The position numbers were made by a program, and so were the translations under genes. This document shows, piece after piece, positions 1-64,000 of a DNA stretch of 64,000 nt. The notes under the pieces are model-generated. The model had not been told where the DNA came from, did not search any database, and saw only the letters and a program-made list of their open reading frames with translations. The stretch is from contig JAECQP010000006.1 of NCBI GenBank assembly GCA_015999745.1, positions 30,846 through 94,845 on the forward strand. The letters are read 5' to 3'. The DNA comes from Sphingobacteriia bacterium (GTDB lineage: Bacteria > Bacteroidota > Bacteroidia > Chitinophagales > Chitinophagaceae). Each line of letters begins with the position of its first letter. Position 1 is the stretch's first letter.

Positions 1-2916
1 GGCGTTGGCTGGGCATGCCTGCTGACAAGCTACTTTTATATCGCTGTCTGCCAGCGGTCTGCTGTCTTTCTTCGCTTTCAGCTTACCTTCCTGTAAACGC
101 TGAACACAGAAAGAACATTTCTCAATCACACCTCTTGAACGAACGGTTACATCCGGATTCAACACCATTCTGGTTAAATCGTCGTTCATATCAAGCACCA
201 CATCGTTCACAATACCTCTCTGGTTGTCTCCGAAACTGTCTGCACCTGTGTAATCGGCCCAGTTAAAGCGACGTACTTTATAAGGACAGTTGTTGGCACA
301 ATATCTTGTACCGATACAACGGTTATAAGTCATTTGGTTCAGACCTTCACTGCTGTGGTTGGTTGCCGCTACCGGGCAAACGTTCTCACAAGGAGCATTG
401 TCGCAATGCTGACACATTAACGGCTGGAATACCACATTCGGATTATCCATATCGCCACTGTAGTAACGATCAATTCTCAACCAATGCATCTCATGACCAC
501 GTAAAACCTCCGGTTTACCTACAACAGAAACGTTGTTTTCGGCATTACACGCTACAACACAAGCGCCGCAACCATTACAGGTGTTCAGGTCTATGCTCAT
601 TCCCCATTTGATACCTGGTCTGTCGAATACAGGATACAGCGTACCCTGGCTTTCAAACTTTTCCAGTCCGCCCCATGGCTTCAGTTCTGTATCACGCTCT
701 TCGCGGATCTCAGTTGGATGATGTTTATAAGCAGCTAAGGTTAATTCTTTCATTACCTCGGTACGATTGCCTTGAGCTGTGTCGTAACGGCTATGTGTTT
801 GTGTTAAAGCAACAGGGTATTTTTCTCCGGTTAAAGCAACAGAAACATCATTGCTGGAGAAGTTCACTGCAGATCCGTTCAGTGAAGCAAGTGTGTAGGC
901 ATTTTTACCAACACCTTCAGCAGCTTTACCCACTTTAGCAGTACGGCCGTAACCAACTGCGATTCCGATGGTTTCAGGATGTGTACCTGGAATGATCAAT
1001 GCAGGCAGCTCTATGGATTTACCGCCAACAGTTACTTTCACTACCTTCTTAGGAGGATTTACCTCATAAGCATCTGCCTGACCGCCATTGTTCAGGTCTA
1101 TATTCAGTAAGGTTCTTGCCAATGCAGGGGAAACGATTACATAGTTATCCCAGGTTGCGCGGGTTACCGGATCCGGTAATTCCTGTAACCATGGGTTGGA
1201 TACACCCTGACCGGCGCCGATACCTACTTTCTCGTAGAGAACCAGTTCAATCTTACCGCCTTTTTTGGCAGAAGATGCAGCGGTAACGGCAGCAGCAACG
1301 GCAGCACTGTTAAAGTTTCCGGCACTTACAGTACCGTTGGCTGTGGTGTAAACACCATCCTGTAAAGCCTTGTCCCAACCGGCGACACCACCGAGTTGAA
1401 CGCTCCAGAAGTTTTTGAGGAAGGTAATATAATCTTCAGCGGCACCGCTCCATTTCAGGAGGCTGTCCTGCCACTGACGTGTTTTGAATAAAGGATAGAT
1501 GGCAGGCTGTAAGAAAGAGAAATAACCACTTTTTGCTTCTGCATCACCCCAGCTTTCAAGGTAATGATGATCCGGTAAAACAAACTTGCAGAGCTCAGCA
1601 GTTTCGTCCACTTTGGTAGCGAATGAAACAACTGTTTTCACTTTCTTCAGTCCGGATTTTACTTTTTCTGCATCAAACCAACTGTACACAGGGTTAGCGC
1701 CGTGGATCAGCAAGGTTCCCACAGAACCGGCGTTCATTTCTTCAACCAGTTTAGCAAACTCACCGTCAACACCAGCACGGGTATTGTTGGTTTCTGCCCA
1801 GTTGATGGTAGAACCGGCTGCGCCGACAGCATTGTTGATGGCATTTACAATGATCTGAACATTCACATCATTGCTTCCGGCTACAACCAACGCCGCGCCC
1901 TTATTGGCGTTCAGCGCTTTTGCAGCTTTTTCGATACCGGCTTTCAGTTTGGCATCTTCAATACCAGTGATCGCCTGGCCATTCACCGCACTTAATAAAG
2001 CAGCGGCAATTGCGGCTGTTTCAGAAGGACGATGCAAATATTTTTCATCAGCATTAGAACCGGTGAGAGAAGCAACACTTTCAAAATGAATATGCTTGCT
2101 CATTTCAGGTTTTTTCTCGTCCAGCTTTTTACCAACAGCATATTGTTTGGCAAATTCAACAGGACTCAGCCAGGTACCGAGGAAATCGGCGCCTAAGCTT
2201 ACAATTGCTTTTGCATTGTCAAAACGGTAAGAAGGAATAGCACGAACTCCGTTGGTAGCCTCATTGGCCAGCAACAGGGCGCTGTAAGAAACCGCGTCGT
2301 ATGTTACGTGTTTACTTCCCGGATATTTTGCCAGGAACTGAGCAATAATGGCCTTGGCTGAAGGAGAAGTAATGGTACTGGTTAAGATCACCACAGGTCC
2401 GGAGATTGCAGCGGCGATGGCCTTATCTGCAGCTTCGAAAGTTACTTCCTTGCCTTCGATGGTTGGGAAACGGAGACGGGAAGTATCGTACAGATCCAGT
2501 ACAGAAGCCTGTACTCTTGCAGAGGTACCACCTTTAGTAAGCGGGCTGAGATCGTTTCCTTCAATTTTGATCGGACGGCCATCACGTACTTTGGCTAAAA
2601 CGCTTATTGTGTCACCATCCTGTACATAAGTGGTTGCATAATATTTAGCAACACCAGGTACAACATCTTCAGGTTTATTGGCAAATGGAATGGCCTTTTT
2701 AACCGGCATTTCGCAACTTGCGGCGGCGGCAGCAGCGGCCGTGCTGAATCCCAGGTATTTCAGAAAATCCCGGCGAGGTGCTTTTGCTTCAAGAAAACTC
2801 TTGCCTTCTTCGGCAACAAAGGGAAGCTCTTCCTTAAACTCGTCTTTTACATCCTTATTGTACGCTTCAGACTGATTCAGCTCTCCAAAACTTTGCCAGT
2901 GCTTTTTTTGCTCCAT
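1..2916 (-). CDS. actB: Alternative Complex III subunit ActB (molybdopterin oxidoreductase-like with 4Fe-4S domain), truncated by window edge
   Basis: Minus-strand translation from ATG at 2916: MEQKKHWQSFGELNQSEAYN...PRRDFLKYLGFSTAAAAAAASCEMPVKK (Tat-type motif), later DLNTCNGCGACVVACNAENN and CQHCDNAPCENVCPVAATNH ferredoxin motifs; immediately upstream of actA-like gene. Confidence 0.9.
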   Translation of the reverse strand, partial: MEQKKHWQSFGELNQSEAYNKDVKDEFKEELPFVAEEGKSFLEAKAPRRDFLKYLGFSTAAAAAAASCEMPVKKAIPFANKPEDVVPGVAKYYATTYVQDGDTISVLAKVRDGRPIKIEGNDLSPLTKGGTSARVQASVLDLYDTSRLRFPTIEGKEVTFEAADKAIAAAISGPVVILTSTITSPSAKAIIAQFLAKYPGSKHVTYDAVSYSALLLANEATNGVRAIPSYRFDNAKAIVSLGADFLGTWLSPVEFAKQYAVGKKLDEKKPEMSKHIHFESVASLTGSNADEKYLHRPSETAAIAAALLSAVNGQAITGIEDAKLKAGIEKAAKALNANKGAALVVAGSNDVNVQIIVNAINNAVGAAGSTINWAETNNTRAGVDGEFAKLVEEMNAGSVGTLLIHGANPVYSWFDAEKVKSGLKKVKTVVSFATKVDETAELCKFVLPDHHYLESWGDAEAKSGYFSFLQPAIYPLFKTRQWQDSLLKWSGAAEDYITFLKNFWSVQLGGVAGWDKALQDGVYTTANGTVSAGNFNSAAVAAAVTAASSAKKGGKIELVLYEKVGIGAGQGVSNPWLQELPDPVTRATWDNYVIVSPALARTLLNIDLNNGGQADAYEVNPPKKVVKVTVGGKSIELPALIIPGTHPETIGIAVGYGRTAKVGKAAEGVGKNAYTLASLNGSAVNFSSNDVSVALTGEKYPVALTQTHSRYDTAQGNRTEVMKELTLAAYKHHPTEIREERDTELKPWGGLEKFESQGTLYPVFDRPGIKWGMSIDLNTCNGCGACVVACNAENNVSVVGKPEVLRGHEMHWLRIDRYYSGDMDNPNVVFQPLMCQHCDNAPCENVCPVAATNHSSEGLNQMTYNRCIGTRYCANNCPYKVRRFNWADYTGADSFGDNQRGIVNDVVLDMNDDLTRMVLNPDVTVRSRGVIEKCSFCVQRLQEGKLKAKKDSRPLADSDIKVACQQACPANA

Positions 2917-2999
2917 AATTATTGATTAACAGTTGAAAGCTGTTTTAACAGCCCTCATCGTTCGAATTATATATTTAAAGAAACCTTTCTTACTCAATA

Positions 3000-4259
3000 T
3001 TAGTAGTGACATTTCTGACACTCAGTACCACCGATAAGCTCCACAGTAACACCCTTGGTGCTATCCATCTTACCGCTCTTCAGGTCTGCATGGTATTTCT
3101 CATAAATGCTGTAGAAACCATTGTCTTTGAACTGAACCTTGGTTTCGCGGTGACAGTTCACGCACCAACCCATGCTCAGGTCGGTAAACTGCTTCACTTC
3201 ACCCATTTTCTGAACATCCCCATGACAGGTCTGACAAGCCACCTGGCCGGCTTTTACGTGCTGGGAGTGATTGAAATAAACGTGGTCGGGCAGGTTGTGG
3301 ATACGAACCCACTCAATAGGCTGCGCTTTTGAAGCATCCCATGGTTTGCCTTCCTCATAACCAGCGAACTTGTACAGCTTCTTGATTTCAGCAGTACCGT
3401 CTACTTCCTCACCGGCTTCGTTGAAGATCTTCTCTCCTTTGTATTCGTTGATGGCCATGTGACAGTTCATACAAACATTCACGGAAGGAATAGTAGCCTG
3501 TTTGCCCTGGGCAACGCCTGAGTGACAGTACTGGCAGTTGATCTGGTTGGTTCCGGCGTGAACGGCATGAGAGTAGTAAATAGGCTGCTCCGGCTGATAG
3601 TCTTTGCTTCTGCCCAGCGCCATAGCGCCTTTGGTAGTAAGGTAGCCACCCACAATGAAGAGAATCACGGTGAGCATGGCGATATAGCTCTTGTTCTTGT
3701 AGAAAGGAATCGGCACCAGGTAAGGATGACCATCCTTTTCATCAGAGAGTCTTTTCAGATTGGAGTTTACCTGCAGCATGATCAGGGCAACAACAGCCAG
3801 GATCAGGGTAAGAATACCAAATAACAGGGTGTTATCGGCTTCTACAGGCTTTGCGGCAGCCGCGCCTGCGGTTGCACCGGCTGCACCCGGAGCAGGGACG
3901 GTTTTGATATAGGCCAGGATTGCATCAATCTCCTCGGTCTTCAGACCGGGGAACGCATTCATGGCGATACTGTTGTACTCCTTGTACAGGTTGTTTGCAT
4001 AGGCATCTCCTGTTTTCAGGAAGGCAGCGCTATTGCGGACCCATGCATAGAGGTTCTCTTTGTTGGGCCAGCGATCCTCAACGCCTGCCAGGGCAGGACC
4101 CGTTAATTTCTTGTGTACAGCATGACAAGACGCACAGTTGGCACTAAAAAGTGCTTTACCATCTTGCGCTTTTACAGCTACACTAAAACATACACTGAAC
4201 AGGAAAAAAATAGCGGTTAGGCTGGTTTTGGCTATAGATCTAGAAAATATCATATGCAC
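3000..4259 (-). CDS. actA: Alternative Complex III multiheme cytochrome c subunit ActA with N-terminal monoheme cytochrome c domain
   Basis: Six CxxCH motifs (CASCH, CQYCH, CMNCH, CQTCH, CVNCH, CQKCH); N-terminal signal; adjacent to actB. Confidence 0.88.
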   Translation of the reverse strand: MHMIFSRSIAKTSLTAIFFLFSVCFSVAVKAQDGKALFSANCASCHAVHKKLTGPALAGVEDRWPNKENLYAWVRNSAAFLKTGDAYANNLYKEYNSIAMNAFPGLKTEEIDAILAYIKTVPAPGAAGATAGAAAAKPVEADNTLLFGILTLILAVVALIMLQVNSNLKRLSDEKDGHPYLVPIPFYKNKSYIAMLTVILFIVGGYLTTKGAMALGRSKDYQPEQPIYYSHAVHAGTNQINCQYCHSGVAQGKQATIPSVNVCMNCHMAINEYKGEKIFNEAGEEVDGTAEIKKLYKFAGYEEGKPWDASKAQPIEWVRIHNLPDHVYFNHSQHVKAGQVACQTCHGDVQKMGEVKQFTDLSMGWCVNCHRETKVQFKDNGFYSIYEKYHADLKSGKMDSTKGVTVELIGGTECQKCHY

Positions 4260-4426
4260 ATCAATGGTTCTGGTGTGGAAAAATATCCGTGAACGGGGGC
4301 AAAAATATGATACGATTGTGACAAAAACTCAATCGGTTATGTTTTTTTTTCTCCTTTATTTACAAGGGTTTTAGCCGAAGGTGGCAAACATGATATTTTT
4401 TTGTCATGACCAAATGAATTTTTTAA

Positions 4427-4729
4427 ATGACTTTTGCATCCATGTTTAATCGACTGAAAGAGAAATGGCAGGTGAGTTGGTTGCAGTTTATCCTGATCTT
4501 CTCCACTTTTGCATTAGGGGGAAGCCTCTGCGGCTACCTGGCAAGGCAATTGCTCTCTACCACGTCTATAGAAAGAGGCAGTGGATATGTCATTATTTAT
4601 ATAGTATTAATGACCATTTTATGGCCTTTTTGTGTACTGCTGATCAGTATCCCTTTTGGCCAGTTTCTTTTTTTTAAACGATATCTTTCCCGGATCTGGC
4701 AAAGGATGTCCGGAAAATCAAAATCATAA
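4427..4729 (+). CDS. Small membrane protein (DUF6787-like)
   Basis: 100 aa, two hydrophobic segments, directly upstream of purN on the same strand. Confidence 0.65.
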   Translation: MTFASMFNRLKEKWQVSWLQFILIFSTFALGGSLCGYLARQLLSTTSIERGSGYVIIYIVLMTILWPFCVLLISIPFGQFLFFKRYLSRIWQRMSGKSKS

Positions 4730-4741
4730 AGCAGCAATTCA

Positions 4742-5308
4742 ATGACAAATCTGGCCATATTTGCTTCGGGGGCTGGCTCCAACGCCGAAAAAATAATTGA
4801 ACATTTTAGGGGAAACAGCCATGTGCGGGTAGCCCTGATCCTGTGCAATAAGCCAACAGCCGGAGTGCTAAAAATTGCCGAAAATCATGGAATTAAGTCT
4901 ATTTTGATTGAAAAAGAGGATTTTTTTAGCCCCAACAGCTGTGTTTCTGCCTTAAAAGATCATCAGATCGATTTCATTGTTTTAGCCGGTTTTTTATGGA
5001 AAATACCGGATGCCCTGGTAAATGCTTATCGCGGAAAAATCGTGAATATTCATCCTGCCCTGTTGCCCAACTACGGAGGAAGGGGCATGTATGGTATGCG
5101 GGTACATGAGGCGGTGATCCATGCCGGGGAAACCGAAAGCGGCATCACCATACATTATGTGGATGAGCATTACGACGAGGGAGATATTATATTCCAGGCC
5201 AAATGCCCCGTTGAACCGGGAGATACCCCCGAAATGCTTGCTCAAAAAGTGCATGTACTGGAACACAGGCATTTTCCGGAAGTGATTGAGAACCTACTCC
5301 GGTCATAG
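4742..5308 (+). CDS. purN: Phosphoribosylglycinamide formyltransferase
   Basis: MTNLAIFASGAGSNAEKIIEHF; NIHPALLPNYGGRGMYG; ESGITIHYVDEHYDEGDIIFQ motifs. Confidence 0.95.
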   Translation: MTNLAIFASGAGSNAEKIIEHFRGNSHVRVALILCNKPTAGVLKIAENHGIKSILIEKEDFFSPNSCVSALKDHQIDFIVLAGFLWKIPDALVNAYRGKIVNIHPALLPNYGGRGMYGMRVHEAVIHAGETESGITIHYVDEHYDEGDIIFQAKCPVEPGDTPEMLAQKVHVLEHRHFPEVIENLLRS

Positions 5309-7990
5309 TTTCAGGGATACGCTCAACAGCAGGTAACCTGGAAGCAACCGGTAAGTTGTTGAAGTATACCCGATATCTGAAATCGTGTAATTGCGAAACT
5401 GGTGGGTATTCAGCAGGTTGCGCCCCGCAATTGTAATCCCCAGTTTATTCTTTAACGGGCTAAAGTGAAGATCCACATCACAGAAATAATAGTTGCTGTT
5501 CAGCTGACCGATACCTGCCAAACGGAAGGATTCCGTTTTCAGGTTGAGCTGTAAGTATTTACTGAATTTGAAATGCAGATCAAGAAAGCTCGTAAAGTCT
5601 GAATAACGGGAGGCTGTAGTAGCCATTACCCGATGATACCCCCGGGTGGTTCCTGCATGAACATTGAACCATTTCTTCCAGGCGGAACGGACTTCCAGTC
5701 CTCCATTGAAAAAGGAATGATTGATGTTGCGTAACCCCGATCCATTCACCTCGTTGGTAAAACCAGTACAAACGGTGTTGAGGGTTAATTTGAGATTAGC
5801 GTCAATCGCGGATAGATAATAATCCAGGTTGGAGGTTAAGGTAGCTACCCTGTTATTGTTGGTTAGCATCGCTTCCTGTTGCATATAAGACTGCGCAATT
5901 GTTGAGCGCGTACCATAAGCGGTATAATCGGTATTATACAGCAGTATTACATTGGCAAAGAAACGATCGGCCCAGTTTCCATGCGTAAAGGAAAGAGACA
6001 TAACAGAAGCATCGGGCTGATCAAACCGCGCCGTACCTCTGGTAAATAACCTGTACCCATTCAGTAAATAGTTCCCGAAGATTTCATTGATCTGGCTATT
6101 TCGTTTGTTCAGGGAACAGTTCAATAACAACAAATTCTTCTCCGATAATTTCCACTCTATACCCAAGGCAGGATTTATAAACTGTACCTGCTGTTTGTCT
6201 GCCCGGATACCATCCCGGTAACTATTGCAAAAAGCGTGGATCCCCAGTTGCTGTATCAGGGTAATTTTCCCCAGTTGGTACCGGTGTCTTGCTTTCAAAA
6301 ACAGATCACTGGCAGAAGCATTCAGGTTATTTTGAAAACCATCCGGGCGATCCACCATCAATGATTGGTGCGCTAGTATAAGTTCTGTGCTTAACACATC
6401 TTTCCTGTAGTTTATACCCGCCAGTAGATCCACCAATGATTTTGCAGTGCATTTGGAACTGAGCTTTGACTGAACCGACAGAAACCGCATTTGATGCCTG
6501 GCCGACTGGTAAACCTCATCGGCAGTTCCCGCATTCGGGAAAAGCGGCTGATAATTAAATTGATCAACATGATACTGTTGTGGCGCTTCATCGGATATGA
6601 ATTGAGCAGCAATTTGCCAGAATGATTTCCCGGAAATCCTGCAGGAGAAACGCAGTAACTGCTCATTCGTTACTGTATGCGTTTTTAATGTATCCTGAAT
6701 GGTTTGCTGATTAAACAGCAAATGATTTTGGTTGACTATATTACCCAGTCCAACTTTCATTCCATATTCCAGGATGGTGTTTTCGGACCAGTCGTAAAGC
6801 AGGTTGATTTTCCCGGCCCCGTTCAATACGCGCCGGTCCATATTCAGTGTTTCCATATTCACAAACCGGATTTGATTGATGCCGGCTGAATCGATGGCAG
6901 TGCTGTAAAACCGGTTAAGTTCCCTGTTGAGCTGTAAACTTGTTTTAATGCTCATTTTGCCTGCCGGACGCCAAATCGTATGGACAGCATACAGCCCGGA
7001 ATTATTGCCGGGAGATTTTTTATTCCCCGGCATTGCAGTAGCGCTGATGTTGATCAATTGCACGGCGCTTGGAGGTATTCCGGCAAGATCATCATTCATA
7101 TCTTCTGTAACTTTACTATCCGCCTCATTGGTTTGCAACGGCTGCTCCTCTCCAGTGTTATTCATACTGCCCAGCCAATATTGCCGGAGGCGGTTGTCCA
7201 GTTTAACCAGGTTTATTTTGCCGTCGTAGTATTTACCGGCAACACAGTCAATCCCCGCATCAATATTGCCGAACCATTTATTGGCGACGCCTGGTTTCAT
7301 TTTCAAATTGAGCGCAACTTTATCGCTCTTTACAATTCCCTTCATCAGCCTGTTGGCGGAATAATGTTGCAATATTTCTATTTTACCTATGGGGTGAGGA
7401 GGCATATTCCGGGTAAGTAACCGGTAAGACTTTTCAAAAAAATCATCTCCTTCAATCATTATTTTTTCAACCTCTTTGTTGCCCACTTTCACCGTACCAT
7501 CTTCCATTACCTGTATACCGGGTATTTTTTTCAACAGATCTTCCAATACCCGCTCGTTGCCCTTTGCAAAGGAGCCGGCATCCGCTACTATGGTGTCATT
7601 CCTGATCAGGATTGGCGGAGTGGCGGTTACAATAACTTCGTTCAACACCTTCGTTTCAAATTCCAACACTATATGCTGAAGCAATGCAACTGGCGGCTCT
7701 CCGGGAGGCAGTTTTAACTTTTTGGTTCTGTAAGAAATTGCGCTGAAACAGATACTACAACCTTCTGGAATAACTGCCTTTAAGCTGAAACAGCCGGAAC
7801 CATCCGAAAAACAATATGCGAGCAATTTTGCAGTACTGTCTACCCGGAGTATAACATTGGCAAACGCAACAGGCTGCCCGTATTGATCGGTAATTCTTCC
7901 TGAAAGAACGGTTTGAGCCGTTACATATTCTGTAAACAGTACCGAAATAGCAATCATTAATTTCTTCACGCTATACTTCATTCTTCTCAC
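5303..7990 (-). CDS. Outer membrane beta-barrel protein with carboxypeptidase-like regulatory domain (TonB-receptor related)
   Basis: Signal peptide, LSGRITDQYGQPVAFANVIL domain, plug-like VLEDLLKKIPGIQV, long barrel; overlaps the GLPGLI gene by 4 bp. Confidence 0.8.
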   Translation of the reverse strand: MRRMKYSVKKLMIAISVLFTEYVTAQTVLSGRITDQYGQPVAFANVILRVDSTAKLLAYCFSDGSGCFSLKAVIPEGCSICFSAISYRTKKLKLPPGEPPVALLQHIVLEFETKVLNEVIVTATPPILIRNDTIVADAGSFAKGNERVLEDLLKKIPGIQVMEDGTVKVGNKEVEKIMIEGDDFFEKSYRLLTRNMPPHPIGKIEILQHYSANRLMKGIVKSDKVALNLKMKPGVANKWFGNIDAGIDCVAGKYYDGKINLVKLDNRLRQYWLGSMNNTGEEQPLQTNEADSKVTEDMNDDLAGIPPSAVQLINISATAMPGNKKSPGNNSGLYAVHTIWRPAGKMSIKTSLQLNRELNRFYSTAIDSAGINQIRFVNMETLNMDRRVLNGAGKINLLYDWSENTILEYGMKVGLGNIVNQNHLLFNQQTIQDTLKTHTVTNEQLLRFSCRISGKSFWQIAAQFISDEAPQQYHVDQFNYQPLFPNAGTADEVYQSARHQMRFLSVQSKLSSKCTAKSLVDLLAGINYRKDVLSTELILAHQSLMVDRPDGFQNNLNASASDLFLKARHRYQLGKITLIQQLGIHAFCNSYRDGIRADKQQVQFINPALGIEWKLSEKNLLLLNCSLNKRNSQINEIFGNYLLNGYRLFTRGTARFDQPDASVMSLSFTHGNWADRFFANVILLYNTDYTAYGTRSTIAQSYMQQEAMLTNNNRVATLTSNLDYYLSAIDANLKLTLNTVCTGFTNEVNGSGLRNINHSFFNGGLEVRSAWKKWFNVHAGTTRGYHRVMATTASRYSDFTSFLDLHFKFSKYLQLNLKTESFRLAGIGQLNSNYYFCDVDLHFSPLKNKLGITIAGRNLLNTHQFRNYTISDIGYTSTTYRLLPGYLLLSVSLKL

Positions 7991-8766
7991 TCTCTTTCTA
8001 TATCGTCTCTTTTTACAGAAACAGATGCATTCATGGTCCTGCTGAATTTGGACAGAATTCGTTGCTGAAATTCCGACTCTTCTTTTTCGATTTTCTTCCG
8101 GTAATCGGGATAGGATATTATTTTGAACCGGCCCTGATGCTGCGGTATCAAAGCAGTATGAAAAGGAGAGATGATCTGTTTCAATAAAAAACTTACCTGA
8201 CCATCATCGTCCCCGGCTTCTACAATTAATCCGGGCAGGCCGTTTAACTTCCATGGGCCAAAACTGTATGGAAGATCCGGACAATACCATGCCGTGTATC
8301 TTCTTCCCCGGAATACTGCAACAGCTTTCTTGCAGGTGAACCTTCCAATCATTTTAAGGCCCTCTTCCAACACCCATGCCTGCCGGGGTAAATCTTCCTT
8401 TACAAGGAACACTTCTTTCGTATATAAAGACTTTTTTTTCTCCAGCAGCATATTCCCAGATCGATTGATGCTGATGTATGCATCCATGGTGTCGATGATG
8501 CGCATGGTCGCTTTGTTGTTACCCTGATCCTCCTCGGTATAATGATCCTGCGTTGCTACAGGCCTGAATAAAAACAGGGACTGACCTGAATTGAACACCA
8601 GTTTGCCCGTATACAACACGGTCCCGGAAAATTGCAACATCATCTCATACTCGGCCATTACCTCCGATTGTTGTGCCTGCAGCTGGCACAGGCTCAACAG
8701 TAATGAATAAAATAATGATTGAATCTGTTTCATTGAATTGAAGATTGTTTTTTTGAAAACAGCCAT
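7987..8766 (-). CDS. GLPGLI family protein (secreted); probable true start at the internal MKQIQS
   Basis: GPWKLNGLPGLIVEAGDDDG motif; 4-bp overlap with downstream barrel gene. Confidence 0.85.
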   Translation of the reverse strand: MAVFKKTIFNSMKQIQSLFYSLLLSLCQLQAQQSEVMAEYEMMLQFSGTVLYTGKLVFNSGQSLFLFRPVATQDHYTEEDQGNNKATMRIIDTMDAYISINRSGNMLLEKKKSLYTKEVFLVKEDLPRQAWVLEEGLKMIGRFTCKKAVAVFRGRRYTAWYCPDLPYSFGPWKLNGLPGLIVEAGDDDGQVSFLLKQIISPFHTALIPQHQGRFKIISYPDYRKKIEKEESEFQQRILSKFSRTMNASVSVKRDDIERE

Positions 8767-8807
8767 CCAGACAGGACCTGCCCGCCTGAACAGCTGTTAT
8801 TAGCCGG

Positions 8808-9113
8808 TTATGCCAAAGCAGCTCTTGCCTGGGCCTTAAGCTGTTTGATAATCTGGAACAGTTTACTGCAATCCACATCTTTTGCGGTTACAGTTACTTT
8901 TGCGTAAGTAGCGCCTGCGCCAATACTAACAGTTACCTCAACGTCACAGCTGGAAAAATACGCCGGGGATTTGCTCTCAGTAAAAGCGGTCAGGCAATAC
9001 TCCGCCGTACTTGAATAAGCGGCTGTATTGTATTGCCGTTGTTGGTCGGCAGCTGTTGCACCGGCTGAAAATACCAGCAGTGCAAGCAGACTAAACATCA
9101 GTTTCATTTTCAT
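8808..9113 (-). CDS. Small secreted cysteine-containing hypothetical protein
   Basis: 101 aa, clear signal peptide MKMKLMFSLLALLVFSAGATAA, three Cys in the mature part; codirectional, 41 bp upstream of the GLPGLI ORF. Confidence 0.55.
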   Translation of the reverse strand: MKMKLMFSLLALLVFSAGATAADQQRQYNTAAYSSTAEYCLTAFTESKSPAYFSSCDVEVTVSIGAGATYAKVTVTAKDVDCSKLFQIIKQLKAQARAALA

Positions 9114-9381
9114 ATATATAAGTTGATTGTATTCCTCGCCTGTCTACGCCCTGGCGCGGATGTTCAGCGGTTTTTTTACTTGCTGACCTGCAATATGTAC
9201 TTCTGAGAAGCACATCCATCAACTTCGAATGAGTAGCTACCCGAAAGAAGAAAATGCTGTGTACATCAGCATCCTGTTCTTTCAATGGAACAATATTAAA
9301 GACGATAAGGACAGAAATTACAGGTAGTTCTACCTGATTTTAAACTCTTTTAACGGTAGGAATTAAAGGATGCCCGCTTGC

Positions 9382-9849
9382 TCACAGCATCCGTTCCATA
9401 TACACCACTTCCGGCAATGGATTATGGTAATAGGCTGTAGTGATGATAAATCCGTGTTTCAGGTAAAGGGCTATGGCTGATTTCAGGCGCTTGAGTGTAT
9501 CAAGTTTCATTTTTGTATATCCCAGTTGCTTTGCATCTTTCATAATAGCAACCACCAGCGCTTCTCCTATTCCAAATTTTCGAAAAGCCGGTTTTACATA
9601 GAGGCGTTTCATTTCACAGGCTCCTTCTTCCAATGCCTGCAAGGCAATGGTTCCGGCCGGCTCTCCGTTCCAGTAAGCGAGGATCAGGCTCCCTTTCGGA
9701 TGGCCATATTTTTTGAGCGGGTCTTTCAGCTCCGCTTCAAAGCTTTGAAAACAAAGATCCACTCCCAGTTCTGCTGAATATTCAGCAAACAAATGCCGGG
9801 CTGTTTCCAGTCCGGCACCTTCTTCTGTTATATGTTTTAATTCCAACAT
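9382..9849 (-). CDS. GNAT family N-acetyltransferase
   Basis: MKRLYVKPAFRKFGIGEALVVAIMKDAKQLGYTKMKLDTL motif. Confidence 0.88.
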   Translation of the reverse strand: MLELKHITEEGAGLETARHLFAEYSAELGVDLCFQSFEAELKDPLKKYGHPKGSLILAYWNGEPAGTIALQALEEGACEMKRLYVKPAFRKFGIGEALVVAIMKDAKQLGYTKMKLDTLKRLKSAIALYLKHGFIITTAYYHNPLPEVVYMERML

Positions 9850-9852
9850 CGT

Positions 9853-10503
9853 TTAACCTGGCATGCGTGAAATATATTTTTCCACCTCTTTGATCTGATC
9901 TACAACCTGCTTGGTAGTAGGCTTGCAAGCCTTGGCTTTTCTGAAGAAATCTTTGGCAGCCCGGAACTCTCTTTTGTTCATAAAGATCTGGCACATGCTG
10001 ATATAGGCAACCGCTTCACTTTCCTTGTCGGCAATGCCGGCACGGATCGCTGCCCGAATATAGGCTTCACCCTGTTTCAGGTCGCCTTTCTGCATGGCCA
10101 TCATCCCCAACTGTAATTTATTAGCCCCTTCTGCCTCCGGCATGGGCGCTCCCAGATCGGAACTCTTCTTCAGGTGTTTTTCTGCAGCATCAAAATCCTG
10201 CTTCATCATAGCCATATTCCCCTTGATCGTGTAAAAAGTAGACCGTACCGGCTTGTAAAGCAGGTTTGGAAACCATACTGTATTCAGGATCCTTTCCACT
10301 TCTTCCATGTCGCCTTTTTCCATTGGCTCCTGAATCAGGCGCAGGGGTCCTATAAAGAAATGACTGGCCAATCCGATCACACCAATGAAGTACAGTACAA
10401 AAGAGGGCCAGAATCCGCTGCTGATATTTACGGCAATCGCCAGTACAATGGCCAGTAAGCTCAGCCAGAAACGGTATTTAATGATAATATTATAAAACTT
10501 CAT
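9853..10503 (-). CDS. Membrane-anchored TPR-like protein
   Basis: Two N-terminal TM segments followed by repeat-like helical region (AAEKHLKKSSDLGAP...KQGEAYIRAAIRAG). Confidence 0.65.
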   Translation of the reverse strand: MKFYNIIIKYRFWLSLLAIVLAIAVNISSGFWPSFVLYFIGVIGLASHFFIGPLRLIQEPMEKGDMEEVERILNTVWFPNLLYKPVRSTFYTIKGNMAMMKQDFDAAEKHLKKSSDLGAPMPEAEGANKLQLGMMAMQKGDLKQGEAYIRAAIRAGIADKESEAVAYISMCQIFMNKREFRAAKDFFRKAKACKPTTKQVVDQIKEVEKYISRMPG

Positions 10504-10558
10504 GGTTCAAATTTGGGCTGCAAAGATAACGGGATTCCTTTATAGTTCCCAGTCCGGA

Positions 10559-11005
10559 TTATTCCTTTGCATCATTGATTTCCACCCAGTATCCGTCGGG
10601 GTCCTGCAGCCAGATCTGCTTCACGCCATCCACCCGTAGGGTAACGCCAAAAGGATTCCCTAACCAGTCTTCCCAATGGATTTTGTGTCTTTTCAGCGTC
10701 TCGAGCTGCCGGTCTACAGAAGCAACCGTAAAACAAAGATGACTTCCCTTGTAATAAGTTTTTACCTGTTTGGCCCCCTCTATGATATGCAAAGCAGTTT
10801 TGGGACCAATGGAGTACCAGGTGTGGATTCCATCATGGAAGGGCTCGGGGATGGTATCTAACCCAATAATATCCATGTAAAAGAAATTGGATTTCTTCAT
10901 ATCCACTACGGAAAGGGCTATATGATTGATGGATGCCCGGGGGGCTTTTTGGGCTTTTGCAGCAAACCCGAACAGCAGGCAAAAGAAAAATATTGGTAGT
11001 CTCAT
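10559..11005 (-). CDS. VOC/glyoxalase-fold protein with signal peptide
   Basis: MRLPIFFFCLLFGFAAKAQ signal; INHIALSVVDMKKSNFFYMDIIGLD...IWLQDPDGYWVEIND. Confidence 0.8.
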   Translation of the reverse strand: MRLPIFFFCLLFGFAAKAQKAPRASINHIALSVVDMKKSNFFYMDIIGLDTIPEPFHDGIHTWYSIGPKTALHIIEGAKQVKTYYKGSHLCFTVASVDRQLETLKRHKIHWEDWLGNPFGVTLRVDGVKQIWLQDPDGYWVEINDAKE

Positions 11006-11070
11006 AAAGATTAGTTGACGTTGAAGTTACCAAATCTATTATTTTTGCGCCAATCGGATAAAAACCGGTC

Positions 11071-11142
11071 GGTCCCGTAGTTCAATGGATAGAATAGAAG
11101 TTTCCTAAACTTTAGATCCAAGTTCGATTCTTGGCGGGACCA
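11071..11142 (+). tRNA. tRNA-Arg (anticodon CCT)
   Basis: Acceptor GGTCCCG/CGGGACC; anticodon stem GAAGT/ACTTT (one G-T pair) with loop TTCCTAA; T-arm CCAAGTTCGATTCTTGG; discriminator A. Confidence 0.92.
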
Positions 11143-11147
11143 CAAAC

Positions 11148-11175
11148 CCTCGCAGCGACAGCTGCGGGGATTTTT
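11148..11175 (+). terminator. Intrinsic terminator downstream of tRNA-Arg
   Basis: CCTCGCAGC-GACA-GCTGCGGGG stem-loop (one T-G pair) followed by ATTTTT. Confidence 0.7.
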
Positions 11176-11316
11176 AGATTGCGAACGTTACGAGTTTACT
11201 CGTATAAGTGAGCAGGCTAAAAACCAGCAGGGCAACCGAAGGTTGGCATGCGAAGGGTTTGAGTAAGTTCAATGCGGCAGAAGACAGCCAAGCGCAGCGA
11301 AGGCTGGCAGTCCTGA

Positions 11317-12021
11317 TCAAAAAAAAGTATTGTCTTTTTTAAACCCACCGCCGATCGGTATTTTTTCGCCTTTAATTTCTACATACTCTTTATTATAGGC
11401 ATCAATTTTATCTACAGCAACTATAAAGGATCGATGAATGCGCCTGAATTTTTCCGCAGGAAGTATTTTCTCCAGTTCACCGGTACTGATCTTGGAAACA
11501 TACATTGTTTTCTCTGTAAATACCTTAACGTATTCCCTGCTACTTTCAATATAGTCAATCTCGTCAAATAATATTTTCACTTTCCTGCGGTCAATAGTTA
11601 AAAAAAGGTACCTCTCCGGTATTACCGGCCGGTTAGCCATAACATAGCTTGCATTTACCTGCTTAACAGCTTTGTTTACTGCTGCCAGGAAACGGTTGAA
11701 TGAAAAGGGTTTGAGCAGGTAGTCGGTGACACTTAATTCAAAACCATCAAGAGCATATTGGTGATACGCAGTAGTTACAATAACTACAGGCATCTTAGTA
11801 AGTGTTCTTAAAAAATCGAGCCCTTTCAATTCTGGCAGGTGAATATCTAAAAAAATCAGGTCGGTTTCTTCCTGCTGCAGTTGCCTTCCGGCGCTGATGG
11901 CCTCCCGGAATTCTCCCTGCAGTTCAAGATAGGGTATGCGGCTGATATAATTCTTCAATATGCCGCTGGCCAGCGGCTCATCCTCAACGATGATACATTT
12001 ATACCTTTGCATAACTGTCAA
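11317..12021 (-). CDS. LytTR-family response regulator
   Basis: CIIVEDEPLASGIL...LIFLDIHLPELKGLDFL receiver; C-terminal LytTR DNA-binding domain (YIESSREYVKVFTEKTMYVSK...RIHRSFIVAVDKID). Confidence 0.93.
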   Translation of the reverse strand: MTVMQRYKCIIVEDEPLASGILKNYISRIPYLELQGEFREAISAGRQLQQEETDLIFLDIHLPELKGLDFLRTLTKMPVVIVTTAYHQYALDGFELSVTDYLLKPFSFNRFLAAVNKAVKQVNASYVMANRPVIPERYLFLTIDRRKVKILFDEIDYIESSREYVKVFTEKTMYVSKISTGELEKILPAEKFRRIHRSFIVAVDKIDAYNKEYVEIKGEKIPIGGGFKKDNTFF

Positions 12022-13054
12022 GATTAATAGATAAGTTTAAGCGGAAACAGGCAACATCGTTCTCAATTTCAAGCTTATAATTTGTAAACAAAAGATCCAT
12101 CTGTCTCCTCAGATTTCCCAGCCCGATATGCTCCTTAACCTGACCTCCATTCACGTTGCTGTTTTTTGAATTCTCCACAACAAAAAATAAATGCTTCTCC
12201 CTGACAGATAAGTTAATAAAGATGAAGGGCTTATTAATCGTATCGGATACGCCATGTTTAAAAGCGTTCTCCACCAGGGGAATCAGCAGTAAAGGGGGAA
12301 CCAACTGGTTGTAGTCATCAATATCTTCTGAAATCTGAATAACCAGGGAATCGTCATAACGCATTTTCTCCAATTCAATATATTCTTTAATTACCCTGAT
12401 TTCTTTTTCGATGGAAACCAATGCCGATTCTGATTCATACAGCATATAACGAAGGATTTCGGATAAACGAAGGATCGCTCCGGCCGTAAGCGGCGACTTT
12501 TCTTCCGCCAATGCATAAAGATTATTGAGCGTGTTAAAGAGAAAATGCGGATTGGTCTGGGATTTTAAATAATTCAGTTCAGCCGTCTTCTTTTCCAGCT
12601 TAAGCCGGTTATTCCTGTTATTCAGATAAACAATATGCAGTAATAATTTAATGGTAGTGAAGTAAGCAATTCCATACAACTGGTAAATGATACCCCTGAC
12701 CAGGTATCCGCGGGTCATCATTTCTTTTTCAACCGGGGGGTAATTCCCTGTACGCATCCCCAGTTTTATCCATTGCGGGTATCCCACCACCAGGAATGCA
12801 GATACAATCAATGCTGCCAGAATACTCCAGATAACTTTATTTTTCCTTCTGTTGATGAATTTCAAAAAAACATGAAACAGCAGCAAAGTGACAAATAAAA
12901 CATAACTGTTTTGCCAGCAGGTGTATTTATAAGCCATCAGGAATTCCGGAACACTGTAATTCACCGAAATAAACAAGGCTGCTGCCCAGAGCAGGAAATA
13001 GGATGTGCCAATTAAAAGACTGACTACAAACTCGTTTTTAATTAAACCTTTCAT
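11999..13054 (-). CDS. LytS-type sensor histidine kinase
   Basis: N-terminal TM helices; LKSQTNPHFLFNTLNNLYALAEEKS motif; PPLLLIPLVENAFKHGV; overlaps the regulator gene. Confidence 0.93.
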   Translation of the reverse strand: MKGLIKNEFVVSLLIGTSYFLLWAAALFISVNYSVPEFLMAYKYTCWQNSYVLFVTLLLFHVFLKFINRRKNKVIWSILAALIVSAFLVVGYPQWIKLGMRTGNYPPVEKEMMTRGYLVRGIIYQLYGIAYFTTIKLLLHIVYLNNRNNRLKLEKKTAELNYLKSQTNPHFLFNTLNNLYALAEEKSPLTAGAILRLSEILRYMLYESESALVSIEKEIRVIKEYIELEKMRYDDSLVIQISEDIDDYNQLVPPLLLIPLVENAFKHGVSDTINKPFIFINLSVREKHLFFVVENSKNSNVNGGQVKEHIGLGNLRRQMDLLFTNYKLEIENDVACFRLNLSINLDSYAKV

Positions 13055-13252
13055 GCTTAAAAATTGCCGCCGGTAAATTAATGGATTTTCGGACGAACAC
13101 TGAAAAATTGTCTATTATCAGGTGATCAGGTCTATGAAAAGGGGTTTTAGATCTACCAATTTACCCGACCACCATTTACACCATAAAAAGCAGGGAGGCT
13201 TTCCGGGGAAGTTAAAGCAACTTTCGCCCAAAATCAGGCAAATAAAAAAAAT

Positions 13253-14068
13253 ATGATAAAGAAAACAATCTTCGCAGTTTTTGTTTTACTGCTAAATTCG
13301 GCATTACTTACCGGTCAGAAAAATGACACCATTCGCATATCGGCCAAAGACATTAATACCGGCTTTTTACGGGAAGGCACCCACCGCTATATTGTTTATT
13401 TTAAAATGAAAAAGGATTCTATCCGAACGCTGACCCAATTTTGGACAAGAACTATCAGGCGTACAGAATACAACAAAACACCCGCCATTCAAATCACCCA
13501 GGAATGGGAAGATAAGGATAGCATAGTGCATATTGTGAAGTCATACTCCGATGCAAAAACAATGCAACCCCTCTACCACAATACCTGGTGGAAAATCCCT
13601 GTATCAAGAAATTCACCAACCAAAACCACTACTTCCACAATTGTTGATGTTTTAAACAAAACCGTACAATACAATGGCGTGTTCCTGGGTGAAGCTGACA
13701 CTACAAGACGAACAAAGAAAATATGGGACTCTTATAAAACATCCATTGATAAATATTTTTTAAACTGGCACCTGGATTTGGAAACATTTCCTTTATTGCC
13801 CTATAGAAATGGTGTTACATTCATTATTCCATTTTATGACCCCGGCACTGCTTCCGACTTTCAAACAGTAGCATATACCGTAAAAGGTGAGGCAGAATTA
13901 GAGGGATATGATCAGCAGAAGATCAAATGCTGGATACTGGTTCATGAATCCACCGGTAATAAAGAAACATTCTGGATCAGCAAAAAGACAAGAGAGGTCC
14001 TCAAATTAGAACAGGAATTGGGCCCCGACAGACGTAGATACAAAATAAAATTCGGGTTTAGTAATTAA
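13253..14068 (+). CDS. Secreted hypothetical protein
   Basis: 271 aa, signal peptide, conserved-looking C-terminus (CWILVHESTGNKETFWISKKTREVLKLEQELG); no overlapping better ORF. Confidence 0.6.
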   Translation: MIKKTIFAVFVLLLNSALLTGQKNDTIRISAKDINTGFLREGTHRYIVYFKMKKDSIRTLTQFWTRTIRRTEYNKTPAIQITQEWEDKDSIVHIVKSYSDAKTMQPLYHNTWWKIPVSRNSPTKTTTSTIVDVLNKTVQYNGVFLGEADTTRRTKKIWDSYKTSIDKYFLNWHLDLETFPLLPYRNGVTFIIPFYDPGTASDFQTVAYTVKGEAELEGYDQQKIKCWILVHESTGNKETFWISKKTREVLKLEQELGPDRRRYKIKFGFSN

Positions 14069-14171
14069 TTCCGAACAGGACTAAATGATTATTTTTAATT
14101 GTCCGGTACCAGCTATACAGGAGACCGGTTCTTTATGGCCCATATAAAAGAAATAAACTAAACAAACCAAG

Positions 14172-14531
14172 ATGCTTACAGAAATCAACCCCAAAATGCC
14201 AATGCGTGATAAATCCGTCACAAAGAACTTTTATACCAATAAATTAGGTTTCCGGGAAATTGGGAACTTTGAAACAGATGACTATTTAATGCTTCAAAAA
14301 GACAGTATACAAATTCATTTCTTCAAATTTAAAGAACTTGACCCAACTTTAAATTACGGGCAAGTATATATCAGAACAGATGATATAGACAACTTCTTCC
14401 AGACATTGATCGGTAATAAAACGGAAATTCATCCTAACGGGTATTTAACAAATAAGCCCTGGGGGCAAAGGGAATTTTCACTACTGGACCCCGACAGTAA
14501 TTTACTGACCTTTGGACAAACAATTGATTAA
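14172..14531 (+). CDS. VOC family (bleomycin-resistance-like) protein
   Basis: KNFYTNKLGFREIGNFETDDYLMLQKDSIQIHFF...PWGQREFSLLDPDSNLLTFGQ. Confidence 0.85.
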   Translation: MLTEINPKMPMRDKSVTKNFYTNKLGFREIGNFETDDYLMLQKDSIQIHFFKFKELDPTLNYGQVYIRTDDIDNFFQTLIGNKTEIHPNGYLTNKPWGQREFSLLDPDSNLLTFGQTID

Positions 14532-14600
14532 ACAGTATCGGCAATACGGGTTGCGCGGTGGCAACTACGCATTTTAAAACCATATGTTCTGATAAAATCC

Positions 14601-15488
14601 TTACCCGATTTTGACCGAGGTCATTGTCAAAGATCCCCCTACCGCTTTATCGTTGAAGAAAGATACCTGATCCTGTTTACCCTTCAGACCCAATGTATAC
14701 AGCAGGGGTAAGTAATGTTCGGGGGTGGGGATTGCCAGTAACGCCTCCTTCCCCAGTTGCTGATATTGTATAAGCTGATCGTGGCTTCCCGCTGAAATCA
14801 ACTCTTTGAACCGTCTGTTCATTTGCAATGCCCAATCATATCCATATTCCGGATCATTCAGCCTGTTCCATGCAACCATGCGCAGGTTGTGTACCATATT
14901 ACCACTGCCGATAATCAATACGCCTTTCTTACGAAGCGCATAGATTTCCTTAGCCAGGTCATAGTGATATTGTGCATCTTTGGTGTAATCTATACTCAAC
15001 TGCAAAACAGGAATGGTTGCCTCAGGATACATATGTCGTACTACGGTCCAGGTGCCATGATCCAATCCCCAGTCGTGAGACAATGCTACATTGGCTGTAT
15101 GAATCATCGAAGCGGTTTCTTTTGCAAGAGCGGGATTTCCCGGAGCAGGATACTGCACCTCAAAGAGTTTATCGGGGAAGCCGCCAAAATCGTGTATGGT
15201 TGGGGGAAAGTCCATGGAGGTAATCTGAGTTCCTTTGGTAAACCAGTGTGCGGATACAACCAGCACGGCCTTGGGCAGTGGGATTTCTTTGGCCATCTCC
15301 GCCCATCTTCTGCTGAAGTCATTGTCCTCAATGCCGTTCATGGGAGACCCATGGCCTATAAACAATACCGGCATCAAACCTTCCCCCGGTTCCAGGCTGT
15401 CGGTAAATTTTTTAAAACTGCTTAATGTATGTATACCTGTCATAATCGTTGCTCCCGTAATTAGTTGAATAAATGTTTTCCGCTGCAT
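14601..15488 (-). CDS. 4,5-DOPA-extradiol-dioxygenase-like (YgiD/LigB family) protein
   Basis: MPVLFIGHGSPMNGIEDNDFSRRWAEM; VVSAHWFTKGTQITSM; LDHGTWTVVRHMYP; GSGNMVHNLR. Confidence 0.9.
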   Translation of the reverse strand: MQRKTFIQLITGATIMTGIHTLSSFKKFTDSLEPGEGLMPVLFIGHGSPMNGIEDNDFSRRWAEMAKEIPLPKAVLVVSAHWFTKGTQITSMDFPPTIHDFGGFPDKLFEVQYPAPGNPALAKETASMIHTANVALSHDWGLDHGTWTVVRHMYPEATIPVLQLSIDYTKDAQYHYDLAKEIYALRKKGVLIIGSGNMVHNLRMVAWNRLNDPEYGYDWALQMNRRFKELISAGSHDQLIQYQQLGKEALLAIPTPEHYLPLLYTLGLKGKQDQVSFFNDKAVGGSLTMTSVKIG

Positions 15489-15562
15489 TAATGGGCTATT
15501 GCTGAATATGCAAAGTTACGCAATATGGGCCGGGGGCGCATTGCGTGAAAACAAGAAAAATC

Positions 15563-15578
15563 ATTGATTTAAATCAAT
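15563..15578. promoter_or_regulatory. Candidate CRP/FNR-type operator
   Basis: Perfect 16-bp palindrome ATTGATTTAAATCAAT containing TTGAT-N4-ATCAA, upstream of the 15488 start. Confidence 0.5.
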
Positions 15579-15678
15579 TTTCAGGGTTTCCTGCCGTGCC
15601 CGCTGCGTAATCAGGAGGAGCGCTGAAACTTCGATTGCATCACTAGGGTATATTGCGGGTTCCCTTGTCATAACAAAA

Positions 15679-15700
15679 GACCCCCTTTAATAAGGGGGCC
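15679..15700 (-). terminator. Intrinsic terminator of the redox gene cluster
   Basis: Minus strand CCCCCTT-ATTA-AAGGGGG followed by TCTTTTGTT, just after the stop at 15763. Confidence 0.7.
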
Positions 15701-15762
15701 GGTGTTTTCAAGATGGGTTGGCATTCGTTAAAAACAGGGAATTCATAAGGTCTTACCCGAGC

Positions 15763-16164
15763 TTATTTAAGGGTTCTCATATAATTGATGATAGACCAAA
15801 TTTCATCAGCATCAGGGATTTTTTTCTTGAAAGAAGGCATATCTTTTCTTCCTTCTACAGTTTTATAAAACAGCGCACCGTCTGTTTGAGACTGGAGTGC
15901 AGAAGTGGTGAAATCGCCGCATTCTGTATCCAGTTGAGCAGCTTTGGGGCCATCTCCTTTTCCTTTGGTACCATGGCAGGATTTACAATGCTGGTTATAA
16001 AGTGTTTTACCTTCTGCCAGTGATGCTGCATTACCTTTTAAAGGATTTACCTTGTTTTTCTGCGCATCCGGAACAGGCCATGGTTTTGCCTGGTTAAGAG
16101 AAGTAAAAGCAAATGAGGTTACTACAAAAAGTGCTGCACCCAGCATCATTAGATTCATTTTCAT
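15763..16164 (-). CDS. Monoheme cytochrome c
   Basis: Signal peptide; TLYNQHCKSCHGTKGKGDGPKA; IWSIINYMRTLK. Confidence 0.9.
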   Translation of the reverse strand: MKMNLMMLGAALFVVTSFAFTSLNQAKPWPVPDAQKNKVNPLKGNAASLAEGKTLYNQHCKSCHGTKGKGDGPKAAQLDTECGDFTTSALQSQTDGALFYKTVEGRKDMPSFKKKIPDADEIWSIINYMRTLK

Positions 16165-16201
16165 TGTCTGAATTTTTTAATTATTGAATTGGTTTTATAA
16201 G

Positions 16202-17185
16202 TTACGAAATTTCCGGGGTATTATGCGGCTCCTCTTTCCTGAGCCTGATCAGTTCATAAATAATGACGATATAGTGCCCCCAAACGATAGTTACCAATAT
16301 AGAGAATGTAATCACCATCCAAAGTGGCGGGCGGGTACTCCATAAAGCTCTTGGGGCAATTATATTGGCGTCCGATACAGTAGTTCCCCAGGGTTGTTCA
16401 ACAGCAGCTTCCAGATTACCGTACAACTCATTTTCATCCAGGCGTGCAATCAATGTAATATTATGTTTGGCATCCCCTGGTAAATGTGCAGGAACCTCTA
16501 TTGACGCTTCACCCGCTGCGTCAGTGGTACCTTCCCCTATTTTCAACGGGAAGAAACTACGTTTCACAAATAAACCCAATGCGGCTTCCGGTATGGGCGT
16601 TTCAAGTCCTGTACTGATATCTACCAACCGGGCCTGAATGGTGTAAACCGAATCGACAACAACAGGATTGACTGTCAGCAATGCCCTCTTTACCGCTACC
16701 TCTGCATCGGCAGGTTCCATTTGCTTATTGCCGGCATAAATTGCTTTCAGCAAAACTTTCCCTTCGGCATCTGCAACCAGGGGATCTCCTTTTACATTGA
16801 TCACCGCCCTGCCATTTCTGTCGGTAATGGCATGTCCGAGGTTCATTTCACCTGCAGGAGTTACATGTACTATGTTTACTTTGAGCAATGGCAGTTTATA
16901 AAATACGCCTTTCACTTTGGCCTGCATCTTTACCTTGCAATCAATGGTACGGTCTGCTTTCTGAACAGGAATCAGTTCCAGGGAAGGGGCGATCAGCTCG
17001 GATGTAGCTGCGGCAACCATTTCAGTTGCTGCAGGGGAAGTACTGTCTGCCTGTGCCTGTACACCTGTTGCAAAAAGCAATACCAGGGGAACAACCAGGC
17101 TGTACGTTAGCAGGTTACCGGCTTTTACCTTATTCAAAGTATATGTTAGAATATTTTTCATAAACAATATTTTTTCCGGGAGCAT
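16202..17185 (-). CDS. Exported protein with Ig-like repeats and C-terminal TM anchor
   Basis: N-terminal signal, repeated beta-rich segments, C-terminal PPLWMVITFSILVTIVWGHYIVIIYELIRLRKEE; start codon beside the NrfD gene stop. Confidence 0.7.
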   Translation of the reverse strand: MLPEKILFMKNILTYTLNKVKAGNLLTYSLVVPLVLLFATGVQAQADSTSPAATEMVAAATSELIAPSLELIPVQKADRTIDCKVKMQAKVKGVFYKLPLLKVNIVHVTPAGEMNLGHAITDRNGRAVINVKGDPLVADAEGKVLLKAIYAGNKQMEPADAEVAVKRALLTVNPVVVDSVYTIQARLVDISTGLETPIPEAALGLFVKRSFFPLKIGEGTTDAAGEASIEVPAHLPGDAKHNITLIARLDENELYGNLEAAVEQPWGTTVSDANIIAPRALWSTRPPLWMVITFSILVTIVWGHYIVIIYELIRLRKEEPHNTPEIS

Positions 17186-18525
17186 TAATTTTCTTTTACG
17201 GACGCTGTGGTACCAGCGGCTGTTTTTTCCTTATCACCGAATTCTGATATCGGAATAATGGTAACAAACTTTGATAACAGGGTGAATAGTAAAAAGAAAG
17301 TGGCTATACCGGCAAATGTCAGCGCCCACTCAACCCAGGTTGCAGAGTACTTTATATACTCCGGTCTTGTATCCTGCATTGGAAGCAGTGTTGATTCCAG
17401 TGTGGGGACAATAATCAGGTATCGTTTCACCCAAAGTGCAATAACCATGAAGAAAGAGGCAATCGTGATTAGGCCCGGCTTCCTGGTAAACGGTATGGCT
17501 ACAACCAAAATCGGCAGCAGTATACCCGCGATGTTTGTAAACAGGAACCATCCGCCATAATATTCCAGGGTAAATAATTTCTCAATCACTTCATTATCCC
17601 ATTTTGCGGAACCAAACCAGGCAGTCAGGTATTCTGAAAAAGTAAAATACCCGTATGCAGCTCCCAGTACCATCATAATATACCCCAGGTATACAAAATG
17701 CTGATCTGTGAGCAGGCTGTTGAGTTTATACATTTTCCGGTACACCCACATGGCCATGATCAATACTCCGGTACCGGAGTAAATAGCTGCGAGCACAAAG
17801 TAAGGGCCGAAGATTGAACTGTGCCATCCCGGCCGCAGTGTCATACCGAAAATCCAGGAAAGAACAGAGTGTACAATGATGGCGAGTGGAATAATCATAA
17901 TGGCCATCAGATCGGTAGAGATTTTGATATGTCTTTTCTGACTGGGTGTTCCCCTGTAACCGATAGCCAGTATGCTATATAATTTTTGTTTCCATTTGGG
18001 AATATTCAGTTTGGCATCCCTGTATATGGCGAAGTCCTTAATTAAAGCCAGGTAGAGAAATATTACACTACCGGTGAAATAAGTGGTGATCGCCAATACA
18101 TCCCAGGTAATAGGCGATTGAAGTCTTGGATAAAGGAAAAGGTGATGCAGCCGGTCCAGCCTTCCCACACACAACAGGATAAACACAGGTCCGATCATTG
18201 TGGCTATAACTGTAATTATTTCTGCAATACGGATAATCGGTTTTCTCCATTCAACATGAAGTATATGGAGCAGGCCGGAGATTACTGCGCCTGCATAACT
18301 GATACCGATAAAGAAAATAAAGTTGGCAATATATAATCCCCACACCACATTATCCCTCATCCCTGTAACAATATGCCCGTCGGCTACCTGCAGGTATAAA
18401 GCATATCCACCTACAAGAATCCACAGGAGAAAGAAAATAGTCCATCCCCAGGTTTTCTTTCCGTAGGTTTCAATAACCGGTTTCTGTTTTTCAAAAATGT
18501 CTTTTTGATATTGATTGAGTTCCAT
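17185..18525 (-). CDS. NrfD/ActC-type polytopic membrane quinone-interacting subunit
   Basis: 446 aa, about 10 TM; TGMRDNVVWGLYIANFIFFIGISYAGAVISGLLHI; clustered with ferredoxin subunit. Confidence 0.88.
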   Translation of the reverse strand: MELNQYQKDIFEKQKPVIETYGKKTWGWTIFFLLWILVGGYALYLQVADGHIVTGMRDNVVWGLYIANFIFFIGISYAGAVISGLLHILHVEWRKPIIRIAEIITVIATMIGPVFILLCVGRLDRLHHLFLYPRLQSPITWDVLAITTYFTGSVIFLYLALIKDFAIYRDAKLNIPKWKQKLYSILAIGYRGTPSQKRHIKISTDLMAIMIIPLAIIVHSVLSWIFGMTLRPGWHSSIFGPYFVLAAIYSGTGVLIMAMWVYRKMYKLNSLLTDQHFVYLGYIMMVLGAAYGYFTFSEYLTAWFGSAKWDNEVIEKLFTLEYYGGWFLFTNIAGILLPILVVAIPFTRKPGLITIASFFMVIALWVKRYLIIVPTLESTLLPMQDTRPEYIKYSATWVEWALTFAGIATFFLLFTLLSKFVTIIPISEFGDKEKTAAGTTASVKEN

Positions 18526-18569
18526 AATAATTGATGTTCGTTGTTTAAACTAAACCCGGCAACAGCTGT

Positions 18570-19541
18570 TTATTCAGCGCCGCCTTCCATTACATCCCTG
18601 AACCTCGCTTTGAGCTGATCGGGGAGATTTTCATATCCCCTCTCAACCGGAAACTGACGATCTTTAGGAGGCAGGTAATAAACACGTGGCTTGGTACCCA
18701 GTTCTTCCTGGAACCGATAGGCAGCCCTGTCTTTGATCAGCTGGGTAAAGCTTACCGTTTCATCACCATTAGACACGGTATCTTCATTTTCATCGCCAAA
18801 ATAAAACACACCATTAGGGCAGGCTTCCACACATGGGGGGAGTAATCCTTCCCTGGATCTGTCGGGACAGAAATCGCATTTTTCTACGGTGCCTACCCGC
18901 GCAGGAATTCCTGTTTCCGGAGAGTACTGCTGATTAGCGATGGCCTCGGGCATAACCGGATCTGTCCAGTTGAATACCCTGGTAGAATAAGGGCAGGCAG
19001 CCATGCAGAACTTACAACCGATGCAGCGTTCGTTATCGATTAAAACCAGTCCATCCTGTCTTTTAAAGGTTGCGTCTACAGGGCAAACTTTAACACAGGG
19101 CGGATTATCACAATGGAAACATTGTTTAGGGAACCAGTAAGGGGCGGCCTTATCGCTGTCTTTCATCAGTTTCACGGTAAGCCACTCTGTTTCCTGAGGT
19201 CTGTAATGCCATTTCTGACAGGCGGATACACATTTACGGGCGTTCTTACACCTGGAGAGATCCACTACCATCACAAACTTTTTACCCGCCATTCCTTCTC
19301 TGGCCTCCAGCTTAGACACGATTGCCATATGCTCCTGGTGATTCAGGTAAGCTGAATCAATCTCTACAATTTCTCCTTCCGGTGAAAGCAGTTTTACTTT
19401 CTCTCCAACCGGTTGTACGGGCTTTTTAGAAGAACAGGAACAGGCCAGGCTTCCGCAGGCTGCGGTTGCAATACCCGCAATGGCAGCCGTTTTTATGAAA
19501 TCCCGTCTGCTGTTATCATTTATTTCCTCTTGTTGTTTCAT
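18570..19541 (-). CDS. Tat-exported 4Fe-4S ferredoxin subunit (DmsB/HybA-like)
   Basis: RRDFIKTAAIAGIATAACGSLAC; CKNARKCVSACQKWH; CFHCDNPPCVKVCPVDA; CIGCKFCMAACPYSTRVFNW; CDFCPDRSREGLLPPCVEACP. Confidence 0.93.
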   Translation of the reverse strand: MKQQEEINDNSRRDFIKTAAIAGIATAACGSLACSCSSKKPVQPVGEKVKLLSPEGEIVEIDSAYLNHQEHMAIVSKLEAREGMAGKKFVMVVDLSRCKNARKCVSACQKWHYRPQETEWLTVKLMKDSDKAAPYWFPKQCFHCDNPPCVKVCPVDATFKRQDGLVLIDNERCIGCKFCMAACPYSTRVFNWTDPVMPEAIANQQYSPETGIPARVGTVEKCDFCPDRSREGLLPPCVEACPNGVFYFGDENEDTVSNGDETVSFTQLIKDRAAYRFQEELGTKPRVYYLPPKDRQFPVERGYENLPDQLKARFRDVMEGGAE

Positions 19542-19559
19542 ATGCAGATTTGAATAGGA

Positions 19560-19805
19560 TCAACGATTGTTTTCTTTGGAAGGATTATTCATCCACTGAT
19601 AGATCTCCTGATTGCTGGATTTTATCTTCTTTGAAGCAGCCTCCAGAATCGATTTCTCAACTTCAACCAGCCTGCCATCTGCTGTCAGCATCTTTACCAT
19701 CTCGGGATTCTCCTTACCATCAGTTGAAATGTTGGCACCTTTTCCGGGCACCAATAAAGACAGGAAGCCCCTGCGGCTCCTGTCTTTCTGGTTATTATTT
19801 TCCAT
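19560..19805 (-). CDS. Small protein resembling the N-terminal segment of the adjacent ferredoxin subunit
   Basis: 81 aa; RRGFLSLLVPGKG and VKMLTADGRLVEVEKSILEAA versus RRDFIKTA and VKLLSPEGEIVEIDSAYLNHQ in the neighbour; tight spacing on both sides. Confidence 0.65.
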   Translation of the reverse strand: MENNNQKDRSRRGFLSLLVPGKGANISTDGKENPEMVKMLTADGRLVEVEKSILEAASKKIKSSNQEIYQWMNNPSKENNR

Positions 19806-19817
19806 GAGAATATTATT

Positions 19818-20804
19818 TTAGAAATTCCACAATCTGGTAATATTGAAGCCGATCACAAAATGACCGATGGTATAATCATTCTGATTATACATATGGTTGT
19901 ACTGTGGAAGTGAATAACGATAATTTCCTACAAACACCTGGAAGCCGTGACCACTTGAATTCATATCCAGTCCAAGACTCAGATTCGGGCGTGGGTTATT
20001 CATCGGGTGTTGGGTCAGCGGCTGATCATAATTGAACATGATCGCAGTTTTTGGTGAAATTTTATACCGGCCGCTCAGCGAAAAGGATAAATGATCATTC
20101 TTCATTGCAGGCTGGATCACATTATTTGCATCGTAATAGCCTTCCACGTTATTAAAGTGTATGTAGTTGAAAGCTGCCTGTGCGGAAAAGGCATCACAGA
20201 ATTTACGGGCTACCATAATCTGGTTGAAGAAACTAAACCGGTCGGATGTGTTGATGATTGGCAATGACAAACTCTTTGCTCTTGTATCCATTGCCGCATT
20301 TCCATAATAAGTAACCGATACCGGCATACTATTATCAGTTTTCTGCTTTAAGATGGCATATTTTGCATTGAAGTCTACCAGCATATTGTAATTGCCCGCT
20401 CCAAAACCTATCTGCAGATCTTTCACCGGAACATAGCTGAACCCTAAGCGCATATTGGCCGCTGCAAAAATGCCGAACAGATCCTTAAAGCCTTTGTCTA
20501 CCGTTCCGAAACGGTGATTGATTGCAAACTCAAAAGTTCCTTTGATAGGCACCATCACGGTTTGATTATCAATCATCAGGTTACCACCGAATGTATTCTT
20601 TGTATAGGATACTTTTTTCACTGCCGGCCGGGCGCTCTCCGTAGAATCCTGCGCCATTAGTCCGTTCCCGGTTATTACTGTGCAAACCAGCAGCAGCATG
20701 AATACGCGGAAACCAGTGAACAACAGATGAATATTTCTTTTTTTCATTGTAATTGATTTAATTGTTTTTGGCACCTTGTTTAATCCATGCATAAATTTTT
20801 GCAT
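19818..20804 (-). CDS. Outer-membrane beta-barrel protein (DUF5777-like); likely start at MKKRNIHLL
   Basis: Signal peptide, GTFEFAINHRFGTVDKGFKDLFGIF, alternating beta pattern with terminal aromatic (RLWNF). Confidence 0.75.
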   Translation of the reverse strand: MQKFMHGLNKVPKTIKSITMKKRNIHLLFTGFRVFMLLLVCTVITGNGLMAQDSTESARPAVKKVSYTKNTFGGNLMIDNQTVMVPIKGTFEFAINHRFGTVDKGFKDLFGIFAAANMRLGFSYVPVKDLQIGFGAGNYNMLVDFNAKYAILKQKTDNSMPVSVTYYGNAAMDTRAKSLSLPIINTSDRFSFFNQIMVARKFCDAFSAQAAFNYIHFNNVEGYYDANNVIQPAMKNDHLSFSLSGRYKISPKTAIMFNYDQPLTQHPMNNPRPNLSLGLDMNSSGHGFQVFVGNYRYSLPQYNHMYNQNDYTIGHFVIGFNITRLWNF

Positions 20805-21156
20805 TGATTTCCGGATCAGGTCCTGCGCCTACAGGCATTACAGGTGATTTTTTACCATTCAACCATAGCATTAGTAAGCTGTTGTCCGGGTCTGTTGCTT
20901 TCAGGTAGTTCCCGGAAGAAAGTGAAGTAAAAGCGCTTGCTGCCATGAGGTTGGGTGCTTTACCGCCTGTGTTATGACATCCGCTTGCAATACAACTCTT
21001 TTCAAAAATGGGAATGATATCTTTTTTAAAGCTCATTTCGGTGGTAATGGAACTACCGGGATTTTCGACGATCGTAACCGTTTTATAACAACCAGACAGG
21101 GCAAATATGATCATGGTAACCAACCCGGATAATATTGCTGTTTTTTTTGTGAACAT
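20758..21156 (-). CDS. Small lipoprotein cytochrome with CX4CH motif
   Basis: SGCYK lipobox-like segment; KKDIIPIFEKSCIASGCHNTGGKAPNL; KIYAWIKQGAK. Confidence 0.8.
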   Translation of the reverse strand: MFTKKTAILSGLVTMIIFALSGCYKTVTIVENPGSSITTEMSFKKDIIPIFEKSCIASGCHNTGGKAPNLMAASAFTSLSSGNYLKATDPDNSLLMLWLNGKKSPVMPVGAGPDPEINAKIYAWIKQGAKNN

Positions 21157-21192
21157 GATATTTTGTTTTAAGTAAAACAGTCAGTTACCTTG

Positions 21193-22506
21193 TTATTTCT
21201 GGAATCTCAACAGCAGCCCTGGATGAATACCATGCTGGTTGTTACACCTGTTCCAGAAAGCCACACCAAATGGCTGATCATTTAAACTGGAGAAATCAAC
21301 GTCCTGGTTCAACACATCTGTTGTTTTCAATAAACGCTTGTATTCATATATCCAGCCCGATCCTGTATACACTGCAGACATACCGATATCAGCACGGCCG
21401 CGGAGTACAGGAGCAACAATATTCCCGGGGAAACATTTAGCGCCAATCTCAGCAGTAGCAGATGTGCCCAGGCGTTGATACTCAGTTCCAACAGTTGGAT
21501 CAATAGTACCTCCGTTATAAGTTAATACACCAGTAGAGCTTACAGCAGTAACCAGTTTAGCAGTGCCGCCAGCCAGTGTATCAGCTGCTTTGATAAAATC
21601 AGCAGTAGAACCTGGGATAATCCATTTTGGTACAGCAACTGTAGTACCGGTACCGTCCAGCTTAAGGTTTTGTGTATTGGCAATAGATCCCTGAGTTGCA
21701 TCAGCAGTGTAAGCCGGACGGAATGGCCATGTTGCTGATTTGGTTCCGTCCAATACCAGGTCATCAAAGTGACGACCGTTACCATTACCACCTGTTACAG
21801 CAGTATAAGTAGGTCCGCCGGCCCAGTCCTGATAGTTATCATCCATGTTGCCAAATGCCAATCCTCTGTTAGGGTGCAACCACCACATATCGATTTTCTC
21901 ATTTACTCCATTGGTATAGTGGTTACCACCGGTACCAGGGCTCATTGCAGCAGGTGTTTTTGAATAGTCGAGATAAGGGCCAAATACGTGGCAGGAAGCA
22001 TAGCAGGTTTGGGTAGCAAACTTAGCGGTGGAATTATTCACATTCCAGAGCATGGAAAACTTGTCTTCACCAAAACCGATTCTGGTCATTACACCATTGG
22101 CATCAAAGCTTTTGGAAGTTCCTTCTTTTGCCCAAAGTTTGGTGGTAGGGTTGAAATACCATGGAGCAGATTTAATGCTCTTGTCGTTATCCCTGATCTC
22201 AGCAAGGAAATAGATGTACTGGCCATCGTACATGGAACGGAGCGTTCCGGTGTAAGTTTCTCCGATATAACCAGTGAATAAGTTGCTTCCCGGATCTGGT
22301 ACGGTAGCTGTTAAATTCACTTTAGTCGCATTGTCCCAAATAGCATCAATAGTTCCGTCAATCGTAGGAACGGTTGATGTTTTGTAAGAAAGCAGTTCAT
22401 TGGAATTAGCGGAAGTTACCGGTGCTACTACCTGCGCATTCTTTGTACAATACGCAAAAAGCAGGCTGAAGGAAACAAACAGAAAAAGTGTTAGTGAGGT
22501 TTTCAT
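21193..22506 (-). CDS. Ethylbenzene-dehydrogenase-related heme-binding lipoprotein with CxxCH motif
   Basis: Lipobox-like FAYCTK; VPTIDGTIDAIWDNATKVNL; CYASCHVFGPYLD; DMWWLHPNRGLAFGNMDD. Confidence 0.8.
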   Translation of the reverse strand: MKTSLTLFLFVSFSLLFAYCTKNAQVVAPVTSANSNELLSYKTSTVPTIDGTIDAIWDNATKVNLTATVPDPGSNLFTGYIGETYTGTLRSMYDGQYIYFLAEIRDNDKSIKSAPWYFNPTTKLWAKEGTSKSFDANGVMTRIGFGEDKFSMLWNVNNSTAKFATQTCYASCHVFGPYLDYSKTPAAMSPGTGGNHYTNGVNEKIDMWWLHPNRGLAFGNMDDNYQDWAGGPTYTAVTGGNGNGRHFDDLVLDGTKSATWPFRPAYTADATQGSIANTQNLKLDGTGTTVAVPKWIIPGSTADFIKAADTLAGGTAKLVTAVSSTGVLTYNGGTIDPTVGTEYQRLGTSATAEIGAKCFPGNIVAPVLRGRADIGMSAVYTGSGWIYEYKRLLKTTDVLNQDVDFSSLNDQPFGVAFWNRCNNQHGIHPGLLLRFQK

Positions 22507-22592
22507 ATATAACTGATTTTTGTTAATACATTGTTATCTGACAAAATTGTGACAATAAAACAGGGGGGCCAATGTCGGGCATCAGACAGTAT

Positions 22593-22608
22593 TATGACAT
22601 TAATCATA
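22593..22608. promoter_or_regulatory. Candidate CRP/FNR-type operator upstream of the redox cluster
   Basis: TATGACATTAATCATA: dyad ATGA-N6-TCAT with CRP/FNR-type half-site spacing, centred about 94 bp upstream of the 22506 start. Confidence 0.4.
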
Positions 22609-22806
22609 TTTTAAACCCCATTTTATCGCTATAATTATCAAATTTTAACGATTCAGAACCATTAACACTTATGGTATATACGAAATAGTAGCTATGGGTT
22701 GGCGCAATAGAATGCGCAACTACTTGTGAATGTGCATCTTGCTGTTAAATACACAAAAAGGGTCTGACTATTATGATACAGATATTAAAATGACCTGGCC
22801 CTGGAC

Positions 22807-23931
22807 TTACAGAAGGTTAATACATTCTTCAGCCAGGCCAAAACTCAGGGTCATACCTGCACCCCCCAGTCCGTTTAATATGTACACATTATCGGAAGGG
22901 TGGAGGAATAAATGGGAGGCCCCATTGACCATTTTGGGATAAACACCATTCCAGGACTGGGTTAGTTTCCAGTCGGAGATGAGCGCAAACTGCCGCAGGT
23001 ATTGCAAAATCATTTCGTTGATTGCTGTCCGGTCGAACGGATCATGGGTTAATCCGTACTCATGAGAATCCCCCACTGTTAATTCCCCTAAATTGTTCTG
23101 CGATACCATTACATGTATACCATAGCGGAGATACTCCGCCATTTCTGTTTCATACCGCTGCTTCAATGCAGCAAGTGAAGGCGCTGCTTTAAAACTATGA
23201 TAGTGTATCAGGGAGAGCCCGCCACAAAGTGACGTACCGAGATCATAGCCCTGAACGCTGCTCTTAAAACGCATCATTTGCAATTTGCACCGGGTAATTT
23301 CAATACCCGCAAACAAAGAAGGATAAAGGGTTTCAAAATCCGCACCGCTGCAAATAAAGATGAGATCTGCCCCTATCCATGCTGATCCGGTGTATACTTT
23401 ATTATTTTCCACGGCGCTTATTGCTGTTCCCCAAATGAATTTAACATCCAGAAACTCAGCCAGGTATTCTGCAATATTTCCAATTGCAATCCGTGGGTCT
23501 ACAATCATCTCGGAAGCACTGTATAAACCTCCCATTAAATTGTCCGGGTTAACCGAACCTGATTTTTCGATTACGCCTTTCTTATCTAATAATTCAACCT
23601 CACGGCCCTCAGCCTTAAATATTTCATATAATTCCTGCAACACAGTCCATTCATCGTCATAATAGGCGGCATGAATGCTGCCGGTTTCACTGTATGCCAG
23701 CCCGGTGCTATCGGCGATATCCTTCCAAATGGCTTTGCTTCTCTCCGCCCTGTTATGCAGTTCTCCTGCTGGTTGGCCAATGGGCCACACCATACCGAAA
23801 TTTCTGATAGATGCACCAACAGCCTTATCTGTTTTTTCAATCACAGTAACGTCTAATCCCTTTAAACTCAGTGCCCGGGCTGTTGCCAGCCCTACAATAC
23901 CTGCTCCGATTACGACTGCCTTCTGTTTCAT
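22807..23931 (-). CDS. FAD-dependent oxidoreductase, TIGR03364-like (phosphonate-locus type)
   Basis: VVIGAGIVGLATARALSLKGLDVTVIEK dinucleotide-binding motif; GASIRNFGMVWPIGQPAGE; C-terminal LNGLGGAGMTLSFGLAEE. Confidence 0.87.
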   Translation of the reverse strand: MKQKAVVIGAGIVGLATARALSLKGLDVTVIEKTDKAVGASIRNFGMVWPIGQPAGELHNRAERSKAIWKDIADSTGLAYSETGSIHAAYYDDEWTVLQELYEIFKAEGREVELLDKKGVIEKSGSVNPDNLMGGLYSASEMIVDPRIAIGNIAEYLAEFLDVKFIWGTAISAVENNKVYTGSAWIGADLIFICSGADFETLYPSLFAGIEITRCKLQMMRFKSSVQGYDLGTSLCGGLSLIHYHSFKAAPSLAALKQRYETEMAEYLRYGIHVMVSQNNLGELTVGDSHEYGLTHDPFDRTAINEMILQYLRQFALISDWKLTQSWNGVYPKMVNGASHLFLHPSDNVYILNGLGGAGMTLSFGLAEECINLL

Positions 23932-25247
23932 AAATAAGGTTGGGTTTTTATGTATCCGGTGTATGATCTATATAGTTTGTGGTGAATCTGAACTGTGTAA
24001 AATATCAATGCCACCCCTACAATGGATGATGTATAAAACAGATTAGAGAAAAAAGAAGTCCAGCTGTATTCTATCGTAACAAATTCCTTAATCAGCAGAA
24101 CCAGCACTGTTCCTAGGTAACCAAAAGCGTCTGCTATATACATTACAAAGCCAACATTTGCTTTTAGTTCATACACAGAAAGAAAGCGCTCAAAATAGAG
24201 GCAGTTAAAAGGCAAATAGGCCAGATACAAACCTGTGGTTGCAGACAGCATCCATACAAACGCACTTATTAATTGCATATTGAATAAAAGCGTAGCCACA
24301 AAAGAAAGCAACAAGCCTGCGATAATCAGGTAATGTGTACGGATAAAAGCAACATAATTACTCTTTATCAGAAAGAAGCTGGCAATAATGATCAGCACAA
24401 CCAGCGACATAATGGTACTTGTTTGAGCAAAAATGCCAATGTTAGTATGCCCGGTTTCCAACCAAAGTTCGTTGGCAAAGTCTTCACAGAAATCCCTGAC
24501 GATGGTAAATGTGGCATAGCTGATTACGATTGGGATGATCGCAAATCCAAACTGTTTTAAGAAATCATTTCGCTCTTTTCCGGTCATGGGTTTACGGATA
24601 TTTCTCTGGGCAATATCTTCTGCCGAAGGCGGCGGCATATGCCCCAGCAACCAGACTGCAGCGATCAGTGGAACGAGGAAAAAAGCTCCGGCCGTAAAGG
24701 GCATCCACCATTCGCTGACATGCATTTTCAACAATAGCCATTTCCCAACGGTTTTGGCCAGCCCGGAAGCAAAGATGAAACTGGTTGCCAGGAAGGCGCC
24801 CATGATTTCCGTGGTTCTTCTGCCTTCCAGCAACCCAAAGATCAATCCAAATATCATCCCAAGCGGAAGCCCATTGATAAAAAGACATATCATATTATAT
24901 GGCGCAGGGATTATGGCAAACAGCAGTAGGGAAACCCATGCAATACCTATAAACAGCAATATATAGTAAATCCTCTTTGCGGGATTCATTCCGGAAATAA
25001 AACGAATGCCTAAAAATTTACTGATCATATATCCCAACACCTGTGCAATCACCAGGCAAACCTTATAAGAAATACCAAGAACATAAAGATGATCGTACAA
25101 CCCAACCGTAAATGGTTTCCGGAAACCATACATACAGGAATAAGCTACAAAAGAGGCAAAAGAAGCATAAATAACAAAAAGCAGCGAAGAGCTATTCAAC
25201 TTTCTGCCAATTGTAATATGATGCTTCAATAGCCTGTTTTTGCCCAT
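23928..25247 (-). CDS. MFS-like transporter (DUF5690-like)
   Basis: About 12 TM; SCMYGFRKPFTVG; 4-bp overlap with the FAD gene. Confidence 0.8.
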   Translation of the reverse strand: MGKNRLLKHHITIGRKLNSSSLLFVIYASFASFVAYSCMYGFRKPFTVGLYDHLYVLGISYKVCLVIAQVLGYMISKFLGIRFISGMNPAKRIYYILLFIGIAWVSLLLFAIIPAPYNMICLFINGLPLGMIFGLIFGLLEGRRTTEIMGAFLATSFIFASGLAKTVGKWLLLKMHVSEWWMPFTAGAFFLVPLIAAVWLLGHMPPPSAEDIAQRNIRKPMTGKERNDFLKQFGFAIIPIVISYATFTIVRDFCEDFANELWLETGHTNIGIFAQTSTIMSLVVLIIIASFFLIKSNYVAFIRTHYLIIAGLLLSFVATLLFNMQLISAFVWMLSATTGLYLAYLPFNCLYFERFLSVYELKANVGFVMYIADAFGYLGTVLVLLIKEFVTIEYSWTSFFSNLFYTSSIVGVALIFYTVQIHHKLYRSYTGYIKTQPYL

Positions 25248-25251
25248 GTCG

Positions 25252-25932
25252 TCAAATAAGTAGTGGAAGGAGTTCAGAAAGTGATCCGATTACGATATCC
25301 GGATTGGCTTGCTGTAGTTGTTCCGCAGTATGTGCACCTGTGGTGATACCGGCTACCAGTCCACAAAGTGCATTTTTTCCTTCTGCTATATCAATGGAAG
25401 AATCCCCCACTTTAACTACAACCGAAGGGTCTGTTAAATTAAAATGCTGCATGGCTAGGTGGATCATATCCGGAGCGGGGCGCCCGTTGGCTACATCACT
25501 TGCTGTAATCAGCAGATCAATATCGGCACCAATTTCCCAGTTCAGTTTTTCCAGTAATTTTTTTGCTGTGAATGAGTCATAACCCGTATTCAGCACAACC
25601 AGTATCCCATGCGCTTTCAATGCATTAAAAATTGCGGCAGCCCCTTGCTGGGGTTTTACAGGGGCAAAATGGTAAGCGCCGGTGAGATTCTGCATGAAAT
25701 GAGCATATATTTCATCAATGCTTGTTGTTGGTATTGCTACCTGCATCTGGTGCAGCACATCCTCAATGGCCTTTCTTTTTTCCTTTCCGGCTCCGTAGGC
25801 AAGGACTTCCTCCAATGAACAATCCACTCCTGCCTGTTGAAGAGACTGGTGAAGTGTTTTATATACCAGGTTGTCTTCGTCTACAGTTGTACCGGCCATA
25901 TCAAATACAACCATTTTATACCTGCCACTCAT
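25252..25932 (-). CDS. Phosphonatase-like HAD hydrolase (PhnX/TIGR03351-like)
   Basis: VFDMAGTTVDEDNLVY; YGAGKEKRKAIEDVL; LNTGYDSFTAKKLLEKL; GRPAPDMIHLAM; VKVGDSSIDIAEGKNA. Confidence 0.88.
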   Translation of the reverse strand: MSGRYKMVVFDMAGTTVDEDNLVYKTLHQSLQQAGVDCSLEEVLAYGAGKEKRKAIEDVLHQMQVAIPTTSIDEIYAHFMQNLTGAYHFAPVKPQQGAAAIFNALKAHGILVVLNTGYDSFTAKKLLEKLNWEIGADIDLLITASDVANGRPAPDMIHLAMQHFNLTDPSVVVKVGDSSIDIAEGKNALCGLVAGITTGAHTAEQLQQANPDIVIGSLSELLPLLI

Positions 25933-25934
25933 GA

Positions 25935-26513
25935 TTATTCCGGTTTATTTGTTAAGTGTTCTATGATCAGCGTTCTGTATTTATCCAAATTTGCAGGAAG
26001 CGGCACATTCTCCATTTTGGCCATTTCATCAATTTTCCGAAGCGCAATAATATCTTTAAACCAGGCAAGCCGCTCAAACGCCGCCGCCTCTTCGGCCGAC
26101 ATGGGCCCTCCCTGAAATTCCAGTGTCCTTTTGCTGGCCACAGACAATGCATCGTTGTATTCTTTAAACCTGTAACACAAATACCTTTTTGCAGGAACAT
26201 GATTGGCTACTGCATCGATAATGCGTTGAGAAAACCCACGCAACTGCAGGTACTCCGCACCGGTTTTTTCATGATCGATCACCCCAAAACCATCCATATC
26301 GTTTTCTTCCGATGTTTCCACACATACATGTCCAATATCGTGCAGGAGAGCCGCAATAATCATCTCATCACCCAGTTGCAGATCTTCTGCCATCATGGCG
26401 CTTTGTACCATATGCTCCAGTTTGGTAACCGGCTCACCAATGTATTCAGAGCCGCCATGGGATACCAGCAGGTTGATAATTTCGTCCGCAATACTTTGTG
26501 CAGTCATACGCAT
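25935..26513 (-). CDS. HD-domain protein of PhnZ-like mixed-valent diiron oxygenase type
   Basis: YIGEPVTKLEHMVQSAMMAED; AALLHDIGHVC; VIDHEKTGAEYL; AVANHVPAKRYLCYR metal/substrate motifs. Confidence 0.82.
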   Translation of the reverse strand: MRMTAQSIADEIINLLVSHGGSEYIGEPVTKLEHMVQSAMMAEDLQLGDEMIIAALLHDIGHVCVETSEENDMDGFGVIDHEKTGAEYLQLRGFSQRIIDAVANHVPAKRYLCYRFKEYNDALSVASKRTLEFQGGPMSAEEAAAFERLAWFKDIIALRKIDEMAKMENVPLPANLDKYRTLIIEHLTNKPE

Positions 26514-26564
26514 TATTTGAAATAATCTGTTAACTCATTTTGAGTAGTGACACAGCGCAGTCCG

Positions 26565-29399
26565 TTATTCTTTCCCGGATTTTTCTCCCTGCTGCCTGTA
26601 ATGCTCTTTCCGCATATCCTCCTCACGATCCATTGCAGGCCCTTTCATGATTTTGCGCCAGTCGATCGTTCGATTGTATTTTTTCATGGCTTTTTCCGGA
26701 TCAAAAATCCGAAGATCTGATTGCTCCAGGGTATATGGGGTATAATCCGGTTTATCGGTAAAGAAGTCCTGCAATAAAGTAGCTGTTACATCATATTGAT
26801 TCACATAAGGCACGTTCAGTATATTGTAAATAGTCTTCAGTATTGCCCCAAAATTGGCGTGCGTGTTGCTTACATAGTTTCTCTTTACATAAGGACCTGC
26901 CATCATCAGCACAGAACGATGTGCATCGATATGATCTACCCCACCCTGTGGGTCATCTTCTGTTATAATCACCAGCATGTTTTTCCAATATTTTGTCCTG
27001 GACAGAAAATGAAGCGTTCTGCCCAAGGCAAGATCATTGTCTGCCATATAAGACTGAGGGTAAGCGTAGCCGTCTTCCGGGCGCACTTTTGTACCATGAT
27101 CATTGGGTAGCATTACAGCAACCAATGAGGGCATTTTCTCCTTTCCGGTGATCCACTTTTTAGTGAATTCAGATTCAAACTGGTCCATCCTGAACTGATC
27201 AGGAATATTCATATTGAATCCGGCAAAATTGTGGCTGGTATGCGGATGTAATGCTTTTTGCATCGGAACCATTACTCCGTGAGCGGCGCCCGTTAGCGTA
27301 TCGCTCCAGGCTTCCCGAACATGCGCCGTTTCATTTCCCTGTCCAAAATTATAAAACCTGTTTTTGCTTCTTTCCAATGCCTCCCACAAACCTCCGATCT
27401 CTGCAAAATCTTCAGGATCCATGCTTCCTGTAGATCCGGGATGCCTTCTTCCCGGAGCCTTTGAGAACAATCTGGTTGTTTTGCTGACATCTGAATTGGC
27501 CTCTACCCATTCGTTGGGAATCACACCCATCATCCAGTGATGCCCATGGATGGATGCATCACTATCACAGTAAAAATTATCACTGAACGCAAACTGCTTT
27601 GCAGCTTTTATATGATTTGGCGATATTTTAAGCCCGGGGAACGCTTTCCGAAGGGCGTCATTGGCCAGTGTATATTCACAGTTTACTCCGTACCTGGCCA
27701 GTGTGCTGTCTCCTTTCCCTTCTTTCAATTGACCGAATATTTCATCATAAGTCCTGTTCTCCTTGGTGATGTAAACCACATATTTGATCGGGCTTTCTCT
27801 TAAACCCGGTAATGGAGGTAAGGGATTTTTGAGATCATCCCTGATGATTTCCGAACTGAATGTATTTTTGATGGTTTGCGCAGTATACTGTTTCAGCTCA
27901 TCCGCTGTGGGCATGTGGACTTTCTGAAAACTTCCCAGTTGTATATCACCAATATAAGTTCCCTGCTCCGGGCGTATAAAACCTGCGCCGCCATTTGGTC
28001 CTGCACCAAGACCGCGACAGGTAATTACATAAAGATCTTTCTCATCCGCAGAAAGCTTTACCCTTGTGGGCCCCCAGCCTGTAGGGATCAATCCTTTAGT
28101 TGTTTTAGTGGCAATATCCACTATTGCCACTGCATTAAATCCGAGCAAGGCAACATACAGCGTTTTTTCATCCTTACTGAGTGTAATGCCAAATGGCAAC
28201 AGTCCGCGGAATTTATCGAGCCGGCCGTCTGTTTTCAGTTGAATATGATCAACTATTTTGTGATTAACATAGTCAATCACTGAAATATTATCGTTTGTGG
28301 CATTGGTAATGTATGCATATCGCTTACCAACTGCAATGGAATTGGGGCTTGCACCGCCTACCACTTCTGCATCTTCGATCATTTCTCCTATCAGGTGCCC
28401 GGTTTTGAACTTGTTCGTTACTTTGTTGGTAGAAAGATCAATGGTGAATACACTCATTGCTTCCGGTGAATTCGGGTCTCCTAACCCCGGAATTTGCTTA
28501 CCATCGATCGTAGTTCCTTCAATAGATTCTTTGGTGCCATTTCCATACGGATGCCAGGATATCATCATTGAATCATAATTAGCCTGAGTGGCGCCTTTGA
28601 TCAGCGGATAGCTGTACATACCCACATTCGCTACAAACGCGGTTTGATGGTCGGGGCTGAGCGCCAGTCCAAATGGTTGACGTCCCACATTTACAGATGC
28701 GGTGATTTTCCGGGCATTCAGATCAATTCTTACCAGGCGAAAATTGGCCCTGTCAAGTACCAGCAACTCATTGGGTTCCTCATTAAGTAAAAGGTCTGAT
28801 GTAAAACTGTCGTTGTACTGAACACCGCCCACAGAGGTATTCAACGAAATAGAATCGAGTTTGACGAGGCGCTCAATATCATAAACAATTACTGCGCCAT
28901 TGTCTCCCCCACTCAGGTATACCGTTTTGGAATCTTTTGCAAACGCCACGCCTAAAAATGACCCCTGGGGAAGCGGATTGGAAATAGTCTTTTTGTAATC
29001 CGGCACGCGGGTACTTTTCATGGAAACAAGATCAATGATGGTAAACACACCATTATGAATGGTCACCGCCTTTTCCCCATCCGGGGATACGCTCATTCCA
29101 AATGGATCGTGGCTGATACGGATCATTTCACCTGCAGGAGTTACAAAACGGCCGCTTGGTAAAACAGAAGTTCCTTTTTCATTCACTACTGAATATAGAT
29201 TTTTACCCGGCACCTGCAGAATATTTACCTGTTTAGGCTGCGCAGCTGCATTTAATGAAATAACTGACGCGCCAAGGATGCTGAAATAACGTCTGACAGA
29301 TTTCCTCCGGAAAAGAGAATATGGAATCATGAAATTCAGATTGTGTTTAAATGAATCCCATAAAAGTATAGTATGGCAGAATAAAACTATTCCGCACAT
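26565..29399 (-). CDS. YncE-like beta-propeller / alkaline phosphatase-superfamily phosphoesterase (true start probably downstream of the ORF start)
   Basis: Propeller repeats (KTVYLSGGDNGAVIVYDIERL; FGLALSPDHQTAFVANVGMY); YVVYITKENRTYDEIFGQLKEGKGDS; VIITEDDPQGGVDHIDAHRS. Confidence 0.87.
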   Translation of the reverse strand: MCGIVLFCHTILLWDSFKHNLNFMIPYSLFRRKSVRRYFSILGASVISLNAAAQPKQVNILQVPGKNLYSVVNEKGTSVLPSGRFVTPAGEMIRISHDPFGMSVSPDGEKAVTIHNGVFTIIDLVSMKSTRVPDYKKTISNPLPQGSFLGVAFAKDSKTVYLSGGDNGAVIVYDIERLVKLDSISLNTSVGGVQYNDSFTSDLLLNEEPNELLVLDRANFRLVRIDLNARKITASVNVGRQPFGLALSPDHQTAFVANVGMYSYPLIKGATQANYDSMMISWHPYGNGTKESIEGTTIDGKQIPGLGDPNSPEAMSVFTIDLSTNKVTNKFKTGHLIGEMIEDAEVVGGASPNSIAVGKRYAYITNATNDNISVIDYVNHKIVDHIQLKTDGRLDKFRGLLPFGITLSKDEKTLYVALLGFNAVAIVDIATKTTKGLIPTGWGPTRVKLSADEKDLYVITCRGLGAGPNGGAGFIRPEQGTYIGDIQLGSFQKVHMPTADELKQYTAQTIKNTFSSEIIRDDLKNPLPPLPGLRESPIKYVVYITKENRTYDEIFGQLKEGKGDSTLARYGVNCEYTLANDALRKAFPGLKISPNHIKAAKQFAFSDNFYCDSDASIHGHHWMMGVIPNEWVEANSDVSKTTRLFSKAPGRRHPGSTGSMDPEDFAEIGGLWEALERSKNRFYNFGQGNETAHVREAWSDTLTGAAHGVMVPMQKALHPHTSHNFAGFNMNIPDQFRMDQFESEFTKKWITGKEKMPSLVAVMLPNDHGTKVRPEDGYAYPQSYMADNDLALGRTLHFLSRTKYWKNMLVIITEDDPQGGVDHIDAHRSVLMMAGPYVKRNYVSNTHANFGAILKTIYNILNVPYVNQYDVTATLLQDFFTDKPDYTPYTLEQSDLRIFDPEKAMKKYNRTIDWRKIMKGPAMDREEDMRKEHYRQQGEKSGKE

Positions 29400-29430
29400 G
29401 AAAAGTTAACCAAAAGGAAACATAAGGGGT

Positions 29431-31869
29431 TTACGAATCAAATGGCAGATAAATAATGAATTCTGTACCTACCCCTACCACACTGCTTACGGTAATATCG
29501 CCTCCTAAAAATTGTACCTGAGATCTCACAATATAGAGGCCCATACCTTTTCCTTGTATATGAGGATGAAAACGTTTGTAGAGCCCAAACATATATGCCG
29601 CGTATTTTTCCAGATCCACTCCCATTCCATTATCCCTGAAATGAAGTACCAGCATGTTGTTGCTGATCTCCGACCAGATCCGGATTTCAGGAACAGCACC
29701 TGGCCGGGAAAATTTCAGTGAATTGACAATGAGGTTATGAAAAATATTCAGCAGGTATGCTTTTACTGTAAAAAATTTATGGATGAGAGAGAAATCTTTT
29801 TGAATGATTGCGCCTTTCTGTTTAATCAGATCCTCTATCCCCGCTTCCACATCATCATATACGGTGTTCAGGTCTAATTGTTCTTTTTCTTCAAACACGG
29901 TTCTGTTTATCTGAAGAATATAATTGATATCCTTGATTACATTATCCAGTATTTCAGCTGACTGGTAAATACCTTCCAGTAAAAACTGCTCCTCCGCCTT
30001 TGTTCCTGCAATTTTCAATGCTGCATTGAGCCCGAGTATATTAGATAAAGGCGCCCGTATATTATGCGATACGATATAGGAGAATTGTTCCAGGTCGCGG
30101 TTTCGTTGCAAAAGGTCGTGGGTAATTTTCTGCTGTTCCATCTCTTCTTGTTTCCTCCTGGTGATATCGTAGGCGGAAAAGGAGATCCCCAGTACCAGTC
30201 CACCATCCACCACCGGGTTTACATTAATGCTGTAATACTTTACTTCATGGTTTTTTGTGTAGGAAACCTCATACTCCACTGATCGCTTTTGTGCAATGGC
30301 CCTGAATAATGTTTTCTTCAGGTTATTTACCCTGTCTTCCGGAATCAATCGCAACAGGTTCTCCCCGGCGTTTAATGTAACGCCGAGCTGATTGGCATAA
30401 CCATTTTGTATGGACTCATTGAAGGAAATAATATTAAATGCATTATCCAGTAAAATATACCCCACTTCCGTATTCTTGAATATGGTAGACAGGTTGGCCT
30501 TGGACTGCAGCAATTCCTTGCTGGCTGCTGTTTTATCGCAATATTCCCCAATCATTTTGGCAAGCGCTTCCAGCAGTTTTTTCTCCTCATTCAGAAAGGG
30601 TCCGTCCAAATCTGTTTTATGCACGGATGAATAGTCTATTTCAACAAAACCGATCTGCTTCCCCATTGAAAAAATAGGACAGGTAATTGAAAACAGGCTT
30701 TTCTTATAGTTCTTTGAAACATACTCTTTATTATTCACATTTATTTTGGCTACACAATCCTCTATAAATTGCCAGTCAAGAGGAAGTATCCGGACAATCT
30801 GCGTCATTTTTTCATCAAAATGAAGGTGCTCGCTTTGAAGAATCTGGGTGGAATTGTACATCGTTCTCAGCTCTTTCATCCTTTCCTGCAGCAGATGGCG
30901 GGAATGTTCTTTTTCCAGCTTGTGCTGAATATTGTTGGCTGCAATACTTACACTATGTGCAATCATTTCCAGTGTTTCCACTTCATGCTCATCATATGCA
31001 TCCAGCCTTTCCGAATAAACCGTAAGCGCGCCCATTTTATCGTTGGCCAGTTGCAGCGGAATCACAATGGAGGATGAAATATTGTATTTTCTGGCAATAT
31101 TCCACCAGGGGCTGGTAATAGCTGAATGATGAAAGTCGTTAGTTATTACGGTCTTGTGCTCCAGCAATGCTGTGCCTGTCGGGCCTTTGCGTAAACTTTC
31201 ATCAGACAGGTCAATTTTAATTTCATCAATATACTCTGTAAGTCCATATTTAGCCAACGGGTATACTTGTTGGTCGGGATTATGTTCATCCGGGTTCAGC
31301 GAAACTACCGCCAGTAAATAACCACCCTCGCTAACCAGGCAATGACAAACCGAGTTAAACAGTTCCTGGAGGTTCACCTGCTTGGCTATCCTGTCGCTGA
31401 TCTGATTCCGGAGCGTCAGTTCCCGGTTGTATTTAAGCAGGTTTTCTTCGTTCTGCTTGCTTTTGGTAATATCTGTCTGAATAGCATTGAAGACCACATT
31501 TCCATCGGCCAGCACTTTTGTGGCGCCATAGAGATGAAACCATTTTACAGAACCATCTGCCACAATACATTTCAATTCCATGTCTAGGTTAGACAGGGTC
31601 TTGAAACAATTATTCCTTGCGTTCAGGTACTTTTCCCTGAATTCTACCGTGATGATATTGGTAATGATATCCGGATTGGCCATCACTTCTGCATGGGAAT
31701 ACCCAATTTGTCCGGTACAGGTGCTGCTGATGAAGAGGAGTTTCTGACCCCCTTCCTGTGTTGAGATCACCTGGTAAAAACCCAGTTGCCCCAGGTTATT
31801 ATTCAGCATGTCATAAAAAACCTGTAGATTATTGATAAATATATCCTCGTTATGCGATCCCATGTTCAC
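29431..31869 (-). CDS. PAS/GAF multi-domain sensor histidine kinase
   Basis: PAS-like segments; H-box QFSYIVSHNIRAPLSNILGL; FRDNGMGVDLEKY and GKGMGLYIVRSQVQFLGGDITV ATPase motifs. Confidence 0.92.
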   Translation of the reverse strand: MNMGSHNEDIFINNLQVFYDMLNNNLGQLGFYQVISTQEGGQKLLFISSTCTGQIGYSHAEVMANPDIITNIITVEFREKYLNARNNCFKTLSNLDMELKCIVADGSVKWFHLYGATKVLADGNVVFNAIQTDITKSKQNEENLLKYNRELTLRNQISDRIAKQVNLQELFNSVCHCLVSEGGYLLAVVSLNPDEHNPDQQVYPLAKYGLTEYIDEIKIDLSDESLRKGPTGTALLEHKTVITNDFHHSAITSPWWNIARKYNISSSIVIPLQLANDKMGALTVYSERLDAYDEHEVETLEMIAHSVSIAANNIQHKLEKEHSRHLLQERMKELRTMYNSTQILQSEHLHFDEKMTQIVRILPLDWQFIEDCVAKINVNNKEYVSKNYKKSLFSITCPIFSMGKQIGFVEIDYSSVHKTDLDGPFLNEEKKLLEALAKMIGEYCDKTAASKELLQSKANLSTIFKNTEVGYILLDNAFNIISFNESIQNGYANQLGVTLNAGENLLRLIPEDRVNNLKKTLFRAIAQKRSVEYEVSYTKNHEVKYYSINVNPVVDGGLVLGISFSAYDITRRKQEEMEQQKITHDLLQRNRDLEQFSYIVSHNIRAPLSNILGLNAALKIAGTKAEEQFLLEGIYQSAEILDNVIKDINYILQINRTVFEEKEQLDLNTVYDDVEAGIEDLIKQKGAIIQKDFSLIHKFFTVKAYLLNIFHNLIVNSLKFSRPGAVPEIRIWSEISNNMLVLHFRDNGMGVDLEKYAAYMFGLYKRFHPHIQGKGMGLYIVRSQVQFLGGDITVSSVVGVGTEFIIYLPFDS

Positions 31870-31879
31870 TACCCTGATG

Positions 31880-31895
31880 ATTTGAATAAATATAA
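31880..31895 (-). promoter_or_regulatory. Left arm of a perfect 16-bp inverted repeat at the divergent kinase/GH20 promoters
   Basis: ATTTGAATAAATATAA, reverse complement of 31969..31984. Confidence 0.6.
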
Positions 31896-31968
31896 TAAAA
31901 ATAAAAACATTATATATAAGGAATAAACAGGCACACTATCTTTTTTCTACATAAACTCCCGGTATCAT

Positions 31969-31984
31969 TTATATTTATTCAAAT
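31969..31984 (+). promoter_or_regulatory. Right arm of the inverted repeat
   Basis: TTATATTTATTCAAAT, 10 bp before the GH20 ATG. Confidence 0.6.
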
Positions 31985-31994
31985 TTTAACGGAT

Positions 31995-33896
31995 ATGATC
32001 TTAAAATTCCTCCCTTGCCTTGCATTTTTATTGTTTGCGCAGACTGCAGTTGCGCAGCTAGCCATCATCCCGGAGCCTGTTTCCATCGTTAATAAAACAG
32101 GGCATTTTAAGCCCGGCAAACAAATCAGCATCTCTGCAAATACGGAGAGGGCGGAGGTTCAACATATAGCCAGGCTGTTAAGCAATAAACTGGCACATGC
32201 AGGCTTGAACAGTTCCGTATCTTCCAATGCCCACACAGCAACAATCAATCTGATCCTTCATTCAGCACCCGATAAAAATCTTGGCAAAGAGGGCTACCAG
32301 TTAAAAGTAATCCCTTTACAGGGCATCAGTATTTCGGCAAACGAAGCGGCAGGGTTATTTTATGGCATACAAACCCTTCTCCAATTATTGCCGGAACAAG
32401 TAGAAACTAAAGATGGTTTAAAGAATCAACCTGTTTCCATTCCCGCGGTTGAGATTACAGACTACCCCCGGTTTAGCTGGAGAGGATTGATGTTCGATGT
32501 GTCACGTCATTTCTTTACCAAACAGGAAGTGAAGGATTTTATTGATCAGATGGTCAAATACAAATACAACCTGCTTCACCTGCATTTAACGGACGACGAA
32601 GGATGGCGCCTGGAAATTAAAAGCCTGCCTAAGCTCACTTCCGTTGGTGCATGGCGCGTAAATAAAACCGGCAGCTTTGGTACATTCTCCGTTCCCGACG
32701 AAAAGGAACCAAAAGATTATGGTGGTTTTTATACCCAGGATGATATCAGGGAACTTGTGCAGTATGCAAAAGAGCGCTATGTAAATATTCTGCCGGAAAT
32801 TGATGTCCCCGGTCATAGTCTTGCAGCCATTGCATCTTATCCCGAATTATCCTGTACCCCCGGAGCAGAAAATTACAGGGTTCGTTCAGGAGAAAAAATC
32901 ATGGAATGGCCTCCGAAAGGCCATTTTTATGGCCTGCTCGATAATACACTCTGCCCGGCAAATGAAAAGGTTTACGAGTTTCTCGATAAAGTTTTTACTG
33001 AAGTGGCGCAATTGTTTCCCTTTGAATACATCCACATGGGTGGCGATGAAACTGCGCGGAATTTCTGGGAAAAAACGCCCGCTATTAAAGAGTTAATGAA
33101 AAACGAGCAACTCAGCAACCTGGATGAGGTACAGAGCTATTTTGTAAAAAGAGTAGGCAAAATACTGAAATCTAAAGGGAAAAAACTGATTGGGTGGGAT
33201 GAAATACTGGAGGGGGGTCTTGCACCTGATGCGGCCGTCATGAGCTGGCGTGGCATGAAAGGCGGTATAGAGGCTGCTAAAGCAGGCCATGAAGTTATCA
33301 TGAGCCCATCTACCTTTGCTTACCTGGATTATATGCAGGGCGATAAAATTGCAGAGCCACCTGTCTATGCCTCCCTACGACTGAACAAAACCTATCAGTT
33401 TGATCCATTGCCTGAAGGTGTTGATCCCAAACTGATCAAGGGAGGTCAGGCAAATGTGTGGACCGAACAAATTTACAATACACGCCACCTGCAATACATG
33501 CTCTGGCCAAGAGGTTTTGCCATTGCGGAGTCTGTATGGAGCCCTAAAGAAAAGAAAGAATGGAAGCTTTTTGTACCAAAAGTAGAAACTCACTTTAAAA
33601 GATTGGATGCAGCAGGTATTAAATATGCGCCCAGCATATATGATCCTTCTTTTTCTGCAGCTAAAAACACCAACAACGAATGGCTTGTTACGCTGGCTGC
33701 TGAGATAGACGGGTTAACGATTCATTACAGTTTCGACAATTCATTCCCCGATCAGTATTATCCTCAGTATTCAGCTCCATTAGTGATACCAAAAGATGCA
33801 AAACTCATGAGGGTGGTAACCTACCGTAACGGGAAACAGGCAGGACGGATACTCAGTATACCGGTTGAAGACTTAAAGACCAGGAAAGCGATTTAG
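31995..33896 (+). CDS. GH20 beta-N-acetylhexosaminidase
   Basis: FSWRGLMFDVSRHFFTKQEVKDFIDQM; LHLHLTDDEGWRLEIKSLPKLT; LPEIDVPGHSLAAI; YIHMGGDETARNFW. Confidence 0.96.
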   Translation: MILKFLPCLAFLLFAQTAVAQLAIIPEPVSIVNKTGHFKPGKQISISANTERAEVQHIARLLSNKLAHAGLNSSVSSNAHTATINLILHSAPDKNLGKEGYQLKVIPLQGISISANEAAGLFYGIQTLLQLLPEQVETKDGLKNQPVSIPAVEITDYPRFSWRGLMFDVSRHFFTKQEVKDFIDQMVKYKYNLLHLHLTDDEGWRLEIKSLPKLTSVGAWRVNKTGSFGTFSVPDEKEPKDYGGFYTQDDIRELVQYAKERYVNILPEIDVPGHSLAAIASYPELSCTPGAENYRVRSGEKIMEWPPKGHFYGLLDNTLCPANEKVYEFLDKVFTEVAQLFPFEYIHMGGDETARNFWEKTPAIKELMKNEQLSNLDEVQSYFVKRVGKILKSKGKKLIGWDEILEGGLAPDAAVMSWRGMKGGIEAAKAGHEVIMSPSTFAYLDYMQGDKIAEPPVYASLRLNKTYQFDPLPEGVDPKLIKGGQANVWTEQIYNTRHLQYMLWPRGFAIAESVWSPKEKKEWKLFVPKVETHFKRLDAAGIKYAPSIYDPSFSAAKNTNNEWLVTLAAEIDGLTIHYSFDNSFPDQYYPQYSAPLVIPKDAKLMRVVTYRNGKQAGRILSIPVEDLKTRKAI

Positions 33897-35084
33897 CATG
33901 CCGGTAATTCTGGTGCTCACTTCCATACAGGCCCGGCTATTATGATAAGGGCATTTCCAAAAGCCGGCTTTTTCCCTGATCATCCGGGAACCATCTTCGT
34001 GGATGCCCCAGAACCACTCCCCGTTCCGGGAATCGCGGATATGATCTTTGATAAAATCCCAGCTATTGATTGAATGCCGGAGGTATTGCTCATTCCCTGT
34101 TAATTGATAGGCATTCAGGAAACCAACCATGGCTTCCGCTTGCGGCCACCAATGTTTTTCTCTATTAAAATGAAGATCGGCCTTGTTATATTCATACCAC
34201 ATTCCCCCGTCCGTATCAACGCCCTGAAGAGAAGCATTGACCATTTCAATCGCATTCTCTTTAAAATCAGCAAGCATCCCGGTATTCCTGATTGATGCTG
34301 CCGCTTCGTATAATAACCAGGCCGCTTCCACATCATGTCCAAAGGAAACAATACCTGAACGAATCTCCCAGGACTCCGAAAAAAACAAATGCTGCTGATG
34401 GGTTCGGGAATCGATTATATGCAGGCGAAACATATTGAGTAAAGAAAAAATAGCGGAAGCGAGTTTTACATCTTTCCAACTCTTATATAAACCTGAATAG
34501 GCTTCCAGTATATGCAGGTGCGTATTCATGCTTTTTTTCTCATTCAGGTCTTTTTCGCTTAAACGGCAATCTGCAACAGGGCTCCAGTCTCTGGATACTG
34601 CTTCAAAATATCCGTCGTGAACACAATCCCTGCAGTGCGCTTCCAACAATTGAAACAATTCAATTGCAGTCTGTAATGCCTGTTCATCCTTCCCTGCCCG
34701 GTAATATTCCGCCAGGCCGTATATACAAAAAGCGAGCCCGTATACCTGCTTTTTATCCTGTTCCGCCTTCCCATTGAAGTTCACCGACCAGAACATACCT
34801 CCGTGAACAGGATCCCTGAAATGGTTCATCAGATACCTGTAGGCGTTCTCCGACATAGTCAGTAATTCCGCACTGCCGGTGTGCAGATATGCGGCAGAAA
34901 AAGTCCAGAGTATCCTGCTGTATAAAACCAGTCCCCTGGTTGCTTCAGGATGAGCGGCGCCGAAAGCATCTATCTCTCCATAAAACCCGGCCGAATCCTT
35001 ATCCGGCATATTTTTCATCCACCAGGCAAGAATTGATTGTAGCTCCTTTTCTGTTTCTGCCTGGTACTGCTTCAGCTTTTCCAC
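33873..35084 (-). CDS. AGE-family epimerase, probable cellobiose 2-epimerase
   Basis: [33 protein letters not shown]-like ([12 protein letters not shown]); [33 protein letters not shown]. Confidence 0.9.
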
Positions 35085-36244
35085 TTCCGGTTTTTTTCAA
35101 TGAGTTGATTGATCCGCTGTACAGATGTAGCAGATCTAAAGCCATCTTCGGGCGTATTCATCACATAATCCAATAACCGATCCAGTGTTGTTTTGGCAAC
35201 ATGCATCCTGGTATCTGAAGAGGCGTAATAAATGTAAACCGTTCCATCCGGATCAACAGTCCATCCATTGGAGAACAATACATTAGATACATCACCCACC
35301 CGTTCTTCTCCCTCCGGAGCCATAAAATAACCTGCAGGTTTGTAAATTATCCTGGTGATATCCTTAAGGTCGGTCATAAACAGGTACAATACATAGCGCA
35401 ATCCTGCAGCGGTGTTTCGCACACCATGAGCAAGATGCAACCAGCCGGCTTTCGTTTTGATCGGTGCAGGGCCGAGGCCGTTTTTCAATTCATAAACGGT
35501 ATGGTATATTTTTTTATCGATCAATACTTCCTCAGAGATAACCGCCTTCGCGATGTCGTCTGCCAATCCCAGTCCGATTCCCCCGCCGGCATCTATAAAG
35601 CCGTCCTGCGGCCTCGTATAGAAAGCGTATTTCCCTTGCACAAATTCCGGATGCAATACCACATTCCGTTGCTGGGCAGAAGGTGTTTTCAGGTCGGGCA
35701 ATCGCTCCCAGGATTCCAGGTCTTTGGTTCTTGCAATACCGCATTGCGCAATCGCCGAAGACTGATCAGATGCAGGCATACCAGGCGCTTTTCTTTCCGT
35801 ACAAAATAAGCCATAAACCCAGCCGTCTTCGTGATGTACCAGCCGTATATCATATATATTGGTATCCGGCTCATCGGTTTCCGGCATTTGTACAGGGGCA
35901 GAACGAAACCGGAACCGATCGGTTCCGCTCTCACTTTCTGCAATGGCAAAAAAAGATTTCCGGTCTGATCCCTCAACTCTTGCCATCAACAGGTACTTCC
36001 CTTTCCATTTAATTGCCCCGGCATTCAGCACTGCATTAATCCCAAAACGTTGCATTAAAAAGGGATTATCCGTACAATCAAAATCATATCGCCAATCCAG
36101 GGGAACATGTTCTGCGGTTAGTACCGGATGCTGATAGCGATGATAAATTCCATTATTACTTTCAAGCCGGTTATTGGATCTCTCAATGAGCATCTCCTGC
36201 TCCTGCCTCATTTTTGACAATTGTTGGTCAAACGCTTTATTCAT
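35072..36244 (-). CDS. GH130 phosphorylase, probable 4-O-beta-D-mannosyl-D-glucose phosphorylase type
   Basis: [59 protein letters not shown]-like ([19 protein letters not shown]); [26 protein letters not shown]; start reassigned to MNKAFD at 36244 (ORF track begins at 36310). Confidence 0.9.
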
Positions 36245-36266
36245 ACTTCTTATTAAAAATTTAAAA

Positions 36267-38099
36267 CTAGTCCTCCAGTTTATTCCACCATGTTCTTTTA
36301 AGAATACCAATGATGACCAACAAAATAATTACGGTGATCAACAGCGGGAGTTTCATCCACAATACCACATACATCGGCAGAATGGTTAAACAGCATTGCG
36401 CTATAATTCCCAGAGACACGTTAAACATATCCAGCCCAAACCTTTTATTGGGCTCAAATCCGGGATCATCCTGTACAACCAGTTTGTGTATGGGTTGCCA
36501 GAAGCCCCAGGGTTTTACCGTTTTGTAAAAAGATTTCAGGGTAGCTTCTTCCGTTGGAACTGCGGTATACGTACCGGCAATACATCCTGCAATTGAAATC
36601 AGGAACAAAACAGGCCAGATATACAGGAAAAGGCCATCGTACATCTTCAAAAAAATCAGTGCTGCAACAATACCACTGGTCATTCCCCAGAAAAACCCAT
36701 TGGCATTAAACCTCCACCAGTACCACTTCAAAAGATTAGCAGCAATATAGCCCCCGTATAGTCCCCCTACAATCCACTGCAAAACGCTGTTTACATCTTT
36801 TGCAAAGAAACCCAGTATCACGCCGATTGTTACAACCAATACCCCAACTATATAATTGGCACGCATGATTTTTTTTGTGCTTGCCTGAGGATTGATGTAT
36901 TTGAGATACACATCATTAACAATATAGGCCTGGGCGGCATTCAGTGTTCCCGAAAAGGTTCCCATGAATGCACCAAGCAGCCCTGTTAACACCAGTCCCA
37001 AAACACCGACAGGCAAAAAATGATTAATAGCAGCTGGCAAAATTTTTTCAAAATCCGTACCGCCATCCGGCCCGGACAAGTTCAGCCGGTTGTAATACAA
37101 AAGCGCCAGCACCGTAATACCAATTACCATGGAATACCGGATCGGTAATAATACAATTGAAACAAAGCCTGTCATTTTGCTGGCTTCTTTCGGAGACCTG
37201 GTCGACAATACTTTCTGCATGTCATAGTTAGGCGCGGGTCCTGCAAGACTCGCAAATACACCTTTGAATAACATCATCATGAAGAAAATACCAAAAAGGC
37301 CAAAGCCATCCTCAGCTATCTTCCTGTTTGCATCCGGTAATATGGCACTCCAGTCGAGGCTCAGATTCCACCCAAAAAATGGGTTCATCCAGCCATCCGG
37401 AACATGCAACTGGTTTCCGTTGCTGTTTAAATGTATCATAGCAATTACCGCAATGGATATACAGGCAACCGTCATAATCATGTACTTGATAAAATCTCCC
37501 AGTACAATACTGTGCAACCCGCCAAGGATGGAATAGAACATGGCAAAGAGGGTAAACAAGATACCATAGAAATGCGCGGCATATTGTTGAGGGAGATTGA
37601 ATGGGATATAGGTTTTTGCCAATTCCCATGGAATGAACATTTCGATAAACTTACCCAGCCCGATAAATCCATAAGCCAGGAATCCGAAACAGCAGATAAT
37701 GGCAAATACCACCACTATATTGTGTGACCCTTTTACACCTGCTCCTGCCGTACCAAAACGGGTAACCAGCCATTCTGCACCGGTATTGGCATTGGATCTT
37801 CTAAGCCATTTTGAAAGGAACATCATCATGAACACCTGGTTAAATACAGGCCAAAGCCAGGGTATCCATATACTTTTCATGCCGTACACAAAACACAAAG
37901 CTACCATCCACATTGTTCCGCTGATATCAAACATATCACTGGCGTCGCTCAACCCCAGCATATACCAGGGTAGTTTCTTCCCGCCCATCATATAGCTTTC
38001 CTTGTTTTGCTTTGCCCTTTTGCGCATGTAGAATCCGATGAATACCATCGTAACCAGGTATGCTACTATTATTAAGAAATCCGGCAGTTGAAGCTTCAT
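36267..38099 (-). CDS. Sodium:solute symporter family protein
   Basis: 610 aa, about 14 [42 protein letters not shown]. Confidence 0.9.
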
Positions 38100-38136
38100 A
38101 CTATAAAAATAATTCCCTCTTATATTGTTCTTTCCT

Positions 38137-39168
38137 TTATATCAATCCAATATCGTCTAAATAGATTTCCTGGAGCACACCGCTAAACTCCTGTATCGTC
38201 AAAGATGTAATAGTAGCAGGATTCCCCATGTTCGTCAATGGTATTTCAAGGTCAATCCATTTACCCACCTGTGTAATCGTATAAGTATAACCGGATGCGC
38301 TTGCACCATTAAAATAGATTTTTATTTTCTTATTCAGAGAATTGGCGCCTGCGTACAGGGAAAATTTAAGTTTTGTATTTCCGGTCATACTCAGGGCCGG
38401 TGTGGATTTTGTTACCCTGAATGCACCAAAGCCAACATTAAATTTGGTTTTGCTTGAATAGGAACCGCGCCTAACCGGGTCTGTATTCGTAAGGGTTGTG
38501 GCTGCACTGAATGAAGTATTACTCCAGGTTGCAGTGAGTGCGTCTGCAAAAATCAGATATTTATATCCGTAAGCAAGGCCCGATTTCACTGTACCGCTTC
38601 CTGTTGTCACATATATATATGCAGAACTTACTCCGGCCGGCACTTTCACTTTAATCTCCGTTTTAGTGCTTGAAACAATAATGGCATTTACCGTTTCAAA
38701 TTTTACGGACTGAACACCCCCAAAATGATTTCCTGTAATGGTTACTGTATCGCCGGCACTTCCCGTCATTGGATCAAATGAAGTAATGATCGGCGCCGGT
38801 TGCAGAATTTTGAAATTATAGGTAGCTGTTCCGTATTGGGTAGTTACAGTGATCGGGTTATCGGCAGGATCAGGCAACACAGAAGGTATCTTGACGGTAA
38901 CGGAAGTGTCATCCGCATATAATAGCGAATCGGCAGCCACCACCCCGTTGAAGTCAACTTTATAGGAGGTAGCCAGGTATTTACCTTTTATAATAATCCA
39001 GTCGCCATAATTAACAGCAGATAAAGCAAGGCTACGGTTCTCAAGATCTGTAACTGAACTGATCACCGGCGGCAGCTGAAGATTTGTATTATTACCACCT
39101 CCGTCTTTTTTGCAGGAAGCCGCTAAAAGCAGTATGCATCCTATAGAAAACTGAAATATCTTTCTCAT
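38137..39168 (-). CDS. IPT/TIG-domain surface lipoprotein (glycan-binding candidate)
   Basis: Lipobox LLAASCKKDG; ITSFDPMTGSAGDTVTITGNHFGGVQSVKF; located after susD. Confidence 0.85.
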   Translation of the reverse strand: MRKIFQFSIGCILLLAASCKKDGGGNNTNLQLPPVISSVTDLENRSLALSAVNYGDWIIIKGKYLATSYKVDFNGVVAADSLLYADDTSVTVKIPSVLPDPADNPITVTTQYGTATYNFKILQPAPIITSFDPMTGSAGDTVTITGNHFGGVQSVKFETVNAIIVSSTKTEIKVKVPAGVSSAYIYVTTGSGTVKSGLAYGYKYLIFADALTATWSNTSFSAATTLTNTDPVRRGSYSSKTKFNVGFGAFRVTKSTPALSMTGNTKLKFSLYAGANSLNKKIKIYFNGASASGYTYTITQVGKWIDLEIPLTNMGNPATITSLTIQEFSGVLQEIYLDDIGLI

Positions 39169-39198
39169 AAATTGAAGTATATAATTGAATGAATGGAT

Positions 39199-40818
39199 TT
39201 ACCAGCCTGGGTTATTGATTGTAATAGCCTGATTTGAATTCATCTCGCTCAAAGGAATCGGGAGCAGCAGATTGCGCAAGCTTCTGACTTTGGAAATGTT
39301 ATTTTGTCCGGAAGAGATCCTGTTCATCACCTGCAGATAGATCCCCCACCTGATCAGGTCAAAGCGGCGGATCCCTTCTAAGGAAAACTCCCGGGCTCTT
39401 TCTGCCAACACAAAACTTCTGAATTGTTCCACGCTCATTCCCGTTGTTGCAGCTGTTGCTCCCGCCCTGCTTCGAACGGCATTTAGTTGTGTGTATGCCT
39501 CAGGAGTAGGGCTGCCATTGGCCTCATTGGCCGCTTCCGCATAGATCAGCAGTATTTCAGCATAGCGCATCAACGGAAAATAGGCATCACTGTTGGCAAC
39601 TGTCCGATCATTCACATCTGCGTATTTTATTATGTACGACCTGTCGTCGGTAGTGCCGTTATTGGCATAAGTTACTCCACCCACTACCTTATATTTAGCC
39701 GCCTGCCAGGAAGGATAAAAATACTTTACCCCGGTACTGGTTTCATAATTGTGGGCAACACCGTCCAGTACCCGTTTGTCTGCCTCTTCGTAATCCTGGT
39801 AATGGTTGTTGGTTGCCCATACAGCCCCTCTCCCAAATGTTGAATATGCAGAAAAGTAGATACTCAGATTATTTACAAACGCGCTTCCCGCCAGGGATTG
39901 CAGTTCCCACATATGTTCCTGCTTGTTTCTGCCCGATACACTCCATAAATCTTTCCAGTTGGTAAACAAGGAGTATTCACCGCCTTCTATTACTTCCAGC
40001 GCCTTGTTTTTTGCCAGGGTAAAATATGCTTTGCTGTCCAAGCCTTCTAAGCCCGATACCACATTTTTTGCATGCGTATAATATCCGTTATCCGTTCCAC
40101 CACGAACCACCACATTGCCAGTTGCCAGGGAGCCGGATGCCATGGTCAGGTACACTTTGGCCAACATTCCTTTTGCAAGACCCCTGGTTGCCCGTCCGGG
40201 TTCACCTGCTTTTGTATCCGCTGCAGGAAGCAACATGGTTTCCGCCTGCTGCAATTCATCTATGATCGCAGCATACACATCTTTTACCGGTGATCTTGGT
40301 ACGTTGGCATTGGGATCAGTAGACAAGGATTTCAGTCTGAGCGGAATAGCTCCGTACAACTGAACCAGTTGAAAATAAGCCCATCCTCTTAAGAAATGAG
40401 CTTCCCCAAGGATTCTCTTCTTAATCACAGGATCTATGTTCTGGTTGATTTTTGCTACATTCTCCAATACGGTAGTGGCTCTTGCAATAATCATATAACA
40501 ACCCACCCAGGGGCCATTCACACCCCAATAGCCCTGCGGGTTACCGGCCCCGGAAGTTCCCATGAACCAGTCTACACCAGACACATGATCATCGTCCAGG
40601 ATCGTAAGGTTCCACATAGGCTGCAGGTAAAGATCATAGGAATACAACTCATTGTAAACACCATTGATAGCTGTTTTGGCATCACTTTCATTGGTATAAA
40701 AGTTGTTGGGAGAAATAAAAGAATAAGGAGTTTCTTCCAGTGCTTTTTTGCAGGAAGAAGCCAGTAACAGCAGTAATGGCAAAAGCAGGCTGCAGGAAAA
40801 TATTTTGATAGACCTCAT
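39199..40818 (-). CDS. SusD/RagB-like nutrient-binding lipoprotein
   Basis: LLASSCKKALEETPYSF; AHFLRGWAYFQLVQLYGAIPL; YAEILLIYAEAANE; FRSFVLAERAREFSLEGIRRFDLIRWG. Confidence 0.96.
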   Translation of the reverse strand: MRSIKIFSCSLLLPLLLLLASSCKKALEETPYSFISPNNFYTNESDAKTAINGVYNELYSYDLYLQPMWNLTILDDDHVSGVDWFMGTSGAGNPQGYWGVNGPWVGCYMIIARATTVLENVAKINQNIDPVIKKRILGEAHFLRGWAYFQLVQLYGAIPLRLKSLSTDPNANVPRSPVKDVYAAIIDELQQAETMLLPAADTKAGEPGRATRGLAKGMLAKVYLTMASGSLATGNVVVRGGTDNGYYTHAKNVVSGLEGLDSKAYFTLAKNKALEVIEGGEYSLFTNWKDLWSVSGRNKQEHMWELQSLAGSAFVNNLSIYFSAYSTFGRGAVWATNNHYQDYEEADKRVLDGVAHNYETSTGVKYFYPSWQAAKYKVVGGVTYANNGTTDDRSYIIKYADVNDRTVANSDAYFPLMRYAEILLIYAEAANEANGSPTPEAYTQLNAVRSRAGATAATTGMSVEQFRSFVLAERAREFSLEGIRRFDLIRWGIYLQVMNRISSGQNNISKVRSLRNLLLPIPLSEMNSNQAITINNPGW

Positions 40819-40839
40819 ATAACTATTTTTTAAAAATGA

Positions 40840-43800
40840 TTAGAAAGTACAGCGAAGCGTAAAATTGTAGGTTCGCGAATTAGGATACCCGCCTAAATCA
40901 ACACCAAACAAAGCAGGATTATCTCCATAGCTGTTCATCTCCGGATCAAAACCAGAATAATTGGTAAACGTATAAAGGTTATTCACGCCAAGTGATAAGC
41001 GGATTGCAGAGATTCCTTTGATGATCTTTTCATTAATGGTGTATCCCAGCGTAATATTCTTAATACGTACAAAGCTGCCGTCTTCAATAAATCTTCTGCT
41101 GAACAATAATGTTCTCCAGAACTGGCGGATAGCTTTCGGACCAGTGGCCAGTGCGTTATCCTTTCCCTCAGCCCAGGCTCCAGCAAGCATACCCTCACTG
41201 ATATTTTTAGAAGTACCGATATTTCCATTGAATCTTGTATTCATATTGATAATATCGTTCCCCTGTACTCCGTTAATAAAAATACTCAGGTCAAACTTTC
41301 TATATTGAAAGTTATTGGTGAAGCCGAATGTATAATCCGGATTTACATTTCCGATCAGCGCTCTGTCGCTGATAGATATGGCGGTCGGATCTCCGTCCAG
41401 GTTGCGATATTTAATTTCACCAACCATTCTTCTGATAATGGCATCGGGCTGTGTAGTATACATTTGAGAATTCCGCACCTCTGCTTCATTATCGTAGTAT
41501 CCATCCTCAACGTAACCATACAAAGCCCCGATCGGCTGCCCTTCCAGCTGAATAAACGGAGCATCGCCTGTTGAAATATTGCTTGCATACTGTTCTTTGA
41601 TTCCATCTCCTAAACTCAGGATTTTATTCCTGTTAAAGGCAATATTGAAATTGGTCTTCCACTGAAAATCTTTGGAACGCAGGATGGTTCCATCCAGGGA
41701 GATTTCTACTCCCCTGTTCTGTACTGTTCCCGAATTGCGCAATTGCCTTTGAAACCCGGTAGAAGCAGGTGTAGTTACATATTGAAGCAGGTTCTCCGTT
41801 CTCTTCAAATAATAGTCTACATGCAGATTCCATCTGCCGTTCAATAAGCCAAGATCCATACCTGCGTTGTAGGCTGTGGTGGTTTCCCATTTCAGCGCAT
41901 CATTGCTTGGTCCTGAGGAAATATCATCGGCCAAACCCGTCTGCAAAGACCCGTTAAACGGATAATTGTATACAGACAACTTGGAAAGAGAAGCATATGA
42001 ACCTATACCCTGATTACCGGTCTGGCCATAACTCAGGCGAAAGGTCAGATTGCTGACAACAGGCAGTTTTTGAACAAAGGACTCTTTATGCGCCTTCCAT
42101 GCAATGGCTGCGGAAGGGAAGCCGGACCATTTATTGTTGGCGCCGAATTTGCTCGATCCGTCTCTGCGATAAGAAAGCGTTAGCAGGTATTTATCATTAT
42201 AACCATAATTCACCCTTCCTAAAAAGGAAATCAGTGTAGACTGAAAGCGGTTGGTGACAACCGGCAGTACCTGTTCTGCAGATTGAAGGTTCTCATTCTG
42301 TAACAGGTCGTTCGGAAATGTCTTTCCTTCAACTCTTGTTGATTGCCCGTTGGTGCGTTCAAAAGTGGATGCACCAATTGCATTAATGCTGTGCAAATTA
42401 ATTTTTTTACTGTAGGTCAGCATACTTTCGGAAACAATACTTGTCCGGAGGTTATCTGATTTCAATCCCCAGCCTTTTACGCTGAATCCTTCATACACGG
42501 TGCGGGGATAATACTGATCGCGGGTATTGGAACTATAATTAAATCCAAGATTCTGCCTGAATTTAAGGCCATTCAAAATGGTTGCTTCCAGGTAGTTGGA
42601 AGAAAAAATATTCAGCCCGGTTACCTTATTTAGAACATCACTTGTATAGATTTTCGGATTGGTGATAAAGAAGCCTTCCCCCGCATCATCATATTCAGAT
42701 ACGGTATCTATTGTAGCCGGGTAGGTAAGTGCAGAACGAATGACACCGGCGCTGGCAGCATCGGATTTATCAGTACCGGTTTTCACACCATTGGTTACGG
42801 AATTGGATAAGGCCGTATTGGTACCGATCCTGATTCTCCTGCCGATATTCCTCGTCAGGCCAAAACTCAGGCCCAGTTTCTGGTACCCGGAGTTGTTAAT
42901 GATGCCGTCCTGTCCTATATAATTCATGGAAAGACTATGGCTTCCGGCTTCAGACCCACCGGATACATTCACGGAGTATTGCTGTGAAAGCCCTTTACGG
43001 AAAATGGCGTCCTGCCAGTTATGATTGTTACCGATGTATTTAGAAAGATCCGGATACGGGAGTGTGTAGCTCGTGGCATCATATTTATTCGAATTCAGGT
43101 AAGAAAGGTTTTGATAAGCGGCATAATCGTAGGGAGTAAGCATCTTCAATTTCCTGGAAACCTCAGAAAGGCCAAGGTTAACGGATAATTCCACTTTATC
43201 TTTCCCAACACGTCCCTTCCTGGTAGTAATTAACACTACGCCGTTGGCGCCCCTGGAGCCATAGATGGCTGTAGCGGATGCATCTTTCAAAATATCTATT
43301 GACTCAATATCGTTTGGGTTGATAAACGAAAGGGCGTTTAGGGTCTGTTTTTCATCGTCGCCGATGGCAGCCGGATTTGACTCCGAGTTGCTGTTGTTAA
43401 AAGGGACTCCGTCAATTACATATAAGGGTTCTGTTCCCCCAAGGAATGAATTGGAGCCTCTGATGCGGATGCTTAAGCCTACACCCGGGGCACCATCGTT
43501 TTGCGTTACATTCACCCCTGCGAGTTTCCCCTGCATGGCCTGCATTACGTTGACCGGATTCTCTTTGATCAGGTCCTCCCTGGTGATTCGCTGAACTGCT
43601 CCTGTAAGATCTGTTTTTCTCACAGTACCATATCCGATAACCACTACATCACCCAGGTCGGTTACCTGGGGCTTTAATACTACCTGAAAATCAGTTTTTG
43701 CTCCAACAGCGATATCCACACTTTCCATACCCATGTACGAAACGGTGATGGATTTAGATCCCGCAGGAAGGTTTAATGAAAATTTTCCGGCCTGGTCTGT

Positions 43801-43959
43801 AAGCGCGGAACCTGGAGCATTCTTAACAGCAACCGTAGCTCCTGCTAAAACATTCTTTTTTTCGTCGGTTACAATTCCGGTGATTTTTCTTGCCTGCGCA
43901 AGGCTTTTAATGCCTGCCAGGCAAAAGATCAGCAGGCAACAAAAATAAATTTGTCTCAT
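40840..43959 (-). CDS. SusC/RagA-like TonB-linked outer membrane protein
   Basis: [75 protein letters not shown]-type motif. Confidence 0.97.
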   Translation of the reverse strand: [1039 protein letters not shown]

Positions 43960-44159
43960 AATAGCAGCAATGTTTGATCAAAAATATGTTCTTTATCTCC
44001 CTTTAGAATAATACTATTTTATCTATTTATTGTACTATAAACTCAAACAAATATTTTTTTTAAGATAACAATAGCATAGAACTTAATAAATACGGATATT
44101 TAGAAACTTTTAGGAATCGTTACCGGCACAATAATATTGATATGATTTTAACTTAAATC

Positions 44160-45038
44160 ATGAACAGAAACTTACTGAAAGAGATCACGCCATTAACGGC
44201 AAGCGACTGTTTTACCATATTTGAACGGACCAAAAAAGAGTTCGACTTTCCGCTGCACTACCATGAAGAGATGGAGCTGAATTTTATCATAAATGCAAAA
44301 GGGGCAAAAAGATTTGTAGGAGATCATATGGCCGAAATAGAAGAAACGGAGCTCGTACTGGTAGGATCCAATCTTCCCCATGCCTGGAAAACCCACCATT
44401 GCAAAAGCAAAGAAATCCATGAAATCACCATTCAGTTTCACAAAGAGCTATTTGATGAAAAAATGTTGGGCAGAAACCAATTGCGCTTCATCAGGGAAAT
44501 GTTTGAGAATTCAAAAAGGGGCATTTTGTTTTCAAAAGCAACTACACAGCAGTTGGGACAACGGCTAAAGCAGTTGAGATCCAAACAGGGTTTTGATTCT
44601 GTACTGGAACTTTTATCTATCCTGCACGATCTCTCCATATCAAGAAACATGCGCATTCTCTCCGATGCAACATTCAGCAACCTGCAACTCAATTACAATA
44701 GCCGGAGAATAGAAAAAGTAATGGAATACATGAATAAAAATTTCGACAAAGCAATCCGTTTGTCAGATGCGGCTAAAATAGCCAACATGACAGAGGTTTC
44801 ATTCAGCCGGTTCTTTAAATTCCATACAGGGTTGAGTTTTATGGATAGTTTACTGGATATAAGACTTGGCCATGCCTCGAGGTTACTAATCGACACCAAT
44901 CAGCCCGTTTCCGAAGTAGCTTATAACTGTGGGTTTAACAATATTTCTAACTTCAACAGGATCTTTAAAAAGAAAAAAGAGTGCACACCTAAAAAATTCC
45001 GGGAAGATTATACTTCCGAAAACCGGGTATTCATCTGA
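44160..45038 (+). CDS. AraC-family transcriptional regulator
   Basis: Cupin-like N-terminus; LSDAAKIANMTEVSFSRFFKFHTGLSFMDSLLDIRLGHASRLLIDTNQPVSEVAYNCGFNNISNFNRIFKKKKECTPKKFRE. Confidence 0.95.
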   Translation: MNRNLLKEITPLTASDCFTIFERTKKEFDFPLHYHEEMELNFIINAKGAKRFVGDHMAEIEETELVLVGSNLPHAWKTHHCKSKEIHEITIQFHKELFDEKMLGRNQLRFIREMFENSKRGILFSKATTQQLGQRLKQLRSKQGFDSVLELLSILHDLSISRNMRILSDATFSNLQLNYNSRRIEKVMEYMNKNFDKAIRLSDAAKIANMTEVSFSRFFKFHTGLSFMDSLLDIRLGHASRLLIDTNQPVSEVAYNCGFNNISNFNRIFKKKKECTPKKFREDYTSENRVFI

Positions 45039-45068
45039 TTTATTTTACCGCTTAACTTCTACTACGCA

Positions 45069-45731
45069 ATGAAATTATTTTTCAAACTATCGATTGTTCT
45101 GATCATTACGATCAGCATCCCTTCATTTGCTTTTGCACAGCCATTCATTAAAGAGATCAATTACTTTAAAAAGCTCGACTCGCTGAACGTTCCGCCGGAA
45201 AATCCGATTTTATTCATTGGCAGTTCTTCATTTACCAACTGGAAAGATGTGAGGAGTTATTTTCCGGCGTACAACATCCTGAACCGTGCTTTCGGAGGAT
45301 CTTCACTGGAACACCAGGTACTGTACGCCGATGATATTATTTTCAGGTATCGGCCCAGGCAAATTGTTATTTATTGCGGAGAGAACAACCTAAGCGCCGG
45401 ACCGGATGTTACCGGCGAATCCATTGCAAAGAAATATATCGAACTCCATCAGTTGATCCGAAGCAGGTTACCGAAAGTTCCCATCGTATATATATCCATG
45501 AAACCCAGTCCCAGCAGGGAAAAATACCTTCCTGTGATGACAGAAGGAAACAGGCTTATCAGGAAATACATAAAGAAACAGCGTAAATCGGCCTATGTGG
45601 ATGTATTCTCCGCCATGTTTACAAAAGACGGCGCAATCATGCCGGATATTTTTCTCTCAGACAAGCTCCACATGAACAAGAAAGGCTACGAAATATGGCA
45701 ACCGATCATTCAGCCATACCTGTTAAAATAA
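45069..45731 (+). CDS. Secreted SGNH/GDSL-family hydrolase
   Basis: NPILFIGSSSFTNWKDV; NRAFGGSSLEHQ; YCGENNLSAG; DKLHMNKKGYEIW. Confidence 0.9.
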   Translation: MKLFFKLSIVLIITISIPSFAFAQPFIKEINYFKKLDSLNVPPENPILFIGSSSFTNWKDVRSYFPAYNILNRAFGGSSLEHQVLYADDIIFRYRPRQIVIYCGENNLSAGPDVTGESIAKKYIELHQLIRSRLPKVPIVYISMKPSPSREKYLPVMTEGNRLIRKYIKKQRKSAYVDVFSAMFTKDGAIMPDIFLSDKLHMNKKGYEIWQPIIQPYLLK

Positions 45732-45760
45732 ACGATACCCTGTTTTAAAACAACCCACAG

Positions 45761-46834
45761 ATGAGATTCCTGTTTGCTCTATTCATTGTTATCCTGTTCA
45801 GCAAAGAAAGCCTTGCCGGCATCAACCATACCGACAGTACCTTTTACCCCGCCGGTAATTCCGCCATCCAGATGATCGGCAGAGTGGATTTTTCCAGGCA
45901 GGATCAGCCCAGGTTCTGGGCCCCGGGCGTTTATATCAACATTCGCTTCAAGGGCACTTATTGCATATTGGATATCTCAGATGAGGTTCGATGGGGTACA
46001 AACCACAATTACATTGAAGTAAAGGTAGACAACAATGCCCCTTACAGAATCCGGCTCAACAACAGTACCAACAGGATCCTGCTTGCCGAAAACTTACAGG
46101 AAGGTGTCCACCACATCACCATCTGTAAAAACACGGAGGCTGATATAGGATATCTGCAATTGAATGGCGTTATCTGCAAACAACTTTTAAGTCCGCCCAA
46201 AAAACCGAAAAGAAAAATAGAGTTCATCGGCAACTCCATCACTTGCGGGTCAGGCAACGATGAATCCGTTATTGCCTGCAACACCAGGGAATGGTACGAT
46301 CAGCACAATGCCTATATGGCTTATGGGCCACTTACTGCCAGAACACTGAATGCGCAATGGCAACTTTCTTCTGTATCGGGGATTGGTCTGATGCACAGTT
46401 GCTGCAATAAAGAGAAGGTCATGCCGCAGGTTTTTGACAAAGTCAATATGAGCGGCGACACCATTCCATGGAACTTCCGTAATTACCAGGCAGACCTTGT
46501 AACCGTATGCCTTGGGCAGAACGACGGAATCCAGGATTCAGCCATTTTTTGTAAAACCTATATCGGGTTTCTGGAAAAACTCAGGTCATACTATCCCAGG
46601 GCAAGGTTTGTTTTATTGTCGAGCCCCATGGCAGATAAAAACCTCGACAGCGTACTGAGAAAATACATCAGCGCCGTCAGGATTGCGCTTCAGCGCCGGA
46701 ATGAACGGAAAGTAAGCAGCTACTTTTTCAGCAAGCGCTATCACAAAGGATGCGACGCTCATCCCAACCTGGATGAACACAGGGAGATGGCCGGAGAGCT
46801 AAGTGCATTTATCAGGAAAACGATGAACTGGTAA
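45761..46834 (+). CDS. CE2-like acetyl esterase (jelly-roll plus SGNH hydrolase)
   Basis: RKIEFIGNSITCGSGNDES; LVTVCLGQNDGIQDS; KGCDAHPNLDEHREMAGELSAFI. Confidence 0.82.
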   Translation: MRFLFALFIVILFSKESLAGINHTDSTFYPAGNSAIQMIGRVDFSRQDQPRFWAPGVYINIRFKGTYCILDISDEVRWGTNHNYIEVKVDNNAPYRIRLNNSTNRILLAENLQEGVHHITICKNTEADIGYLQLNGVICKQLLSPPKKPKRKIEFIGNSITCGSGNDESVIACNTREWYDQHNAYMAYGPLTARTLNAQWQLSSVSGIGLMHSCCNKEKVMPQVFDKVNMSGDTIPWNFRNYQADLVTVCLGQNDGIQDSAIFCKTYIGFLEKLRSYYPRARFVLLSSPMADKNLDSVLRKYISAVRIALQRRNERKVSSYFFSKRYHKGCDAHPNLDEHREMAGELSAFIRKTMNW

Positions 46835-46835
46835 T

Positions 46836-48152
46836 TTAAGCCCTGCTCATTAAATACGCTTTCAACTGCTCAAAATCTGCCCCTAGCCTGATGCTGTGTT
46901 TTTGCTTTCCTAAAAGTGATTGTGCAGCAGCAGGCATTTCCAGTTTCTTTCCGATAGCCGCCTCTACTGTTTCGGGAAACTTCACCGGATGCGCTGTTTC
47001 AAGGATCATTCCCTTCTGTTCCGGATGGCCCTGCAGGTATTGCTCCAAAGCATGATAAGCAACTGCTCCGTGCGGATCCAGGATATAATGAAAGGACTCG
47101 TACACCTGTTGAATCGTGGCCCTGGTTACTTCATCCGTAACCGTATATCCGCTGATCATCCGGGTGATTGCTTCGTGATCCTTTTGAAATAATTCCAGCA
47201 CCCGTATAAAATTGCTCGGACTGCCTACATCCATGGCATTGGAAATGGTTGCCACAGCTTCCTTAGGCTGATAATGGCCCGTACGTAAATAATCCGGAAC
47301 GGCGTCGTTCACGTTGCATGCGGCAATAAAATGAGCTACCGGTAATCCGCTGGTATACGCCAGTAAGCCCGCACAGATATTTCCGAAATTGCCACTGGGT
47401 ACAGCAATAACGGGCGGATGTTCCTTATCCTTCCATTCCCGGTATGCAAAGAAATAATACAACTGCTGCGGGAGCCATCGTGCCACATTGATGGAATTAG
47501 CAGAGGTAAGTTTGAGCTGCAGATTCAAATCCAGATCCATGAATGCAGATTTCACCATGGCCTGGCAATCGTCGAATGTTCCGTCCACTTCAAGTGCGGT
47601 GATATTCTGTCCGCAGGTTGTTAGTTGTAATTCCTGTACAGGACTCACTTTACCAGATGGATAAAGAATCACCACATCAACGCCTTCCACCCCTAAAAAT
47701 CCGTTGGCTACGGCACCCCCTGTATCTCCGGAAGTTGCAACCAGCACCGTTACTTTAGCAGACTGCCTCCGGGAGAAGTATCCCAGGCACCTGCTCATGA
47801 ACCTGGCGCCAACATCCTTGAACGCAAGTGTTGGACCATGAAACAATTCCAGTGAAGCAATAAATTCATTAACAGGCACCAATGGGAAATCGAAGTTCAC
47901 GGTTTCGGAAACAATCTGGTACAATGCCTCTTCCGTAATGGTATCACCCACATAAGGCAGCATGATCCTGAAAGCCAGCTCTTCTTTTGAATACTGTTCA
48001 ATATGAGCAATCAATGAAGGGTCCGCTTTGGGAATATATTCAGGAAAATAGAGTCCCTTGTCGGGTGCCTGTCCGAGTATGGTTGCCTCCCTGAAACTTA
48101 CGTTGGGAGCCTGTTGATTTAAACTATAATACTGCATAATACTGTTCAGCAA
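46836..48152 (-). CDS. thrC: Threonine synthase
   Basis: YYSLNQQAPNVSFREATILGQAPDKGLYFPE; LFHGPTLAFKDVGARFMSR; VLVATSGDTGGAVANGFLG. Confidence 0.95.
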   Translation of the reverse strand: MLNSIMQYYSLNQQAPNVSFREATILGQAPDKGLYFPEYIPKADPSLIAHIEQYSKEELAFRIMLPYVGDTITEEALYQIVSETVNFDFPLVPVNEFIASLELFHGPTLAFKDVGARFMSRCLGYFSRRQSAKVTVLVATSGDTGGAVANGFLGVEGVDVVILYPSGKVSPVQELQLTTCGQNITALEVDGTFDDCQAMVKSAFMDLDLNLQLKLTSANSINVARWLPQQLYYFFAYREWKDKEHPPVIAVPSGNFGNICAGLLAYTSGLPVAHFIAACNVNDAVPDYLRTGHYQPKEAVATISNAMDVGSPSNFIRVLELFQKDHEAITRMISGYTVTDEVTRATIQQVYESFHYILDPHGAVAYHALEQYLQGHPEQKGMILETAHPVKFPETVEAAIGKKLEMPAAAQSLLGKQKHSIRLGADFEQLKAYLMSRA

Positions 48153-48171
48153 CCTGCATTAGCGTTGCTGT

Positions 48172-49104
48172 TTATTGTTCTATAATGGTAATTCCCTTTG
48201 AATTGATGTTGGTTACATATGTATGGTGGTCCAGTTTTATGGATTCGTATACTGCATGCATTCCCTGTTCTACTTTTTTAGCAGTTTCTTCATCCCTGCT
48301 CAGCATAAAAACGGAAGGGCCGGATCCTGAAATACCTCCGCCCAATGCACCGGCTTCCCGGCTTCTCTTTTTCACCTGGTCGAACCCCGGTATCAGAATA
48401 CTCCTGACAGGCTCAATCAGTACATCTTCAAGTGAACGTCCGATCAGTTCATAGTCCTCTTGCTGCAGGCCGGCAACCAGCCCGGCAATATTGCCCCATT
48501 GTTTGATGGCATCTTTCAGCAGGATCTGTTGTTTCAAAATACTTCTGGCATCGGCTGTGCGAACCTCTATCTGCGGATGTACGATCGTTACAAATAAAGG
48601 CGGTGCATTCAGTTGTATGATATCCAATGGAAAGATGGAACGGATCAGTGTTACTCCTCCGTAGATACAGGGGGCGATATTATCGGCATGCTTTACCCCG
48701 GAAGCTACTTTTTCGCCATTCATGGCAAAGCGCACCAGGTCCTGTTTGCTGAACCGGTGGTCGAGTAAAATATTAGCCGCCATCACAGCTCCCGCAGCGC
48801 TGGCGGCGCTGGAGCCCACGCCACTACCCGGCTTAATCTGCTTATTAATCGTTATCTCCAGCCCCTGTACGTCCGGAGCTTCTTCCAGCAATGCAAGCAA
48901 TGCAGCGCCGGCTACATTTTTCTCCGGCTCTGTAGGCAGGTTGTACTCATCCTCATTAAGAATGGTAATTCCCGGGCGATCGGAAAAACGAATCTTCATG
49001 ATGTCATAAGGATCGTTCACCGCAAAACCCAATACATCAAACCCGCAGACCATATTGGCTACAGTTGCAGGAGCATGTATAGTGATTGATCTGTGCTGGC
49101 TCAT
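48172..49104 (-). CDS. thrB: Homoserine kinase
   Basis: PATVANMVCGFDVLGFAV; IKPGSGVGSSAASAAGAVMAAN; GGGISGSGPSVFML. Confidence 0.95.
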   Translation of the reverse strand: MSQHRSITIHAPATVANMVCGFDVLGFAVNDPYDIMKIRFSDRPGITILNEDEYNLPTEPEKNVAGAALLALLEEAPDVQGLEITINKQIKPGSGVGSSAASAAGAVMAANILLDHRFSKQDLVRFAMNGEKVASGVKHADNIAPCIYGGVTLIRSIFPLDIIQLNAPPLFVTIVHPQIEVRTADARSILKQQILLKDAIKQWGNIAGLVAGLQQEDYELIGRSLEDVLIEPVRSILIPGFDQVKKRSREAGALGGGISGSGPSVFMLSRDEETAKKVEQGMHAVYESIKLDHHTYVTNINSKGITIIEQ

Positions 49105-49128
49105 TGATTAATTGTGTATAATGATTTA

Positions 49129-51573
49129 TTAAACGCCTGCCACCCGGATAATATCTGCAAATACACCGGAAGCGGTAACATCCGCCCCGGCCCCGGCTCC
49201 TTTAATTACCAGCGGCTGCTCCGGATAACGGTCGGTATAAAACAATACCAGGTTATCCTTTCCGTACAGGTGGTAAAAATCGGAATCGGCAGGGATATGC
49301 TGTAATCCCACTTTTGCTTTCCCCTCATCGTAGACGGCCACAAATTTCAGCTTACACTGTTTTTCTTTTGCAGCATTGTAAAGCTGTTTAAAATGAGGCT
49401 CCTGTTTTTCCATCTCGGCGTAAAAATCCGCTACTGAGCCCTCAAAGCAGGAAGCCGGCAGGAAATATTCATTGGTAATATCTTCCATTTCGATTTTCTC
49501 GCCTGCTTCGCGGGCAAGAATCATGATCTTCCGCATCACATCTGTACCTCCCAGGTCCAGGCGCGGATCGGGCTCTGTATATCCTTCATCCTGCGCCCTT
49601 CTTACAATCTGCGCAAAAGGTACGGTGCCATCATAGTAGTTAAACACATAGTTCAGTGTTCCGGAAAGCACAGCCTGTATCTTATTTACCTTATCGCCGC
49701 TGCGAAGCAGGTCGTTCAATGTTCCGATTACAGGCAACCCTGCGCCTACATTGGTTTCAAAGAGGAAAGAGGCATTGTATTCCCTTGCCAGCGATTTCAG
49801 GTGCTTATAGTTGGCATAGGAAGAAGAACAGGCAATTTTGTTGCAGGCAACCACCGAAATGCTTTTCTGCAGCAACTCATTGTATACACCCGCTACTTCT
49901 GCATTTGCCGTAACATCTACAAATACACTGTTCCGCAGATTTCTTTCCGCAATGACTTGTACAAAGGAATGAATATTAGCATCTTCGCCCTGCAGCAACT
50001 GCTCTTTCCAGTTGAGCAGATCTATACCTGCATCATTCAGCAACATTTTTTTACTGTTGGCAATACCCACCACCTGGATCTGCAAACGCAGATGTTCTTT
50101 CAGGTAATTCACCTGCTGGGCAATCTGACCGATCAGTTTTCCACCCACATTACCAGCGCCCGCAATAAATACATTCAGTTGCTTATAAGTGGTCTCAAAG
50201 AAGATCTCATGCAATACGTTGATGGCTTTCTTTACATCATTCGCGGAGAGTACGGCGGAAATATTTTTCTCTGAAGAACCCTGCGCAATGGCCCTGACAT
50301 TGATACCGTTCTTACCCAACACACCAAACATCTTGCCACTGATGCCGGGGTGGCTTTTCATTTGTTCCCCTACCAGCGCAACGATGCTCAGCTCGTTTTC
50401 CACTTTCACCGGTTCTACTTTACCGGTTTCAATTTCGTAGGCAAAAGCCTGGTCGATCGATTGCTGAGCCACAGCACAATCTGATTCACTGATCCCCACA
50501 CAAATAGAATGTTCGGAAGAACTCTGGGTGATCAGGATTACATTAATATTTCTTGCTGCAAGTGTTTCAAAAAGCCGCTTGGAAAAGCCCGGGATCCCTA
50601 TCATACCGCTTCCTTCCAGGCTTAACAGGCTGATGGAATTGATGCTGGAGATACCCCGGATGATTTCATTATCAGAAATCACTTTCTGTTCTATGATGGT
50701 TCCTGCAGCGGCAGGATCAAAAGTGTTTTTAATCCATACCGGGATATTCTTCTTCATCACCGGCTGAATGGTAGGGGGGTAAATAATCTTAGCCCCAAAA
50801 TGAGAGAGCTCCATTGCTTCCTGGTAGGAGATGCGCTCAATATGCTTGGGATGCTGCACCAGTCTTGGATCGGCGGTCATCATACCGCTTACATCAGTCC
50901 ATATTTCAAGGGTTTCCGTTCCAAGCGCTGCCGCATAGATAGCTCCTGTGTAATCCGAACCTCCGCGCCCCAGTGTAGTGGTATGCTTTTGTTCGTTAGC
51001 AGCAATAAAGCCCGGAGCAACATATAGCTGGCAAACGTTTTTCCGAAAATAATCACGGATAGCAGCTTCTGTTTTAGTAAAATTCACCGCCGCATTCCCG
51101 TATTGATCGTTGGTAGTAATCAACCGGCGGGAATCCACCCACTGTTGCTTCACCTGCATGGATTGCAACCTGGCAGAAATAATATAGGAAGACAATAATT
51201 CTCCGTAACTCACCAGGCGGTCTTTGATACGGGGCGAAAGTTCACCCAGCAAAAAGATGCCATCGCAAAGGCTTTCCAGTTCATTCAGCTGCTGTTTTAC
51301 CCAGCTGAGCGTTGCGCTCTGTTCCTGGATCGGCAGCAAACTGCGCACTGCATCGAGGTGTTTTGTTTCCAGCACTCTAATCTGTTGCTTATAATCTTCA
51401 TTGCCATTGGCCGCAAGCGCACCGGTCAGGATCAACTGATCCGTTACACCACCCAGTGCAGAAACCACTAAAACAACCGGGCTCTTCTCTATCGCCCTCA
51501 GTACAATTGCTACAACCCTATTGATGTTCTCCGCATTTGCTACGGAACTTCCTCCAAATTTTAAAACCTGCAT
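49129..51573 (-). CDS. thrA: Bifunctional aspartate kinase/homoserine dehydrogenase
   Basis: MQVLKFGGSSVANAENI; TTLGRGGSDYTGAIYAAALG; IAGAGNVGGKLIGQI; EPDPRLDLGGTDVMRKIMILAREAG. Confidence 0.97.
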   Translation of the reverse strand: MQVLKFGGSSVANAENINRVVAIVLRAIEKSPVVLVVSALGGVTDQLILTGALAANGNEDYKQQIRVLETKHLDAVRSLLPIQEQSATLSWVKQQLNELESLCDGIFLLGELSPRIKDRLVSYGELLSSYIISARLQSMQVKQQWVDSRRLITTNDQYGNAAVNFTKTEAAIRDYFRKNVCQLYVAPGFIAANEQKHTTTLGRGGSDYTGAIYAAALGTETLEIWTDVSGMMTADPRLVQHPKHIERISYQEAMELSHFGAKIIYPPTIQPVMKKNIPVWIKNTFDPAAAGTIIEQKVISDNEIIRGISSINSISLLSLEGSGMIGIPGFSKRLFETLAARNINVILITQSSSEHSICVGISESDCAVAQQSIDQAFAYEIETGKVEPVKVENELSIVALVGEQMKSHPGISGKMFGVLGKNGINVRAIAQGSSEKNISAVLSANDVKKAINVLHEIFFETTYKQLNVFIAGAGNVGGKLIGQIAQQVNYLKEHLRLQIQVVGIANSKKMLLNDAGIDLLNWKEQLLQGEDANIHSFVQVIAERNLRNSVFVDVTANAEVAGVYNELLQKSISVVACNKIACSSSYANYKHLKSLAREYNASFLFETNVGAGLPVIGTLNDLLRSGDKVNKIQAVLSGTLNYVFNYYDGTVPFAQIVRRAQDEGYTEPDPRLDLGGTDVMRKIMILAREAGEKIEMEDITNEYFLPASCFEGSVADFYAEMEKQEPHFKQLYNAAKEKQCKLKFVAVYDEGKAKVGLQHIPADSDFYHLYGKDNLVLFYTDRYPEQPLVIKGAGAGADVTASGVFADIIRVAGV

Positions 51574-51588
51574 ATATCATTCTTAAGT

Positions 51589-52854
51589 TTAAACAAGGTA
51601 TCCGAATACATTGTCATTTTTATCCAGTGGTGTATAATTAATGTGAAACTTCTCCATATTGGCAATCAGCACTGCATAATCTTTATTATGCTGCAACTCA
51701 ATCCCAACCAGCGCCGGAGCGGTTTCCTTGTTGTGTTTCTGCATGTATTCGAACCGGGTGATATCGTCTGTTGGCCCCAATACATGGTTTACAAACTCCT
51801 TCAGGGCGCCGGGACGCTGGGCAAAACGAATCAGAAAATAATGTTTCAACCCCTCATACTGCAGGGAACGTTCCTTGATTTCCTGCATCCTGTCTATATC
51901 ATTATTGCTGCCGCTTACAATACATACAATGGTTTTGCCTTTAATCAGGTCGGCATAATCGTCCAGCACCGCTATGGAAAGCGCACCTGCCGGTTCCACC
52001 ACAATGGCATCTTCATTATACAATTGCAGGATGGTGGAACATACTTTTCCCTCATTTACCAGGTGTACTTCATGCAGTACCTCCCGGCAAATTTCAAAAG
52101 GAAGGTCTCCTACCCGCTTTACGGCGGCTCCGTCTACAAAGCTTTCAATGTTTTCCAGTTTCACGGGATGCCCCGCCTTCAGCGCCGCTGTCATGGAAGG
52201 AGCGCCTTCGGGCTCCACGCCAATCACTTTGGTATGTGGAGCGTTCGCCTTGAAATATGCACCAACCCCTGCGGCCAGTCCTCCGCCTCCCACGGGGGCA
52301 AATACATAATCGATGTCCGACAGGTCTTCCAGAATTTCCTGCGCAACAGTTGCCTGCCCTTCTATGATCCTGGCATGGTCAAAAGGGGGAATAAAAGTCA
52401 TCCCTTTTGCTTCGGTGTATTCCCTGGCTGCAACGGCACAGTCGTCGAATGTATCCCCCACCAGTTTAATTTCTACATTACTGTCTCCAAACATTTTGGT
52501 CTGGCTCACTTTCTGATTGGGGGTAATGATCGGCATAAAAACCACGCCGCTGATATTGAGCTTGCGGCAACTGTATGCAAAACCCTGAGCGTGGTTTCCG
52601 GCACTGGCGCAAACCACGCCCTTTTCCAACTGCTCCGCAGGCAGGTTGCTGATCATATTATAAGCGCCCCTCAATTTATAGGAACGCACTATTTGCAGGT
52701 CTTCCCGCTTCAGAAACACACGACAATGATATTTCCTGGAAAGATTGTTATTATAGGTGAGTGGTGTATGATTCACCACATGCCGCAGTCTTTCTTCTGC
52801 CTCTTTTACTTTCAGGCCATAACCCACCGTTTCATTTGCTGCTACATTTTCCAT
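51589..52854 (-). CDS. ilvA: Threonine ammonia-lyase
   Basis: VFLKREDLQIVRSYKLRGAYNMI; CASAGNHAQGFAYSC; FAPVGGGGLAAGVGAYF; C-terminal ACT-like region. Confidence 0.95.
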   Translation of the reverse strand: MENVAANETVGYGLKVKEAEERLRHVVNHTPLTYNNNLSRKYHCRVFLKREDLQIVRSYKLRGAYNMISNLPAEQLEKGVVCASAGNHAQGFAYSCRKLNISGVVFMPIITPNQKVSQTKMFGDSNVEIKLVGDTFDDCAVAAREYTEAKGMTFIPPFDHARIIEGQATVAQEILEDLSDIDYVFAPVGGGGLAAGVGAYFKANAPHTKVIGVEPEGAPSMTAALKAGHPVKLENIESFVDGAAVKRVGDLPFEICREVLHEVHLVNEGKVCSTILQLYNEDAIVVEPAGALSIAVLDDYADLIKGKTIVCIVSGSNNDIDRMQEIKERSLQYEGLKHYFLIRFAQRPGALKEFVNHVLGPTDDITRFEYMQKHNKETAPALVGIELQHNKDYAVLIANMEKFHINYTPLDKNDNVFGYLV

Positions 52855-52864
52855 AATCTTTTTA

Positions 52865-54349
52865 TCAGGCGTTTGAATGGATTGTTTTCATATCGGTCAT
52901 TGCCTGTCTCAGCTCTTCACCAATCAATTCTACCGGATGATAACGGATCACTGCATTCACTGCAATCAGTGTTTTATTATCTACACCACCATCTTTTCCT
53001 TTATTGTAATTGGTGCCGATTAGATCCGTATCTATTTTCTTCATGAAATCTGCCAGTAACGGTTTGCAGGCATGATCAAACAGGTAACAGCCATATTCTG
53101 CCGTATCGGAAATTACACGGTTCATTTCGTAGAGTTTCTTACGGGCGATGGTGTTGGCAATCAACGGTGTTTCGTGTAATGACTCATAGTAAGCAGACTC
53201 TTCCCTGATTCCTGCTTCTACCATAGTCTCAAATGCAAGTTCAACACCGGACCTTACAAAAGCCACCATCAGCAGCCCATTGTCGAAGAATTCCTGCTCG
53301 GAAATTTTCATAGCGCCCGGCGCTGTTTTTTCAAATGCAGTTTGCCCGGTTGCTTCTCTCCATTTCAGCAGATTCTTATCATCGTTGGCCCAGTCTTCCA
53401 TCATGGTAGAAGAGAAAACACCACTCATGATATCGTCCTGGTGCTTCTGGAACAACGGACGCATGATGTTTTTCAGTTCTTCTGACAGTTCAAATGCCTT
53501 CAGTTTGGCGGGGTTAGACAACCGATCCATCATTGCAGTAATACCACCCTGTTTCAACGCTTCGGTAATGGTTTCCCATCCGTACTGAATCAGTTTGGCA
53601 GCATAAGAAGGATCAATTGCCTTCTCCACCATTTTATCAAAACAAAGAATAGAACCCGTTTGTAATAACCCACAGAGAATGGTTTGTTCTCCCATCAGAT
53701 CGGATTTCACTTCTGCCACAAAAGAGGACTTCAATACACCCGCTCTGTGGCCACCGGTTCCCACACAATAGGCTTTTGCATAATCCCATCCCTTTCCTTC
53801 CGGATCATTTTCCGGGTGAACGGCAATCAGCGTAGGTACACCGAAACCTCTTTTATATTCTTCCCGCACTTCTGTTCCCGGGCATTTAGGCGCTACCATA
53901 ATCACCGTAATATCCTTTCTGATCTGCATGCCTTCCTCCACAATATTAAATCCGTGAGAGTAAGACAGTGTAGCTCCTTTTTTCATCAGTGGCATGATTG
54001 CATTCACCACCGCTGTATGTTGCTTATCGGGCGTAAGGTTGATCACTACATCGGCAGCAGGGATCAGTTCTTCATATGTACCTACGTTAAAATGATTGTC
54101 TGTTGCATTTTTCCAGGAAGCGCGTTTTTGATCAATGGCTTCTTTACGCAATGCATAAGACACGTCCAAACCAGAATCGCGGAGATTCAATCCCTGGTTC
54201 AACCCCTGGGCGCCGCAACCTACAATAACCAGCTTTTTTCCTTTCAAAGCATTTACTCCATCTGCAAATGCAGTTTTGTCCATGAATTCACATACACCTA
54301 ACTGATTGAGTTGCTCGCGCAGTGGTAATGAGTTGAAATAGTTTGCCAT
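52865..54349 (-). CDS. ilvC: Ketol-acid reductoisomerase (long, class II type)
   Basis: [62 protein letters not shown]; 494 aa. Confidence 0.97.
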
Positions 54350-54395
54350 TTTTTATTTTTTAAATTGTTGAATGATTGTTTAGGTTTTATAATGA

Positions 54396-54983
54396 TTACA
54401 TCGTGAATATATCTCTTGGCTGGTCCAGGTATTCGTTCTCCACCAGTTCCTCCGAAGGTTCAACAGCTTCAAACTCTTTCAGTTTTTCGTGGAAGCCGCT
54501 GCTCGCTTTGATAATCGCCACCCTGGCACTCCTGACAAATTCAATCAGCCCATATGGTTCCAGTACACGCACCAGCTTGTCTGTTTCCGCACGTTGCCCG
54601 GTTGTTTCAAAAATCGTATAGTCTTTACGGATCACCACGGCCCTTGCACCACATTCGCGCAGCAGACGCTCTACCTTCATTTTTTCTGCCACGGCATCGG
54701 TGGGCACTTTGTACAATGCCATTTCCTGCCAGATAATCTGATCGTTGGTATTGTAATAAGCCTTCAACACTTCTACCTGCCGTTCAATCTGGCGGCAAAG
54801 CTTACTTACCACTTCTTCCGTTTCATTAATAACAATGGTAAAACGGTGAATGCCCGAAACTTCTGAAGGAGAAACATTCAGGCTTTCCACGTTGATTTTT
54901 CTACGGGAAAATATAATAGCGATCCGGTTCAGTAAACCAACCTGGTTTTCTGTATAAACCGTTATGGTATATTCTGTTTTCAT
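54396..54983 (-). CDS. ilvN: Acetolactate synthase small subunit
   Basis: YTITVYTENQVGLLNRIAIIFSRRKINVESLNVSPSE ACT domain; followed by ilvB. Confidence 0.95.
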   Translation of the reverse strand: MKTEYTITVYTENQVGLLNRIAIIFSRRKINVESLNVSPSEVSGIHRFTIVINETEEVVSKLCRQIERQVEVLKAYYNTNDQIIWQEMALYKVPTDAVAEKMKVERLLRECGARAVVIRKDYTIFETTGQRAETDKLVRVLEPYGLIEFVRSARVAIIKASSGFHEKLKEFEAVEPSEELVENEYLDQPRDIFTM

Positions 54984-54988
54984 GTGCT

Positions 54989-56743
54989 TTATTTTAATCT
55001 GATTTCAGATACACTGCAACCTTGCGGTACCATCGGAAATACATTATTTTCTTTTCCAACAAACACTTCCAGCAGGTAAGCGCCTTTGTGATCCAGCATT
55101 GCCCGGAGCGCCGGTTTCAGGTCTGCACGTTGTTTTACACTGTTGCCTGAAATATCATAGGCTTTGGCCAGCTGTACAAAATCCGGGCTTTGTATATCCA
55201 CAAATGAATACCGCTTGTCGTTGAAGAGTTCCTGCCACTGACGGACCATTCCCAGGAACTGATTATTCAGGATCAATATTTTTACCTCCACCCCTGTTTG
55301 CATAATGGTTCCCAATTCCTGCAAGGTCATTTGAAATCCACCATCGCCGATCACTGCCACCACGGTTCTGTCCGGCGCACCAAACTTGGCGCCAATGGAT
55401 GCGGGTAACGCAAAGCCCATGGTTCCCAACCCTCCGGAAGTGATATTGCTTCTGGACTGGTTAAACCGGGCGTACCGGCAGGCTACCATCTGGTGCTGGC
55501 CCACATCTGTAACAATCACTGCCTCTCCTCCCGTGATCTCATTCAGCAGGTTAATGACTTCGCCCATGCTGAGCACTTCGGTTTTCGGATGCAACTCATC
55601 CGTAATCACGACCTCATTCTCCTGGCGGGTATGCGCACTGAATTGATCCAGCCATTCACTGCGTTGCTGTTCCCGGATCAGTTTGGTCAGCAGGGGTAGT
55701 GTTTCCTTACAATCTCCCCATACAGGCACATCGGCTTTTACATTCTTGTCAATCTCTGCAGGATCTATATCCAGGTGAATAATTTTAGCCTGCCTGGCAT
55801 ATTTGTCGAGCCTTCCCGTAACCCGGTCGTCAAAACGCATCCCTACTGCAATCAGTACATCGCACTCGTTGGTGAGTACATTCGGGCCATAGTTTCCGTG
55901 CATGCCCAGCATCCCCACATTCAGGGGGTGATCTGTAGGCAGTGCGCTTAATCCCAGCAAGGTCCAGGCTGCAGGCAGCCCGCCTTTTTCGATAAAGGCC
56001 CTGAATTCCGTTTCGGCTTTTCCGAGTATTACTCCCTGGCCAAATAAAACGAAAGGCTTTTTGGCTTCGTTGATCAGTTTGGCCGCTTCTTCCACATAGG
56101 CCTTGCGGACAATGGGTTTGGGCCGGTAACTACGGATATGTTCACATTTTTCATATCCTTTATATGCTATTTTCTGCAATTGTGCATTCTTGGTAATGTC
56201 TATCAACACAGGACCAGGGCGGCCGGTGCGGGCAATATAAAATGCCTTTGCCAGCACATGCGGAATTTCTGTTGCATCTGTAATCTGGTAATTCCATTTG
56301 GTTACAGGTGTTGTAATGTTCACCACATCTGTTTCCTGGAATGCATCTGTTCCCAGTAAGTGGGCAAATACCTGTCCTGTAACACAAACCAATGGTGTAC
56401 TGTCGATCATGGCGTCTGCAAGGCCAGTCACCAGGTTGGTAGCGCCGGGGCCGCTGGTAGCAAAAACCACGCCTACCTTACCGCTGCTTCTTGCATAACC
56501 CTGACCCGCATGTATACCTCCCTGTTCGTGACGGACCAGGATATGTTTCAGGCGGTCATTATAATCGTACAGGGCATCATAGATGGGCATAATGGCGCCA
56601 CCGGGATATCCAAAAACGGTATCCACCCCTTCGGCAATAAATGCTTCCAGCACGGCCTGCGAACCGGTCAGTTCAACGGTTTCAGTTCCTTTCAGTGTTA
56701 ACTCCAAAGGAGCTGTTTGTTTTATTTCTGGTACTGTACTCAT
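54989..56743 (-). CDS. ilvB: Acetolactate synthase large subunit
   Basis: VDTVFGYPGGAIMPIYDALY; GVVFATSGPGATNLVTGLADAM; VAVIGDGGFQMTLQELGTI. Confidence 0.97.
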   Translation of the reverse strand: MSTVPEIKQTAPLELTLKGTETVELTGSQAVLEAFIAEGVDTVFGYPGGAIMPIYDALYDYNDRLKHILVRHEQGGIHAGQGYARSSGKVGVVFATSGPGATNLVTGLADAMIDSTPLVCVTGQVFAHLLGTDAFQETDVVNITTPVTKWNYQITDATEIPHVLAKAFYIARTGRPGPVLIDITKNAQLQKIAYKGYEKCEHIRSYRPKPIVRKAYVEEAAKLINEAKKPFVLFGQGVILGKAETEFRAFIEKGGLPAAWTLLGLSALPTDHPLNVGMLGMHGNYGPNVLTNECDVLIAVGMRFDDRVTGRLDKYARQAKIIHLDIDPAEIDKNVKADVPVWGDCKETLPLLTKLIREQQRSEWLDQFSAHTRQENEVVITDELHPKTEVLSMGEVINLLNEITGGEAVIVTDVGQHQMVACRYARFNQSRSNITSGGLGTMGFALPASIGAKFGAPDRTVVAVIGDGGFQMTLQELGTIMQTGVEVKILILNNQFLGMVRQWQELFNDKRYSFVDIQSPDFVQLAKAYDISGNSVKQRADLKPALRAMLDHKGAYLLEVFVGKENNVFPMVPQGCSVSEIRLK

Positions 56744-56765
56744 ACAGGTGATTTTATATTCTTAA

Positions 56766-58445
56766 TTAAGCTTCATCCGTTACACATCCCTGTGATGCAT
56801 CCTTTACAGATTGGGCGTACTTAAACAACAGGCCCTTGCCGGCTCTCAATGCAGGTCTTACCCATTTTGCCTTTCTGGATACCAATACCTCTGCCGCTAC
56901 TTTCAGGGTCATTTTTTTGGTAGACACATTCAGTTCAATCAGGTCATTGTCTTCCACCAACGCTATCAGTCCGCCATTATAAGCTTCGGGAGTAATATGA
57001 CCCACAACAAAACCATGGGTGCCACCACTGAATCTGCCGTCTGTAATCAGGGCAACGGATTTACCCAACCCCGCACCAATGATGGCAGAAGTCGGTTTCA
57101 GCATTTCAGGCATACCGGGGCCGCCCCTCGGGCCAACATAACGGATCACCACTACGTCTCCGGCCTTTATTTTCCCGCTGTTGATGCCTTCGATCAGTTC
57201 ATGTTCTCCGTCAAAAACCCTGGCAGGGCCTTCGAATAATTCACCTTCTTTCCCGCTGATTTTTGCCACGCTTCCGCCTTCTGCAAGATTGCCATACAAG
57301 ATCTGCAGGTGACCGGTTGCTTTCAACGGATTTTCCAGGGGGCGAATAATCTGCTGCTGTTCAAAGTCCAGATCAGGCGCATCCGCCAGGTTCTCAGCAA
57401 CTGTTTTCCCGGTAACCGTTAAGCAATCGCCGTGCAACAGTCCTTTCTTCCATAAATATTTCATCACTGCCGGTATGCCGCCATACTGGTGCAAATCCTG
57501 CATCAGGTATTTTCCACTTGGCTTGAAATCTGCGAGTACAGGCGTTTTATCGCTGATCTGCTGAAAATCGTCTTGCGTAAGTTCAACATCTACACTCTTG
57601 GCCATCGCAATCAGGTGCATTACGGCATTGGTACTTCCGCCCAGGATCATGATGATGGTCATCGCATTTTCAAATGCTTTACGGGTCATGATGTCTTTGG
57701 GCAGAATATTTTTCTCCATCAGTAATTTGATGGCTTTGCCTGCAGCAAGACATTCGTTGTGTTTTTCCTCACTTAAAGCAGGATTGGAAGAAGAGTAAGG
57801 CAGGCTCATGCCCAATGCTTCAATGGCAGAAGCCATGGTATTGGCCGTGTACATTCCGCCACAGGCGCCCGCACCGGGGCAGGCATGCTGTATGATTCCC
57901 TTGAAATCACCTTCATCCAGTTTCCCGGCCATTTTCTGACCCAATGCTTCAAAAGCAGAAACAATATTCAGGTCCTGACCTTTGTAATGCCCCGCAGCAA
58001 TGGTTCCGCCGTACACCATAATCGCCGGACGGTTAAGCCTTCCCATGGCAATGATGGAACCCGGCATATTCTTGTCACAGCCGGGCAGGGCAATAACTGC
58101 ATCGTAGTACTGTGCTCCGCAAACAGCCTCAATTGAATCGGCAATGATGTCACGGCTTACCAATGAGTAGCGCATGCCATCGGTACCGTTGCTGATACCA
58201 TCACTCACACCAATGGTATTGAAGATCAGGCCTACCTGGCCAGATTCCCACACGCCTTTCTTTACCAGTTTGGCCAGGTCGTTCAGGTGCATATTACAGG
58301 TATTACCATCATAGCCCATGCTCACCACGCCCACCTGCGCTTTCTTCAGGTCTTCATCCGTTAAACCAATTCCGTATAACATGGCCTGTGCTGCGGGCTG
58401 TGTAGGATCCTGTGTAATTGTTTTGCTGTATTTGTTCAGTTCCAT
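56766..58445 (-). CDS. ilvD: Dihydroxy-acid dehydratase
   Basis: [78 protein letters not shown]. Confidence 0.98.
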
Positions 58446-58469
58446 ATAAGGAGGCTTCTTTGTTAAGTA

Positions 58470-59348
58470 TTATTGTTCGTGTATCAGGTGCTGGTAGGCT
58501 TTTTGAATGCGTGCACCCAGTGAATCCTTCCATGCTTTCGGAAATACCGTTTCATCGATCGATTCCCAGCCAATCACTTCCGCAGCCGTTCCGCAGAAAA
58601 ATGCGGAGTCTGCCTGTTTCAGGGCCTCCAGGCTGTAACGGCCTTCCTGTATGGGTATATTCAGTCTTTTGCAGATTTCAAATACGGTAGCTCTCGTAAT
58701 GCCCGGCAGAATATATCCCAACTGAGGAGTGTACAATACACCGTCTTTTTCAAAAAAGATATTCGAGCCGGGGCCTTCTGCAATATCATCGTTGATATCA
58801 AGCAGCAGCGCTTCATCAAATCCCTTCGCTTTTGCTTCCTGGCTGGCCAGTATCGAGTTAACATAATGCCCGGCTACTTTTGCGTGCATCTTAAATGCTT
58901 TTGGATTAGGCCGCTGAAAAGAAGAGGTGGCCACACGCAGCAGTTTCTCACCAAGGAACGGCGCCATTTCCCAGGTTTCAATGAACAGAAAAGATTCTGT
59001 ATTCGGCGCAAAACTCATATTGGCCGGTGCATATACTACGGGGCGGATATAAGCGTCCTGCTGGTTATTGCGTTTCAGCACTTCATAGGTTGCAGCAATC
59101 AGCTCGTTTGTATCATAGTTATACGGAAGGTTCACGGTTTGCGCAGAAACTTTAAACCGTTCGTAGTGCTCAACCGGTTTAAAGATTTTTGTTTCACCGG
59201 AAGCGGTTTTGTACGAACGGATTCCTTCAAACACCGAATAACCATAGTGCAGCGACTGGCTATAGAGATCTATTTTCTCCGCCGCCGCTTTTACAAATTC
59301 ACCATTATGGTAAATGATGGTGTCACTGTTATAATATTTCATCTTCAT
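58470..59348 (-). CDS. ilvE: Branched-chain amino acid aminotransferase
   Basis: YSQSLHYGYSVFEGIRSYKTASGETKIFKP; ISEGPGSNIF-type DIAEGPGSNIFFEKDG; GITRATVFEICK; ATG start taken at 59348 (or 59342) because the ORF-track start at 59360 is a GTG next to the terminator. Confidence 0.95.
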   Translation of the reverse strand: MKMKYYNSDTIIYHNGEFVKAAAEKIDLYSQSLHYGYSVFEGIRSYKTASGETKIFKPVEHYERFKVSAQTVNLPYNYDTNELIAATYEVLKRNNQQDAYIRPVVYAPANMSFAPNTESFLFIETWEMAPFLGEKLLRVATSSFQRPNPKAFKMHAKVAGHYVNSILASQEAKAKGFDEALLLDINDDIAEGPGSNIFFEKDGVLYTPQLGYILPGITRATVFEICKRLNIPIQEGRYSLEALKQADSAFFCGTAAEVIGWESIDETVFPKAWKDSLGARIQKAYQHLIHEQ

Positions 59349-59362
59349 TGGTTTATGCACAA

Positions 59363-59392
59363 CAAAAAAGCCCCGCGGATGAGGCGGGGCTT
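59363..59392 (-). terminator. Intrinsic terminator (candidate attenuator) ahead of ilvE
   Basis: Minus strand AAGCCCCGC-CTCATCC-GCGGGGCTT perfect 9-bp stem followed by TTTTGTT. Confidence 0.85.
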
Positions 59393-59413
59393 GTATTTAA
59401 AGTTTTTAATTAT

Positions 59414-59512
59414 TTACAAAAGTCCACCTCCATGCAGTACGGGAATAATAATGACAATCACAATAATGACTGTTGTGACAGATGTGATCGTATTAATTCC
59501 TTTTTTAAACAT
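59414..59512 (-). CDS. Candidate ilv leader peptide, 32 aa: MFKKGINTITSVTTVIIVIVIIIPVLHGGGLL
   Basis: Short ORF in the leuB-ilvE gap absent from the ORF track; 8 Ile, 5 Val, 4 Thr, 3 Leu of 32 residues; ends 22 bp before the terminator stem. Confidence 0.85.
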   Translation of the reverse strand: MFKKGINTITSVTTVIIVIVIIIPVLHGGGLL

Positions 59513-59530
59513 AGAGGGTTGAGTTCTATG

Positions 59531-59561
59531 TAAAGATATGTTTACCCGTTTTTAAAACAAA
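59531..59561 (-). promoter_or_regulatory. Bacteroidota-type promoter for the leader/ilvE transcript
   Basis: Minus strand TTTG-N19-TATCTTTA, close to the TTTG-N19/21-TAnnTTTG consensus (one mismatch), 18 bp before the leader ATG. Confidence 0.65.
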
Positions 59562-59606
59562 GAACTTTTTAAAATTTATTTTATCCAAAGCAAACAAGCG
59601 TTTGTT

Positions 59607-60719
59607 TCAGATAATGGTGGATGCGTTTAAAACTGCATTGTGCGCGGCTGCGGTCTTCGCATTTCTTTTGATATAATCAGCAATCAGGTCTCCAATGGCA
59701 TTGGTTCCGTAATTATTGATCGGATCAATATCTTTAGACACAAAACTGTGTGTGAGCGTCCAGTTTACGGCCTCCCGAACAGCTTCCGCCTCTTCGGTCA
59801 TACCAAAATGATCCAGCATCATGGCTGCAGACAGCACGGATCCCAACGGATTGGCAATGTCTTTACCTGCTGCCTGCGGATACGATCCGTGAATAGGCTC
59901 GAAAAGGGCGGAACCGTTTCCTACGGATGCGGAAGGCATCATTCCCATAGAACCGGTTAATACACTGGCTTCATCACTGATGATATCGCCGAACATGTTT
60001 TCGGTTAATATAATATCGAACTGTGCGGGATTCAGGATAATCTGCATGGAAGCATTGTCTACATACATATAGTCTACCGTTACATCCGGAAACTGCAACG
60101 CAAGTTCACGTACCACTTTGCGCCAGAGGCGGGAGGTTTCCAATACATTGGCCTTGTCTACCAGGGTCAGTTTCTTTTTGCGCTTCTGTGCATATTGAAA
60201 AGCGGGAATCGCCACCCTTTCTATTTCTGCGCGGCTGTAAGCGCATTCATCAGTAGCATAGGTTTTGTCTTCATTCACCGTTTTCTTACCAAAATAGATA
60301 CCCCCGGTCAGCTCCCTGAAGATCACGCAATCCACGCCTTCCAGCTGTTTGTTTCTCAGCGGAGAAAGATGGTGCAGTGAGTGATAGGTAGATATAGGGC
60401 GGATATTCGCAAACAACTGTAGTTCTTTGCGAAGTTTCAGCAATCCCTGCTCCGGTCTTACGGTGGCAGTGGGATCATTGTCGTATCTGGGATGCCCGAT
60501 GGCGCCAAACAAAATAGCATCGCTCTGCTTACACATTTCCAGTGTTTCATCGGGCAACGGGTTCCCGGTTTTGTCAATTGCATCAGCCCCCATCAGGCCA
60601 TAGGCAAAATGGAACTGGTGATTAAACTCATGTGCAATAGCATTCAATACCTTAATCGACTGTGCCGTCACTTCAGGTCCGATACCATCTCCGTTGATTA
60701 CTGCAATTTTCTTTTCCAT
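59607..60719 (-). CDS. leuB: 3-isopropylmalate dehydrogenase
   Basis: KIAVINGDGIGPEVTAQSIKVL; AILFGAIGHPRYDNDP; TENMFGDIISDEASVLTGSMGMMPSAS. Confidence 0.97.
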   Translation of the reverse strand: MEKKIAVINGDGIGPEVTAQSIKVLNAIAHEFNHQFHFAYGLMGADAIDKTGNPLPDETLEMCKQSDAILFGAIGHPRYDNDPTATVRPEQGLLKLRKELQLFANIRPISTYHSLHHLSPLRNKQLEGVDCVIFRELTGGIYFGKKTVNEDKTYATDECAYSRAEIERVAIPAFQYAQKRKKKLTLVDKANVLETSRLWRKVVRELALQFPDVTVDYMYVDNASMQIILNPAQFDIILTENMFGDIISDEASVLTGSMGMMPSASVGNGSALFEPIHGSYPQAAGKDIANPLGSVLSAAMMLDHFGMTEEAEAVREAVNWTLTHSFVSKDIDPINNYGTNAIGDLIADYIKRNAKTAAAHNAVLNASTII

Positions 60720-60722
60720 ATA

Positions 60723-61307
60723 CTATGCGCTTTCTTTTTCAAATGTTGTAATAGCTGCTCTTCTGCTCAACAGAAAATCGATATCATCATATCCGTTCAG
60801 CAGGCAGGTTTTCTTATACGGATTCAGTTCAAAAGGCTCCTGTTCTCCGGTTGCATCAATGGTGATGGTTTGTTTTTCCACATCTATGCTCAGTGTAGCT
60901 TCGTTGCCCTGTTCAAATATTTTTTGCAGAAAGGGCTCTGAAACCGTTACAGGCAACACACCATTATTCAATGCATTGTTTTTAAAGATGTCTGCAAAAA
61001 AACTGCTGATCACCGCATTGAATCCGTAGTCCTGGAGCGCCCATGCGGCGTGCTCCCTGGAAGATCCGCAACCAAAATTTTTTCCGGCAACCAGTATTTC
61101 TCCGCCGTATATCGAATTGTTCAGGGCAAAATCCGCTTTTGGTTTTGCCTCGTCGTTGTTTTCATAACGCCAGTCGCGGAAAAGGTTCTTGCCAAATCCA
61201 TCGCGCGTGGTCGCTTTTAAAAAACGGGCAGGTATGATCTGATCCGTATCTATATTTTCCATGGGTAATGGAACAAAGCAGCTCTGTATTTTCTGTAATG
61301 CCTTCAC
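60723..61307 (-). CDS. leuD: 3-isopropylmalate dehydratase small subunit
   Basis: [42 protein letters not shown]. Confidence 0.97.
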
Positions 61308-61318
61308 TGTTGAATATT

Positions 61319-62719
61319 TTAAATAAGTTCTCTTATATCCGTTACCACTCCTGTAATTGCTGCAGCGGCAGCAGTCAGCGGGCTTGCCAGTAATGTTCTT
61401 GCGCCTGCACCCTGCCGTCCTTCAAAATTCCGGTTACTGGTACTGATGCAGTATTCTCCCGCGGGAATTTTATCTTCATTCATTCCAAGGCAGGCGCTGC
61501 ATCCGGCCTGCCTGATCTGGAATCCTGCTTCTGCAAAAATGCGATCCAGTCCTTCAGCATGTACCTGCTTAGCCACCTGCTGAGAGCCCGGAACAATCAT
61601 CACTTTCACTGTATCGCTCTTTTTACGCCCCTTCACCAGTTCCGCTATTTCACGCAGGTCTTCAATGCGGGAATTGGTACAGCTGCCGATGAAAACATGC
61701 TGCACGGGCATACCAATCAGGGACGCTCCGCTCTTCAGTCCCATATACTGCAGGGCTTTTTCAATATTTTTCTTCTCCCCTTCATCGTAAATATCATCCA
61801 GCACAGGAATATGGCCATTTACGGCAATCCCTAAACCCGGGTTGGTTCCGTAAGTGATCATCGGATGAATGGCTGCTGCATCAATATTGATTTCTGCATC
61901 AAATACCGCATCTGCATCGGAATAAAGCTCCTGCCATTCGGCCAGTTTCTTATCCCATGCCGCTCCTTTTGGCGCAAATGCCCTGCCTTTTACATATTGA
62001 AACGTGGTTTCATCGGGCGCAATCATCCCGCCCCTTGCACCCATTTCAATACTCATATTACAGATGGTCATCCTGGCTTCCATAGACAGGGATCGAATGG
62101 TACTTCCGGCATATTCAACAAAAAATCCTGTGGCGCCGCTTGCTGAAATTTTTGCAATGATGTACAGGATGATATCTTTCGAAACGACCCCCTTCTGCAA
62201 TGCACCTTCTATATTGATGCGCATCGTTTTGGGCTTTGTCTGCAGCACACATTGTGATGCAAACACCATTTCCACCTCACTGGTCCCGATGCCGAATGCA
62301 ATGGCGCCGAAAGCTCCGTGCGTGGAGGTATGACTGTCTCCGCAAACAATCGTCATGCCGGGTTGTGTAATTCCCAGCTCGGGTCCTATCACGTGAACGA
62401 TTCCCTGGTAAGGATGTCCCAGCCCGTACAATTCAACACCATGCCTGCTGCAATTATTGATGAGTTGCTCTACCTGAATCCTGGAAAGTTCATCCCTGAT
62501 GGGCAGGTGCTGGTTGATGGTAGGCACATTGTGATCGGCTGTTGCAACAGTCTGCTTTGGGCGAAACAATTCAACGCCGCGCTGTTCTATCCCTTTAAAT
62601 GCCTGGGGGCTGGTTACTTCGTGTATAAAATGTTTATCGATATACAGTACAGAAGGTCCGTCAGGAATCTTCTCCACAACATGCTTGTCCCAAATCTTAT
62701 CGAATAATGTTTTTCCCAT
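61319..62719 (-). CDS. leuC: 3-isopropylmalate dehydratase large subunit
   Basis: [88 protein letters not shown]. Confidence 0.98.
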
Positions 62720-62730
62720 TTACTATTTAT

Positions 62731-63897
62731 TTATGCCATGGCGTTTTCTGCAACATGTGCTTCGGCCATCTGTCTTAAATCGTTTTCTTCCACTTCTTTT
62801 TTACCGTCGGCAATTTCCAGGAATCGCTGATACAATGCATCAATATCATTCCTGGTGAACGCGTAACCCAGTTTCTGCAAGCGGTAAGCCAGTGCGCTTC
62901 TCCCGCTTCTTGCAGTCAGTACTATTTTGCTGCCTTCCGCACCAACCTGCTCGGGATTGATGATTTCATAGGTCTGTGCATCTTTCAGGAATCCATCCTG
63001 GTGAATACCGGAGGAATGAGAGAATGCATTGGAACCTACAATGGCTTTATTGGGTTGAACAGGCATGCGCATGGTTTCAGACACTTCGCGGCTTAACGGG
63101 TTGAGCATCTGCGTTTTGATATTGGTATACAACCCCAGGTGTTTGTGTTGCTCAATAATCATTACTACTTCTTCCAAAGAGGTATTACCCGCTCTCTCTC
63201 CCAATCCATTGATGGTGCATTCTATCTGGCGGGCCCCGTTGATCACCCCGCTGATAGAATTGGCGGTAGCCAGCCCGAGATCATTGTGGCAATGACAGGA
63301 AAGAATAGCTTTATCAATATTGGGCACATGGTTCATCAGGTAGGCCATTTTGGCGCCATACTGATCGGGCAGGCAGTAGCCTGTTGTGTCCGGGATATTG
63401 ACCACTGTAGCGCCGGCTGCGATCACCGCTTCCACTACACGGGCCAGGTACTCATTATCGGTACGGCCCGCATCTTCCGCATAAAATTCTACATCATCCG
63501 TAAAATTTCTGGCCCATTTTACCGCCTGGATGGCCCTTGACAGAATTTCTTCGCGGGTGGTATTGAATTTGGATTTGATATGGTAATCGGAAGTGCCGAT
63601 ACCCGTATGAATGCGGGGTCTTACGGCATATTTTAATGCCTGGGCCGCCACTTCAATGTCTTTTTCCACGGCCCTGGTTAGCCCGCAGACCGTTGCATGT
63701 TTGATAACACGTGCAATCTGGGAAACAGATTCAAAGTCGCCGGGGCTGGATACCGGGAAACCCGCTTCAATAATATCAACACCCAGTTCCTCCAGACGTA
63801 AGGCCAGCTCCAGTTTTTCTTTGCTATTTAATTTACAGCCCGGTACCTGCTCACCATCCCGGAGGGTGGTATCGAAAATATAAACCTGTTTTTCCAT
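62731..63897 (-). CDS. leuA: 2-isopropylmalate synthase, short form without C-terminal regulatory domain
   Basis: [75 protein letters not shown]; 388 aa. Confidence 0.93.
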
Positions 63898-63927
63898 ATG
63901 CCTGTTTTAATTGACTTAGATATAAAA

Positions 63928-63983
63928 GACAGGCGCGTAATTGTTGCTATTGATTGCCTTAAATAACAACAGTACGGCCTGTC
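63928..63983 (-). promoter_or_regulatory. Long imperfect stem-loop in the leuA leader, followed by a short T-tract
   Basis: Minus strand GACAGGC CGTA C TGTTGTTATT-TAAGGCAATC-AATAGCAACA AT TACG C GCCTGTC TTTTATAT: 7+4+10 paired bases with small bulges. Confidence 0.6.
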
Positions 63984-64000
63984 AGATTCGAATTTAGAAT

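Follow-up and report, generated by a model that had tools for sequence, protein, structure and literature searches.

The region upstream of ilvE can be read with high probability as a ribosome-mediated transcription attenuator responding to isoleucine and valine. It is located on the minus strand of the 64,000-nt stretch of DNA that was analysed as a whole (the window), which comes from a genome of 3.03 Mb whose nearest loci are found in Sediminibacterium MAGs (Chitinophagaceae). The individual elements, their conservation, covariation and geometry were taken from sequence and computed folding; from these we infer the transcription start, ribosome stalling, termination in the cell and the extent of the transcript.

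On the minus strand the gene order is leuA-leuC-leuD-leuB, the leader, and ilvE-ilvD-ilvB-ilvN-ilvC-ilvA-thrA-thrB-thrC. The leu ORFs occupy positions 59607..63897, with the end of leuB at 59607, and the ORFs from ilvE to thrC occupy positions 46836..59360. The latter were named from products recognised by sequence and from synteny with relatives. The gaps of 5-46 nt between them suggest that ilvE to thrC may be transcribed as a single RNA, in which case control would reach thrC. Since similarity to the relatives begins at residues 7-9 of ilvE, its start codon is probably ATG 59348 or 59342 and not GTG 59360. No leader module was present upstream of leuA in the loci of 15 relatives.

Leader peptide, terminator and antiterminator

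The promoter-like element (59531..59561) is of the Bacteroidota type and consists of TTTG (59561..59558), a 19-nt spacer and TATCTTTA (59538..59531). Close relatives keep the motif at about equal distance from the leader ATG, and a motif score of at least 9 was reached in most loci vs. about 3% of shuffles. The leader peptide ORF (59414..59512) comprises 32 codons from ATG 59512 and the stop codon TAA 59414, and encodes MFKKGINTITSVTTVIIVIVIIIPVLHGGGLL, in which 20 of the 32 residues are Ile, Val, Thr or Leu. Its codons 15-23 (59444..59470) form the Val/Ile run VIIVIVIII, the putative control codons. The promoter boxes, the ORF, the residue count and the run had all been reported in the preliminary description and hold on direct reading. 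This ORF holds the single instance of nine consecutive RTN codons in the entire genome. A His-run pattern was uninformative, matching the same genome 45 times vs. 29 times for its control pattern.

Across the Chitinophagaceae the leaders keep the initial Met, the Ile/Val run, a Pro and a Gly-rich end, and indels of codon size are present within the leaders of relatives. The leader pN/pS of 0.54-1.21 is consistent with weak purifying selection at the codon level, a range which is based on few close sequences and on partly misaligned Chitinophaga rows. The 32-aa peptide is strongly hydrophobic and its core is conserved, as could be expected of a functional small membrane or type I toxin-like peptide that stands before ilvE by chance. 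Nevertheless, we hold such a function to be extremely unlikely: the N-terminus varies freely, the position of the run follows RNA folding and not a membrane span, and the 18-aa leaders of Chryseobacterium and the 15-20-aa flavobacterial leaders have little in common except Ile/Val codons.

An intrinsic terminator (59364..59392) is located just before ilvE, as had been claimed. Its stem of 9 bp, 7 of them G-C, extends over 59392..59368 as AAGCCCCGC-CTCATCC-GCGGGGCTT, has a folding energy of -16.7 kcal/mol and is followed by a T-tract at 59369..59364. Relatives show compensatory changes, the outer pairs varying on both sides: one pair occurs as C-G (7), A-U (34) or G-C (5), the second as G-C (15) or A-U (24). 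The alignment of relatives, which had been suggested as a check, revealed conservation of both the Ile/Val-rich ORF and the terminator, including this covariation. By its position after leuB the hairpin would end leu transcripts, and it might merely terminate leuACDB, with an incidental ORF and with ilvE transcribed from elsewhere. This is highly improbable, as the hairpin is separated from leuB by a promoter-like motif and the ORF. Furthermore, ORF bias, hairpin pairing and the distance from the run to the switch codon (see below) are conserved even in loci without upstream leu genes (Chitinophaga, Chryseobacterium).

A further element of the attenuator is a pairing that competes with this terminator. 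Pairing of GAGGTGG (59430..59424) with CCGCCTC (59387..59381), including one G-U pair, had been proposed before; it was confirmed and surpassed all of 200 shuffles (p 0.005). The antiterminator is longer than first noted, with 7 + 6 bp, the second helix being formed by TTTGTA (59420..59415) and TACAAG (59395..59390). As assigned by folding and pairing statistics, its 5′ strand (segment 2, 59415..59430) reaches from the Gly-Gly-Gly codons to the stop codon, and its 3′ strand (segment 3, 59381..59395) overlaps the 5′ arm and the loop of the terminator. According to the computed structures, antiterminator and terminator are mutually exclusive.

In the 101 modules that have distinct terminator arms, the duplex between the leader end and its own terminator arm had a mean energy of -16.5 kcal/mol vs. 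-12.1 kcal/mol for permuted partners (z -14.7), and pairing with the own arm was significant by shuffling (p <0.05) in 80 modules. This is an independent test, since the modules were selected on the ORF and the hairpin and not on pairing. The arms themselves vary between families while the pairing is retained: GGAGGTGG with CCGCCTC in Chitinophagaceae, GGAGGATAGG with CCTTCCTCC in Chitinophaga and GGTGGTGAG with CTCACC in Chryseobacterium. The core hardly varies within the Chitinophagaceae, so that covariation of the antiterminator is slight there. At equilibrium the full-length RNA mostly folds with the terminator, so that antitermination must be kinetic.

The full leader folds with a z of -5.1. 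Its start-codon region (segment 1, 59508..59519), a putative protector, can pair with the His-Gly-Gly-Gly codons of the leader, CCCUCUAUG pairing with CAUGGAGGUG from the leader end. Folding and pairing statistics point to this interaction in Chitinophagaceae, with z -8.2 for cognate pairs in 29 surveyed members and z -3.8 in the Chitinophagaceae loci; in Flavobacteria no pairing signal was obtained (z 0.1 and 1.5). When the leader is not translated, segment 1 can occupy the antiterminator strand 59430..59415, which would favour the terminator. In the trp leader of E. coli, stalling at the control codons places the ribosome over segment 1. Here, in contrast, a ribosome stalled in the run leaves segment 1 uncovered, and a following, initiating ribosome would cover it; for this reason the 1:2 and 2:3 pairings may compete.

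The strong structure of the leader could also indicate that another sensor, i.e. a T-box, a riboswitch or an RNA-binding protein, governs the terminator and that the ORF is secondary. We regard this as exceedingly improbable. The leader sequence varies by family whereas codon bias and pairing logic persist, and no Rfam family matched at gathering score. Among the Rfam leader families (Thr, Leu, Phe and Trp leaders) the best match was Phe_leader with 28.9 bits vs. a threshold of 55, and covariance models for T-boxes and riboswitches had no match in the window, in which only a tRNA was detected.

Ribosome position and the amino acids probably sensed

The proposed attenuation would proceed as follows. 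Judging from the promoter motif, the RNA would start some 10-15 nt ahead of the ATG of the leader, and a ribosome would translate the leader behind RNA polymerase. A shortage of Ile- or Val-tRNA would stall the ribosome in codons 15-23 and leave 59430..59415 free for the emerging segment 59395..59381. Once the antiterminator has formed, the terminator would lack its 5′ arm, and RNA polymerase would proceed into ilvE-D-B-N-C-A and probably thrA-B-C. With ample Ile and Val the ribosome would reach the stop codon and cover the Gly-Gly codons and the stop region, and the 9-bp terminator would form. This logic, by which stalling frees and arrival at the stop codon masks the antiterminator strand, had been put forward from the sequence and agrees with folding computed for successive ribosome positions, the leading edge being assumed to lie 12 nt downstream (3′) of the first base in the A site. 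As long as the A site is at one of codons 13-24, an antiterminator of -14.4 kcal/mol can form in the nascent RNA while the 3′ arm of the terminator is still unmade. The value drops to -9.7 at codon 25, to -3.0 at codon 26 and to 0 from codon 29 onward; the last codon of the control run is codon 23.

Indeed, this geometry is conserved. The switch codon was defined as the codon where folding loses the antiterminator, a definition which is independent of the peptide. In 101 of 115 modules the last control codon precedes it by 2-3 codons, and the end of the run correlates with the switch codon (Spearman 0.95). The spread of the run-to-switch distance was 0.81 codons vs. 3.58 after permutation (minimum of 2.86 in 5000 permutations), although modules of one family share kinship and the p-value does not correspond to a count of independent events. 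From the end of the run to the last sense codon there are about 8-9 codons in Chitinophagaceae, 6 in Chitinophaga and 3-4 in Flavobacteria, and the antiterminator strand shifts along. Within the folding model, this geometry is the strongest single evidence for attenuation. With more than 100 natural modules, a fixed lag of 2-3 codons between the end of the control run and masking of the antiterminator can be tested quantitatively.

By position and conservation, the leader very probably senses Ile and Val. Control by Ile/Val and perhaps by Thr or Leu supply had been suggested; the Ile/Val part is supported by conservation, covariation, cognate pairing and geometry, while the Leu and Thr parts are weaker. 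In the ribosome model sensing of Leu is unlikely, because its codons (26, 31 and 32) lie at or past the masking point, with little or nothing of the antiterminator left. Sensing of Thr is possible, since a ribosome at Thr codons 13-14 would leave the antiterminator free; in relatives, the presence of Thr codons in the leader does not clearly go with a neighbouring thr operon.

The idea that control codons generally follow operon content found no support from the comparison of Leu or Thr codons in relatives. Chryseobacterium leaders contain Leu codons and leuA was not found downstream, except perhaps in one locus (L047). The thr genes adjoin ilvA only in loci of the Sediminibacterium type, and a locus lacking them (L021) has three Thr codons in its leader.

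Relation to known leaders

Attenuation of the E. coli ilv leader by branched-chain amino acids is well established. Like the leader studied here, IlvL of the ilvXGMEDA operon (MG1655; L232:1823-1921) has 32 aa, with Val and Ile densely clustered before a Pro (MTALLRVISLVVISVVVIIIPPCGAALGRGKA; VVVIIIP), and a strong T-tailed terminator (-21.3 kcal/mol) precedes the ilv genes. Unlike ilvL, our leader belongs to another phylum, has another RNA sequence without Rfam match, carries Leu outside the controlling position and is followed by thr genes. IlvL and the Chitinophagaceae leaders are alike in length (about 32 aa), in closing their V/I run with IIIP and in having Gly in the tail. Peptide alignment to IlvL surpassed shuffled sequences for some relatives (L011 with a score of 53 vs. 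31, sd 4.8) but weakly for the window peptide, whose score was reached by 6 of 200 shuffles, both for only 32 residues of biased composition. Such composition and the shared function allow for convergence, and the likeness may be due either to this or to common descent.

The mechanism is known from enterobacterial amino acid leaders and the new aspect is its ilv instance in Bacteroidota, within the scope of a literature search that found no description of such a leader and for which most subscription papers were outside reach. The abstract of Vitreschak 2004 reportedly mentions Bacteroidetes/Chlorobi, so that attenuators of Bacteroidota may first have been described in that study. For B. thetaiotaomicron, sORFs in 5′ UTRs were described and leader-peptide attenuation was suggested (PMC7366714). 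It was also suggested for Flavobacterium psychrophilum, where pheA and hisG are among the conserved 5′ elements, ilv being absent from the main text of that report (PMC9723704). Bacteroid-trp (RF01692) has been proposed as a cis-regulatory RNA of Bacteroidetes and takes its name from trp (PMC2864571); it differs in operon and sequence and had no match in the genome studied here. The ilvB-II and ilvB-OMG motifs comprise branched-chain-rich leader ORFs before ilvB with attenuation logic (PMC10272879), but they stem from Corynebacterium or various phyla and differ in sequence and gene order.

Distribution and tandem modules

In nearly all of 61 ilvE loci from public genomes, with Sediminibacterium, Terrimonas, Chitinophaga and Chryseobacterium among them, ilvE is preceded by a short Ile/Val-rich ORF and then a T-tailed hairpin. 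This arrangement is clearly lacking in L040 and L044, and in L009, L015 and L017, where leuB almost abuts ilvE. Exactly one module upstream of ilvD was detected in 31 of 43 sampled Chitinophagaceae genera and none in the other 12, six of which have a leuB-ilv gap of ≤126 nt (L191, L196, L197, L204, L205, L206). Where leuB and ilvE or ilvD almost adjoin (L009, L015, L017; L191, L196, L205), the module is missing as if it had been deleted together with the gap. Outside the Chitinophagaceae, at least one module was found in 29 of 53 regions of a family that appears to be flavobacterial-type (f5), and one module each in all three sampled genomes of a family from another class (f23); 13 other families, represented by one region each, showed none. 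With strict settings there were 0 matches in 210 shuffled regions and 0 on reverse strands, with the looser survey settings 1 in 228 shuffles and 12 on reverse strands. Classical Ile/Val attenuation, best known in enteric bacteria, would be a common regulator of ilv operons in a large phylum with few described attenuators.

Several flavobacterial relatives carry more than one module. In Oceanihabitans sediminis (L046), ilvE is preceded by three consecutive modules of leader and terminator (locus positions 5480-6010), and five loci have two (L105, L106, L140, L146, L152). Two are also present in L164, with a weaker first leader, and in L117, where the contig end cuts the first leader. The tandem modules mostly show the same run-to-switch geometry, with no clear switch in the second modules of L146 and L152. 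We know of no earlier example of leader attenuators of the same specificity in series. The two leaders of the Salmonella mgtCBR tandem sense ATP and proline. This tandem, in which one operon is preceded by two consecutive leader ORFs, was the only one that came up in the literature search (PMC3641672); it combines two different signals, whereas the flavobacterial tandems repeat one specificity and are a natural experiment on serial attenuators. We consider it an evenly balanced question whether two things hold together: that Bacteroidota possess an independently built class of branched-chain attenuators, with Gly-Gly codons and stop codon as left antiterminator arm and a start-codon protector in Chitinophagaceae, and that some flavobacteria multiplied it to two or three modules of the same specificity, which would give a steeper response or a lower basal level.

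Two minor observations concern individual lineages. Among the f5 terminators (L106, L140, L150, L159, L164) two module types recur, with arms of the GCCTTCC type and of the GCCTGTATCA type, and the latter stands second in most tandems. In Chryseobacterium arachidis (L059) a sense codon replaces the usual stop codon of the leader, and the frame ends 14 nt before the terminator.
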